NCBI GenBank assembly: GCA_002104985.1
Contig: MCGO01000032.1
Coordinates: forward strand, 62,001-126,000
Origin: Rhizoclosmatium globosum
Lineage: Eukaryota; Chytridiomycota; Chytridiomycetes; Chytridiales; Chytriomycetaceae
DNA length: 64,000 nt
Direction: 5' to 3'
The position numbers were made by a program, and so were the translations under genes. Below, in pieces: positions 1 to 64,000 of this stretch (the first letter of the stretch is position 1; the number at the start of each line of letters is the position of its first letter). The notes beneath the pieces are model-generated. The model ran no database searches. It was not told the DNA's origin and saw only the letters and a program-made list of their open reading frames with translations.

Positions 1-2735
1 GATTCGCGAGTCTTACCTGTCCTCATGAAGAATAGGACTTCACTAAAGAACTCGTCTCCTTCTTGTAACTTCTTAATCCTAGCCACATCATATCCTTCAA
101 ATGGTATTGTTTCAAGGTTATAATTACACTCATAGGTGAAAGGGCTCTCTGCCTTGGGATCAAGCCAAGTGGTCTCATCTGGCATATCTGCAAAACCATA
201 CTTATGTAAGTTCACATGGAGTTCAAGTCTTAAGTGATCACTTAAGCTCTTGTCCATATTAACTCGCACATCAAAGTCTTCCTCTTTGATTCGCTTGTCA
301 ACCAAGACATGATCGATTCTCCAGAAAGGGTATTCCTTCTTATCCAGTCCTTTGAGTAACCAAGTGGCACCCATTTCCTTGGGGTGTTTAGTCCTAAATC
401 CATCTGTGAAGTTCTCAGTCATCTTCAAGAACCAAAGTTGTTCTTCTGGTGTTATAGATGAAGGGAACCTGTTTTCAAAGCCTTCCTCCTTTACAAATGG
501 GAGTAAGTCCTCTGCTGTTGGTGCAATATTAAAGTCACCCAGGACAAAAACATAGTGCCGCTCTCTCAGAGAGTCACAGTACTTCTTGAGTTTATCCAGG
601 AAGCGCATCTTATATTCATGGCGCTCTGACTTGCGCATTCCACTAGGAACATAGGTTGTTATAAAAGCAAAGTCTGCTAGTTTAAGAGTCAAGATACGAC
701 CCTCATCTTCCTCGTTAACAGATGGACCTTTTTCGGTCTTAACCAATTCAGAGTCAAACTTTCCATTCAACTCCTTCCTCCAAAGTATGGCAACACCTGC
801 ATAGCCTGTTTGTGTATCGTTAAGTGAACAGTTCCAATTTGCAAGGTTCTTCAACGATTCAACAAGTTTCTGACTTTTGCCGTCTTTACCAACTCTGGTT
901 TCCTGTATACACCAAATACTACTCTTGCTTTGATTGAGAAAGTGTTCAATGTTATCCACCGTATGAAATGCTGGACTTATTCCATGCTTATCATTATGTT
1001 TCTTCAACAAGTTTCTCAGACCATTACAGTTCTCATTCGAAATGTTTACTGAAGGGCATTTTATACCTCCCAAAGGTTTTAGTGATGCACGGATGTCATC
1101 AACCGAACGGATAGTCTTGTCTCGACTCTTCCGGCGCATCATGCGCTTTGAAAGCTCCGTAATTAGTTGATGGGTTGTTTCCTGCTTCATTTCAGTCTTG
1201 TTCAACATAGACTCATAAAGTTTCTTGAACCTGTTTCCAGCGTACACTACTTTTTCAGGCGTTGGATTGTGATGTCCATACATATAGCAATCTAAAAATG
1301 TTTCGAGTGGGGGGTGTTCCATCAAGACAGTGTTGGCTGTTTCTGCTGAGATATCCGACTCAGTGTCAGAATCATCTTGGTCAACCTCCTGACCATCGGT
1401 CCCACTTTTTTGAGCATCGCCTCTCCGAGGTGATAATGTATCCTTGTTATGGAGTTTCACTCTTGAAAGGGCATCAGCCACAAACTGAGTTTTCCCTGCT
1501 ACGTGGTGTAGTGTGATGTCGTAGTCTGCAAGTGCATATGCCCATCTTGCAAAGCGCCCTGTCAGCTCACCCTTCTTGAAGAGAGGTAAGAGAGCTGAGT
1601 GGTCTGTTTCAATTGTAACTGGCCTATTCCAAATCCATCTATCAAATGAATTGATAGCCCAGATTACAGCAAGTCCTTCCCTGTCTGTGTTACTATATCT
1701 TTGCTCCACAGGTGATAAGGTCCTGGAAATAAAAGCGACTGGTTCCTTTTTATTTCCTCGCTTGACATAGAGGGCACCACCAAGGGCGTAGCCTGATGCA
1801 TCACACTCAATGATGAATTCATCATCTACTGTTGGGATTGCAAGAACTATGTCTTCCTTTAACGCTTTCTTAATGGTTGCAAAAGAGGCTTTACAACTCT
1901 CATCAAAATCGAAGAAAATGTCGTCTCTTAGCAGTCTGAACAAAGGCGCTGCTTTTGTTGCATAACCTTCCATATATCTCTTGAAGTAATTTGCAAATCC
2001 TAGAAACTGTTGCAGTTGCTTCTTAGTCTTAGGTTGAGGCCAATTATCAATATCCATGATTTTGTTAGGTTGTTTTCTCAATCCTTCCTTTGAGATGACA
2101 TGACCTAGAAATGGGAGGTCTATGTAAAAGAACTGACATTTCGACGGTTTAATCTTCAAGTTATAATCATTTAATCTCTGAAGCACTAACTCGATATGCT
2201 TAAGATGGTCTTCTGCATTATCAGAATAGATGATAATGTCATCAATGTAAACTAATGCAAATACGCATTTGTAGTTAGCAAGTACAGTGTCCATTACTCG
2301 CTGAAAACTAGGAGGTGCGTTTGTTAAACCAAAAGGTAATACTTCAAACTGGAACAATCCTTGTGATGTTATAAACGCTGTCTTCTCTTTGCTTTCCGGT
2401 GACAGTGGAATCTGCCAAAATCCTGACTCCAGATCAACAGAACTGAAGAATAGTTTATTGCCAACCAGTCCAAACATGTCGTCTATGTTTGGAAGAGGGT
2501 ACCTATCCGGTACCGTTATTTCATTCAACTTTCTGAAGTCAACACAAAATCGCCAACTTCCATTTGGTTTCTTAGCAAGTACTACGGGTGCTGCATAGGC
2601 AGACATTGAAGGGCTAATAATATTAGTTTCCTTCATCTTCTTAATATGTTCCAATATGACTAATGCGCGACCTGGTCCTTTCTGGATAGGGATACTGTCT
2701 AGGTATACGCGCATTTTCCTTGATTTCAATCTCAT
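1..2735 (-). CDS. pol, distal part: reverse transcriptase, RNase H and ExoIII/APE-like endonuclease
   Basis: I translated this frame codon by codon from about 2700 to base 1 and found no stop. RT covers about 2640-2000, with FCVDFRKLN, the QIPL region and the catalytic YIDD (about 2245). The RT-RNase H connection includes FLGHVISKEG and FLGFANYFKRYM. RNase H covers about 1830-1440 (IECDASG, TDREGLAV, TDHSAL, VADALSR). After an acidic linker comes a complete EEP-fold domain at about 1040-190, with the motifs in ExoIII/APE1 order: NGLR, CIQET, GVAILW, TYVPSG, GDFN, RIDHVL and SDH. The frame differs by one base from the upstream protease ORF, so a frameshift, real or artefactual, lies near 2690-2740. 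Catalytic residues of all three enzymes look intact. The nuclease was presumably captured from an AP endonuclease gene; its role in transposition is unknown. Confidence 0.9.
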   Translation of the reverse strand, partial: MRLKSRKMRVYLDSIPIQKGPGRALVILEHIKKMKETNIISPSMSAYAAPVVLAKKPNGSWRFCVDFRKLNEITVPDRYPLPNIDDMFGLVGNKLFFSSVDLESGFWQIPLSPESKEKTAFITSQGLFQFEVLPFGLTNAPPSFQRVMDTVLANYKCVFALVYIDDIIIYSDNAEDHLKHIELVLQRLNDYNLKIKPSKCQFFYIDLPFLGHVISKEGLRKQPNKIMDIDNWPQPKTKKQLQQFLGFANYFKRYMEGYATKAAPLFRLLRDDIFFDFDESCKASFATIKKALKEDIVLAIPTVDDEFIIECDASGYALGGALYVKRGNKKEPVAFISRTLSPVEQRYSNTDREGLAVIWAINSFDRWIWNRPVTIETDHSALLPLFKKGELTGRFARWAYALADYDITLHHVAGKTQFVADALSRVKLHNKDTLSPRRGDAQKSGTDGQEVDQDDSDTESDISAETANTVLMEHPPLETFLDCYMYGHHNPTPEKVVYAGNRFKKLYESMLNKTEMKQETTHQLITELSKRMMRRKSRDKTIRSVDDIRASLKPLGGIKCPSVNISNENCNGLRNLLKKHNDKHGISPAFHTVDNIEHFLNQSKSSIWCIQETRVGKDGKSQKLVESLKNLANWNCSLNDTQTGYAGVAILWRKELNGKFDSELVKTEKGPSVNEEDEGRILTLKLADFAFITTYVPSGMRKSERHEYKMRFLDKLKKYCDSLRERHYVFVLGDFNIAPTAEDLLPFVKEEGFENRFPSSITPEEQLWFLKMTENFTDGFRTKHPKEMGATWLLKGLDKKEYPFWRIDHVLVDKRIKEEDFDVRVNMDKSLSDHLRLELHVNLHKYGFADMPDETTWLDPKAESPFTYECNYNLETIPFEGYDVARIKKLQEGDEFFSEVLFFMRTGKTRE

Positions 2736-5211
2736 GGGGAGGTACCTTAAGGTGACCTGTTGTGACATGTTTGTTGAACACACCAGGGAACTTCAGAATT
2801 ATCTTGATTAAGCGTTCCTTGATGTCGGTTGTGTCAACTAAATGTTCCAACTTTGACATATGCGAAAGATCAAATTTCGCAATCAGCTCCTCATCTGAGT
2901 TTGCAGCTGGTTCGCGAATATAGTCCCGTTTATCTTCCTTTGAAGTGTCATGCGTAGGTGTTGAATCCATGATAATGTTATCAACTTTGTCGTCCTTAAT
3001 AGCGTGTGGTGTCACATTTGGTACCTGTTCCGGCTCTCCTTGTGGTAGTTCTCCTTTCTGAGCAGCTTCTGCTTCTGCGTCAAGTTTACGCTGAGTTTCT
3101 TCAAGTTCGCGTTTCTTAGCCTCCTTGGCGATAGAGAGGAATAAAGTGACTTGTTCCTTCTTACGCGCAAATTTAAAAAGGGGATATTTTGTAAAACGCC
3201 CTTTAAACAGCTGCCTTGCCGATTTGGCTTCCGAAAGGTCGAGAGCTTCCTGTACTTCGTCTGACTTTGGGTGTTTTGTGTGGAGCATGTCAATTTCATC
3301 ATCCACCTCAATAATATCAGTATCAAAGGTTAAGTTCGAAGCTCTGGTTGCTGGTTTTGATGGAATCATATCAAACTCATCAACTCTCTCCAAATTCTTA
3401 AGCTTCTGAGACTCATCAAAATCCCTGAGTTTTTGAATTGCACGAGGTAATGGATCCAAGGAGTCTGCATCATTGGGAATTTCCTCGTACACATTTTTCC
3501 ATAGGTGTTCTTCGAAGTCGCCGTCGTCTCCGAAGTGTTGCCAGAGATGCGAACGGTCTTCTATATCAAAAACACCTTCCTGCTCACGTTTTAGAATCTT
3601 TTCCACGTCGTCCATACTCTTTGGATTGTGCATTTGACAAATCAATGCCAACTCACTCATTGCAAAAGAGTCTTCCAGTAGAGATTGCGGAATCTGATCC
3701 ACAATACTCACCATTGACATAGCACAACTATCTATATCCATTAGTGGTGTACCTTTCTTTACAACTAATTTCTTCTGGCCAACGTATAGGACAGGTACTT
3801 TGATAGAATCTCGTTCTAACAAATCACTTGTTTTAAACGCGAGGCTCTCAGGATAAATGCCTCTATCCTGCATCTGTCTAAGACCCATTGCTAAACAAGT
3901 CTCAGCGACATCATCACGCATCAAACCATGATCCTTAGGAAATGAGACATGGACACCAATTTTCGTAGGTCCTTTTTCAAACATCGTGTCTTCTGTGAAA
4001 ACAAGCCCAAAGAAAGACTCTGGGTTGTAAATAGTTTCGTAAAACTTGATTGGTGTTGAACGCGAAACCCGTTTCTTTATAGGAATATTCTCATCCCCAT
4101 AGAGATAATACTCATATTTCTGGTTATCTTTCCAATTCACCATTTCATTTTCAAAGTTGAATTCTATTCCAAACTGATCGAGTTGTGGTGTACCAAGTAG
4201 TACGTCGCGTCCTTTCGCTATCTCCATACAAACATGAAGTCGTATCTTCTGGACTTGGGAACGTAGAAAAGTTTCTCCTGGACAGAATTCGACGTCTACA
4301 TATCCTAAAAGTGGTTGTTCACCACCAATCCCTCTCGTTGATGTTGGTCGCGGGTACTTATACACCAAGGGTCTTGTCGGGAGTCTATTCACTAAATCTA
4401 GAGTGATAAGACCACAACTACTACAGCTATCTCCCATCACGTTGGGAATGTCTATTCCTCCGACATTTCCTGCAAATGTTGAAATAGTGTATCGTCGATT
4501 CTTCTTATTCCAATCAAGCGAGGCGTTTCGAAGGTACTCCTCAGCATTCCACGATTGGGTGTCACTAATCCTTGTAATTGCAAAGGAGTCGTCTTGAAAT
4601 CTTGCGACGACAGTGTTTCCAATTGTGACCCGTTTCTTGGGTTTCATTACGTTCCGAAATCCTTCGCGACACATTTCTTCAAGTGTAAAAGGTTGTTCCG
4701 CATATAAATACCTTGAAGGTTTCAAAACTGTCGGGAATCTATGCATCGGTAGTTTCGGCGTCGCGGCGACCTTGACTTTTGGAATGGCCGTCCACGTGTG
4801 TTCGATCGATGGAAATAGTTGAGCCTGAAACGCTAATGATTCTGGATCTACTATTTCTTCAGCCCTAAACACTTTTGTAGTCTTTCCTCCTTCCACTTCT
4901 GTGTCTGCTTCAGCGGTTTCATCATTCGAAGAGGAAACATTTTGAACACTGACATCATTTATTTCAACGTCAATTAAACTCGAATCTATTGTGTTTAAGG
5001 TTTCAAGGGAATCCCCAATCACGTCCAAGTTTAAGTCGTCAAATTTGAACGAACTATTCACGGCATCTACAATCACAGCCAAAATCGGATCAATCTTGTC
5101 GACTTCCGTTCCTTGAAAGGCACTGGGATTGAAGGGAGTGGTTGAACTGTTTTTTTTTGGCAACAGGTGTCGCAGTAACTGGAACAGGCACGTCCAATGG
5201 CTGAACATCAA
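2641..5211 (-). CDS. pol, proximal part: retropepsin-like protease and PR-RT spacer
   Basis: This is an open frame of about 850 codons. Around 4410-4440 it encodes a retropepsin-like active site, VMGDSCSSCGLI, followed about 80 residues later by DVLLGTPQLDQFGI, which matches the second conserved block (I/V-L-G-x3-L) of Ty3/gypsy proteases. The usual Asp-Ser/Thr-Gly triad is Asp-Ser-Cys here. A long charged spacer of about 480 residues separates protease from RT and contains VLYVGQKKLVVKKGT, typical of gypsy PR-RT linkers. The frame ends with a stop at 2641 just inside the RT region, while the homology continues one base out of frame. The first residues of the open frame (before about 5155) are probably not coding; the leader there is read in another frame. 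Confidence 0.8.
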   Translation of the reverse strand: MMFSHWTCLFQLLRHLLPKKNSSTTPFNPSAFQGTEVDKIDPILAVIVDAVNSSFKFDDLNLDVIGDSLETLNTIDSSLIDVEINDVSVQNVSSSNDETAEADTEVEGGKTTKVFRAEEIVDPESLAFQAQLFPSIEHTWTAIPKVKVAATPKLPMHRFPTVLKPSRYLYAEQPFTLEEMCREGFRNVMKPKKRVTIGNTVVARFQDDSFAITRISDTQSWNAEEYLRNASLDWNKKNRRYTISTFAGNVGGIDIPNVMGDSCSSCGLITLDLVNRLPTRPLVYKYPRPTSTRGIGGEQPLLGYVDVEFCPGETFLRSQVQKIRLHVCMEIAKGRDVLLGTPQLDQFGIEFNFENEMVNWKDNQKYEYYLYGDENIPIKKRVSRSTPIKFYETIYNPESFFGLVFTEDTMFEKGPTKIGVHVSFPKDHGLMRDDVAETCLAMGLRQMQDRGIYPESLAFKTSDLLERDSIKVPVLYVGQKKLVVKKGTPLMDIDSCAMSMVSIVDQIPQSLLEDSFAMSELALICQMHNPKSMDDVEKILKREQEGVFDIEDRSHLWQHFGDDGDFEEHLWKNVYEEIPNDADSLDPLPRAIQKLRDFDESQKLKNLERVDEFDMIPSKPATRASNLTFDTDIIEVDDEIDMLHTKHPKSDEVQEALDLSEAKSARQLFKGRFTKYPLFKFARKKEQVTLFLSIAKEAKKRELEETQRKLDAEAEAAQKGELPQGEPEQVPNVTPHAIKDDKVDNIIMDSTPTHDTSKEDKRDYIREPAANSDEELIAKFDLSHMSKLEHLVDTTDIKERLIKIILKFPGVFNKHVTTGHLKVPPHEIEIKENARIPRQYPYPERTRSRISHIGTY

Positions 5212-5740
5212 CGTCCTGGCGTATCAAGACAGCTTTGCCTTTCGGAGATGGCGGAGAAACGTCCTGATCGACCTCCTTTTCGACGGGAACGGCAGGTGAG
5301 TCTTCAGTGTTGACACTGTTCAAATCTGATTCGCGACAGTGACTACAGGCTCCGACGAAGACGATCCAGCGATGATAGGAGTTTCCAAAGGCACGGTAGT
5401 GGATGTAGTGACAGGATCGACCGTATTGGCAGTGACAGGATCGACCGGCAAATCAAGGACCGCCAAATCAAGATCATCCACGTCCACTTCCATAGGCTCG
5501 CGCGAGAGCGACGTCTCTCCGAGCATTCCTTCAAGTCCCGTATAATCCACATCCGAAGTGAGTTCAACTGCATTGGTTGAGGGCTGAGTTTCATCAGTTA
5601 AAAGTCTTCGAATTCAATAGCAGCAAACTTAGGCTTTCCAGGCACAAATTGGACCTCTTTGTACTCTTCGAGAATGGTGTTCGGGTGCTCTGTGTCTAAA
5701 TTCTAAACCACTCTCGCAAAGAGGGGATCCATTTGGGTAG
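5090..5740 (-). pseudogene. Leader / gag-like region of the retroelement, in several frames
   Basis: Three short open stretches in different frames follow one another: one ending near 5594 (KFAAIEFEDF then stop), an acidic Thr/Pro/Val-rich stretch at 5320-5600 ending in VTVANQI, and a Pro/Val-rich stretch at 5090-5323 that reaches the protease frame across a run of nine A (T on the plus strand, 5150-5158). No capsid-like domain or zinc knuckle can be recognised. It may be a reduced or degraded gag, or a gag whose reading frame is obscured by sequence errors. A +1 shift at the A run would join the leader to the protease frame. Confidence 0.4.
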
Positions 5741-5749
5741 TCCATAATA

Positions 5750-7250
5750 ATTGCTTTCAAAAGAATGAATTGTCAGGATTCTGACATTACAACTCCTCAA
5801 AACATAACTGCCTGTAAATCATTAAGGAGGTATTTTATCTTATATATTTTCGGAGATTTGAATAAAGAAATCCTGTGAAACTTGAAGTTCCGAACAGGAT
5901 GGTGGGTTTTTCGTACCCAGGACTCAATTTTTCATCATTTAAGTCCAATACACGTTATACGTGGGTCAAAAGCGTTAAACGCATAATAATAAAAAGGCGC
6001 GACATCCTGTCAGGCCAGCTACAATATCCGTAGCCATGGCGGTTATAAACGGCCTGGGGGTGTTTGTCACTGATTGACACTCAAGTCCAGTAGTAACATC
6101 AATCCTCCGTGTCCAAAGGATTTGATGCGCTTTTGGCGTTGGGCCCCCTTGTGAAACCTCTAACTGGTCTCGATCCATCGACTGGACGACGACAGACCTC
6201 GATCGTTATAGATTTGGAAGTAATGTCCATCCTACCCTGCAGGTCCATTGGCCCCAATTGCAGAGCGGGAAATGTGCGGTTCCTAAGCACGTTAGAGCAT
6301 TGTAGAACTAACAGTAAGGGAAGGGAAAGAACAGGAAAGAGAATAACAATAAAAGAAACAACACAACTAATAAAGAAATACTCCACCTCGTAGCTGCTCG
6401 ACTTACCCCACTGAAGAGCGCTTTTAGGACTAGTGCCGCATGACCTCAACACGGTCTATAGCTCCTTTTCCTACGCTCCGAACGACCAAGTCCAAACGTT
6501 AGAACGTGTCATTATATATGCTCGGTTTAGCAATCCGTGGGGAACTAGGTTCCTGCCTCCGCTCAAATATAATAAACTGTCGAGTCGCACCATGATCACC
6601 CCGCTGTACCTCTTGATCCATGGCTGCACAACTCCCCTTTGACTAAACGACGTCACCACGGTTATTTCCAGAAGCCGTTATCCGGTCCTAAGCGCTTTAC
6701 GGTCCATTGACGTTATCCACGTTACTTTTGGCCAGACCTACAACCCACAGGTCCCCTAACTAGAGATTCTTCCTGTGCCCATTGTACCTGTGCTACTTGT
6801 TCAACACTATCGCTCAGAACTCGCAACGAGATTCCCTGGCGTGAATATGGTCGACAACAGCGCTCACCCGCAGCGACTGTCGAAGGGTCCTTGAATATAC
6901 TCTCTATGCTCGCCACAGCACTTCAATTATAGACAACTTCAATCTTTACTGATTTACCGCTGATCCCCCATAACGACAAATAAATAAGCAAAGTACATAA
7001 AATAACCAAATAACAAAACGTAAAAGAATAAATACAAGCCCCGTTGCCAAGTCTTTGAACCTAGGTAATGAACAAGAAGAACCCCTTGTGAAGTACTTCA
7101 CAAAGACAACAGTAACTTGATTCTTGTGGTTGGATCTCGAGGAATGGGGCCTATTGAGCGAATGACAGTTGGAAGCACAACAGATTTTCTTATTCGTCAA
7201 TTTGGATTGGCGTCATCATGTTTGGTGGTTGTGAAGTGAAAAGGTTACAC
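5750..7250. other. 1.5 kb without a recognisable gene
   Basis: No open frame here has protein-like composition or recognisable motifs. The longest minus-strand frame (about 6099-6452) looks accidental. The stretch lies directly upstream, in the element's sense, of the retroelement, so it may hold the 5' LTR or its promoter: there are A/T-rich TATA-like strings near 5840-5860 and 6515-6575. An 18-bp perfect palindrome lies at 7086-7103. Without the 3' LTR the terminal repeat cannot be defined. Confidence 0.4.
7086..7103. repeat. 18-bp perfect palindrome
   Basis: TTGTGAAGTACTTCACAA reads the same on both strands. It sits about 150 bp beyond the 3' end of the first methyltransferase gene and on the far side of the gene-free stretch from the retroelement. 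Its function is unknown; it could be a dimeric protein-binding site or a remnant of an element end. Confidence 0.6.
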
Positions 7251-7254
7251 AATT

Positions 7255-7958
7255 CTATTTTGTTGTCCCAATCGTTCCTTTATCTGCAACCCAAAGAGTC
7301 ATCATTTCGTCCTGCCCAGCTAGTTCGCCGTTTTCCCATCCTGGCATTTTGTAAAGTACAGAGAGAAATAGATTGGGTTCGGAACAAGTGGATCGCGTCA
7401 ACCACCTCTCCACCAACCCCTTGACACGAGGAAGCACAAACTTTGGGATGTAAGCAGATATCCAAGAATATTCGTCAGAGATTTCTTGCCATTCCGTGAA
7501 ATCTTCAAGGATGAACGAAGTCAAATGAGAGACACCCGCTTCTTCTGCAAGTAGTTTTGCTTCAGCAATCGTGGCTGAAGAGAAATCAACTCCAGTACAC
7601 TTGATCCCAAGAGTCTTGGCAACATAAATGACAGCACGACCGTCGCCACACCTATCAAGATTTTTTGAAGGTTAGGAAACACATCGACAAACCGTTCCCA
7701 ATTGCACTGAAAGTGGCCATGAAAGAATCATTTGGTAGAATAGAATAGGGGAGCTGCTGGAGAAGGTGTTCACCCCAAATCCAGAAAGTGACCATTGAAC
7801 AAAATTTGGGCAGCTGATGGCGACATCAAACGCTGCCTTGTTGAGGTAAGGAGAGATGCAATCGCTGCAACTGTGGTTGGAGTCGAGTAGTACAGATTGA
7901 AGCTTGTCTCGCCAAAGTCTTCAGCGCAGTCTGCAAAGGGAAACGAAGTTTCGTCCAT
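7255..7958 (-). CDS. Class I SAM-dependent methyltransferase, copy 1
   Basis: Two exons, about 7958-7774 and 7651-7255, join in frame to about 193 residues. The split codon restores the SAM-binding motif I, FLDLGCGDGR (HFLDLG ends exon 1). Exon 2 continues with IKCTGVDFS, the acidic motif II, and ends with an aromatic-rich strand (LFLSVLYKMPGWE). The arrangement (motif I, GID/GVD, then V..YIP..VLP) is that of small Rossmann-fold methyltransferases, with some likeness in pattern to the FAM173/ATPSCKMT group. The substrate cannot be predicted. It is a tandem paralogue of the next gene with the same intron position, so the two arose by local duplication. The ATG at 7958 is the first that leads directly into the conserved SFPFADCAEDFG. 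Confidence 0.8.
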
Positions 7959-8079
7959 AGTGGGTGATGTTTGGAAAAGAAACAAAATCAGAACATATTG
8001 ATCGGTACCCAAGAATATAAGTTAACTATCGACAAAAAACAATATCTTGTACAGTAATCTGTTATGCAAGAAGACAAGT

Positions 8080-8783
8080 TTATTCAGCAGATATTGTGTT
8101 CTTGTCTGCCACCCACAACGTCATGGCTTCATCCTTCCCAGCCAGTATCCCTCTTTCCCAACCTTTCATTTTGTATAAGACTGATAGAAACAAGTTGGGA
8201 TCCAAAGGTGAGGATTGCAACAACCATCTCTCAACCAATCCCTTCAATCGAGGCAGCACATAGTTGGGTAAATACGCAGCTACCCATGTAAACTCAAGAG
8301 GAATATCTTCCCACTGTGTAAAATCGGCGAGCTTGAACGTTGTCAAATGTGAAACACCAGCCTCCTCTGCCAGCTGCTCTGCTTCAGCTATCGAAGCAGG
8401 AGAGAAATCGATACCAGTTGACTTGATTCCCATAGTCTTTGCAACGTGAATAACAAGTCTGCCGTCTCCGCATCTGTTTTTGGGTGATGCGTTCAGAATT
8501 GGTGAATAAGGGACAATCCACCCTTTTCATGGAAGCTGAAAGAAGCTATGGAGTATAATAAAGAGATGTAGAAAGGAGAGTGTCACCCCAAGTCCAGAAA
8601 GTGACCGTTGTACAATGGAGGAGACGCTTTCTGTGACGTTGCCAAACGCCCCCTTGTTGATGCGAGGAGAGTAGCGATTGCTGAAAGAGTAGTGGGAGAC
8701 GAGTAGTACAGATTGAAGGTTGAAGAGCCAAAGTCTTCTACGCAATCAGCGAATGGCAGTGTGTCTTCTCCGTCAGATTCCAT
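8080..8783 (-). CDS. Class I SAM-dependent methyltransferase, copy 2
   Basis: Two exons, about 8783-8587 and 8473-8080, give about 196 residues. The intron interrupts motif I (FLDLG|CGDGRLVIHVAK) at the same codon phase as in the neighbouring copy. Motif II is visible as STGIDFSPASI, followed by ADFTQW and the VAAYLPNYVLPRL strand. It is strongly similar to copy 1 throughout, with differences spread evenly, which suggests both copies are under constraint. Its start lies only about 120 bp from the divergently transcribed acyl-CoA carboxylase, so the two probably share a promoter region. The molecular substrate is unknown. Confidence 0.82.
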
Positions 8784-8901
8784 CACTTGTTTCAAAACCA
8801 AAAAGAAAGAGGAAAGAGAACAATAATAAGCAAAGTTCTTATTCATTATTTTACTGCAAGAATCAAGCGCCACACAAACCACAAACCACAAAAACTCGCC
8901 A

Positions 8902-11346
8902 ATGCTTCGCCGTCGCATCTCCAAAGTTCTCGTCGCAAACCGCGGCGAAATCGCAGTTCGCGTAATCAAAACGTGTCGGCGCCTGGGCATTTTGACGGTG
9001 GCGGTTTACTCGGACGCAGACGCAAATGCGGTCCATGTGCAAATGGGCGACGAGGCCGTGCACATTGGCCCTGCCGTGGCTGACGGTGACACCCGCGATT
9101 GCATTGATTGTGTGTATTCTGAATGCGAACAGAGAGCTACCTTAATATCTCAACGATAATTGCTGCGTGTTTGAAGACGGGCGCTGATGCTGTCCATCCA
9201 GGTGCCGCCCCCTATTTCAAGCAACATCGCTAAATTCTATAAGGTTACGGATTCCTCTCGGAAAATGCTGCCTTTGCAAAACAGTGTGCGGACAACGGAA
9301 TCATCTTCATTGGGCCACGTCCTGAATCAATTCTGGCTATTGGCGACAAGGTCTTTCAGTATTCTGTATATAGGCTTGAATGATTCTAACGATTCTTTGA
9401 ACGTGTAGATATCTTCAAAAGTGTTGTTGGCATCCAAAGCTCCCCAAGTTCCACTACTGCCTGGATACAACGGAAATGACCAAAGACTTCAAACTTTGTT
9501 GAATGAAGCCCTACGAATTGGATTTCCAGTCCTGTTGAAAGCTTCAGCGGGTGGTGGAGGGAAAGGAATGCGTGTTGTGCGCAACAAAGAGCAGTGAGTT
9601 CCGCGGATTCTGGTTTTGATACAAACATACTCATCCATAATTAGCCTAGAAGAAGAGATAAAAGCTGCGCAAGGAGAAGCACAACGCTCTTTCGGAGACT
9701 CGCGTCTACTGATTGAAAAGTATATTGAGACGGCCAGGCACATTGAAGTTCAGATATTTGGCGATATGCATGGAGATGCCATCTCTATTTTCGAGCGAGA
9801 GTGTTCCGTCCAAAGAAGGCATCAAAAGATTATCGAAGAATGTCCATCCCCTTTCCTCACTCCGTCTCTACGTCAGAGTATGACGTCATCGGCTGTGGCC
9901 ATCACAAATTTGATTTCCTATGTTGGAGCTGGGACTGTTGAGTTCATTGTGGACGGAGCTACTGGAAAGTACTACTTTTTGGAGGTCAACACGCGGTTGC
10001 AAGTTGAACATCCAGTCACGGAAGCTGTCACTGGTCTGGACTTGGTTGCCTTGCAAATTTGGATTGCTCAAGGCGAGTCCTTAAAATCGTTTCTGGAGGT
10101 TCATGGCAACATTTCAATGAAGGTACTCAGGTATTCTGTTCAATCAAAATATTCTGACTATATTCAACGAAAAGGGGCACGCGATTGAATGTCGAATCTA
10201 TGCCGAAGATCCAGGGAATGAATTCTTTCCCGTAACAGGAACTATTTCAAAATTTAGTGTCTCTGATTTGACTGGTGTTCGGTCAGATTCAGGTATCCTC
10301 ACCGGATCTGAAATCACAAGCTATTACGATCCTTTAATCAGCAAGTTGACTGTTCACGCTGAAACACGCGCAGAAGCGATCAGAAAAATGGCATCCGTGT
10401 TACGCGGAGTAGAATTGTTTGGCCTAGCAGCCCATAACGTTGGCTTTTTGGGCAATGTCATCGGCTCTGCCGAGTTTCAAAGTGGGGTGTATGATACAGG
10501 AATTGTTGGACGCCTTATGAAGATAGAATCGAGCGTGGATATGTCTAAACGATTAAGTTATGGCCTTGTTGCAGCAACTATTGTTGGATGGCACTTGAGG
10601 CGAGTCAAAACACGAGATGGACCGTTTCGACGTATTCGATCTGGTTTCCGTAATGTTCCTCATAAGCCCCAAACGTACCAGCTTCAGGATTCAAAAGGCA
10701 CCGTTTATTTCGTAGAATATACGGTTGACGATACAGCTGTGTCACCCGTATTTGAGTTCAAGATACGTTCTAAAAAGGAAGGAAAGGCTGGTGAAGTAGC
10801 GGAGATGCACAGTGGTACTGTGATTCTAACGTCGGCGACGTTCAATAATACTGCAAATTCATACATCAATGGAACAGCACGTATTGCATTGGGTAAGATG
10901 TTTGAAAGTTTGTTCACTTTTCTGTTTTTCTAACTGACTTCAGATGGTGTACAACGATCAATCAGCTTCTCACAATCAGATACCCAAATTTTTGTCCATT
11001 CAAAGGATTGGGAAGGGTATTTCCAGACGTTCAACATTAACGACGTTTTCAAATCAAAAGACTCGTCTGGTGCTGGCCATGGTAGGTTATATCGAGGAAA
11101 GATTTGTCCAACTCAGAACTTGTATTAGATGGTGTTCTAATTTCGCCAATGCCATGCCGTATTATCAGCGTGAATTCAGTTACAGGAAGCAAAGTGAAGC
11201 CAGGCGATGTTATTCTCACAATTGAATCCATGAAGATGGAAACAAAAGTACGTGCGACTGTGGAAGGCGTTGTTACCATTAATGTCAAAGAGGGGGATAT
11301 GTTGAAAGCCGGAGAAGTTGTGGCATTGATTGCCCCCCTTAAATGA
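8902..11346 (+). CDS. Biotin-dependent acyl-CoA carboxylase alpha subunit, probably 3-methylcrotonyl-CoA carboxylase
   Basis: The order is biotin carboxylase N-lobe ([16 protein letters not shown]), ATP-grasp domain ([40 protein letters not shown]), C-lobe ([20 protein letters not shown]), linker, and a C-terminal biotinyl domain with ESMKMET around the acceptor lysine. At roughly 700 residues it fits the alpha subunit of methylcrotonyl- or propionyl-CoA carboxylase; MCC is the more likely from layout and the presence in fungi. It would act in the mitochondrial matrix in leucine breakdown. Clear GT-AG introns include 9202-9243 and 9351-9408. The first intron (about 9096-9132) lacks a normal donor that keeps the frame, and one more base seems to be missing near 11100. 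The partner beta subunit is not in the window. Confidence 0.88.
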
Positions 11347-11557
11347 TAGAACTGTTGTTTCTCTTTTGAATAATGGGATTTCCACGGTCTTTAAAAAATT
11401 TGGATTGTCAATCACTTTTCCTCACACACCAATCGTGACGACCACATTAGCGTATCCAAGCCTACTTTGACCTGTTTATTGCCCTGACACTGACTTGATT
11501 GGTGTGAAAGAAGATTGACGCGTTATTCGAGCAAACTCAAACCCAAACCCACCGAAA

Positions 11558-14344
11558 ATGGAGCAAGTTGGCGTTGCCAATACCCCCCGAGTAGATAAAG
11601 GGGCTCTTTTACCTCACGATACATCAGAAACTTGGTTCGATCATTTCAGGTCCTTCTATTTGATTCCGGAAGGTCCGTTTATGGCCAACTGGGACAGATG
11701 GATGGTTTTTCTCGTGATCATCAACTGTATCCTCCTTTCTTTCATGGCCGCTTTTCGCCAGCATACTGTGGCTGGATATGTAGTCGGATATTTATTGATG
11801 CGTTCTGTCTGCAGATATATTTATAAAACTGCATGTCGCGTATTTGCAGGGAGGATTCTGGGTTGTGTTTCCACGAGATATGGCCTACAACTATATAGCG
11901 TCTCCGGACTTCAAATATGATGTTGCTAGCAACTTGTTTTTCTTGGACTTGATCGCACTTGCTTATGGTGTTGGAACTGAAAGATCTCTTTACGTATTGA
12001 GTTTGATTCGGCTCGTTAAAATGATTCGAGGTGTAAGGATTGTGAGCTACTTCCATAAGCAAGAAAAGAAGCTGCACGCGTCGTTTTTGGTGCAGATTCT
12101 CAAGTTCGTGAGTTTCTTGCTCACTGCGACGCATAATTTCGCATGCATTTGGTTTGCGATTGCTTGTCCGGAAGGAAACGGGACTACTTGTAACTCGCCA
12201 TCTTGGGTGGAAACTGAAGAGCTTATTCGTCCGAAGGACTTGAATATACCTAATCGTCCAGACATTATGACAGTTCCTTTGACCGACCTCGGTTTTATAA
12301 CGCAACTACCGACAACATATTGCTATTCAATATATTGGACTGGTGAGTTTGGTTGCGTTGAATGCTCGTGTCATTTACATCATTACTTCAGTCACAACGA
12401 TGACTACAACAGGTTACGGTGATATTAGGCCGGCTAATGACGCAGAACGCCTATTTTCTATGCTCACTATGACTTGTGGTACCTTTTTCTTTGGATATAT
12501 CTCAGGTTTGAAGAGAAAGTTTTGTGTGTCAGCAATCTAAGTAGATTGACACAGGTACTATCGCCTCGGCACTTTCCAACATGGATTCTCGACGTGTATC
12601 GTATCAACAAAAGATGGATGCTGTTCGACAATACATGAGCGACCGTAATATGGACGCGGATATGCAAGAGCGTGTGTTGGATTATTACGATACATTTGGG
12701 AAAGGAATAAGGGTATTGACGTTAGAAACTTGTTTGATGATATGCCGAGTACATTTAAAGGAGAAGTGGCTTTGAGTTTGAACAATGCCATCATAGACAA
12801 GGTAAATTTATTTCAATCTTGACAGACAGAACATTAATTAAACTTAATTGCAGGCTGCCATTTTCAAAAAATGTTCTAATGGATTTAGAAGACTGATTGC
12901 CATTCATATGAAGCTCTATCTGTTCACTGCAAATGAATACGTAATTCACAAAGATGACTTGGGAACCGAAATGTTTTTCATCACACAAGGTCGTATTGAT
13001 GTATATGCTACCCAAGACTTGCGACGACCGACGTCGTCTCTCATTGAAGGCGCTTACTTTGGTATGTCATATGAGCCAATTGGAACCTACTTACTTATAT
13101 TTAACTTAAGGTGAATTCCAAATCATCTTGGATTATCGTCACGAATACTCAGCTCGTTGTGTTTGTAACACGGATATCTATGTCTTGAGAAAGGAAGATC
13201 TCGACTTTGCATTTTCGTGCTATCCTGAAGACCGCGATCTCGTAAAACAGGCGACTGAAGAACGATATAAACAAGCACAGAGTGCCAAAAAATCGAGGAA
13301 AGCAAAAACTGAGGAGATTGATTTGGAAGATGAAGAAAGTATTCAACAAGCGTCTCCACCTGCGAAAGACGCGAAAGGGCGACGACAGAGTTTAATGCCG
13401 TTGGGACTATTTAGCAAGACTCAATCAAAGGAGGCTTTACATTCAGACCACCAAATGCCTGCAACAGCCCCTAACTCTGCAACAAGGGCAAGTTTAATGC
13501 AGGATATATTCAAAGGACGAAGATCGAGTAACATGAATGATATTGAGAGACAGAGCGGTGGTTCAATGAGCCCTACCATGAAGCGATTGTCAACCGAGAA
13601 TCAAGGACTCTCAAGTTCAAATGAACTGAAAAAGACCAACCTCGGTCCAAAAGATTTGACGACAGTACCGGAAGCAACAACTCCTCAAAGTGTACGTCAT
13701 AGCGTTGCAAATTCAAGTGTCGCGGGAATACCTCCACATTCTCGAGTACCTACTGGGTCAGAGAAGCCCGACTTACCCAGTGGAAGCTTTATGCCAGGAA
13801 TCTTACGACGAACGAAATCACAAAAGTCAACCAAAGCATTGAACAAAGACGAAGAAGAAGGATCACGGCAGGCCAAGAAGAGCCATCTTCCGTCCTCTCA
13901 GCTGGTTCAGTCTTGGAATCAGATTCTACACACCAAAATAAGCCTCGAGCACTATCACTGAAAGGATCACAAAGTAAATTATTTACTCCCATCAAAGAGT
14001 CCGACGAACCACCTGTGCCTGTAAACAACTTTTCTCGAAAGAACTCAGAAAATACAATGAAGCCGCCACAGCCTGGTCCTCAACTGAGTTCCTCAACATC
14101 AAATGACACCAATACTCAACCAAATGTAGTCCACCCAGGCGCTGCTCCTCAGGTTTCATCGCAAACTACCGGTGCTCAAAATTCCTTGACACAACACACT
14201 GTACAAATCGAACCAACTGATGTAAAACCCACCAATGTTGTAGCTGCAACATCAGAAAATCCATTAGTTGCGCTGGAGAAGAAAGAACAAGGTCCACGCC
14301 AAAGCCGAGAAGATGTATCAGAGAAGAAACCAGACATACCATGA
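11558..14344 (+). CDS. Voltage/cyclic-nucleotide-type K+ channel (CNG/HCN/EAG superfamily)
   Basis: A six-TM channel with S1 at the N-terminus (WMVFLVIINCILLSF), an S4 bearing regularly spaced Arg/Lys (IRLVKMIRGVR), S5 with SFLLTATHNFACIWF, and a pore TTMTTTGYGD whose GYGD filter predicts K+ selectivity. A C-linker (KMDAVRQYMSDR, RVLDYYD, IDVRNLFDDMPS type) leads to a cyclic-nucleotide-binding homology domain (about 12900-13200: FFITQGRIDVYA, GAYFG). In the phosphate-binding cassette the usual Arg-Thr/Ser-Ala is replaced by residues around HEYSAR. A long Ser/Pro/Gln-rich tail follows. At least five short introns are visible; one is inside the pore helix region. The tail changes frame once near 13900. 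Such channels serve light or cyclic-nucleotide responses in blastocladialean zoospores; that role here is inference. Confidence 0.88.
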
Positions 14345-14550
14345 ATGTTATAGCCTTTGTTTATTAATTTTTAATACGTTTGTTTTTTTCTTTATATCGT
14401 TTTTTTTTTTATGTTTTGACTACTGGGTCCTTGCAAGTCGTGTTTCAAAGAGTAAAAAATAATAATCCAAGCTTATATTTGACCGTTTTATGTTACGTTA
14501 ACTTTAAAGAATGAAAAGTGAACTGAAAGAGAAGAGAAATACGACGGACT

Positions 14551-16586
14551 TCAAGGATCAGATTTGTAGTCCATGCTTCTCCTGCAATCACCAAAACTAT
14601 TAGAAAAATCAAAGACTGAGCAAGTGCTCACCTTGGACTGCGTTTCGCCCTCTTTGTCTCAATATCAAGCAACTCTCGGTACCTCTGCTCTGCCAACTTC
14701 TCCGCCAACTCTTCACGATGATTCAACCGATTCGCTTCTCTCTTCCTCTCCTCCACTTGCTCCATCTGAGCTTCAAGCGATCCACGGTACGACTGCATCA
14801 AAGCCTCCTTACGTTCCTTGTCAAGAGCTTCCAAGTGATTTGCAATCTCGATTTGGCGGAGGATTTGTTCACGTTCAAGCGGGTTTGTTCTTGGCGTTGG
14901 CGGTTTTGTTCAACTTTTTTTTTTGGATTGAACAAGGATGAGTGTGTTGGAACGATTCTAAGAAAGGGAGGGACTTACGGGAGTATTTGAGTTGGTCTCG
15001 ACGACCCGAGAGGACTTCCACCATCAACTTATCACGAGCTCGTTGTTCTTTGTTCCATTTCTCGGCACGAGCGTTCCACAACTACCGATTCACAAGTTTC
15101 AGACCTCACCCCCAAAAAACCAGGCAACAGAAAAACAAACCTTATCACCCTCAGCCTTCTCCATCCTCGCAATCTCTTGATCCCTCTCCCTCTCCAACCT
15201 CCGTTGCTCCAAAAGATGCTCCCGATAAATCTGCATCTCCTTCCTCAACTCAGTACGACGGCGGCTTTGAGCCTCCTTTTCCGCCGCGTCGAGCGCAAGT
15301 ACATCTGAAACGATTTTAATGTCTTGTTCGAGGGACAACTGGATTTCGTTGGCGCGGGCTTGGAGGCGGAGGGAGTTGAATTTGTCGAGTTGCTCGCGCA
15401 TGGCTTTTTGGTCTTGTTCTTTGCGGAGGAGGTTTCGTTGGTCTTCGAGTTTACGCATTTGCATTTCTTGGCGCTGGGGATTTTTTTAGTGTGTTTGAGA
15501 GACTATGCGGATAAGGGAAAAGAGTTCTACCATCAAAAGTGCTTCTTCTTGCTTCAATCTCTCTTCCTCGGCTTGTTGAGCGCGTAGTTGCGTGAGTTGA
15601 CTGTCAAGCATAGCCACAGTGATGGCGTTCATTTCACGCAACTGGTTTCGTTCACGATCTTCACGCGCAATCTTTTTCTGACGGTCTTGTTCCCAGAGTT
15701 GAGCAAAGAACTTCTTTTCTGAGGTAATGGGATGATTTTCAGTAAGAATCTCCTTTGATATGACAATAAGTCACCTTCTTCATCTTTCAAATGCTTGATT
15801 CGGTGTTCCTCCAGTTGTGCTCCGCGCTCTTTGGTCACCTTCTCTACCAGCACTTTACTCTCAATAGCCCGTAACTCATCACACTCGTTCCTGCATAAAA
15901 CGTTTAGCACACAACCAACCAAAACAAACAAAACAAACAAACATACTAACCTCCACCGCTGCAGCATTTTAGCTTCACAGATTTTCTTCCGTTCCGCTTC
16001 TCGCTTAGATCGCAGCTCTTCGCGACGAATCTTCATTTTCTCAAGCACTGTTTCACGCGTTTCCTCGCTGTTGAGTAGGTCTTTGGAGTGTCGCTCGTCG
16101 TCGTGTTGAAGAAGAGCTCGGAGGCTGAGAATTTTTCAATGTCGTATCAGTAATTCTGGAGTTCAAGAATAGGGGCATACCGGTCTCGACGCGCTTCCAA
16201 ATGCGCCAACACTTGTCCCTTCATTTCATCAACTCTTCTCGCAATTTGTTTCTGTTTAATTGTGATTGCTGTTGTTTCTTCAAAGGCCGACTGAAGGGAT
16301 GAAGGGAGCGAGCGACATGTTAGAATTTGTGAGTCGCAGTGATCAAAAAAAAAGGGTGTGTATAATATACTTGAAGAGATGTGGTGGCGTAGTAATGAGT
16401 CGTCTCTCTCATTTTCGAGCGTTGTTCTTCTTCGCGACGGCGGTTCACAATCAGAAAGTCGCTGTTACGGCCGGGACGACCACCAGGTCTCTGAGTATGG
16501 TATAAGTTGCAGCGGTTAGTGTGATGGGTGGGTTCTGATAACCAAAAACCAACCATCGCCGTCATTGATTCTCCTAACATGGCCAT
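14551..16586 (-). CDS. CFAP53: Cilia- and flagella-associated protein 53 (CFAP53/CCDC11)
   Basis: Almost the whole protein is charged coiled coil. The order of blocks matches CFAP53: an N-terminal FLIVNRRREEE segment, ARRVDEMKGQ, the conserved FFAQLWEQDRQKKIAREDR, then LEQDIKIVSD, EMQIYREHLLEQRR and ARDKLMVEVLSGRRDQL, and a final Arg-rich coil. CFAP53 is a microtubule inner protein of axonemal doublets, so its presence points to a motile flagellum. About seven short introns were seen; the last joins the coil to a nine-residue tail ending near 14551. The ATG at 16586 begins a short first exon. Confidence 0.82.
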
Positions 16587-17041
16587 TTTGAAGAGGGTTC
16601 TACAAGCGTATATACAGTTTAAACGGTATTAGAGTATAGTACAATCTGTCTGGGAGAGAAAGAAGGCGCCGCGAGTCTAGAGTTGTGGGCAAAGATTTCG
16701 ATTGGGAAGGAATGACTTTCAAAAATTTTTGTTGGACTGAACGCGATTTTCATTCGTCTTTGTCCAGAAAGTGGAAGGAAGAAAAGAGGAAGAGTGTATG
16801 CATCTATGTGCTGCGGCCCGTGCAGATATGGGGAAAACTAATGGTATGGGTTTGTTACATATGCACAACTGAAAAATAAGATAATTGCGAAGTGAACCCG
16901 TTAAACTTTTAATAGTCCTCTTTATTTTCAAGGCCATGTGAAGGGTGGGTGTTTTAGTTGTGAGAAACTCGGATAAAAATGAATGAAAGGAAAAGGGTTG
17001 GACAGTAGCCATTTCTCTCGCAATTTCCGTTCTTTTTTCTT
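16587..17041. other. 455-bp spacer between CFAP53 and QCR2
   Basis: No coding motif was seen on either strand; small open frames (for example near 16685-16879) have unremarkable composition. It should contain the CFAP53 promoter and the QCR2 3' end. Confidence 0.6.
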
Positions 17042-18525
17042 TTAGAGCTCATCGGCGTATGGAAGCTTGTTCAAGTCACCGTAAGAAACAACAGAAGCCT
17101 TGCTCGAGAGCAAAGCCTGAGCAGCCTGAGCAACCTCTGAAGCACTCACTCTCGAAATCTCAGCCGCCAATTCCGCAACAGTCACAAAGTTTCCAGAAGC
17201 AAGAACCTGGCGAGCAATATCAGCGACAAGCTCGTCGCGGCTCTGACCCAATTCGTAATCCACAATAGCAATCTTCTTGGCACGGGCCAAGTCAGCGTCT
17301 GAGACGGAGGAGGCGGCACGCTTCACGGCTTCAACAGACTTTTGGGCGACTGACTTCACGTTGGATGCGTTTCCTTGGATGTGGAGACCGAAAAGACCGG
17401 CATCGGTGTAGGAAGTTTGGAAGGCAGAGACGTTGGTGCCTGGGGCGGCAGCAGCGGCAAGGAGACCAGTGGCTCCAGAGGTAGCTCCCCACTTAACGCG
17501 GTGGGAGCCGTCAAGGAGGGCACGGAGGACGAGGGCAGTTGCGTAGGATTTTGTGTTTGTGAAAGCGGCGGACTTGAATCCGATAGCAAGGTGGGAGGCG
17601 GAAGAAGATCCTGCAATGCGGACTTCACCACCGTAGTAGGAGGAGGCAGTTTGGGAGGCAGAGGAGGTGGATGGGATGGAGAATCCTTCAAAGGCAGAGT
17701 TGACGAGGGCTTCGAGCTCTTCGTGGGCGACACCAGAACCAACAACGGCAATGTTGTCAGCGGTGAAGTGGGAGGCAGCAAAGGCCTGGAGATCAGCACG
17801 CTTCAAGTGGTGGAGCGCGTCAGGGGTGGCAAAGAGGGAGTTTCCAAGGCCACGACGGAAGGCAACTGAGTGAAGAGAGTCGAGGACGCGGGTGGTTGGG
17901 TCTTCAAGGGAAGCGGCGGTTTCAGCTTCAACGCCTGGGATGGCATCAAGGAACTCGTATGGCTGGAAGGAAGGGTTGAAGACCTGTGACACGAGGCCTG
18001 GAACGACATCGACACTGTTGATCAGGTTAGCTCTTTCGCCTTATTTGATCAAGATACGATACGCACAGATCGTCACGGAGGAAGGACGAGGCGATGAGGG
18101 TGTTCTCGCGGGAAACGGCAGTGTAGAGGGTGTTTCCGCGGAGCTCAAACTCGCGGACGGCACGAACAACGTTGTCGCCAGGACGTGCCTGATAGTTAGA
18201 GATTGATTGTTAGGCATTTACTCAAAGGGCACTAGAGTGCTAGAGTCCCAGAGTCCAACAACGAACGCACCCTGATCAACGAGGCCTTGAGCAAGTGGGC
18301 CACGCCGGCCTTCGCCTCGTGTCTCGCACCAGCGCCAACAACAACGGCGACCTGCGACGCCGGTCCGCGTCCGTCGAGCGTCGCAATCTTGACGCCGTTT
18401 GCCGCAGAAGTGACCGACTTGACCGCGGCGGGCGCTGACGACACCTGGTCGCCAACGCGCTTGTACGACACGGCGGACGTGGCAATGGCGAAGCTGCGGC
18501 GCTGTTGAAGTGTGTTTCGGAGCAT
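17042..18525 (-). CDS. QCR2: Cytochrome bc1 complex core protein 2 (ubiquinol-cytochrome c reductase subunit 2)
   Basis: An M16 peptidase-fold protein of roughly 450 residues. The first exon (18525 to about 18190) encodes an Arg/Ser-rich mitochondrial presequence (MLRNTLQQRRSFAIATS) and the VAVVVGAGARHE strand. The zinc site HxxEH of active M16 peptidases is not conserved (AGVAHLLKA), as expected for a core subunit and not for a processing peptidase. The large last exon carries the C-terminal M16 half, with LALDGS-type LLDGSHRVKWG and many Ala/Ser-rich helices. It acts in the inner mitochondrial membrane in complex III. Codon use is strongly biased and GC-rich, as usual for highly expressed genes. 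It diverges from the next gene with about 80 bp between start codons. Confidence 0.87.
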
Positions 18526-18604
18526 TCTTCTGAGTTGGTTGGTTGGTGGTGGTGGTGGTTGGTGGATCGAGGAAAAACGAAAAGTGACTCAAACAATTCA
18601 AAGA

Positions 18605-21600
18605 ATGTACTCTACCCAACGCGTACCAACTGATCCATACAGAATATCTAGTCCTACTCACAAGAAAACCTCGGTTTATACCACTCTGCCACCTTCAGAA
18701 GATCCTCATGCAGTCTCAAAACGCGCCTCTCTCGCTGCAAAAGTACTCGCAGGCTCCCTCAAAAAAGGAATCTTTCTTGTTGGCAACGGGCATTCTCACA
18801 TAACTCCTCAATTCTCGCGTCGAATTCCATTGGATTGGGGCCTGGATGGTGAATCAAAGCCGGAAACTGTCGCAGAAGCAGTTGAACGGAGAGTGAACGC
18901 AGTTGAACAGCATCAAACTGACAAAGAACATGATCAAAAGTGGAAACAATCTATAGCAACTCATATGATGCGACCCGATATTGAAAAGAATGTTGATTCA
19001 GGCTCTGCCACTCCTCCAAGTCAACCCAAACAAACAACAACTGACAAACTGCTCCAACTTCAACTCAACCAAAACAGACTATTCCAATAGGTACATACAG
19101 ATACCTAAAATACAATCTTGGTCTAACTCCGAGACAGAGGAAACATGGATCAAAGATATCATAGCAGAAAAGACCTCTACAACACAGTCTCATCCACATG
19201 ACTTTCCGATCCGCTTCACAATACATCCATTATCATCAACTATTCCGCATCATACCCTCAATGTTACAGAATCACTCTCAAAGCACCCCTCCAAGATGCA
19301 TTCTTTCATTGGACATTCTTGTGCCATCCCTTCAATTTTAGAACGATGGTTAAAAATATGGGGTGGAAGATTCCATCAGATACAAAAGATGAAGATGGAG
19401 CAACAGATCCCATGACGCGTGCGTTTGAAGGGTTTGGTAAAGTGTTGAAAGACAGGGTACGTCAGTGTTTGCAGGATCCGCAACGGTGAGCGACTTTGTC
19501 TCCGATATGATCAGTATTAACATATTATGAAGATTTAAAATGACGTTGGAAGTATTTGAGCCTCACGACTTGTTGATTCTCAATTTCATTGAAATTGTGA
19601 GTGGGTACCGTAAAGTGTCGATCCTTAGTCTCGAGTTTGTTCCTTCCCATGGTCAGAAGTGGTTTCAGATATACGGGTCGACTACGAAAGGACTAGGGTT
19701 GGTTTACTTGATATGTCATTACACTTAATCATCATCCTTCAGGCACACTATTCCAACGTTCATAATGCGCTGGTTCAATCGTTGGATATTGTATCAAAAT
19801 ATCATCCTACACTGTTATTGACAGGAGGAGTACCTGATCCATTGCAACCTGAGCAAGTAAGTCCTTGGAAGGACTTGGTTCAAGACTTGTTGCAACCAAC
19901 GTCAGCGGAGGGCCGTATATTGTCAAGTGATGAGAAAATGATGCGAACAAAGATGTTTGTATTGTTGACTCTGCCAAAAGATGAAACTCTTGAATGTAAG
20001 AGCACATTCTGCGGGGACAACGTTAAACATGAACTATCCCAGCCGTTTTTACCAAAACTATGACGATCCCTATTCAAGGATATCACGGTGCATCTAATCA
20101 CCATGAAGACTTTAGAATCACCTTCACTTTTTATGCAAAGGTCAAGCAAACCTTCTTATTCTCGCCTCAAACTAACACATCAAACAGAAATACAAAAAGA
20201 ATCCACCATCCTCCTACTTCATAGTCCTCAGCACATCCCAAGACATTTTCCTAAACTTCACGTCCCAAGAAATAACACCATCCGTCTTCCACAACATGAC
20301 ATCCCACTTGACACTCTCAACCCCAGAGCCACACCCAAAATACCACGCTTCACAAACAGCCCCCCCCGCCGCGACGAAGCTGAAGCCGAAGCCCGCCGTA
20401 AAGGAAGAACAGACGCGTTCGGGTTCCATCCAGGCGAAGGCGTCGGCGGCGGCGTCATTGGCGTTCTCGCAAACGATTTCCTTCGAGGCTGTGAAGAAGA
20501 TCCCGGACGATACAGTGTCCTCTTGAAAATCCGGAACCCGCCTCCCACGCGTGACATAAACCGGGGTAATGAGTCCAAGAAAGAGAATCTGGATGGATCT
20601 GTGGTGCGAGGGTGTTGATTGGGTTATTTCTGATGAGGTGGGAGGGAGACGGTTACATCTGGGGTTCTGCCGCCGACGTCGAGGCAGATTGATAGTGTTC
20701 GGAAACTATACATACGCGGATTCGGGAGTTGCATGGGTTGACGGCGAGGAATCCTCCGGATTTGAGGAGGGCAAAGTTGGTGTTTAGTGAGACTGTGATG
20801 TATCGGCGGAGAGATGTGTTGGAGATTATGTTTACGGAGACGGCGAGGGAACATGTGCAGGTTGAGGTGAAGGAACGGTATGCCGGTTGAAGGTTGGTTG
20901 ATAATTCGACTTTTGATCAAACTCTGAACAGACTGAAATGACTGGGTTCAGTACCGCCTTGATACACTCTATGATACTGTTCGCCGGAAGAATCCTGCTT
21001 TGATGGCTACACTTGGGAAAATCCCAGTCCCGCGACATTCTTTGGCCGCCCTTCAGTCGCCTCAAAACTAGTCGATGAACTGAAATTAGACCCTGCAGTA
21101 CCTATTCTGGAACCAGAAACAAAAGACCCTCCGAATCGCCAACGCGAATCCGTGGAACAAACAGACCTGTAATTGTTGTAACGAAGCCCATTGTCTCCAA
21201 AGAAGTCATTCACGATATCGATGACCCGTATAAAGTTGGAAGACGCGGACAGTTGAATCCTCATATTGTCCGAGGTCCTCGATTACCTTCGAAAATCCCC
21301 ATCATGCCACCGCCACTGACTGAGAGCAGGAGGCACAAGAAAAAAGTTTCTAGCAGAGTCTATGATGTACATCTCCAACGGTCCAGGAGTAATTCTCCAA
21401 GCCGAACTTCCAGTCGAAGAAGTCCCTCTCCTAATAGATCAACATCTATCATCCTCAACTTGACGACCCAACGGAATCATGTTTGAATCATTTATCCAAT
21501 CAGAAATCAATCTGACAAAACGAGCGTTGGGAAACCTGATGTTGGATCACGTCCTAGCTCTGTGTTGAGAACAAGACCTGGGTCGCAATTGAGTATCCGA

Positions 21601-21768
21601 ACTGGATCTAGGCTCTCCACGAAGAGAGGAGTTTCACCGTACAGAGAAACAAAGTTCAGACCATCACCAACTCCAAGCGTCCGCCCTTGGCCCGAAGCAA
21701 ATTCCCACAAGCATCACGAGGATCCCATAATCGCTATTTATTCCCACCAAATCCAATCCCCCACCTAA
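18605..21768 (+). CDS. Unidentified multi-exon protein (possibly two genes)
   Basis: The first exon (18605 to about 18970) encodes a basic N-terminus with SKRASLAAKVLAGSLKK. Later open segments with protein-like composition are near 19180-19490 (FHWTFLCHPFNFRTMVKNMG), 19535-19600 (LEVFEPHDLLILNFIEI), 19743-20000 (HYSNVHNALVQSLDIVSKYH), 20080-20520, 20700-20890 (RRRDVLEIMFTETA), 20995-21090 (TFFGRPSVASKL), 21165-21480 and 21535-21768, ending in a Ser/Arg/Pro-rich basic tail. Introns of about 45-70 nt with GT-AG ends can be placed between most segments, but no complete gene model could be built by eye and at least one stop must be crossed. I do not recognise the family. All segments lie on one strand and the spacing fits one gene. 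Confidence 0.45.
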
Positions 21769-21802
21769 AACGCATTAAATAAACCATCCAACAGAAAGAG
21801 TT

Positions 21803-22654
21803 TCAATCATCCGAATCATAATCATCCTCATTACTCTTATCCTGAAACCCAAAGATAGTTTTACGTGGCCCTGACGCAGTCTCACGCGCATCCAAGTCAA
21901 GCACTTTCGCCTCCGCAAGTCTTCGCTCCAGCATCGCAGTTTGGAACGAATCTGATTCCCCAAGCTCTTCAAACCCAATCAAACGTTCAATGGACACACC
22001 GTTGACGAAGGGGATCACGCAGGGAAGGACTTTGATTTTCAGGCGTTCTACGAGGAAGGGACATACTTCAACGTCGATTTTTACGAACCGGGTTTTGTAG
22101 TGTTTTCTGGCAAGGGTCTAATGGTTGTGTTATATTGGGGTATAGACCACGAGGGTAGGTTGAGAAAGCACGTACACCCAAATGACGGTCCATAATCTGA
22201 CAACGGCGGAACTCCTTATGGTAAAAGTGGACGACTACTTTGTCTGTTGATGTTGTGATGTTCAAGACCTCCTTCTCTGAGAGGATATTCTCGTATGACC
22301 CGTGCTGCATTGACGCTAGTTCCTGTGCTTTAATCATCCTGTGAATGTATGGTAGGGTATGAGTGCTTTGATATTGAGAGGATTTGGTGGGGCCAACTCA
22401 ACTCTGCACGCAGCTCCTTCATCCGCCGTTCTCGCATATCGGCGAGAAGATGGTCGTCGTCTTCTTCGAGTTCGGCAAAGAGGGCGTCTTCATCGATTTC
22501 AACTTCGGGCTCAGGCAGCCTGGTTTAGGGGAATATTGAGATGGGCGTGGTTTCATACGACTACATACACTTCTAACTGCTGCTTTTGCTGTTGTTGGGA
22601 CTCTTTCTTTGTCTCACACTCGGCACAGTGAGAAGGATGGCTGGGGTCAAGCAT
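21803..22654 (-). CDS. TXNDC9: Thioredoxin domain-containing protein 9 (phosducin-like)
   Basis: Three or four exons. The first encodes MLDPSHPSHCAECET and a Gln-rich stretch, the second an acidic segment with MRERRMKELRAEL, then HGSYENILSEKEVLN and the thioredoxin-fold signature VVVHFYHKEFRRCQIMDRHL. It continues through TRFVKIDVEVCPFLVERLKI and KVLPCVIPFVNG to an acidic DSDD tail. The active CxxC is absent, as in all TXNDC9/PhLP3 proteins, which act as co-chaperones of the CCT chaperonin in tubulin and actin folding. That would suit a flagellated cell. The ATG at 22654 opens the first exon. Confidence 0.87.
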
Positions 22655-22826
22655 TCTGTTCAGTGTGGGTTTTGTGATTTCCACCCTCAGTTTCACTTTG
22701 AAGAACAAGTAACTCAGAGATTATTCACGGGAAGAGAAGAAGGAAATGGAGCACGAATAAAGCGTTGGTATATTCGAAATTAATCTTATATTACAATCCT
22801 GACAACAAATAAAGCTGTCAAATCGA

Positions 22827-25660
22827 ATGCGAGAATTCGTTCCATCTGGCTTCCAGGCGATACCTGGTTAGTCTCTGCTAGCAGCCACTTGACATATGAT
22901 TCTAATTAGTGCAGAGGTGGAGAAGGGCGAAGTGTTGCGACTTCAATCCGAGCAGGGCACGATTCTGAGCATCACAGTGCTTGAGGCATCCACGATCCGA
23001 GTCCGACACTGGAATGCGAAAGCGGTAACTAAAGCGGAGCAGCCTGAGCCGTTCGAGGATACTTATTATTGTTGACCAGGACGCGTCGCAGTGGCAGCAC
23101 ACCACACACTCGATTGCCTCCAAGGCCAGCACTTCCTCAGTGGCCTCCCGCGCGAATCCGTGTCGACGCAGTTTGAGTGTCCGAAGGCGTCCGTTGAAAC
23201 GACGCTCGATGGCTTCGTAATCACCACATCGGCCGTCAAAGTCGCCGTGTCGCTGACTCAGCCCGACAGCGTCCCGCATTTGACCTGGACCCCGACAAAC
23301 TCGAACGCCGCCTTTCTCGAGGATCTGCCGCACCGCGCTTTTCCGCTGCTTAAAGACGGCGGCGGCGGTGGCGCAAGACACTTTGTGCGACGCAGAGACA
23401 TCGATCTCCACTTTGCACTCGGCGAACGCGCGGCGCCGTTGTGTCTGAATGGCCGCCGCTTTCGGCTTGAAACGATGGATGCGCTTGGTTACAATCCCAC
23501 TCTCACGGATCCGCTCTACAAACTCATTCCTTTCATATCACCTCGATAAAACTACGCGTGTTGCCCATGGAATATTTTATGATTCGTTTGCAGAAGGATT
23601 TGCTGACTTTGGTATGAACTTCTTTGCCAAAATTGAGTTGGAACTGACATCCAATAGGACAGGAAATTGATGCGTTTTGGGGACCGTATCGGTCTCACAC
23701 CTTGCTGAACGGTTGCGGTCTTGATATGTATGTCATTTACGGCCCAACCATTGCCGAAGTTGTCAGCAGATATACCGCCCTTGTTGGTCGTCCTGCTCTG
23801 CCACCAAAATACGCGTTAGGATACCTCGCCAGTGCTATGGGATACGCAGAGAGTGAAAACGCTCAGGAATTGATAGCCGCCCTCCCGGCTCTCTGCCGTA
23901 AATGGGATATTCCATGTGATTTACTCCATCTCAGCAGTGGCTACACTGTGGATCCTTGGACGGGAGCTCGAAATGTTTTTACTTGGAACAAAACTCGCTT
24001 TCCAGATCCAGAGAAACTCATTAAAGACTTGCGAAGGAAGGAATCGAATCAGTGCGAATGTGAAGCCCTGGTTGTTGTCACAACATCCACATTACCAGAT
24101 GTCTACGATGCGGACGGATTCATCAAGAACTCTGAGGTGTACTTGTGTATTTAGAAGAGCCTCTTTCCCTACTGACAAATACCTTCAAAGACAAACAAAC
24201 CTCGAACAACACGTCTCTGGTCCGCCGGAAATGGTGCAACATCAACAGGCTCCTATTTCGACTTGTCCAGTGACTCTGGACGAGCTTTCTGGAAGCAAGG
24301 CGTGACATCGCTCCTCCACCTCGGCATCGAATCTATTTGGAACGACAACAACGAGTTCTCTTTACCAGACAATCTTGACACATACGCTCACACAAACCGT
24401 GATGGATCCTCATCAACAGTTGGAGCTGCTGGACGTGGACTGCAAACTCTTTTGATGGCTTCCGCGTCACACGAAGCAATGCTATCCGCGTTCCCCACGC
24501 GTCGTCCTTTCCTTATCACAAGAAGTGGTGTTAGTGGTGTGCAACGGTACGCGGCCCAAAGTTGGAGTGGAGACAACTATACAAGTTGGGACACGTTGAA
24601 GCACAACATTCCTATGGGTCTTAACTGTGGGTTGAGTGGAATCGTCGGGTACGGGCATGATGTTGGCGGGTTTGTAGGACCTCGACCGGGTCCGGAATTA
24701 TTTGTTCGATGGGTGCAGAACGGAGTATTTCATCCGCGTTTCTGTATTCATAGTTGGAAAGATGAAGGTGTCACGGAGCCGTGGATGTATCCGGAGGTAA
24801 TGCTTTTTGTGTCTCATGTAGGTACAGATCTGACTCCTCAACAACCCTTCAGGTTGTCCCAATTATCCGAGAAGCTATTCAATTGCGCTACAAGTTAATC
24901 CCTTACCTATACACACTATACCACGAAGCAAACGTGACAGGAGCCCCCATCATCCGTCCTCTCGTATATGAATTCCAAAACGATCCTGGATGTGAAACAG
25001 CGTCGTTCGAGTTCATGCTGGGAAAAAGTCTCCTTGTCGCAAGCGTATTCGAAGAAGGTGCTAAATCACGAACCTGAGACTTCCTGTCCTTTCGGAAGGA
25101 AATGACGCTGCGTGGTGTAACGTTACAACGGGACAGTGGTTCGCAGGTGGTCGTGAGGAAACTTTTGCTTGTCCTTTGGAGCAATGTGGAGTGTTGTTGG
25201 GAAGGCGTGGTGGGATTGTACCAACTGGGCCAGTGTATAATTACGTTGGAGAGAAGGGAAAAGACTGTGAGCGTCTGTTTTGGGTTTTCCCACCTCCGAA
25301 TGGGGATGGAAAGTGGGAATACGTGTTGTACGAAGATGATGGAGAGACGCTTGACGGTGCTGTAACGGAAATTGTAGTGAAGTTGGAGGTTTGGACGGAG
25401 TTGTTACTGTCGCGGCTGCTTTGGGCTCAAGACGTGAGTACAAAGTTGGGTATGACACAGTTTGGTTCTTGTTGCCGGTCGGAGACAAGCGAACTTTGAA
25501 GGTTCCAGCAGGAACAGTCACGAAGATTCGCGTCGAGAAAGATGGCAGACAGTCTCTTGGAATCGTTTCTGATCAAAATGCTCATCTAATATTGTATAAT
25601 AAACAATCTCTATTCCACTCAACAAACAACCTCAACCCAAAAAATCATCAAAACAAATGA
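22827..25660 (+). CDS. GH31 family glycosidase (alpha-glucosidase-like), frame interrupted
   Basis: The full GH31 architecture is present: N-terminal beta-sandwich (LSITVLEASTIRVRHWNAKA), the HFALGERAAPL/LETMDALGYNPTLTDPLYKLIPF block, the barrel with YVIYGPTIAEVVSRYT, the catalytic nucleophile region ESIWNDNNEF, the acid/base region RYAAQSWSGDNYTSW, and C-terminal beta domains. The IWNDNNEF form with DALGYNPTLTDPLYKLIPF is like bacterial-type alpha-glucosidases and unlike the ER glucosidase II or secreted maltases of fungi. No signal peptide is seen. The reading frame changes by one base at about seven points (near 23542, 24045, 24097, 24135, 24218, 25074 and 25390) with homology intact on both sides. 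Real GT-AG introns occur near 22867, 23030, 23610 and 24797. It is a damaged gene or a correct gene with sequence errors; the end is uncertain. Confidence 0.8.
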
Positions 25661-25694
25661 ACGACAAACAAAATATCTTTTTCAAAATATTCAT

Positions 25695-27265
25695 TCAGGA
25701 GGCATGCTGCTTATTCATATGATATTTCAATCCATTCTTACTTCCATACGGCTTGTGGCAAATCAGGCATTTAATGCTTTGTGTGGAGGTGTTGACATTT
25801 TCCTGTTGTATGATATCCTCTTCACTGTCAACTGGAGTCTGGAACCGCAGACTACTTCTTCTATCACCAGAAGATTCCTTCGCTTTTGCTGGTGGTTTGG
25901 GAACAATTTGAGGAGAACCTGTCTTCTTTGGTTGAAGTGGTTTACTGACAGCTTTTTGCTTCACTGTCTTGCCGCGACTTTGACTCGCTAGTTCAGCTGC
26001 CGCGATGGCTGCGACTGCGGCTTTAATTGTACGAGAATGTTGTTCCAAAAGCTCCTTTTTCAAGTCAGGATCTATGTATTCGCCAGGACATTCCGGTTCA
26101 GGGATATATTGAAGTGGAAGATCTTCTGGGGACTCCGAAAAGTCTACCGGAGACACGTTTCTTGTTCCGGGTGCGGTGATGGGTGGTGTGCATGGATTGA
26201 TTTCAAGGTTGTGACTAATCTTGGATGCTGCGATTCTATTAGCAAAGTCTATATGCACATAAATAATAGATTCACATACCACAAGCGACTGGTCGCATAG
26301 AAAGATCCGAATTCTCATCCTCCTCCAAATTCTCCACACGCGATGCAGCAACAGCTTTCTCAATCACATCAGCATCATGCGGAAGCAACTCAATTCGTCT
26401 TCCTCATCGCTGTCTTTCACCTCATTTATCTCCACACATTCACGTTGCTTCAATTCAGTCCTAGTCAAAATAGACATCAAATGCGGCGTCGCGTCTGAAT
26501 TCACAAAATCCGTTTGATTTCCATTCACTGTGTACATATCAAAAGCTTGTGCGCGATCCGGTGAAGAAAACACGAGAAACTCGTCAAAACAATCATCTGA
26601 AGAGTCATCAAACTCCGGAGTCGCGACTTTATCCAAATCGCTAAACACAATTGGGAATCCGAAACAATCAAATGGTTGCTGCTGAAGAGCAGGCAGGTCG
26701 AAGTTCCAGAAGGGTGTTGCATTGAGGAATAGGTTTTGGAATAGGAGTTGGTTGTCAACTGAGAATGGATTGATTTCGGCGGATTCGTCAGCTTCATTAT
26801 CGAGCGAGATTGTAGTGTTTGCGGAGTCTGTGGAAGGAGGGACGAATGGTGTTCCGTTTGATGAAGGTGGGTTGTTGGGAACAAAAAAGACAGATTCAAG
26901 AGATGGCACAAGAGACGCGTCCATCTTCCGAGGCGTCGACATTGTCTGAGCTCGTCTTCTATCAAACTAATTAGTATTCAAGTTCGACACAATACAAAAG
27001 ATTCAAACATCATTTCAGAAAAGCTTAGATAATAAACTTACTTGACAGGAGGGGATTTAGTACCACTCGTAGAACTTCCACTTTGCTTTACTTTGCGAAT
27101 GTGGTCTAAAGCCTGTGTATCCAAAAAGAGTTGCGCGGTTCCTGATGCAGATCGAAGGCGTTTTGAGATTGATACGGGGCTTTGAGGGTCGTTGGTGTAT
27201 TCCTTTGATTTCAGTGAAGATGCAGCTCGTTTTGTGCCAGTAGTAGATTGGGTGGAGGTGGTCAT
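25695..27265 (-). CDS. C2H2 zinc-finger protein, putative transcription factor
   Basis: Starts at ATG 27265 with a Ser/Thr-rich basic segment, an intron near 26970-27038, then a long acidic, Pro/Asn/Asp-rich middle (activation-domain-like) and a basic Lys/Pro/Ser-rich stretch. At the extreme C-terminus there is a single C2H2 finger, CLICHKPYGSKNGLKYHMNKQH. An intron near 26232-26278 precedes IAASKISHNLE. The frame changes by one base near 26385. One finger at the end of a disordered protein is a common layout for small fungal regulators; target genes are unknown. Confidence 0.65.
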
Positions 27266-27423
27266 GGAGGCGGACGGGGCGGAAGGGCGCGACCAGGGGA
27301 GTTTAGTTATTGACAGTTTTCCGTGCTTGGTTTCTACGAAGACAAACCCTCACGCAAGAAATTTTCTTGGTGATGACAATTCAATGATGGATGAGATGAA
27401 AGTAACTTTCTAGTTTTCTTTTA

Positions 27424-28522
27424 TCAAATTAGGAGAATACTTGTCGCCCCTTCAAGCCACCAAAACGAGCCAAACAAAACGCGAACCAGAACCCCAACAC
27501 CCAAAATAGCTCCCGTCTCAATGTATTTTGTGTTCAAGAAAGCTACAGACGAGCACGGCAAATGAGTCAGTATGATACGAGTTGTGATACCAAACAATGA
27601 CAAACCTGAAAGGGCTTCCAAATTCGACATGACTACGAACACATTTAATAACCACGCGTAGTCTAACTCCTTATAGTCCCAAATTGCCATCAACAGCAAA
27701 AAGAGTTTCCCATAGCTCGAGATTATTAAACTCATTGAAACTTTGTTGTACCTGTTCTTGATCGATCAATCACAATTCACACTTGTGTAGTTCGTGTTTA
27801 CCAAACAATAGATTTCGCCTCTTCAGCAGGCTCTTGTTTGTGCAGCAACCAAACTGCTGTTCGAATGGCAATGTGCCACAGTGTTGATTCTGGAATACGA
27901 AAAAGAAATCAGCTGTCAAAGTAACGAGCCGAAAGTCCGATCGTACACGTACCAAAAACGCAGAGACTTAAAATGTACAGATATTGCTTGTAGATACTTT
28001 CGGTGGCCATAAAATCTGCCTTGCCGTGGTATTTCTCTAACGTGAACCACTTGACGTCTGAACTATTAATTAGAACTGGAGTACATTAGGTACGCGGTTC
28101 GCCTTACAGACTTCGAACAGAATCAAAATGACAGCTAGTTTGGAGACATTCATCTAAAGAGCGAGTGGATCAATATCATCCTCGATATCTCACGAAATTA
28201 TCAAAGTTAAACGCACGTTGATCCCCAATGAGTTGTATTGTAGTCTGTTGTGGAGTAAGTGTCGGAAGACGGGCTTTTTCATCAAGACCATGTCAATGAA
28301 GACCACGATAGTATCGTTTTCAATATAATGGTCAGCGAATTGTTTGCAGTGTTTCTGTAGCCGAATGTGGGATGAGTATGACAGGAAAGAGTGACAGAGA
28401 GCACTTACACATAGCTCCAGGCGAATGTTCCCTTTACTGTATTCCCTGTATAGGGCCTTCATGCTGCTTGCACAGTGGATGCATTTATACTCTGTCGTGA
28501 GGCTGGGCAGCTTTGAGGCCAT
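27424..28522 (-). CDS. ARV1: ARV1 sterol/lipid homeostasis protein
   Basis: The N-terminal ARV1 homology domain is evident: a zinc-ribbon CIHCASSMKALYREYSKGNIRL (CxxC, with the second CxxC formed across an intron at LELC|..CKQFADHYIE), then VVFIDMVLMKKPVFRHLLHNRL. Several short exons follow with hydrophobic segments, and the last exon (27735-27424) carries the membrane-spanning LLMAIWDYKELDYAWLLNVF and a final hydrophobic helix. ARV1 is an ER membrane protein affecting sterol trafficking, sphingolipid metabolism and GPI-anchor synthesis. Start codons of ARV1 and the divergent OS-9 gene are about 50 bp apart, which suggests a shared promoter for two ER genes. Confidence 0.85.
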
Positions 28523-28573
28523 CAGTGTTGGTGATTGGATGAAAGTTGTTCAAGTTCTCGAAGAAAGAGCACC

Positions 28574-30333
28574 ATGTTTCGCGGCATCCACCTTGTCCTT
28601 CTCGTGTCGCTGTCGCTGACATCGCTGACTAAGGCATCCGAGTCTCCGGCGCCGGCAGCCACAACTGCTGACTCAGCGGCGACAGAGGCTAAGGCATCGC
28701 CCGCACCAATTCAAGTCACTTCAACTTTGGATCCGCCGCAACGCAAACTGCCTCGGCCCAGTCAAAAGCCTCAGAGAATGTCTCACACTCGAATTCAATT
28801 GTGCAAAAGTTGAGAGCGCAGAGGAGGACGGTCTTTGACGATATCATGGCTTCAACACTCCCCCTCCACAACATTGTATTTAGCAAGACCCCCGTCACAC
28901 TAGCTCAAACAGATCTGATCAAACATAACTACCGAGATACTCTGACGCTGCCGCTCAAAGGACATCAGTACTTTTGCACATTCCCACACTCCAACAGCCA
29001 ACCTGTTCCACAACGGTCAGAGTCAGAACTGATTGAGGAAGAAAGTTCAAATAACCAACGAGCTGTGGCATTGTTGCAAGGGTTTCATAAGGAGTGTTTG
29101 AATTATGTGAGTTTTCTGAGGTATTCATGGAATTATGAGTGTATCCTTATTCTTTGAACAGACCTTGAACTGGTGGACGTACTCTTACTGCCACGGTGAT
29201 AAAATCTATCAAAACTCCAATTTCCCTGAAAAGTATAAGCTTCCGAAGCTTTCCTATGAACTTGGGGTGTACAACATGATTCCTCCTGACGGAGCTTTCT
29301 ATGGTGACCATGCGGTTGCAGCAGCAGCTGGTGCTCAATTAGTCGAGAATGATTCTGAAGGTACCAAATATTTACGCATGTGGTATGGGAACGGGACTCT
29401 GTGCCAAGAAACAGGGTTGAAGCGAGTGACAGAAGTGCAGGTATGCGCCCTAACTGGCTCCTGCCTATATACTGAAACAAGGCTCTTTAGTTTTCATGCT
29501 GTGAAAATGATCATATTGTCTCCGTCAAAGAAACAACAGTGTGTCAGTATGTGATTCATATTCACACACGACGAGCCTGCCATCGCATCTTTCAACCATC
29601 AAAACCTAAGAAATCGTCCAAATCAATCACTTGTTTTCCAATCTTGGACGAATTCCAACTTGCAACAGAGTCTTTCGTATCAGCCCCTCATGAATATACT
29701 GTCAGATCACTTCTCTCCAACAATTGTACATCCCCGCTTGATTGTTCAAACCCGGATCAAATATTACAAACCTCCGAAAACTTTGAAGACGATTACGAAA
29801 CGACACAGTTCAAAGCTGAAACTCGTTCAGACCTTTTGAAAGGCGCGATGGGAGCGGGTATCCATCCAACGCAGACGAATATTGACGAAGAAGCATTTGA
29901 TACGCTGTGGCTTGATATCTATGATCCTATTTATGTGGAAGGCGAGGAAATGGATGAGGTTGTTGCTGCTGCAAATATGGTGCTAAATCACCACCCTGAC
30001 GATGATAATTTACTCTTGACTGAAGATGGTGAAGATGTGATGGACTCACATGGCGAGACATATGGAGGGGCTCAGATTCTTGACGACTCTGCCGAGCATC
30101 CGGAACCTGTCGATTTTATGGCAATGATGAAAGATGGATTGAGACAGACACGGATAGATCTATGGAGGAAGTTGGTAGCGGAAAAGAAAGAACAAACAAT
30201 ATCGTTTTTGGATGATGAGGATGGGATGAAGCTCGATGAGAGTGTGCAACTGAATCTAGATTTGTGGCAAGCGGCATTAGAAGGGATTCCGGATGAAGCT
30301 GTTGCTGTACTGAATGAATTGAGGGGAGAATAG
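28574..30333 (+). CDS. OS-9/Yos9-like ER lectin with MRH domain
   Basis: A signal peptide (MFRGIHLVLLVSLSLTSL) is followed by an Ala/Pro linker, a conserved segment with RAVALLQGFHKECLNY, and the mannose-6-phosphate receptor homology domain: LNWWTYSYCHGDKIYQ, MWYGNGTLCQETGLKR, CCENDHIVSVKETTVCQYVI and ACH. The WW, the Gln/Tyr-like substrate positions and the cysteine pattern match OS-9. A long acidic C-terminus follows. Short introns are visible near 28770, 29108-29160 and 29440-29492. OS-9/Yos9 recognises trimmed N-glycans on misfolded proteins and delivers them to the HRD1 ubiquitin ligase in ERAD. Confidence 0.85.
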
Positions 30334-30368
30334 AGACTTTCTTTTCGCGTTTCATTTCGTTTGCAAAA

Positions 30369-32567
<2,199 letters not shown>

Positions 32568-32607
32568 TTGCTCTATTCCCTATTTTATTCTATAATAAAC
32601 TCATTAT

Positions 32608-33532
32608 TCATTGAGTCCGATGAGACCCATGGCATGTAAATCTGATTGACGTAACTTTGACGCATCCACAATCTCGATACCTTGAGAGCTCATACCTATT
32701 AATGAGCTTTGTAATCGCTGCTGTAGGGTCGATGGAGATGTTGATTCTGTTTGAACGAGCTGACGTTGCTGAGCTAATTCTTTCCTCTGCTGACCCAGGT
32801 TTCTGCATTCAATTCACGAGCTCTCTTTGCAACCATAGTCCCTCCCGCATCTGCAACACACCAGATTGGTTCTTTGGATTGAGAATCTTCTTTTTCAGAC
32901 AGCCGCGAATTGAGCGAATCATATGAAGCAATCGGGGTACGCAAAATGATTGTTTTGGGTGTAGGATTATGAGTGGTACGTTGTGTTGATATGAGATTTA
33001 GATCCTTTCCAGAACCGCTCCCCGGCGAAGAAAACAGTTCCAGCTGCGCATTCACTTGGGAAATGATATCTAGTTCCATGGCTTTCTCTGCCTTCCGCAG
33101 CTCAGTTGTAAGATCTGAATAGTCAGGGTCGCCATCACCCCATGAATGAAACCAACGCCGCTCAGATTCAAGTACATTCGAGATACCAGCAGGACCTCTT
33201 GTTTCCAAGTTCCGATCATAGTTTAGCAATAGTAAATGAGACAGGCGGAAGTAGATGTATCCCAGAGCCAAGAAGCCAATCGTCCACAGTGTCGGCCTAT
33301 TCGTATCCAGGAATAGCTTCAAAGAGGTCGCTGAGCTGAGAGGATTCTTGCTGAATGAGGCAACGGCAAAGATCAGTTGGATCGTTGCAACAATGGCTCC
33401 GACTGTCGTTAGTGTCTTGTAAACAACGAGCGAGTCGAGAAGTCCTAATGTCAAATGGATGCGAGAGACATTGAACACATCGGCCGGCTTTGAAATGGTG
33501 GCAAATGGTCGCTGTTCAGTGGCTGATTCCAT
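32608..33532 (-). CDS. Unidentified membrane protein with C-terminal coil
   Basis: The N-terminus has two or three hydrophobic segments ([39 protein letters not shown]). A hydrophilic middle with [14 protein letters not shown] follows, then a helical, Gln-rich end ([17 protein letters not shown]) stopping at GLIGLNE, near 32614. The homology-free C-terminus is one base out of frame with the rest; adding an A to AAA near 32775 would join them, so this looks like a homopolymer error. Family not recognised. It faces the aldo-keto reductase gene head to head with only 11 bp between start codons. Confidence 0.6.
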
Positions 33533-33543
33533 TCAACTTTTTA

Positions 33544-34436
33544 ATGGCCCATAAAGTGAAACTTGCTCTGCCTCCACTTGGATTGGGAGTATACTTGGCC
33601 CCGCCAGGAGAATGTTATAATGCAGTCAAGACGGCGCTCCAGCTTGGGTATCGCCACATTGACACTGCCGCTTTCTACAAGGTTGGTTTCATATCAAACA
33701 ATACCGAGTGTTAAACATCCTACAGAATGAAAGCGACGTGGGCCGTGCCATAAGGGATTCAGGCATTCCTCGGGACAAGATTTGGGTCACCACGAAACTC
33801 TGGGTGGACGATATTGTGAAGGAAGGAAGTGCAACAGCAGCTTTTCAGCTGTCTCTCGGCCTTTTGAACATCGACTACATTGACCTGTACCTTATTCACG
33901 CGCCCGCTGAAGGGGTGAGATTGATGGCATGGAGGGAAATGGAGGATGTGTGTAGGAAGGATACTGCCGCTACATTGGTGTTTCAAACTACGGAGTCAAG
34001 CACTTACGTGAGATAACTGATTTATCGCGTTTATTACCTAACATGATTTTGCAGAGGAGCTTCTCGCTGTCTGTAAATCAAGCCGTTGGTGAACCAAATT
34101 GAGCTCCATCCATTTCTCCAACATCGAGACATTGTAGCTTATTGCCAGGCAAATGGAATAACCTTACAAGCTTATTCTCCTTTGACGAAGGCGAGGAAAC
34201 TAGCCGACCCCACTTTGATGAAAGTCGCTCTGCAGGTCAACAAGACCCCTGCCCAAGTTTTGATCAAATGGGGTCTTCAAAAAGGATACACGAGCTTACC
34301 CAAAAGTGTTAACGCAATTAGAATGAAAGAGAACATGGAAGTGTTTGACTGGTCTATTCCTGACGAGGCGATGGTGCTATTGGACACTTTGGAGCAAGGA
34401 TATCGAACAGGATGGGATCCAACCGTTTGGGATTAA
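33544..34436 (+). CDS. Aldo-keto reductase
   Basis: AKR superfamily motifs are in order: [20 protein letters not shown] (catalytic Asp and Tyr), VTTKLW (catalytic Lys), DLYLIHAP (catalytic His), [27 protein letters not shown], and the NADP-binding [15 protein letters not shown]. Roughly 290 residues with introns at about 33680-33724 and 34012-34054. Two single-base frame corrections are needed (near 33955 and 34078). It is a cytosolic NADPH-dependent carbonyl or sugar reductase; the substrate is not predictable. Confidence 0.83.
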
Positions 34437-34548
34437 ATTAAGAACCCTCAAATCCCAATAATAATAAGATGGAATCTTATTGTTCTTCTTTCCCCGCGGA
34501 CCCTTTTTGCCCCCAATTTTATGGAAATCTTGATTCTGCAAATCCGTC

Positions 34549-37500
34549 ATGCCCCCTGACACAGAGGCTTCTGGGGCTTACCCCCTTATATCCAAAACCA
34601 CGCCAATAAGAATTGCGTTTTATGTCTTGCTGCAGCTGTGCCCCCTTATCCTTTCGGCAATTGGAGTTGTGGTCTTATACAATGTTGATGACAGCGAGAA
34701 CGCGATTTCCATCACAAGTTCAACACTTCTCATGAATGGATCCGGGTCAAGTAAGTCAAAGATATGTTGGTGTTGCTTGCCTATTAAACACGATTCAAAA
34801 ACAGCAATGGTAGCAACGTCGTACTGGCGATGGCTGGAAGAGTTTCCGGCATACCAATCTAGTCTAGAAACAAGTAAAGTGAAACCTATTTATTCGTCTG
34901 TTGGAAGTGGACAAGGTTGGTACATAGGAAATTAAGATAATGATTCATTGTGACTAATATTCTGAGATAGGACGAACAGACTTTTTTGGCGGATACAGTT
35001 TATTTGGAGCAACTGACTCAGACATTTCTGCAGCTCAGCTGGCCTACTTTTTGCCCGACTTCACTGGCTCTTCAAGTTCTGTGAATATCACGAAGATAAT
35101 CAACCCACAAACGCCTCAGCATCTTGGAAATCTGATGTTCCCAGGAATTTCAGGAGCTTTAGCAATTGTTTATAACGTCCAAGGACTTAATGGAATTTTG
35201 GCGTTCAACGCAACAGTTCTGGGAGACATCTTCTGTGGGAAAGTACTCATGTGGAATGATACATCCATCAAAGAGTTGAATCCAACAATATCACTGCCCG
35301 GAATCCCCATCAACGTAGCAGGACGAGGAGACTCCTCAGGATCCACAAACGTTTTCACAACATACCTCTCAAAATATTCCCCCACCTTCAAAAAGAAAAT
35401 CGGAGTCTCCTCACAACCCGCATGGCCGCCCGATTTCATAAAACGAAACAGCGCAATCGATCTCATGTACGTCTGCGAAACCCTCCAAAACTCCATCACA
35501 TATGTTCCCCTCGAAGCCGTGATTGAAGCAAAGAGCACTGTCGTGAATGTCGCGGGGATATACAACAAGAACAAAAACATCATCTATCCAAGCGTCGATA
35601 CCGTGGCCGAAGCTCTCGTCACATCAACACCATCAGAATTTCGGCGACACCAGTATTTCCAACCGATAGACGCGAATGGAACATACGCGTACCCAATCTC
35701 GTTAATGTCGTTTGTCCTCATGAGAGAACACAACTTCTACTTTACAAAGGGGAACGAAACGGAGTGTGACCGAGTCAAAGAAGCTGTGCTGTTTTGGTAC
35801 TTTGCATTCACTGACCCTAGCGCATCGTCCATCTTAGCTTCAAACGGTTGGGTCCCAATCTCTGGTCAACTGCTACAGTTTAATTTACAAGCGCTTGGAA
35901 TGATAACGTGCAACAAAGTCAACGTGATGGAAACAATCAAGCAAGAGTTATCGCGGCATGAATTTTACGGTGAACATGTCAAAGAGTACATTCTGGATAC
36001 TGGATTATTCTTTTGGGACATTGTGAGCAGCTCGTTCGCGGCGAGTCCCATCGGCTCGTCGTTCTACGTGATTTACTTTGCGGCAGTTTTACTAGCTGCT
36101 CTGATACCCTTCTCAATCAACATCATGAGCTACCAATACGAGAAGATGAAGGAAGATGAAGAAGATGAGAAGGAGCGTAAGGAAAACGCGTTGGAAGCTG
36201 GAGAAGACGAGGACACGACGAAACAAAATTCGGAGACCAAAGTCATTGACACAGGCAAGGAGCCAATTCATCGAGCTAAGCGCACAAGTCAAAATCTGAT
36301 GGGCGTTGTTACTATCTTTATCACGACGTTTCAATTAGTATATCTGTGCCTTCACAGATCCGTTGTGATTGACCCCAGCTCTATTTTGATGACCATTATA
36401 TCCTTTTGCGGCTTGATAATTGATGATAGCCGCTATTACGCTGTCTTGATGATTGCGGCTATTATATGGGTTGCTTGCCTCCAATATGCTGTGATTGTCC
36501 ATCCGTTTATGATGAAACACCATCCATTTGTGTAGCTAAAATGACAGGATTTCATTCATTCCTGGCACTATATCTCCCAAATTACGTGGCAATATTCTAT
36601 AATCCATCAGTCGAGCTATTTGCAAAAGCGTTTGACTGCAAGCTATCACCCACAACGAATCGTTACTTTAATTCATATGATCCAACGAGCTTGACATGTT
36701 TTTATCAAGGACACTGGGTTATGGTCGTTCTGAGTCTGGTGTACACAACGAGTTTTGTGTTTTCCGTTGTTCGATATTCCAAAATCTTGAAGAGCCTCAG
36801 GAAAAACTTTGATCTGAAAGATAAAGCATGGAAAACATATATTGGAAGTATCATTAAGTGTATCATAATCGTCCTGTTCTTTAATGTACCCGCGTCAGCC
36901 TTTTTGATTCTTACTGCAATACTGCTGACGGGACTCTCGCTGGTGATATGGTTTTGGAGACCAAACTATTACAGTTGGTTCGATCATTTGAGAAGTGCAT
37001 CTTATATGTTCGCTGCATTTGTTGCAATGACGTTGTTTGTTCTCGAGCTGGCCATTTCAAAGGATCAATACGATTCCCGCAAGTCTATTAGAGGCATTCT
37101 CGTGATTGCCATTTTTTCGTGTCTTTGTGTCTTTACAGCAGTTGGTGTATTCTTTGCACTGCGTCAGTTTGAAACGGAATTGAGTGCTGAAGAAAAGGAA
37201 AAACAGAGGAAGGAGATTGCTCAGTTTTTTGCCGCTTTCATGTAAGAAAGTTATTTAATGATGTGTGAAACATAATTGGTGACATGCATAAAACAGCGAC
37301 GAGTCGAATGATGAGTTGCCCAGAGAAAGTGTGGCGAGTAGTGGTTCTAATCCGCAAGCTGCTGACGTACAAACAAATGCCATGCCTCCATTGCCACTTT
37401 CAAACCAGCTTGGCAGTCAAAAGTTTGGAGGAGCCACCATGTCCAAGTTTTCACTGGTTAAGACTTTAATAGATTCTTCTCCACGTCATTAACTTTTCAA

Positions 37501-37830
37501 ATCCAGGCAGGACAATCAAGTAAACTACTACCCATTATCCAAAAAGCGAAAGTCGCAGGTCTCATCTCTACACCGGATGCAATTACGTTGACAAGGGCGA
37601 TAAAGAATGACGACCCACTCATATCCGTGTTGTTCAAACGTTGTAACAGAGACTTTGACATGTTTACACAGCTCCTTCATTTACAAGTAGTTCAATGCTT
37701 TGAAGAAAGGTTTACTGTTGATAATGACGGGCAGAGTCGCGTTCGTCATAGTAAAGTGTCAATGGCACCTCCACCTCCAATCCTAGAAAGTTTCGCAAAA
37801 AGTCCCTTCACTTCATTCTCCTCCGCTTAA
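34549..37830 (+). CDS. Polytopic membrane protein with PstS-like phosphate-binding ectodomain
   Basis: An N-terminal signal anchor (about residues 22-45) precedes a type II periplasmic-binding-protein domain of about 380 residues. Its motifs match bacterial PstS: SSVGSGQG, LFGATDSD, NVQGLNGILAF, LGDIFCGKVLMWNDTSIKEL and GRGDSSGSTNVFTTYL; the phosphate-contacting Ser/Gly, Asp and Arg-x-Asp-x-Ser-Gly-Ser positions are kept. Then come a TM helix (FYVIYFAAVLLAALIPF), a highly acidic cytosolic loop, and about seven further TM helices with a Cys/aromatic module (FDCKLSPTTNRY ... TCFYQGHW). A soluble C-terminal tail of about 150 residues with a helical IIQKAKVAGL segment ends at 37830. Introns are near 34915-34970, 37243-37300 and 37449-37506. 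One frame change is needed at about 36533. It is probably a plasma-membrane phosphate sensor or channel; this is inference. Confidence 0.75.
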
Positions 37831-38094
37831 AGAAGCAGCAATTATGGAGGAGGATGAGTAAGGTTTCTTGACATTATTTTTTACATCAATATCAGTGAAT
37901 ACATTCGTTTCTGCCTTACACCGGTTACCACACAGAATCTTGCAGCAGACTCTATATTATACATGAAACAATACGAATAAATTCGGTGGCACCCTTTTGA
38001 GAAGGGTCACGCGGACAAACTGACTCTCGCTTTTCGCCTGCCACCCCAAACCAACCAACCAAGAAATTGACACGAAACCAAAACCACCCAACCA

Positions 38095-38858
38095 ATGACC
38101 GGCAGCAAGAAGAAGAGCGGAGCCCAACGACGCAAGGCGGCCAAGATCAACGAGCAGATCCGAGCGGAGAACGCCCTCATCCAGCAGAACATGGTTCCAC
38201 TGACACCGGCGCAGGCAGCAGCGCACCTGATCCGACAGCAGAAGGCCAAGGAGCTTCAGGAGAAGATGGAGAACGGAACCTTGCAGGCCGAGCAGGAGGA
38301 GCTTGCCAAGTCAGCAGTTGGAAAGAAGCGACGGGCTCCGCTTCTTGACCAGGTTACTTTGTTTGTTTTCCACCCAAGTGAGTTAGGAGTTGTCAACTGA
38401 TAACCTCCCAAAACACAGGACGATGCGCTCATGCCAAATGTCTCAACGGCGCTGCTCGAAATCTTTGGCCGCTTCGACGACGACAACGACGGCGCTCTGA
38501 ACCGCCTCGAACTCGAACGTTTCGCCGTCGCCACAAACGGTGAAAAGGTGAGAGAGACTTCGTTGGCTTCATTGGCCAGCCCACGCAATACTTCATCATC
38601 TTAATAATAATAACCTGAATCTAGTTTGAAGAGTCTGCCATCGAAGAACTCAAGAAGTCCTTCAACGTTAATGCAAACGGAGACTTGACCCGCGCTGGCT
38701 TCCTCGAAATGTACCAACTCCAAACACTCTCTGACCCATCCGAGACTTGGAGAGACTTGATCAAGCACGGATACTCTATCCAGATTAAGCTGATTAACCG
38801 TGCAACTGGATCTGCGGACCCAACCTGGGGAAAGAACGCTGTTGAGAACAGTGCCTAG
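38095..38858 (+). CDS. EF-hand protein
   Basis: Three exons. The first encodes a basic, coiled N-terminus (KKSGAQRRKAAKINEQIRAE; QEKMENGTLQAEQEELAKS). The second and third carry paired EF-hands: FGRFDDDNDGALNRLELERF is a good calcium loop, while the second (NVNANGDLTRAGFLEMY) is weaker. The protein ends ETWRDLIKHGYSIQIKL... and stops at TAG 38856-38858. The TWRDL end with two hands is familiar from small EF-hand proteins of fungi and plants, but I cannot name it. Intron near 38351-38418; another near 38547-38625. Confidence 0.75.
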
Positions 38859-38991
38859 ACTATTATCTAATTATTTTCATTTGTTTTCTTTCATTTGGAC
38901 TTGTTGATAAAGATGAGAAGCTTGGGGATCTGTACTCATTTGTTTTGCAACCAAACTGAAACTCAACTGAAACCAACAAACCACCAACCAC

Positions 38992-40122
38992 ATGGCAGCC
39001 AAGCGTCCTTCATCGCTTCCAATCTCAGCCACGACAGCACCACCTGCTCCAACAACCTCCGACACAGACGCCCTCGGACTGCAACTTGATCGGGCCGCCC
39101 TTCTCACTGATTTGGCAGCCACGAACCGAGCGCTCGTGTCCGCGGGCCTGGCGCCAATTCCAAGCCCTGCCACCGAAAGCGTCGCCGCGCTCTTGACCCA
39201 CGTGCGCACTTCTCTCGCGGCCCAGTCCGCCGCAAACGTTGCTCAAGCCACAGCCGCAACCACGCACCTGACTCGAAAGCTGAAGGCCGCCCGCTCGGCC
39301 GCCTCACTTGCCGACGCCGCGAAGAAGGAGGCCGACGACAGGGAACGCGCAATCAAGGACCTCGCAAGGAAACTGGCTGTCACTGAAGCAGCTCTGGACT
39401 CATCTCGGAAGCGGTGCAGCGATCTCGAGAAGGAAATATGGCAGGTCAGAAGAGACTTTGCAGTCCAGAATCCAGCCCAGAATCATCACGTTCTGGCGAG
39501 AAAGTCGTCGGCAAACTTGAAACAAGCATACACTGTCCAACGACCTCTTTCTCGTACTGCATCAAACAGTATCCGTGCTTCAATTGCTCCACAACCGGAA
39601 TCTCCTGTGCCGACAGAGTCTGCAACACCAATTGTGGATGCTGAGCTTGAAGAGGCTCAGATTGCAAGGAAAGCGGCCGAGATTGCGCGACGCCATGCAG
39701 CTTCGTTCTCTTACGACACTTCATCGCTTCAAACTGCACAAATGGCTGCCGGAAAAGCAACGTTGATGGCAGAGTCTGTTCTCGCGTCACATTCCATCAT
39801 CGCGCCACCAGCCTCAACCACACCATCTATTCCTTCTTCTGTTGTACCGATTTCATATGCATCTGTTGCAAGCTCAGGTCTTGCTTCCACTGATTCCAAG
39901 GATACAGTTGCGCCTGCTGCAGAAAACACTGAGACGGACATGGCTTGTTCCCAAGCAATGGATGATTTAGTTGGCGAATACACAAAGATTCTGGAGCGTA
40001 AACCAATGACACCACGTCGGCTCCGAAGATCTACAAGAGCTAATATTATGACTAGGAATGAAGATGAGCTGGTATCATCTGCTGAGAAAGCGGAAGTGAT
40101 TGCTGAGGAAGCCGAAGAATGA
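38992..40122 (+). CDS. Single-exon coiled-coil protein, unidentified
   Basis: About 376 residues without an intron. A Pro/Thr-rich start is followed by Ala-rich helices and a coil (THLTRKLKAARSAASLADAA; KDLARKLAVTEAALDSSRKR), a disordered Ser/Pro middle, a second helical stretch, and an acidic end (AEVIAEEAEE). The first 400 bp are very GC-rich and the rest is not. No known domain was recognised. Confidence 0.65.
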   Translation: MAAKRPSSLPISATTAPPAPTTSDTDALGLQLDRAALLTDLAATNRALVSAGLAPIPSPATESVAALLTHVRTSLAAQSAANVAQATAATTHLTRKLKAARSAASLADAAKKEADDRERAIKDLARKLAVTEAALDSSRKRCSDLEKEIWQVRRDFAVQNPAQNHHVLARKSSANLKQAYTVQRPLSRTASNSIRASIAPQPESPVPTESATPIVDAELEEAQIARKAAEIARRHAASFSYDTSSLQTAQMAAGKATLMAESVLASHSIIAPPASTTPSIPSSVVPISYASVASSGLASTDSKDTVAPAAENTETDMACSQAMDDLVGEYTKILERKPMTPRRLRRSTRANIMTRNEDELVSSAEKAEVIAEEAEE

Positions 40123-40214
40123 TTGTACTTTCTAATTCTATTTATTTCTCGATCATCAGCTGTTCTATCATTAAAGTTTCTCTTCTAACAACTGTCGTTT
40201 CCTGTTATCAACCA

Positions 40215-40508
40215 ATGCCAATGTCGTCATCCCCTTCGCAAGCAGAAGCTGCCTTAGATTCACTTTTAATAGAGCTGCAAAAGAGCAACGAAGGACCACT
40301 TCAGAAGGCTGCAACAATACCCTTGGCCCAACTGGTTCAGTCCGACCCTATGACAGCAGCCGCAGCAATATTGCAAGCCAGACGGTCTCTAAATGAGCAA
40401 GTTTATATCAGAGAGACCATTCAGCCGATTCAGGAAGCGCTGGAGCAGGATGAACGGGAACTTGAAGAAGTGACCAAAGAGCTTGAACATCTTCGAAAAC
40501 AACGATGA
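40215..40508 (+). CDS. Small coiled-coil protein, unidentified
   Basis: About 97 residues. An Ala/Gln-rich helix (LDSLLIELQKSNEGPLQKAA) is followed by a C-terminal coil (ALEQDERELEEVTKELEHL). The ATG at 40215 or the one six bases later could be the start. It lies between two genes on the same strand with short spacers and has stable coding composition, so it is probably real; the family is not recognised. Confidence 0.55.
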   Translation: MPMSSSPSQAEAALDSLLIELQKSNEGPLQKAATIPLAQLVQSDPMTAAAAILQARRSLNEQVYIRETIQPIQEALEQDERELEEVTKELEHLRKQR

Positions 40509-40613
40509 CGACCAAATAAACGAATCAACAATGAATCGACACATGATTTCGAATCAGTACTTTGGGTGATCATCATCATTGCCATCCAACACCTTCTCCA
40601 AAACTCTCTCCAA

Positions 40614-41460
40614 ATGAGCACCACCACCTCCAAGCGCGTGCCCTACCGCCTCGTCAACGTGTTCTGTCCAACGTCGTCGCGTCTCCAGGGCAATGCGCTT
40701 TGTGTCTTTGAAGACGGAACCGGCCTCACCTCAGACGAAATGCAGGGCCTCGCCCTCCAATTCAACCTCAGCGAAACAACTTTCCTCTTTCCTCCCTCAA
40801 CAAAACATGCCTCGAAACGTGCGCGTATCTTCACTCCCGGAACGGAACTGCCCTTTGCCGGCCACCCAACCCTCGGATCATCCTTCGTAACCTCCAAACT
40901 CGACGGAACATGCACAGCCCTCGAAACCGGAGCCGGAATCATCCCCGTCTCAAACTCCGGCGACGTTTGGTCCCTCAAAGCAAACAAGGCAACATTCAGT
41001 CCCCTCTCCATCCCTGCAACAACATTCGCACCCCTCTTCTCCCTCACACCCGAAGACTTCACATCCCAAATCCCATACACAACCGTGAACGCTGGAATCC
41101 CACAACTCATGCTCCAACTCACATCTACAGAGGCGTTGTTCCGTGTAACCCCACCAACAACATCCGCCATGGATTCCTTGAACTCAGACGGAATCTTCTC
41201 TTCGTCATGAACGGGAACTCCATCACGTCTCGCTTCTTCTTCCGTGATACGTATGCTGTGTTTGAAGACCTGGAACGGGTAGTGCGTGTGCGAATTTGGG
41301 ACGGTTGTTGCAGAGGGAAGGGTTCCGGGGACGTTTTGATCTTGTGCAAGGACATGTGTTGAAGAGGGTTTGTGAGGTTGGGATTTTGGTGGAGGAGGAT
41401 AATGTTGAAGTTTCTGGACGTGTTGTTGAAATTGGGAGAGGGGTTATTGACTTGTAGGTG
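40614..41460 (+). CDS. PhzF-family isomerase/epimerase-like protein
   Basis: The PhzF (diaminopimelate-epimerase-like) fold is evident from the start VFCPTSSRLQGNALCVF, the catalytic-Glu block NLSETTFLFPP, IFTPGTELPFAGHPTLGSS, and the C-terminal half with RFFFRDTYAVFED, the anion-binding PGTGSACANLGRLL and QGHVLKR. Roughly 280 residues. One or two frame changes are needed between 41195 and 41290 to join the halves, including a probable short indel near 41270. PhzF relatives of fungi are mostly uncharacterised isomerases; phenazine synthesis is not implied. Confidence 0.83.
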
Positions 41461-41572
41461 GTAAGGATAGTGAAATGGTGAAGCTGCAAGACGCGTTGTA
41501 GAGGGAGTTATTGTTTTAAGAATTCAGAAGTATGACAAATAATGCTGACAATAAATGCGTTGATTCTGGACA

Positions 41573-43789
41573 ATGGTAAAATGTAAGACAATGAACGTCA
41601 CTACTTTCGTCACGAGCTTTCCTCCCTTGTTCACAACATATGTACCATATTATACAAATCAGAGTGTTTGGTGGTTTGACGCTCAATCCACTGTTACAAA
41701 GGCTGCCATCGTTGATTCAATGTGCTCTCTGTACCCTCCCGAAGTGAAGATTCTCGCGTTCCAAATCCTGGATTTCACATTTATACTTAACTCTTCGATT
41801 CAAAACAAAATACGACAGTGTGTTCCAGCAATAGAAACATTTCCTCTGCCCTTCAATCAACCTTTGGTATGTTACGTGAATCCTTTCACGCCGAAATGCC
41901 AGTTATATTACGAAAACAGTCCTGAATATATGCAAAGAATGATGTTGAGCCACGTTTGTGGCGCGATGGGGTATTCTGATCATCAAGTTATGGAAGTTGT
42001 GGAATACTTGAATCATAGAACTCTAAACTCTGGAATGGCTCGAGATCAACTACAAAACTGTATTGATATTTCAAATTTTGCGCGGTATCCTTGGTTGGTA
42101 GATAATACGTTATGGTTTCATCGTCAAACAAGTGAAGTTCAAGTGACAGCACTAACGACGTTATGTGCAAATGACAAAGTTCCTTCTGGTGAATTAGGAA
42201 ACATTTTTTCTTCATTAAGCTTGAACATGTCATTATCAAGTGTGTCCATTGATGCTGTGGAGAACTGTTTGGATTACAGGAACGCCTCAATGGAATACAT
42301 TTATCGTACTTATCAACACAGTTTAATGCCGATCTCTAATCATGTTCTTGAATGGTTTTCAGTGCAATCTACTGCTAATCAAATATCAGCGGTCAGCATG
42401 TTGTGTGCAGGTATTCCAACTTTCCAAGTTCAATATTCATTTATTCATTAAAAGCACTGTAGGCGGTCTAATGAACTTTGGGTTGCCGATTTACAATTTA
42501 ACGTCACTTCGGATTGTCTTTGAAGCATTTATACCCTTTCTGAATGCCACCAATCCATCGTCAATGCTCGGAACTTGGTTGACCGTGAAGAACTGCTTCG
42601 AACTTCATGAAAAAATTACAGAAGATGCTGTTGTATCAAATTTCAATGTTCAAATTCACTTTGTTTGGTTTATTAGCCAAAATTCGAGCACTCAAGAACG
42701 ATTAGCTGAGAACATATGCTCCAACAGCAGCTATAGTGGCGAGAAACTCTATGAAATCTTTCGTCTTGTTCATTTTGCTGATCCGTCAAACCCTTCGCTG
42801 GTGGATATGGTGAATAATTGTGCCCCAGTTCTTCGATTTTTGTTTCCTTCTCAGAGAATGTTGCATGGATTGTTACAACTTGTTTTACATCACTTCTTCT
42901 GGTCATATTTATTATATATACCGCCTTTATTGAAGCTCGTCAAGTGATTGCCATGGAAACTGGAAAACCTTCAAAAAGGAATTTGTGTTCCGTACTCCAA
43001 AAAGCACTTCTTACCAAGTTCAACATATATCTCGCGATTTGTATCTCAAGCTTACTTATATACGATTTATTTGCTCTATATAACACACGGTCGGTTATTG
43101 AATGCCAGTTCGTGAAGGTATGTTCACTCAAGTACTATTCAGCTATGTACTTTGGCTCTCAGTTACTTCAATCCGCATGGAGTATTGCATATACCGGATT
43201 TTCGTATGCAAGAAGTGAATCACTTTTGCACAAAGTATGGCCAAAAAGTGTTCAACCAATTCGAATTGCTTTTTACATATCACCAATATTGCTCCTTGCA
43301 CCTGCCATTAGTGAACTAGTTCTTATATCTGTCGATAATTACCAAGTTTATAGCCCGTCATATACTTATTGGAGTCAAGTGATAGCCTCCAGCTACTTGA
43401 CCCTCCTCGATGGAGTGTTTATTGCAACCTTTACAACTCATATTATGAGAATGAATTCGGATTCAGAGCCCAAAAGCACCACAGACACGCACTTTTTGTC
43501 AGCGTATTCAAAGTTTAAGATCATTTCTCGATGCGGCATTGCGGCAAGCACGTTATGTGTCCTATTTTCTTGTTGCACGTTTGTGAAGGCGTATGCTGCG
43601 ACGCCGGAGGCACCCACATTTATCCTTTCGTTTTTTTCCTTGATGGCTATTGTATTTGTTCATGGAGTTACTGTTACATTATTTGTGATGAAAGTGTTGT
43701 TGACAAAGGTAACGAACCAACGTGAGGTCTTGGACAACGGCATTAATGAGAAAGGAGACAATTACAAGATTATGAATGAAGGAGAATAA
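41573..43789 (+). CDS. Seven-TM protein with repeated Cys-containing ectodomain (orphan receptor-like)
   Basis: The first 420 or so residues form about five repeats of roughly 75-80 residues. Each has a WF-x2-Q-S/T start (seen in units 1, 3, 4 and 5), a Cys about 17 residues on, and a second Cys 32-34 residues later in [VLI]-x-[NQ]-C (IRQC, LQNC, VENC, VKNC, VNNC). NxS/T sites are frequent, as in a secreted ectodomain. Seven hydrophobic helices follow: TTCFTSLLLVIFIIYTAF, FNIYLAICISSLLIYDLF, the YYSAMYFGSQLL helix, AFYISPILLLAPAISELV, SSYLTLLDGVFIATFT, TLCVLFSCCTFVKAY, and FFSLMAIVFVHGVTVTLF. An intron is near 42410-42460. A single-base frame change is needed near 42850. No signal peptide is obvious. 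Family not recognised. Confidence 0.7.
41672..42830 (+). repeat. Five protein-level tandem repeats in the ectodomain
   Basis: Units can be aligned by eye on WFDAQS, WFHRQTS, WFSVQST and WFISQNSS, each followed by a Cys at +16 to +18, and by a second Cys after 32-34 residues. The second unit has lost the WF start but keeps both cysteines (HVC ... LQNC). DNA-level similarity is low, so the repeats are old. Confidence 0.65.
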
Positions 43790-44038
43790 ATATTTTATTT
43801 TCAAGACTATTGGGTGTTCATTTATGAAGTTGGGAATATCTTGGCTATCACTTACTCGTTCTCACTCCCTGTCGAAGCCAAATTGTTCTCAGGTCTTTAG
43901 ATACCAAAAGGACAGCCATTTTGCAGCTCAGCTCAATAACAGTGAAGGAGATGCGAAATTTATGCTTGGCTATTTCAAACAGATGAATCCACTTTTCGCC
44001 CCTCAAATAGAAGTAACAAAACAAATTTCTGTTTATCT

Positions 44039-45620
44039 TCATATATCTAGTAAATCTACTCTGTCAACAAACGTTTGATAAACATTCTTATAAGTTTCCA
44101 TAACGCCCCTTTCCTTCATATTCAGCTCCCGTACCAACCCAGTGGTAGTATTTAGGCAATGTCCCGGTAACCAATGTGTCTTTTCACCATCAAGGTCAAA
44201 AGCCATCCTTTCAAACTCCAAATATTCAAAGCCGTGCTTCGCCTCCCGATCTTTCAAAATACCGCCTCCATTCCACCAAAATGGTTTTCCAGATTCATCG
44301 AGTTGCAGCAACCAAACACCACACACAACGGGATACGTATCCGTTGAAAGTGCCGAATCAGACATACCAATAACACTTCCAAAGTGCCGACTGAACGCAA
44401 AGGGAACACGAAGCAACTCGTTCGCAAACCAAAACGATTCTTTGTCTCCATACGTCATTGAATACAAAACCCCCCGTTCCACTTTCGAGTTCATTTTACA
44501 TGCCAACAGGAGCGAGAACAAAATACCAGCCCGCGATTTGTCTAGAACGAAAAAACCACTATCCATTTCGTGGCTTGTTTTCCCAGTCAAGTATCCAAGA
44601 TCTTTTGCTGATTCTGATGGATTCGAGAGTAACGAGCGGAACCACTTTGTTCCAGGTATGAAGCGTTCTTCTCGATTTCGGCGGTCATGGTAATAAAACT
44701 GGCCTGTTTCTTTAAACTTTGGGGAGTCCAAGATTCGAAGCGGTGATTCGAAGAAGAGAACGTCCGCGTCCATATAAATAACGGTTCGAAACCGTGACGC
44801 CAGTGCAGCAAAAGGCTTCAAGCTCCATCCGTCCAACTCCTTCATTTCGTTTGGGAACAAAGTGGTAAGATCAACAGTTTCCACATTCGGTACTGAGCTC
44901 AACTTCTGCGCTAGATGTGGATGCAAGTCCTTATCGCCTGCGTAAAATATCTGAATAGGCGTGCTGATGTTGAAAACGCGTCGTAAAGAGAGGATGAGAT
45001 GGTATGTTGTATAATATTGACGTGATCCACATGTGATTGAGATTCCGACTGAATCCAGTGGCTGTGATGTGTACGTTTCGTGTAGTTCTTGAAGCGAGCC
45101 GAAGGATGGAGATAGAAATGGGAACAATGAGAAGGTCTGAGTTGCGAGAACATTTAGGAATATTTGATGAGGTGCAGGTATTTGAATGGAAGGCGAGATC
45201 GGATATTCGTGAGTGAGCAGGTATGCAATATATAATGTCCGAGTCCGTCTGGCCATTTCAGCGAAGTCCTTTCGATTGTATTCTCGTCGCCATATGGTTG
45301 TCATCTCTTCGCAAACTTGAGTTGCTGATTGAGATTGTTTTGAAATGAGCTGTAAATAGATTATTGGAATAAGCATGGTATTTATGTGATAGGAGCTACC
45401 TTGCATCAACTGGTAACCATGCAAATAATCCAGAATCTCCACTTGTGCCGCGTCCAATGTCACTCAGTCCTCGCCTATTCAATTCGAACCAATCAAGCGG
45501 TATGATTGAATTAATGAATATCCAGAGAGTGACGGTTGAGAGTATTATCCAGATTTTGACAGCTGAGCGTAATGAGAATCCGTGGCTCGTCTTAATACGA
45601 TACGGAATGAAGAGTACCAT
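44039..45620 (-). CDS. GT71 family alpha-1,3-mannosyltransferase (Mnn1-like)
   Basis: Type II topology: short cytosolic start, one TM helix (VKIWIILSTVTLWIFINSII), stem, then the Mnn1 catalytic domain. Family motifs are IQIFYAGDKDL, LDGWSLKPFAALASRFRTVI, the DxD motif in YMDADVLFFESPL, GQFYYHDRRN and EMDSGFFVLDKSR, and an acceptor-side GDKESFWFANELL. About 500 residues. One intron lies near 45357-45406; the exact join needs a one-base adjustment. Mnn1 enzymes add terminal alpha-1,3-mannose to N- and O-glycans in the Golgi. The family is fungal, which supports the host assignment. Confidence 0.86.
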
Positions 45621-45711
45621 GTATAGTTGAATTTAGATAAATCTAATGCTCGATTTGAAGAACTGTGTATCAGAGCCAGTATAATATAATAGTACTTAAA
45701 GTTCGTTGAAA

Positions 45712-47743
45712 ATGGCTGATTCCAACCGACCACAGCATCGCTTCTCCGTTACTGCCGGGGGTTTTGCACCGGTTGGCGGCACTGTAAATGATGTTGGAAA
45801 CGAAGGTGCAGCAGTTGAGCTTGTGAAGCAGGCTGAGCGGCTGAGCGTGTCTGATGTATCCGAGGAGCCTATTCCGTTCTCATCGACATCCGAGTGAGTT
45901 CTCTCGCACTACTACTTCAACATCATACCCTAACAAGTACGAAACAAGCACGCTGCCGCCCCTCGGCCTTCCCCTCCAGCCAATCCAAACAATCGATCTC
46001 ACCCGTTCAAACCCGTCACTCAACATTGTCAATGTCTCTGGCCAGCCCACGTTCACTTCGGCCATGGAAATCGCGGGAATCGGAAAGTCGACGTTCCCGC
46101 CAAAGTCGCGATCGCCGTCGCCATCGCGGCCGCGCACTCCAACGCCAACGCAACAAACAAACACATTGGGCCGCCCTTGCCCGCGCCGCAACAAACAAGT
46201 CAAATCCGTCCGAAAACTGCGCCGGCGGGACTCTCGGACACCGCAGACTTCAGCGTCTTTCGCTCCGACGACGATGCTCAAACAGTTAATAAACCACCAC
46301 CACAGCCACAGCCACTCCCGCGTCCGCCGTCCCGCTCTCCAACTCCAAAACTCACTCCGCTGCGCCCAGTCACTCCACCGGCACCGACTCCCTCTGCCTC
46401 TACCCTCTTTGCCACCTCGGCAACGGATCCATCCACATCCTCCCTCCCCACAAAGAAATGGACTCTCCCAATCCATTTCCACGATATCCCATCTGCAATG
46501 GATCCAGTCAATGACGTGCTCGTAAAAGCGTTCCCCTTCAACTCGGGTGTCCGTCCCAACGAAAGCTCATGTCCCTGCACGACGCGCAACTCAAATACGG
46601 GAAAGACCCGTTGAAAGCTGTGAAGGGACTTGCGGAAGCTCGAAGCTGGCGGTCTTGTGCTATCCTTGCAGCGACAGTTATTAAATCACATGCCGATGGT
46701 CGTGATGTGGATTCCATCTGTGCTTGGTGGGCTGTTCGGTTTGTGGCGCTTGAAAAGCTTCATATGTGGGAAGTCCTGCGTGTGGAACTTGAAAGTGTAT
46801 TTGGCGGTCTTTGTGGTGGAGTTGTGAATGGAATGAGTTTGGGAAGTGTTCCTAGCACGATCCCAAGACTCTCCTACGACGATTTTGAAAATGGAGGGGC
46901 AGGAATCTTCAAAAATGTCAATACTCCTCGATATGGAAATGTTGTCGCATGGGAAGTTCGTGTTATTTGGGCTCGCGAACCGAGTCTTCGAGGCTCCACC
47001 AAAGAATCCTTGGAGCGTATTATAGAACTTGCTGTAGAGGCAAATAGCTACATCAAGCGCAATCTAGAAAAGGATCTATGGATTTCAAGAATCAGATCTC
47101 TGAATCTTTGACAGCTGATTTGCTCGTAGAGGAGGGACAATACCGAGCTGCATCCAACATCTTGCGTGGTGTAATTGATACAAGCGCAACAAAAGATGCA
47201 GAGCTATACAGTGCTCTTGCACGTATCGAGCTTCAAATTGGAAACATGGCCGAAGCAAGCAAATGGATTCAAGCAGCCGAACGCGAGTTATGCCTTAAAC
47301 AACAAGTTGAAAACACTTCTATTTTACCCTCTACCGACTTTTCAAAGCGCGATATTATCCTGACGAATCGTGCCTTATTTGCTGTCGCATCTTCTGGAGA
47401 CTGGAAACTAGCATCGACTCATCTGACAGAGCTCTTAGAATATGCACACTCGATACAGCCTCCTCCAACATCAATTTCATCGTCCTATAGCATCCCTGTC
47501 ATTGTAAACAATATTTCCGTGTGTCATCTGTATTCTGGAAACGTTGCACAAGCGCTGAGTCACTTGGAAAGCCTGATGCTTGAGTTACCGCAAGTGTGTG
47601 GAGGAAGTGCAAGCCTTGTGTTTAATTTGGCTACGCTGTATGATTTGACGGACAACAGCATGGAAAGAAAGCGCAGACTACTTGGCGGTGTGGTAGCATC
47701 GTATGCAGGGGATGATTTAGAGGGAGGTTGTTTGAAGCTGTGA
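45712..47743 (+). CDS. TRAPPC12: TRAPP complex subunit TRAPPC12-like TPR protein
   Basis: A long disordered Pro/Ser/Thr-rich N-terminus (GC-rich, to about 46490) precedes a conserved helical region (SSCPC...; SLHDAQLKYGKDPLKAVKGL; SICAWWAVRFVALEKLHMW) and a C-terminal TPR array: YSALARIELQIGNMAEASKW, RDIILTNRALFAVASSGDW, NNISVCHLYSGNVAQALSHL, and SLVFNLATLYDLTDNSMERK. The final TPR block closely follows the pattern of TRAPPC12, a TRAPPIII-type tethering subunit acting in ER-Golgi traffic and ciliogenesis. Frame changes occur near 46560-46580 and 47100; an intron lies near 45893. Confidence 0.78.
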
Positions 47744-47787
47744 ATAAGATACATTTTTCGATAAATAGTTCCAGTTTCGGACATTTG

Positions 47788-48234
47788 ATGTCGTTCAACC
47801 CGCACGGCACGTCCCTCGCGCTTCTGCAGCGGTCGACATCGACAATCTACGCGGCGAAGAAGCGGAAGACATCTTTCGAGTCGCGGATCCAAACAGCGGC
47901 GCCCGTGTCAAACAACCCATCCAAAATCAACTCGTACTTTGGCCGTCTTCCCGAAGGCGTCCCACTCACACACGACAACGACGTCAAAGTACTCGATGTC
48001 TATGTTCCAACGAGTGTTGTCCGAGTCGATGAGAATGGCGATCGGGTTTCGGCGTGGAAGGCGAAGGGCAGGAAAGTAAGATCAACGCCTGACGATGTTG
48101 TCGATGCGACGGAGGGACCCTCATTGGCAGTACAAAGAGCGATGAATTGCTTGCAAGACGCGTCAAGTGTTTGCTTGCTTGCTCTGGAATATAACCATGT
48201 GAGTTCTGGAGATTTGTCTGCACCCAACACGTAA
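47788..48234 (+). CDS. Small unidentified protein with a PIP-box-like INSYFGR
   Basis: About 148 residues, single exon. It contains a basic KKRKTSFESR stretch followed by NPSKINSYFGRLPEG, whose I-x2-Y-F core resembles a PCNA-interacting peptide (the leading Gln is missing). VKVLDVYVPTSVVRVDENGD looks like a small beta element. Family not recognised. The start is the first ATG after the TRAPPC12 stop. Confidence 0.5.
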   Translation: MSFNPHGTSLALLQRSTSTIYAAKKRKTSFESRIQTAAPVSNNPSKINSYFGRLPEGVPLTHDNDVKVLDVYVPTSVVRVDENGDRVSAWKAKGRKVRSTPDDVVDATEGPSLAVQRAMNCLQDASSVCLLALEYNHVSSGDLSAPNT

Positions 48235-48405
48235 CGTTTTCTGGTACAGACAACAACTAAAGTGATTCATAACTTAAATTTATTTATAAAAGGAGGATTG
48301 AGGAAATGTCCGTATGACTTGGAAGTATTTGATGAGAAATGATATTTGCATAATGTAAATCTAAATATATTCGGATATAGACGCATGATTTTTATTCATG
48401 AAACG

Positions 48406-50818
48406 TTATGAAGCAGTGGAAATGCTTGTGTTGGAATTTGCAAGACCCATCCCACAGTAATCGCTGAACCCTCCATTGCTTGTGTCTGGGTTCAAGGCCC
48501 AAGTAGGCATTTCAACAACCGTTCCCCCAGCTCCAAAGAGTGCAAACGTCATGATAAAGACGGCAACTTGTGTTCCGCCGTCCAAAGCGGCTGCCAACAA
48601 GTAGTTGTACTGGTTAAACCATGAACTAAAATACTTCCGCAAGTAAAACTGGGACACGACGCCAAGAACGACGTACATAAACAGATTGCTGTTGATGCCG
48701 TTTGTCATATAACCGATCCACCAGCTGATGATTGCCGTGTTGATGTAATTGAAGCCGTATCGAGGAAAGTATTGATGCAAAACGTATGTTGGAATAGGAG
48801 CGATGAGTCCAAAGAGGAAAGAATACGGGATCCATTGATAGTATGCGCCAGCCCCAAAGAGCTGCTTTCCCAGTGCTCCCCAAGTAACCGCTTGCGCGTT
48901 ATAGTTTTGAACTTGCTGTCCACTCCAAATATCGTTTCCATTTGTCGTGAGGAGAACATCTCGTTGAGTTGTCACAATCAAATTCGTGATGAAATAATTC
49001 GAGACTCCACCAATTACAGTGCCCATTATCTGAGATAGAAACATAGTACGAGCTGGTATCTTCATGTACTGTCCAACTTTAAGATCCATCAACAAATTCA
49101 TAGCTTGCTGTGTGGTGTTGAAACCATAGAGTGTAAAGTACATGTTCGCGGTCGCGTTTTGGGGTTTCACGAGACCTCCAATCAACTGGACAAATGGCTG
49201 TGTAGGTAAGTTGAATCCAGTCGTGGAGAACAAGAAACCAATCGCCAAGGTGAGAAATGCTGCCAAACCGACCGCAATCAAGAAGGCCCACCAATCTAAA
49301 CCGCTCTCAACGGCTTGGTTGACCACAATTGCACACGCACATGAAATAACGAGTAGTAGAAGGTACCACCACTGTGGAACCTCGGCATAAGTCTTTTGCA
49401 TCATATAGTAGTGGATATTCTCTGCCACTGCCGTCTCATCACTGCTCACGCTTTTCCCATCTGTATTTCCAAACATTGGAACCCCTTTCACAGCGTCCCA
49501 AATTTCTTTCGAATTCCATAACAAGGTGTGAGTGATTGCTGCAGTGATTCCCATGTTCGAAAAACGAGTTGCATCGCCCAACTACCTGCGAAATATGGTT
49601 GGCCGTATTCTTCATATGCTGTCAAGTTGAGATTTCCAGTGGCATCGAGAATGAGAGATTGATTGTAGATGTCCCCTGATTCGGTAAAGATTCCTTGGCC
49701 CATGAATGGAAGAGCTAAACTGTTCCACACGTTTCCGTAATAAAACCCGAGCATAGCGGCGATACATCCCAAGAGCCCAATCATTTGGTTTACTTGAGTC
49801 GACCACGGCAGAGTCAGCGGGTCACTACTAATATAGAGCCAGTCCAGACAAATCGAAAATAGCCCCAGCCCTTCATTCGAATTGATTCCTCCAAACAAAA
49901 TAGTAAACGTCTGGCTTGACTGATTTGCAAGACAAAACACACTCAACCCAACCAAAGTCGGCGCGACAAACTGAGGAATCCATTCCCAGAGGAAAATCGC
50001 GCAGAACACAATCGAGAAGAAGCGAATGTACTTTTGCGAGTGCGTTTTAGATCGATGAAGTGTCTCAAATAAGGCGATGGAGGACAGCTTTGATGGGTAG
50101 TATGAACGAGCTGGGTATACGAGAATAGCGCGATAAATTCCAGCAAGACCGTATCCGATAAGTTGTGAGCACAGGATCAATGCAATGCTCTTGACTATTT
50201 TTGGAGATTGGAGTGTTAGACAACGTTTTTGGTAAAGCCACATAACTGCACCATATCCCAAGTCCTTATTGAAGTACAAGTTTTCCGACGCAATGAGACC
50301 AGTAGCGAGTGCAGAGGCGGAAGCTGTCGATGCCGTGGTTGAAATAAGAACATGTTCTTTGATGTTGAATGGTCCCGGATTTAGAATTCCTTTGGGTAAG
50401 GCCCACGCCATAAAGAGTCCTCCAATCTGGTAATTTCCGTTAATATACATAAGCGCATAGCGTTAGAATCGTACATAGGATGCCAACTGATGAAACAAGG
50501 CGGAGATTGTCAAAGTCTGCGGCTTGAAGAAGAAGATTTGCCCAAGTATTCCCCGAACACTGAGAGAATAGTGGAGAGTACAAAGAATCGGAATGTAAGG
50601 AGAGGAAGCGTTGGGTCATCTTCAGTGGACACAATCTTAGCCACTGCTCCAAATCCGAAATCATCCACCATATCATCAATGTGAAGTATAGACGTAATTT
50701 CGTTGTTTTCAATCAACTCGGCAATGTGCTTTGGCTCCTCATGGTCCATGGTTGAGCTCGGCTCGGCAAAAATGAGGCTTTCCGCAACATCACGTTTGAC
50801 TTCATTTGAGCCCGGCAT
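48406..50818 (-). CDS. OPT-family oligopeptide transporter
   Basis: An acidic cytosolic N-terminus (HIAELIENNEITSILHIDD) leads to about 14-16 hydrophobic segments. The family signature is clear: NPGPFNIKEHVLI in the second exon group and KIPARTMFLSQIMGTVIGG towards the C-terminus, with YFPRYGFNYINTAIISWWIG and the final FNQYNYLLAAALDGGTQV. The length of about 760 residues fits the family. Short introns are near 50450-50530 and 49560-49600; one small frame adjustment may be needed around 49590. OPT proteins import oligopeptides, glutathione or metal chelates across the plasma membrane with protons. Confidence 0.9.
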
Positions 50819-51050
50819 TTTAACTGTTGGTGCTTGGTCACTTGTTGGCAGCTGGAGAAGGACTCGGACGTCACAAGAGACGCTATGGTAGGGGGCACAC
50901 TGTGGCGGTTTTGAAAGCAAATGCTGTCACAAGCTCGGAAAAAAAAATGAAGAAAAACATCGGAAATATCTTTGTCATCATCTCGAATTTATATTACTCA
51001 GCGCTCGACTTCCTCCTGTGTGACCGAAGGCATCCTCTGTATCCTCTCCC

Positions 51051-52309
51051 TCATTCAATGTCACCTTCACTTTCGTCTCCATTATCCCCATCGTGCTTGT
51101 AGAAGTCAATAATTCGCTGTTTAGCGATTTCCATCATCCTCAAAAGCGGCTCATACATAACACTATTCAATGGAATATTTGCCTCTGATAAAGTAGGGCC
51201 ACCGCCATATTCCTCAACTAAATAATTCCAGGTTGCCTCAGAAACAAGGCCAAAGTTGTGAAAGGGAACAATGCCTGGGTGGACTAATGGCAACCCATTA
51301 TCAAGTCCAGCTGGTAATCCAACAAGATCCCAATGATTAGGAGGAAGAATCAAAGACGAATTATCAACACTGCTTCCTGGCATTTTGTTTCCGAGTAAAA
51401 ACTGGGTCCATTCCTCCAGAAACGCATCGGCCACGAAATACATCTTATCACCTTCCTTCACTTGATTCATATTCCGCTCTTTGTGTCTTTTCTCATTGAA
51501 TTTGGCTAGTTCCTGAAGCGAATTCCCACTATTGCTGGCTTGACTTTCCAGAAGAAAGGCTTTGCGATTGACTCCACGCGTTCGCACTCTGCTGTATGAG
51601 AAGTCCCTTTCTGCCCGAGCCATTTGTTGCACACGTAGCACCACATTTCGAGTGTGTTGATTTTGATTGCAATCCGATGCGACGGAACGGATTCATAGTG
51701 ATATAGACCATGCTTTGCCTTTGTCCTTCCACAACCAATTGAGGAGCATTCTTTCGTCATACACATCCAGAGATCCTTCAGATTCAAAAAGAATAAGACC
51801 AACAAACAGGTTGAGAAAGTCAACAACGCTAACACTCACTGGTGCAGTGTTATCACAGTACTTGTCAGAGCATTTAATTGGTTTCACGGATTCACAATAT
51901 GTTCGGTATCTAATCAGGTGTTACTGTGTTGAAGATCCCATTGGAACTTACTGCTCCAGTCTTTCTCGCTTCACTCTAGCACCAATTTCAGATAAATGAG
52001 GACATAGCTTCTTCATTTTCGCAACATCGAAGCAGGCCCGTTTCCAGTCTCCTCCTTCCTCGATGTAGTTGACTCCAAACCGCTTGTACGTCATCGCCGC
52101 CCACAGAGCATCTGAGTCATTCAAAGAATGACGGAGAAAGCGACAGGTTTGGATGAGACGGACGACGTCTGTGTGTGAGAGGTAGCTGACGGTGAGCCCG
52201 AATATGATCTGGAGCCTGGTCAGTTAGGAGACACCTGAAAGAGAGTATGGGAGAAGGTTACTTCAGGAGGTAAATCCGTGATTTGGGCGTCTTTTGGCAT
52301 CAGTGGCAT
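51051..52309 (-). CDS. F-box / ZnF-UBP / DUSP domain protein
   Basis: The start (52309) encodes ITDLPPE and, after a short intron, an F-box (SYLSHTDVVRLIQTCRFLRH, SLNDSDALWAAMTYKRFG). Next, across two short introns, is a ubiquitin-type zinc finger: CSDKYCDN, LWMCMTKECSSIGCGRTKA, KHGLYHYES, and MWCYVCNKWLG. The C-terminal part is a DUSP domain (FVADAFLEEWTQFLLG, SSLILPPNHWDLVG, YLVEEYGGGPTLSE), followed by an acidic end. ZnF-UBP and DUSP are usually found in USP20/33-type deubiquitinases, but no USP catalytic Cys or His box is present in the remaining sequence. With the F-box it would instead be a substrate adaptor of an SCF ubiquitin ligase; this is inference. Confidence 0.75.
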
Positions 52310-52369
52310 GATCTGTGATTCCTCTCGTTCTTGCCAAGTTTTATGAAAGGGTATTAACCTCATTTATTA

Positions 52370-53850
52370 TCATTCTTGGAAATCTAATATATCCTCTTCT
52401 ACTCGCTTCATAATACCCGCTCGCACTGCACCCACCATATCTTCTGCGACATCATAAAAACATGAGAACAGCATCAGCAGATAATACACTTGCAGCACCC
52501 AAATCCACAGCCAGCTCATAAATTTGAATGTAGCGCCCAATACAGTGACAAAAACAGATGCGATTTCTGTTGTCCCCACAATAGCTTGGTCACAACTCGG
52601 TGCAAAACCTCCACTATATAATCGAGTGGTGAGAGATGTTGTCGTAAATAGAATGACTTCGACGATATTTCCATTGAATTTAGATGGATCTACGAGGTCG
52701 CTGAAAATCGTGAAAGTGGTACATATTCCTGCGAAGACTCCCATTATCAACGACAGCGTAAGGGCTTCAACAGCGCCAACCAAAGAAAATACGGCTTTAT
52801 CGATTAACGTGAAGACATTGAATGGTACCAGAGATCCAGTCGTAAGATACGCGATTATGTGAATGGATAAGAAAATCTAAGTTGAATAATCATCAGTGAT
52901 ACTTTAGTAAATACAACGACTGACTGTAAACTTTGCAGGTTGTGAGTTCAAGCTTACCGGCTGAAGAGAATATCCCGTGGGTCGTTGGATAAGAGCACAA
53001 AGAATCCAACCTTCAAAAGCAAGAGAGCATAGAGCCATGAAGTACGCCAATGGCATCTTTCAAAGAGAGAATTTAAGGTGATTCAATAATGATCCATACG
53101 AACTCACTTGCAAGAATGACAGAAAACTTGGAATACACCATTCATGAAGAATGCCTTGAGACTGCGGAGTACATAAAGCATTTCCCAATAGAGAGTATGA
53201 ATATGAGGTATTAAGTCGAGCCCACGGTTGTCCACCTAGAAGCCCTTTTGCTAATGTGTCTCCGACTGGTACATTGTCACTTTCAAACTGTGTTTCTCCA
53301 AACCAGCGATGAATAGGATCGAAATTATGCCAAAGGTCTCCACAGCATGCAAACACGATAAAGACAATTAGTATTCCGATGGATTGTGCTATCAGTTGAG
53401 AAGTCAGTCCTCAGAACCCCGACTCCCGATCTCCACTCACCATATCGGCTAATGAAGCGTCCAATCCTCGATACACCCCACTGATATGTATATCCGCAGC
53501 TTTGGCATTTGATTCCGCTGAGTCCGTGTGGCCCGATCCGAGACTTGGCAGGATGCAGGCAATCCAACCATGCTTTCAGACAACTTCGATGGACATGCAA
53601 TAGTGATCCCTTGCTTCAATGCAATCAGTTGAGTATGATAGATGTATTCGGAACGTACCATCGGCAAGGAGAACAGAGGTCATTGGGTGAATCCGTTCCA
53701 AGACTGAATGAGTAAGGTCAGTTGCACAGCAAGACGAGCAAATTCAGACGAATGTTACCAAATGCGACAGAATGGTGAATCATCTTGGTCTGGAATGAAC
53801 GATACCGATTGGTTCTTGCGATGGTGGCATCATTGGAGGACGGCAGCCAT
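52370..53850 (-). CDS. RING-CH (MARCH-type) membrane E3 ubiquitin ligase
   Basis: Near the N-terminus, across two introns (about 53705-53758 and 53615-53660), the RING-CH finger reads FCRIC, LCSPCRCKGSLLHVHRSCLKAW (joined in parts) and IKCQSCGYTYQW, giving the full C4HC3 set. It is followed by several membrane segments (GILIVFIVFACC; a conserved DLWHNFDPIHRWFGE; LALCSLAFEGWI; SLSLIMGVFAGICTTFTIF; FKFMSWLWIWVLQVYYLLML). The exact start is unclear; an ATG near 53850 meets an in-frame TGA. The protein is a relative of Doa10/MARCH ligases of the ER or endosomes. A divergent paralogue lies on the other strand. Confidence 0.75.
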
Positions 53851-54214
53851 GATAGATATGAGATCCTTGACATAGAGAACTACAGATATGGAAAGACCAG
53901 AGTTGATATGAGGTATAGTGCCACTGAGTGTGCTTGCAACTTGGAAAGTCTTTCTGAAATCGCCACTCTTTTCACAACAATCAATAAGGAATACTAATAA
54001 CTTCTGAAACTGTAATGAGCTGTCATGAGAAACTATTATGAGCTTCCTTATCTATTTTATTGAATTCGTCGTCACAAAAAAAAGACCTCTACAAACACAT
54101 AGCACTCAAGGGCGAACCGAGGCTTGGTGCGCATTCCATTTTTCTCCATTCACTCTAACCTGATGTCAATATCACGTAATGTAGGCAATGTCAAGCTCAC
54201 CATTGTTGAGTAGT
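53851..54214. other. Spacer between divergent RING-CH genes
   Basis: About 365 bp with no coding signal that I trust; it probably carries the promoters of both RING-CH genes. A plus-strand open frame that overlaps it (about 53785-53997) is antisense to the start of the first gene and has no motif. Confidence 0.5.
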
Positions 54215-55430
54215 ATGGAGCTTGGTTTGCCAGAAGAGAGCCAAGAGCCGTTCTGTCGTATATGGTATTTTGTCAAGTGAATCTTTCCGAAACTAATATC
54301 GAGCAGCCTGTCATCGGAAGAGCCTGCGGACTTGTTTACGCCTTGCGATGGTAAGCACAGCCACTTCATTGCCTCTAACGAACATTTGACTGACTCCCAA
54401 ACAAATAGTAAAGGGTCTTACTCTATGTACATCGAATATGTCTCGAGAAATGGCATATCTTTCTTTCATCTCACGAGCCTCATACTCAAAACGGTGACCG
54501 GCCACTGCCGAACATAACTCAATGTAGTAGTTGCGGGTTCACGTATAAACGGTCCAGCTCGATGTTATCTCAAATTATAGCTGATAATTGTATGTTCAGC
54601 TTTTCGTACAGTTCTTTTATCATTGATACCACTCAGTGCCAGTATTCTCTGGAACATCCATAATTCTATGCATTTACTTTCTTGGATTGCTGTGGCATAT
54701 GTTGGATCCAGTTCACGAGATATTTGCATCGAATTCTCGCCAGTTGGATAACACATCCGGTCCTAAAACCTTAGTAGATACCCTTCTGGTTGATTCCATA
54801 TTACTTTTGGAAGGGGCGATCGTTGCTGTCCTACTATTCAGCGTCAATAACGTCAACGCATGGCCTGTAAGGTTTCTACCATTCAATGCATCTCATACTA
54901 AAGTCCATTTCAACCAAATCAACACGAGAATAGTTTTTCTACAGTATTCATTTCTGTACTTACATTACCACTGGCTCCTTGCTCCCATGGGAGTTATTGG
55001 ACTACATTGAAGACTCATTGTTGCACACGTTGAATTTGGCTCTACCGTCAGTCTACACATCGATGATAGTGTTTTCAAACAGAATATGTCTCTTGCATGC
55101 CTCATATCATGAATTACTTGAAAATGGAGTGGAAATGAGTTTTTCGGATTGGTCTACATTCGCGATTATCAATGGCTCTGGATTATGTACATCTGAAGAA
55201 AATCCAAGCTAGACGGATCTTTTTGGATGGTGATGGTTCTTTCAGCAGAGCTCTTGAAAGTGGTTACTATCTCGCTCTTAGAGACACTCAAATACTATTA
55301 CGTGTTGATAATGTTCTTCGCCATTTTTGAGCTATTCGTCTTGGTGAATTCTCGCATCAAACCTGCTGTCCTGTATTTATCTTCAGGGGAGATTTTGGAA
55401 TACAAGGAAGAGTTGGAAAACAAACAATGA
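54215..55430 (+). CDS. RING-CH (MARCH-type) membrane E3 ligase paralogue
   Basis: It shares the exon pattern and motifs of the minus-strand gene: EEPADLFTPC, CKGSYSM, KWHIFLSSHEP, QCSSCGFTYKRS, then LLWHMLDPVHEIFASNSRQL (compare DLWHNFDPIHRWF) and TYITTGSLLPWELLDYIED (compare AYLTTGSLVPFNVFTLID). The RING His and Cys (HRICLEKW) appear only if one missing base is allowed near 54433; as read, the frame gives YIEYV. The C-terminal hydrophobic stretch (VVTISLLETLKYYYVLIMFF) ends at 55430. Short introns are near 54253-54300, 54355-54408 and 54865-54934. It is an inverted tandem duplicate, either active with sequence errors or decaying. Confidence 0.6.
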
Positions 55431-55508
55431 AGAACCTCATACCTTCTGAAACGTGAGTGTAAATAAAGTGTTTATTTGGGGAAAGCTCATCTCATCGTAA
55501 AAAAACTA

Positions 55509-56887
55509 TCAACAATAAAGCTCTCCAAGCTTGGTAGGTTCAATTTCCTGTGATAAGGCATCGTATTTCTCCAACACATCTGTGAGATTACGAATTCCGT
55601 CTTGGGTGAAGTAACCCAAATGAGCTACTAAAGCTCGTCCATTGACACCGTTATGAATTCGAAGCTTTTCAGGCAGCTTGTGGCTCAAATACAGTTCATC
55701 GTCTGACCAAACTTCCTGACCAACAAGTAGCGATCCCCTTTAATTTGGTTAGTAAGTGTTGAAATGGAGTTTTGAACCGACCAGAATCCAAGAAAGTTGA
55801 TGCTAAACCTTTCATAGCCTTCAGCGTGAATATCCCACATTGCAAAGTGGTATCGATTCGTATCACCTTTTTGGGATTAGCTAAAAGCAAGAACTTGAAA
55901 TCTCTTACTCTCTTCAATCGCGTCAAACACAGAGTAATGAGAAGCAGCGCCACAATGCACAGATTTCCACGCACAATCATCCCATGGATTTTTTCTAGCT
56001 TTCGCCAAAGGAGATCCTTCGAGTGTATTAAATCCAGCCTTCTGTGGTACAAGTCCCAACCTCCGTTTCTTACTATCACTCAACGATAGTGCATCATGTG
56101 GTTCAACGGATGGAAGCTTTTTGACTCTCCAGCTCACTTTAGTCTGACTACCAGGATGCAAGATTCCCTTGTCATCATAATCCACCGCGTAAGGACGCAA
56201 CGCCCCACTTCTGTGATGCAAATGTGTGAAGTAAAAGTTTCCAACAACGTTGCCAGAGACGATGGCCCATTTTCGGGACATCACTTCATACACCATGGTC
56301 TCGATGGCTCCATCCTCAATAAACACAATGTCATCATCGATTTTCAAGTAAATAGCATTTGGATCTGAGATGTGATTGTATGACTCGGCCCATCCTGAGT
56401 TTGTGGACACTGTTTTGAGGGAATAGAAGCCACGATGTTTTTGACAAGTTCCATTATCCATGACAGGTTCTCGGAATTATGAGTTACAGCCATATTCGTA
56501 ATGAAAAGAACGCGATTGATTAATCCGCCATTGGCCCGCGAATTTCTCTGAATGATATGGTTGGATTTCTGGGTTTGACAGGTAACAAACAACAACACTC
56601 ACTCGCAAATATCGGTCCAATACTAGAGTATTTTCACGACGGCCATAAAATACAAAGACATTAACTTCCACGTTTGAGAAGTTTTTGTGGTTGGCGACAT
56701 GGTCGGGTAGTTTTGGGAAACAGAAACTGTTGGTACTGGAAGGACGCGATTCTTTTCGTACATCAGGTGCTGAAGAGTACGTGCGTGCAACAAATGTGGA
56801 AGAATGACCCACAAATAAAGCAATCAGGATGAGGATTGGGATGGCAACAGCCACTGTGGGGCCAAGGAAGGATGTTTTGGCTTTCAT
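55509..56887 (-). CDS. Type II membrane protein, putative glycosyltransferase
   Basis: The ATG at 56887 begins a short cytosolic start and one TM helix (GPTVAVAIPILILIALFVGH). The luminal part contains VNVFVFYGRRENTLVLDRYL (GT-A-like first strand and helix), LKIDDDIVFIEDGAIETMVY (a DxD-like IDDD box), and KNPWDDCAWKSVHCGAASHY. A last exon follows with DDELYLSHKLPEKL and VAHLGYFTQDG. Short introns are near 56560-56620 and 55738-55780. The fold and acidic box suggest a Golgi glycosyltransferase, but no named family could be assigned from memory. Confidence 0.65.
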
Positions 56888-57000
56888 TTGGATGTTTGTT
56901 TTTTCTGTACCTGTCAAAAACGTACCTATTTTGATATTCCAATCGGTACAGAATGTCCATAAGTTGTGCGATAAATACTGATTATTAATTTATCCGGCAA

Positions 57001-58479
57001 ATGGAAGGGTGGGCACAACGAGCCAAGGAAGCAGCCGCAGTGCTCAAAGAAAAGGCAGCCGAGCTCCAAGAGCGGGCCGTTGAGCTTCATGAAGAACGCA
57101 TCAAGCCGATGGCGGCCGAGGCGTACTCAACGCTCAACAACTACTACCATGGCGAAAGCGATGATGCCGACGCCGACGCCAAGCCCACGGCAGCCCGAGC
57201 AATAGCAAGCCCGGATTCGGTGTTTGGACGGCGCTTGTGTGACGCGCCAGTCGATGCCACGACTCGGGCGCCGGCCGTTGTGGCGCTTTGTGTTGCGCGA
57301 GTTGCCGCAGCCGCCGACGAGCACGTGGGTCTGTACCGCATCTCTGGTGCACATTCTCAGGTGCGGTTTTGATTGGCGGTTTTTGGTAGAGAAGTAACGG
57401 GGTTTGAGCTAGGTTGAACGGGTCCGTGCCCTCTTCACAATCTATACTTCACCGAGGGAAGCTGACCTGGACTGCGATGTTGATACGGCTGCTTCAGTCC
57501 TCAAAGGATACTTTAGAGAACTTGCTGAACCCATCCTGCCTCCTGTATTTGCTTCGTTTGACTCACAGTGTGATGCTGATGGAAAATGCTCTCCTGCCAC
57601 TCTCAATACCCTCACGGCACTCTGCAGTACTCTTCCACTCGTCAATTTTTACACTTTAAAGTTGCTATTGGCTCATTTGGATGAAGTTCAATCACACGCG
57701 GACATCAACAAGATGTCACTTGGAAATCTATCTATCGTCTTCTCGCCAACACTTCAGATTGGCTCTAATCTATTGATTTGCTTCATCAAGAATCGAAAAG
57801 CTTTGTTTATGGTGAGCAATCCGCTGACGTGGACTTTCACTATTTGAGTGGCTGGTGGCGTTTGAGTTCTTGGAGAGGTGTAACTATCACATTGAATGTC
57901 CATCAACTATGCACTCATGGATATTCTCTCATCGTCAAACTCCGACTCTCCCGACGGTCACATATACTCATGATCTAACACTTTTCAAACTCCCCAGCAA
58001 CAGCCTCAACCTCAAGAAACAAGTTCGTCTGCTCCAAATAAACCTCTTCGAAAACCAGCACCGCCACCACCACCACCATCAAAACGCACACTGAGCACAA
58101 ACAGTGCAGTAAACTCCCCCGCAATCATTTCATCTCAACCTCAATCACCTCCTGTCGCTTTCAACCTCGAAAATAACTCAAATTCACGCGTATCAAGCTT
58201 ACCTCCTCCACCCCGATCTCGAACTCCTGTTCAACAACCAGGGGTTACAGTTCCGCCTCGACCGGGATCAAGTGGAATCGTTGCTGCAGCCGTGAATCGA
58301 TTTTCATCACCGGAGCTTAGTCAAGGGAGTCAAAGTCCCTTGCAGAAGGTGTTTCAAAGCTTCAGATTGGGGGTGTTGGTGGAGGGAATATGGGATCAGT
58401 CGGAACGGGTTTGGTATCAAGAAGCACTCCAGCATTGAAAAAGGTTGCACCTCCTCCTCCGGCGTCACGGAAATCATAG
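57001..58479 (+). CDS. Rho GTPase-activating protein
   Basis: The first exon is GC-rich and encodes an amphipathic Ala/Glu helix (RAKEAAAVLKEKAAELQERA), then VFGRRLCDAP and VGLYRISGAHSQ, where the Arg is the catalytic arginine finger of RhoGAP domains. After an intron (about 57360-57412) the domain continues with DCDVDTAASVLKGYFRELAE, PILPPVF, INKMSLGNLSIVFSPTL. A Pro-rich tail (RKPAPPPPPPSKR, LPPPPRSRTP) with likely SH3-binding sites follows after short introns and ends with APPPPASRKS at 58479. The frame of the tail changes once or twice. It would switch off Rho/Cdc42-type GTPases at the membrane or actin cortex. Confidence 0.85.
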
Positions 58480-58564
58480 TCCACATGAAACATTAAGGTA
58501 GAGTAAAACTGGATAGTTGGAAATCCAATAAATTTCTCTCTTCAATCCAAGTTTAAATTGCGAT

Positions 58565-58920
58565 ATGGTTAAACAACACTCTGGCCTTCAGAAGGACGTC
58601 CTCTCCATCTATCGACAACTTCTGAAAACAGCTTCATCGGCTATATCAAAAGCATCAGGCGCGGTTGCGCCGCAGGCTTCAGTAACAGAAGCCATCTCGC
58701 CAGATTTACGAAAGAAGCTCAACGTCTATTCAGCCATACGGACAGAGTTTCGCATCAACAAGTTCAAGATTGCGGGTAACAGCCACGCTGCAATTGAGCA
58801 CTTGGTTAGGAAGGGGAGAAGAGCTTGGAGGTTGTCAAACGGATGAATGAAGGCGGTATGGATGGGATATCGTTACCCGATAATGGCGTGAACATGACAG
58901 GAAGGAAAAAGTGGGCGTAG
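58565..58920 (+). CDS. SDHAF1: Succinate dehydrogenase assembly factor 1 (LYR family)
   Basis: A small protein with an LYR-like start, HSGLQKDVLSIYRQLLKTA (IYR in place of LYR), and the conserved YSAIRTEFRINKF and IEHLVRKGRR. These match SDHAF1/Sdh6, which helps insert iron-sulfur clusters into the SDHB subunit in the mitochondrial matrix. The end is uncertain: in one frame it stops at 58846; a one-base change near 58820 would extend it to about 58920 (VVKRMNEGGMDGISL). Confidence 0.75.
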
Positions 58921-59069
58921 CAAGGTTTCATTCAATTGCATCTTGATGATGGGAGTCTCAGTAAAGTCATTCTCGATCCATCAACCTCAACCATCTTGCA
59001 AAAACGATAACTGTATTCTCATGATGAAAGAAAAACCAACAATCCAAGCGACGTTTCCAACAAAGTTAT

Positions 59070-60588
59070 TTACTTTGGATACATCCAATTGGGTCCTCCG
59101 AGATTCATCTTCGCCTTCTGAATCTGTTGCTGCTCTGTTCAATCTGACTTGTCTGTTGCTTCAACCTCCTCAACTGCTCTTCAATCGACATTGTACCCAC
59201 AGCGATCTGTGCTGAGTCAATCTGGTGCTGTTGTTGTTGAATCAAAAGTTCTTGCGAGACTGTAGATCCAGAATTCATGCGACCGAGTGGCATTCCATAT
59301 CCACTAACTCCAGCCCAGGCATAATTTGCTGTTGTACCTGAGGAGACATCAGCGCTGCAGGGGCCATGGAGGGAGACATGTATCCACCCATCACAGGTTG
59401 TTGAGAAAACTGTCCAGATCGGAGGGTAGGTGACAATGGTGCGCCATAATTCATTCCCATGGTTGAGTTGTGGGAGACACGAGTGCGCCAAGACCTCCAT
59501 ACCACCAGCCATCATGGCCTGTGATGGTTGCTGTTGCATCATTTGTTGCTGCTGCAACATCAACTGCTGCTGCTCCATTTGTTGCTGCATCAAAAGCTGT
59601 TGCATAGCCTCTTGTTGTTCCTTCATACGCAATTCGGCCAATTGTTCAGGGGAAGGTCCAGCTGGGGCGCTAACTGACGCGCGAGGAGCTTCGCCGTCTA
59701 AACCAATACGTGTGGGTAGTTTGTCCAGATCCGCAAAGTTCTTTCGGCCGTTTACTTCAATCACACCTTGCGAGTTACCACCAGCGGCAATATTGACAAC
59801 AAGGTACAAAGCGTTTCCGATACTAGATCGGTCAACAGTGATTTTGTTCTGATCGTAAAGTCAGAATTCGGGAATCATCGGGGGTGGATATACTCTCACC
59901 ATTAACACATCGGCCCAAGTGACTTCAACACCATGCCACCTTGCGTGTCGAGTCATGTCTTCTCTGACTCCCCATCCGGCCATATTTGTCAACAAGTTTC
60001 CAGGGTGAATTGATTGTTGAAGCGAACGTAAGCATAAATGTCTATGATCAACGTAAGCGCATCCCATACTACAGAAATAATAGCAAAGTACCGTTGCTGG
60101 AGTTGATGCTTCCCGAGTTTGAGTAGACACCAGGCTCGAATCTGTGAGTTCCATTCAAGATCAATCTCGTTCTCGCCACCAAGGCAAGCACCGATGTCTC
60201 CGTCATAAAGAGCAAGACGGTATCTTGTCCCGGCTGAACATTTCCGCCGTGAGGAACTTCGAGGATGATGGCACAAGGCGCGGACCAGTCTAATTGGATC
60301 AAGTCGGTTTGGTTGATTTAGAAGGCGTCTCCCTCGCCAAACAACTGAACAAACCGCCGCTTTTCAGTCGAACCATCGCAACTCCGTTTTCACCGCGGAA
60401 AATCGCAATTGCCATTGCCATCGAGATGAAGTTTCTGGAGGGTGAGGGTGATTCAATTAGACTCAGCCAGTCAAGGAGACTGTCACTCACTTTGGGATGC
60501 AGTTGCCTCCAGATCCAGTTCCGGTGAAGGCGGACAGCGCTTGGGCTGCGGCCTTGCATTCCTCTCCGGCGGTGAGAGCGGGTGCCAT
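59070..60588 (-). CDS. Unidentified protein with Gln/Met-rich C-terminus
   Basis: A start at 60588 gives MAPALTAGEECKAAAQALSA, followed by a GT-AG intron (about 60437-60493). Middle exons have plausible coding stretches (IQLDWSAPCAIILEVPHGG; HARWHGVEVTWADVLMV), but the frames could not be joined with certainty. The C-terminal part is clear: YLVVNIAAGGNSQGVIEVNG, GLDGEAPRASVSAPAG, a coil very rich in Gln and Met at about 59520-59640, and an end at MNLGGPNWMYPK (stop near 59070) in one frame. The family is not recognised. Confidence 0.5.
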
Positions 60589-60652
60589 TTTCACTGTTGG
60601 GTTTCAAGTTCTAGTTCTAAAAACGGATTATGAAAAGTAGAACTATCAACCA

Positions 60653-63170
60653 TTAAATGAATTTATTCTTTCTCTTTCTTCTTCTCTTTCTTTCCTTCTT
60701 GGCTTTCTTTGGAGCCTCGTCCTCCTCCTCGGACTTCTTACTCTTCTTGGACTTCTTCTTTTCAACCACAACCTCTTCCTCTTCCGGTTGTTTCTTGGCT
60801 TTCTTTGACTTCTTCTTTGGCTCGTCTTCTTCCTTGTCCAATTTCTTTGCTTTTTTGGATTCCTTTTCAACATCAGACTCTGATTTCTCAACAGTCTTTC
60901 GTTTTCTCGATCCAGCATGAACTTCCTCTTCTACAATATCCGCCTTCTTTGATTCTTGGCTTTTAATTGGGGCAGATCTTGCTCGACAACCTCAGTGGTT
61001 GCGGATTCCTTTTTGGAACGCTTTGACTTTCTCGCTTCCGGAACTTCATCATCCTTAGTCGTTGATAGCGAAGGATCGACGTTTGGGACATCTGAGACTG
61101 TTGATTCCTTCTTGGAACGCTTCGACTTTCTCTCTTCTGGTACAATTTTCTCATCTTCTGCTTTTGAATCAACCGAAACAGAAGGCACCGATGCGACACC
61201 TTCAGTGGAAGTTTCTGGTACAGCTTCTTTGAGGAACTCTTTTGCTGCGATCACTGCCGCGTTTCCACCCAACATCAGTTTCTTGATGACCGGACGAACT
61301 TCGACACCAGCTGCTTTCAATTTCGCAGCCATTTCAGCTCTTCTAACCTTCTTCCGTGCATATTCCTTTTGTTTCTTGAGTCTGTCATGTGCCTCCATCC
61401 TCGCAACCCATTCCATAGATCGCTTCATTCTCCCAGTAATAAGAGGCTTCTCTTCGCCTTCAGTCGCAACTTTATCGGTCTCGCCTTCGCCGGGCTGAAT
61501 AGTTTCTGGCTCTTTCTCTTCAGCCTTTTCCATTTCTTCAAGCTTGCGCTTTTTCTTCAAAGCCCGCTCGCCAGGAACACTCGTGTCCACTTTCGGGGAT
61601 ATTTTCTCAAGGACAGCGTCCACAGAAACTTGGTTCACTTCAGGGTCCACAATAGTCCCGTTAGGAACAAGCCAGTATGGAACACTAGCCATCCGCATCA
61701 CTCCAGTTTTTTCAGCACGCATAAAAGGGGTGTGAAGGTGGGGCGGGTAGAAAGCTTTGATGATTTGGTTTGTTGTGAGGATATCTGGTGTTTTTCCAGA
61801 TGGTCCGTCTTTCACCATAGGAAATGAGTTTGTTGCTTGTGGGACGCTAACTAATGCTTCAACTTCTGAGATTTGAGGTGGTAGTGGTAAAGGGGACTGA
61901 TGCTTTAGGATTGCTTCCAGTGGATTCAACGTTCCTGGAACTGCTGGGGAGGCTGATGTTGTTACCAGCGAAGGAGGTCCTTCCATTGAGAATCTGATAG
62001 CAGGAGCTTGGATTACAGGAGCTTGTGTGAGGTTTGGAGCAAATGTAGCAGATTGTGGAAGTGGGGGAAGTGGTTGTTCAGGTCGATAAGTCATGGAAAA
62101 GGGAACTGGTGGATTCTGGATCTCTTCAACCGCAGCTTTAAAACCTTCAGGTAACTCGGGGTGCACAGGAATTGGTGGCGGCCGAGGATCCAAGTAACTC
62201 TTTGGGTAAGGATCGTGAAGTGGGCAAGTTCGTTCCCAAACGTTTCTCACTTGACGATACACCACAAGAGCCGTTCTAGCGTCTACAATCTAATAATCAC
62301 TGATAAGTTGGAGGTATGTACATTTTCAGTATTCAGACTCACAGAATCGTGTGCTCCGTCCTGAATTTGCAAGCCCATGCACCATTTGGCAACGTTCTTC
62401 AGCGAAAAAGTTCTTCTGTTGGGATGAAAACGCTGATAAAATAGGGCCGTATCCCTAATTCGGTTCATCGGAATTTGCATCTTCAGAGCTTTTAAATCAT
62501 TGTCAATCGACTGTCCAACAACGACACTAGATTCTGTCACGATTTCCTTGAGTTTCTTAGATATTTCGTCGAATGAGGGCGCTGGAAAATCATTAGTTCT
62601 GAGTGAAGGAAACAAAACACACAAACCTCCAACGAGCTTCTCCTTTGTAATTCCCGACCATTGAGTTCTATAATCCACGATCGGATCCTCTGGAAGTACG
62701 AACGAATCCAAAAGTAAGTCCCCATATCCATCAACGATCGAAACTCTTGCAAGTTGGGATTGCAATAGAGTTCGCGCCTTTCCTCGCGATTCTTTACTGA
62801 TACCACGTTCTTCCTCTTCTTCGGGAGTCAAATACACTTCTGTAGCGACTTCAACCATTTCACAATCGATGGCGAGTAGGTTTGCAATTGGAGGAATGGT
62901 TGACGGATCGTCAATGGTTTCAAACAGCTTCTTCTCGTCCTCATCTTCGTTTTTGAGCAGCTTCGCAAAGATCAAAGCCATAGGATCAGTGTCATGTTCA
63001 ATCTCGAACCAGTGTGGTTTGACACTAGTTATTATCGATTTCTTGGGGCTTCCTTCAGAGACAGCTACAGCATCATCAACGTCCTTGCTTCGCTTCTTTT
63101 TCGACTTCTTCTGCTTTTCTTCCGGGTTAGGAACGTTGTCCTCGGTTTCCTTCTTTGACTTCTTTCCCAT
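60653..63170 (-). CDS. DEDDh RNA exonuclease, REX4-like, with long Lys-rich tail
   Basis: The N-terminus is Lys-rich (nucleolar type). The exonuclease domain follows: NLLAIDCEMVEVATEVYL (Exo I, Asp-x-Glu), VSIVDGYGDLLLDSFVLPED, VVVGQSIDNDLKALKMQ (Exo II Asp) and GAHDS joined across an intron to VDARTALVVYRQVR (Exo III, His and Asp). This matches REX4/ISG20L2-type 3'-5' exonucleases of rRNA processing. The domain is followed by about 550 residues of Pro-rich then Lys/Glu-rich sequence with repeated KSKRSKKES and KKSKK motifs, unusual in length for the family. The tail needs a one-base shift at about 60955. Introns near 62585-62630 and 62283-62340. Confidence 0.82.
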
Positions 63171-63244
63171 GTTGTTCAGATTTGCAAAAAAGAAAGAAAG
63201 AAGAGAACATTAACTCACCTCTATCCCTTTGCCAGCGCTCTGAT

Positions 63245-64000
63245 TTACCTGTTGAAGAATACGATGGAATTAAATGGATTATGTGGTTTGTTTCGAACGT
63301 ACCAATGTTGGCCAGGGAACAAGGAGTGGTAAACCCCGAAAAGGCAGCCAAGTGCCCCAAAGATCATTTAATAAATTTGAAAGCTTGCTGGAAATCTTGG
63401 CCGGAAACTGAGCCATGTTTGATTGTGCCAGTTAAGAATGCAAACTTGCCCAAGAGAGCTGATTCAGGCAATCTTCTGTTGGATTCCATTTCGCCACGTT
63501 CAGAGTTATCGACTCCTATGCCGCTCCATCAGCGAATGTCTGAATGATGTCCATTTTGCAACCTTGAATCTAAGGGTGGGAGACAACGACGATGAGGAAG
63601 ATAACGATGAGACACGATGCTTTATGCCAGGATATCTGCAACACAATCGATGGATGGAATGGCCTGAAGCTTATCAAGTTGCGTATGCTGGACTTGTGGC
63701 TGACAGCACTTCCAAATGGATCTTTCATTGTTGTCATCAACAGCGGATGTTCAGGTTACCTGTTGCTGTAAGTCGGCTGTATAATTTGCGAGAGATTTGG
63801 ATCGAAGATGTGCCGTCGCTGAAGGGCGAGTTGCCGACGGAACTAGGTCAGCTTCAACATCTAGAATGGCTAGTGTTATCCAAAACTGGTCTCACGGGTA
63901 GTATTCCTCATGAAATTCAAAACTGCATAAGCTTGAGGCACTTGGACTTGTCCAATTCTTATTATTCCGGCGAATTACCGATGCGATGGGAATCTCTTAT
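63245..64000 (+). CDS. F-box / leucine-rich-repeat protein, 5' part (cut by window edge)
   Basis: An F-box-like segment, ELIQAIFCWIPFRHVQSYRL then CLNDVHFATLNL, begins near 63445. It leads through an acidic DNDDEEDNDET stretch and WMEWPEAYQVAYAGL into plant-type LRRs: LYNLREIWIEDVPSLKGELP, LQHLEWLVLSKTGLTGSIP, ISLRHLDLSNSYYSGELP. The gene continues beyond base 64000. The upstream start is uncertain and the frame before the F-box is one base off. Such F-box plus LxxLxLxxNxLxGxIP proteins are common in chytrids; this one would be an SCF substrate receptor. Confidence 0.7.

Follow-up and report, generated by a model that had tools for sequence, protein, structure and literature searches.

Non-primate lentiviruses carry a dUTPase in the part of pol that lies after RNase H and before integrase (PMC4531489), and the Ty3/gypsy groups Chronos, Archon and Tat have captured an extra RNase H (PMC5348765), as the available portions of these two papers describe. 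Complex fungal elements have gained many additional domains through nested insertions, according to the accessible part of a further report (PMC3248453). The introduction of Kojima 2025 enumerates added domains and, in the portion available, does not have ExoIII/APE among them (PMC12440569). The nearest published precedent for the domain described here is a remark on Kuafuorterviruses of animals, in which Exo_endo_phos is "only present sporadically" according to the accessible text (PMC11673190).

The original prediction for the window (the whole 64-kb stretch of DNA analysed) was that an ExoIII/APE nuclease had been inserted into the pol of a Ty3/gypsy element, and that no described Ty3/gypsy lineage was known to carry such an insertion. 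In the open PMC literature we likewise found no Ty3/gypsy lineage that carries a domain of this kind; because subscription journals and Repbase lay outside this search, an earlier description there is possible.

Results

The window pol frame and its element

The window was predicted to contain an uninterrupted minus-strand frame running from an RT with a YIDD motif through RNase H into a nuclease (EEP) domain. We found this frame at 3-2792 (-), with all of the expected motifs in the expected order: YIDD, NGLR, CIQET, GVAILW, TYVPSG, GDFN, RIDHVL and SDH. The frame comprises 930 aa in the window, stays open at the window edge and continues into integrase, reaching 1651 aa on contig C246. Its reverse transcriptase (RVT_1, 2097-2573 (-), residues 74-232, Pfam 2.6e-38) is followed by a Ty3-type RNase H (1521-1904 (-); PF17917, RT_RNaseH, 2.3e-29 at residues 323-424; PF17919, 2.6e-28), and in PDB the RT-RNase H stretch is matched best by Ty3 itself (4ol8, 262 bits). 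The ExoIII/APE1-family nuclease then occupies 222-1031 (-), as judged from TIGR00633, PF03372 (Exo_endo_phos, residues 588-853, 4.6e-13), a complete set of catalytic residues and the fold. A linker (3-221 (-)) leads from it to the integrase zinc finger, H2C2, which starts beyond the window at C246:61700-61876 and is accompanied by a D-35-E core.

Extension of the contig to the left thus revealed the integrase where it had been expected, and likewise the 3' LTR, at C246:57890-58842. Its partner, the 5' LTR of 953 bp, lies at 6150-7102 (-) in the window. The two LTRs have TG..CA ends, lie inside a BLAST alignment with 973/983 identical positions and are flanked by the 4-bp target-site duplication AAGA. 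The coordinates first proposed for the locus were right, but the element is larger, extending over window 1-7102 and C246:57890-62000. Directly downstream (sense) of the 5' LTR, both the window copy (just below 6150) and the C416 copy (L035, after 1558) have GGGGGCCCAACG, which is probably the primer-binding site. No tRNA or Rfam match was found in the 64-kb window.

The upstream gag/protease part (2641-5223 (-)) is in another frame in the window copy, where a frame break separates it from RT; the C114 and C401 copies read through. The Pfam scan of this part in the window copy returned no family, and in particular no aspartic protease. It includes a protease-like region at 3364-4476 (-), also with no Pfam match, that has DSC where a retropepsin would presumably carry D-S/T-G. 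Asp_protease_2 matched elsewhere, under the cut-off in L039 (E 0.0075) and over it in L064 (2e-5), and a CCHC gag was seen in four of the frames scanned. Past the 5' LTR lie two similar open frames, at window 7255-7671 and 8080-8526 (-), which look like methyltransferase-type proteins. We regard it as virtually certain that this is an LTR retrotransposon of the Ty3/gypsy kind, with an ExoIII/APE1-family nuclease as a regular extra domain of its Gag-Pol.

Recurrence in the genome

We searched the genome (56.9 Mb in 420 contigs, the window lying on C246) by tblastn and obtained 61 matches. Copies on C114 and C401 are 98-99% identical to the window copy from RT through EEP, and a copy on C363 is 99% identical from a start inside RNase H. 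In divergent families, at 57% and 45% identity, RT-RNase H-EEP still forms one frame. The elements on C416, C43 and C114 each have RVT_1, RNase H, Exo_endo_phos, H2C2 and rve in a single frame (2225, 2867 and 2839 aa, the last ended by the locus end), and C214 has the same RT-RNase H-EEP-H2C2-rve order in a single frame of 2630 aa. We found no support for the domain being an accident, that is, a one-off host-gene insertion or an assembly chimera: copies on many contigs and in divergent families exclude the chance or chimera reading, and the intact catalytic residues and purifying selection described below also speak against it. We consider its probability negligible.

To place the domain across the genome, we used six-frame profile searches, whose repeat counts are lower bounds. 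H2C2 (PF17921) sites numbered 62, of which 60 were over the cut-off; for EEP, all 74 TIGR00633 matches of the genome were used, weak ones included (35 are over 99.05 bits). We found an ExoIII/APE match upstream of H2C2 at 48 of the 60 integrase sites with weak matches counted, so the window copy is no one-off. When only over-cut-off TIGR00633 rows were used, 35 of the 60 sites paired, and every one of these 35 rows was paired. At 41 sites the match lay 304-722 bases upstream of H2C2 on the same strand, and at 39 of these RNase H was matched 1279-1781 bases ahead of H2C2, which puts the EEP between RNase H and H2C2 (the other two, on C124 and C54, have no listed RNase H). At seven further sites the TIGR00633 match lay 1.9-3.3 kb upstream of H2C2. 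In all seven, RNase H precedes H2C2 by 409-733 bases, placing the EEP upstream of RNase H; RVT_1 falls between EEP and RNase H in six, and the seventh (C347) has no listed RVT_1. The remaining 12 H2C2 sites have no upstream TIGR00633 match, and in 11 of them RNase H lies 256-450 bases upstream of H2C2 (C268:137160 has no listed RNase H).

The predicted slot between RNase H and integrase thus holds for 39 of the 60 sites, but not for the seven in which the domain precedes RNase H; in the two of these whose sequences were examined (C146 and C368) it precedes RT as well. In position, the likeness that had been drawn to the lentiviral dUTPase stands, as far as the available text on that enzyme goes (PMC4531489).

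This census bears on what the nuclease may do. Coming after RNase H at 39 of the 60 sites, the nuclease could complement it by removing RNA, be it the primer tRNA, RNA of the polypurine tract or ribonucleotides within cDNA, and extra RNase H was captured by other Ty3/gypsy groups as recorded in the accessible part of one study (PMC5348765). However, the element's own RNase H is present and strong, and we found no sequence feature pointing to RNA specificity; we think RNA removal unlikely. The nuclease might instead shield cDNA from a host uracil/abasic-site defence, or replace a missing host AP endonuclease. In keeping with this, every over-cut-off ExoIII/APE match of the six-frame genome search was paired with an integrase site, and non-primate lentiviruses keep their dUTPase in the same slot, by the portion of the report available (PMC4531489). 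Such a search would miss an intron-split host gene, though, and by eye an APE2-like exon is present at C113:179074-179415. We give this reading, too, a rather small chance.

Identity of the nuclease domain

With NCBIfam TIGR00633 (xth, ExoIII; cut-off 99.05) the window EEP reaches 121.3 bits, and all six element EEP domains scanned exceed that cut-off; none of the six reaches the cut-off of the narrower TIGR00195 (182.55). In a comparison of the EEP profile with PDB, 5j8n reached 171 bits, human APE1 about 141 and the LINE-1 endonuclease 48. An AlphaFold model (mean pLDDT 80.7) had 5j8n, human APE1 and H. pylori XthA as its top structural matches, with TM-scores of 0.86 (5j8n) and 0.88 (5cfe) by target length and 0.70 by query length; because the model's alignment was built of ExoIII proteins, which favours an ExoIII fold, this match is not independent evidence.

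The catalytic N, E, Y, D, N, D, D and H are intact wherever covered in all 28 chosen copies, among which C184, C62, C86 and C90a are incomplete rows. At six loci where the domain is split (C268, C257b, C245, C189, C366a and C411), the pieces have no altered catalytic residue. Between element groups, EEP identity falls to 19-25% with the catalytic residues kept, and the domain is 24-38% identical to database matches over the aligned part. The original prediction had pointed out that APE-type nucleases belong to LINEs. The domain shares its fold with the LINE endonuclease but is not a LINE-type nuclease: a LINE origin is unsupported by the family and profile scores and by the EEP tree. From its sequence, then, the EEP of these elements is ExoIII/APE1-like, not LINE-like; as for its predicted activity, sequence cannot separate an AP endonuclease, an exonuclease, a diesterase and an activity on RNA.

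Full-length relatives of the L035 region were not found among 5.8 billion proteins, a collection in which some eukaryotes are represented. Viral contigs also yielded no relatives, bar one ExoIII adjoining a topoisomerase-II-like gene, a locus that by our reading is giant-virus-like. The EEP profile search gave 406 matches, the best 120 of them listed, under a length limit that excludes polyproteins.

Element groups, insertion ends and integrase

The elements fall into four groups. In group A, which includes the window copy, C416 and C114, the RT motif is YIDD or YVDD. Group B (C383 and C13) has the order RT-RNase H-EEP-H2C2 and the motif FVDD. Group C (C146) has the order EEP-RT-RNase H-H2C2-rve, and group D (C368) has EEP-RT-RNase H in the stretch analysed, with H2C2 further along. 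The RT of the C146 element (L066), which the EEP precedes, is divergent, its usual YxDD reading LQDD.

The three group-A elements just named bear the marks of ordinary integrase insertion, with TG..CA ends and a 4-bp duplication in each. The LTR pair of C416 (1037 bp; duplication CGCT) is 100% identical, as is that of C114 over a 954-bp alignment (duplication GACC), and these identical pairs indicate young insertions. No LTR pair was found in ten other element stretches, groups B-D included, which may miss the element ends. The D-35-E pattern is present in all 10 group-A polyproteins examined, and the EEP is therefore no replacement for integrase. The pattern was absent from the expected place in the two group-B elements and one group-C element tested, in which the spacing, counted by eye from the sequence, is suggested to be 34.

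These data bear on a further role, in which the nuclease nicks target DNA in the manner of LINEs and helps choose or open the integration site beside integrase. The LINE endonuclease has the same fold (the 48-bit match), and C146 and C368 place the EEP before RT, which is the LINE order. Against target nicking stand the full LTRs and ordinary ends of the three group-A elements, the D-35-E of the group-A polyproteins and the ExoIII family score of the EEP. The ordinary insertion ends of these three elements make target nicking less likely, and we judge it quite improbable.

Several peculiarities of individual copies were also observed. In L035 (C416), the long stretch from the integrase core to the C-terminus (residues about 1590-2225) has no over-cut-off Pfam family; by eye, it presumably includes a region resembling GPY/F and perhaps a chromodomain. 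A Chromo match was obtained in L039 alone, weakly and under the cut-off (E 0.029), with none in L035. Between the points that align with window 5040 and 5178, the C114 element (L032/L041) carries about 3.8 kb of extra open gag-region sequence that C401 and the window copy lack, giving a frame of 3901 aa; 1061 aa of this extra sequence (in L041) had no Pfam match. In L040, residues 793-886, before RT, match dUTPase weakly (E 0.039). We rejected an active dUTPase there, as it would rest on this one match; the corresponding region of other copies presumably lacks dUTPase motifs, none being obvious.

One capture or two

To ask how the domain entered these elements, we built an EEP tree of 43 rows, from which one reference and four incomplete element rows were omitted. 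Group A forms one clade (100/100) and groups B, C and D another (98/94), while the LINE-like rows C212 and C410 branch apart at 100/100; a tree of this kind had been proposed as a check, and it separates the element domains from the LINE-like ones. A single clade of all four groups was not rejected by the AU test (p-AU 0.524). The RT tree, which is unrooted, splits three ways, into group A (73/97), groups B, C and D (100/100), and Ty3 with C77 and C399 (85/80). The EEP-bearing rows all lie on one side of the 85/80 branch, which is not starred and carries warnings of long branches. A single origin is compatible with this arrangement but not proven by it. The EEP-less C384b falls inside group A in the RT tree. 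It has a deletion of about 1170 nt and a broken frame, beside EEP-bearing copies 97-98% identical to it, which marks a derived loss and rules it out as the ancestral EEP-less state. On these trees, the EEP may have been gained once or twice, both being possible.

Selection on the nuclease domain

We compared EEP with RT in five pairs of copies, in four of which, the near pair excepted, pS is mostly saturated (0.70-0.86 in EEP and RT). In the near pair, C246-C114, dN/dS is 0.062 for EEP and 0.068 for RT. In each of the other four, pN is higher for EEP than for RT, at 0.12 versus 0.06 in C214-C416 (EEP pS 0.79), 0.18 versus 0.05 in C257-C130, 0.30 versus 0.26 in C246-C416, and 0.40 versus 0.24 in C383-C13. 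In C246-C416 the flanking spacers have pN 0.47-0.48, and this is the sole pair with EEP clearly more conserved than both spacers; in C214-C416 the linker to integrase (pN 0.11) is as conserved as the EEP. Judged from these substitution patterns, the nuclease domain is held by purifying selection, and the higher pN of EEP in most pairs indicates that it is constrained less than RT.

Discussion

Enzymes of the ExoIII/APE1 family incise DNA at AP sites and trim its 3' ends. The RTs of LTR retroelements and retroviruses lack proofreading, and integration needs clean 3' ends. Of the roles considered for the nuclease, we infer that cDNA repair or 3'-end trimming before integration is the most likely, at about even odds. 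Released by the element protease, or kept in an RT/integrase complex inside the particle, the nuclease would act there on cDNA, cutting abasic sites and removing blocked, mispaired or untemplated 3' ends. An RT without proofreading could then pass on to integrase double-stranded cDNA with clean 3' ends. Against this role, the EEP evolves faster than RT in most pairs, and 12 of the 60 integrase sites and Ty3 itself are without EEP.

More broadly, and tentatively, these elements may be a Ty3/gypsy radiation in which an EEP, captured once or twice and at two places in pol, became an in-particle proofreading and cDNA-repair module, one that may also supply the AP-endonuclease function unfound in the host search. 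To our knowledge, no error-correction step is known from LTR retroelements. If the proposal is true, an in-particle nuclease would give these retrotransposons one. A repair nuclease carried in pol for long enough to diverge to 19-25% identity between groups, its catalytic residues intact, makes element-run quality control of cDNA directly testable. The RNase H-integrase junction is also suggested as a repeated landing place, for dUTPase, for extra RNase H and now for ExoIII/APE.

In their RT-RNase H, H2C2 and D-35-E integrase, CCHC gag, LTRs, TG..CA ends and 4-bp target-site duplications, the elements resemble Ty3/gypsy (Metaviridae), from which they differ in the added ExoIII/APE1 domain, in the RNase H/integrase slot or before RT, and in their long frames, including that of 3901 aa. 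Non-primate lentivirus pol similarly has a captured nucleotide- or DNA-hygiene enzyme in the same slot, in the available description (PMC4531489), but the enzyme and fold are others, and lentiviruses are viruses of mammals. Chronos, Archon and Tat share with our elements a captured nuclease domain in pol that is group-wide, by the accessible part of their description (PMC5348765); theirs is a ribonuclease H, whereas here it is ExoIII/APE. Kuafuorterviruses are LTR elements in which Exo_endo_phos has been noted, but in the portion of the paper available the domain is sporadic, the hosts are animals and the RT motif is IADD, VADD or LADD (PMC11673190). The domain here is regular, and none of the RT motifs read here (YIDD/YVDD in group A, FVDD in B, LQDD in C146) is of that series. 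APE-type LINEs also have an EEP fold adjoining RT. In the same genome, C212 and C410, which we take for LINEs, have EEP before RT, no listed H2C2 and scores below the xth cut-off; our elements have LTRs, integrase and a Ty3 RT, and their EEP falls outside the C212/C410 branch. Finally, the domain shares catalytic residues, fold and curated family score with the ExoIII/APE1 AP endonucleases, but those known are free-standing repair enzymes, whereas here the nuclease is a domain of a polyprotein.
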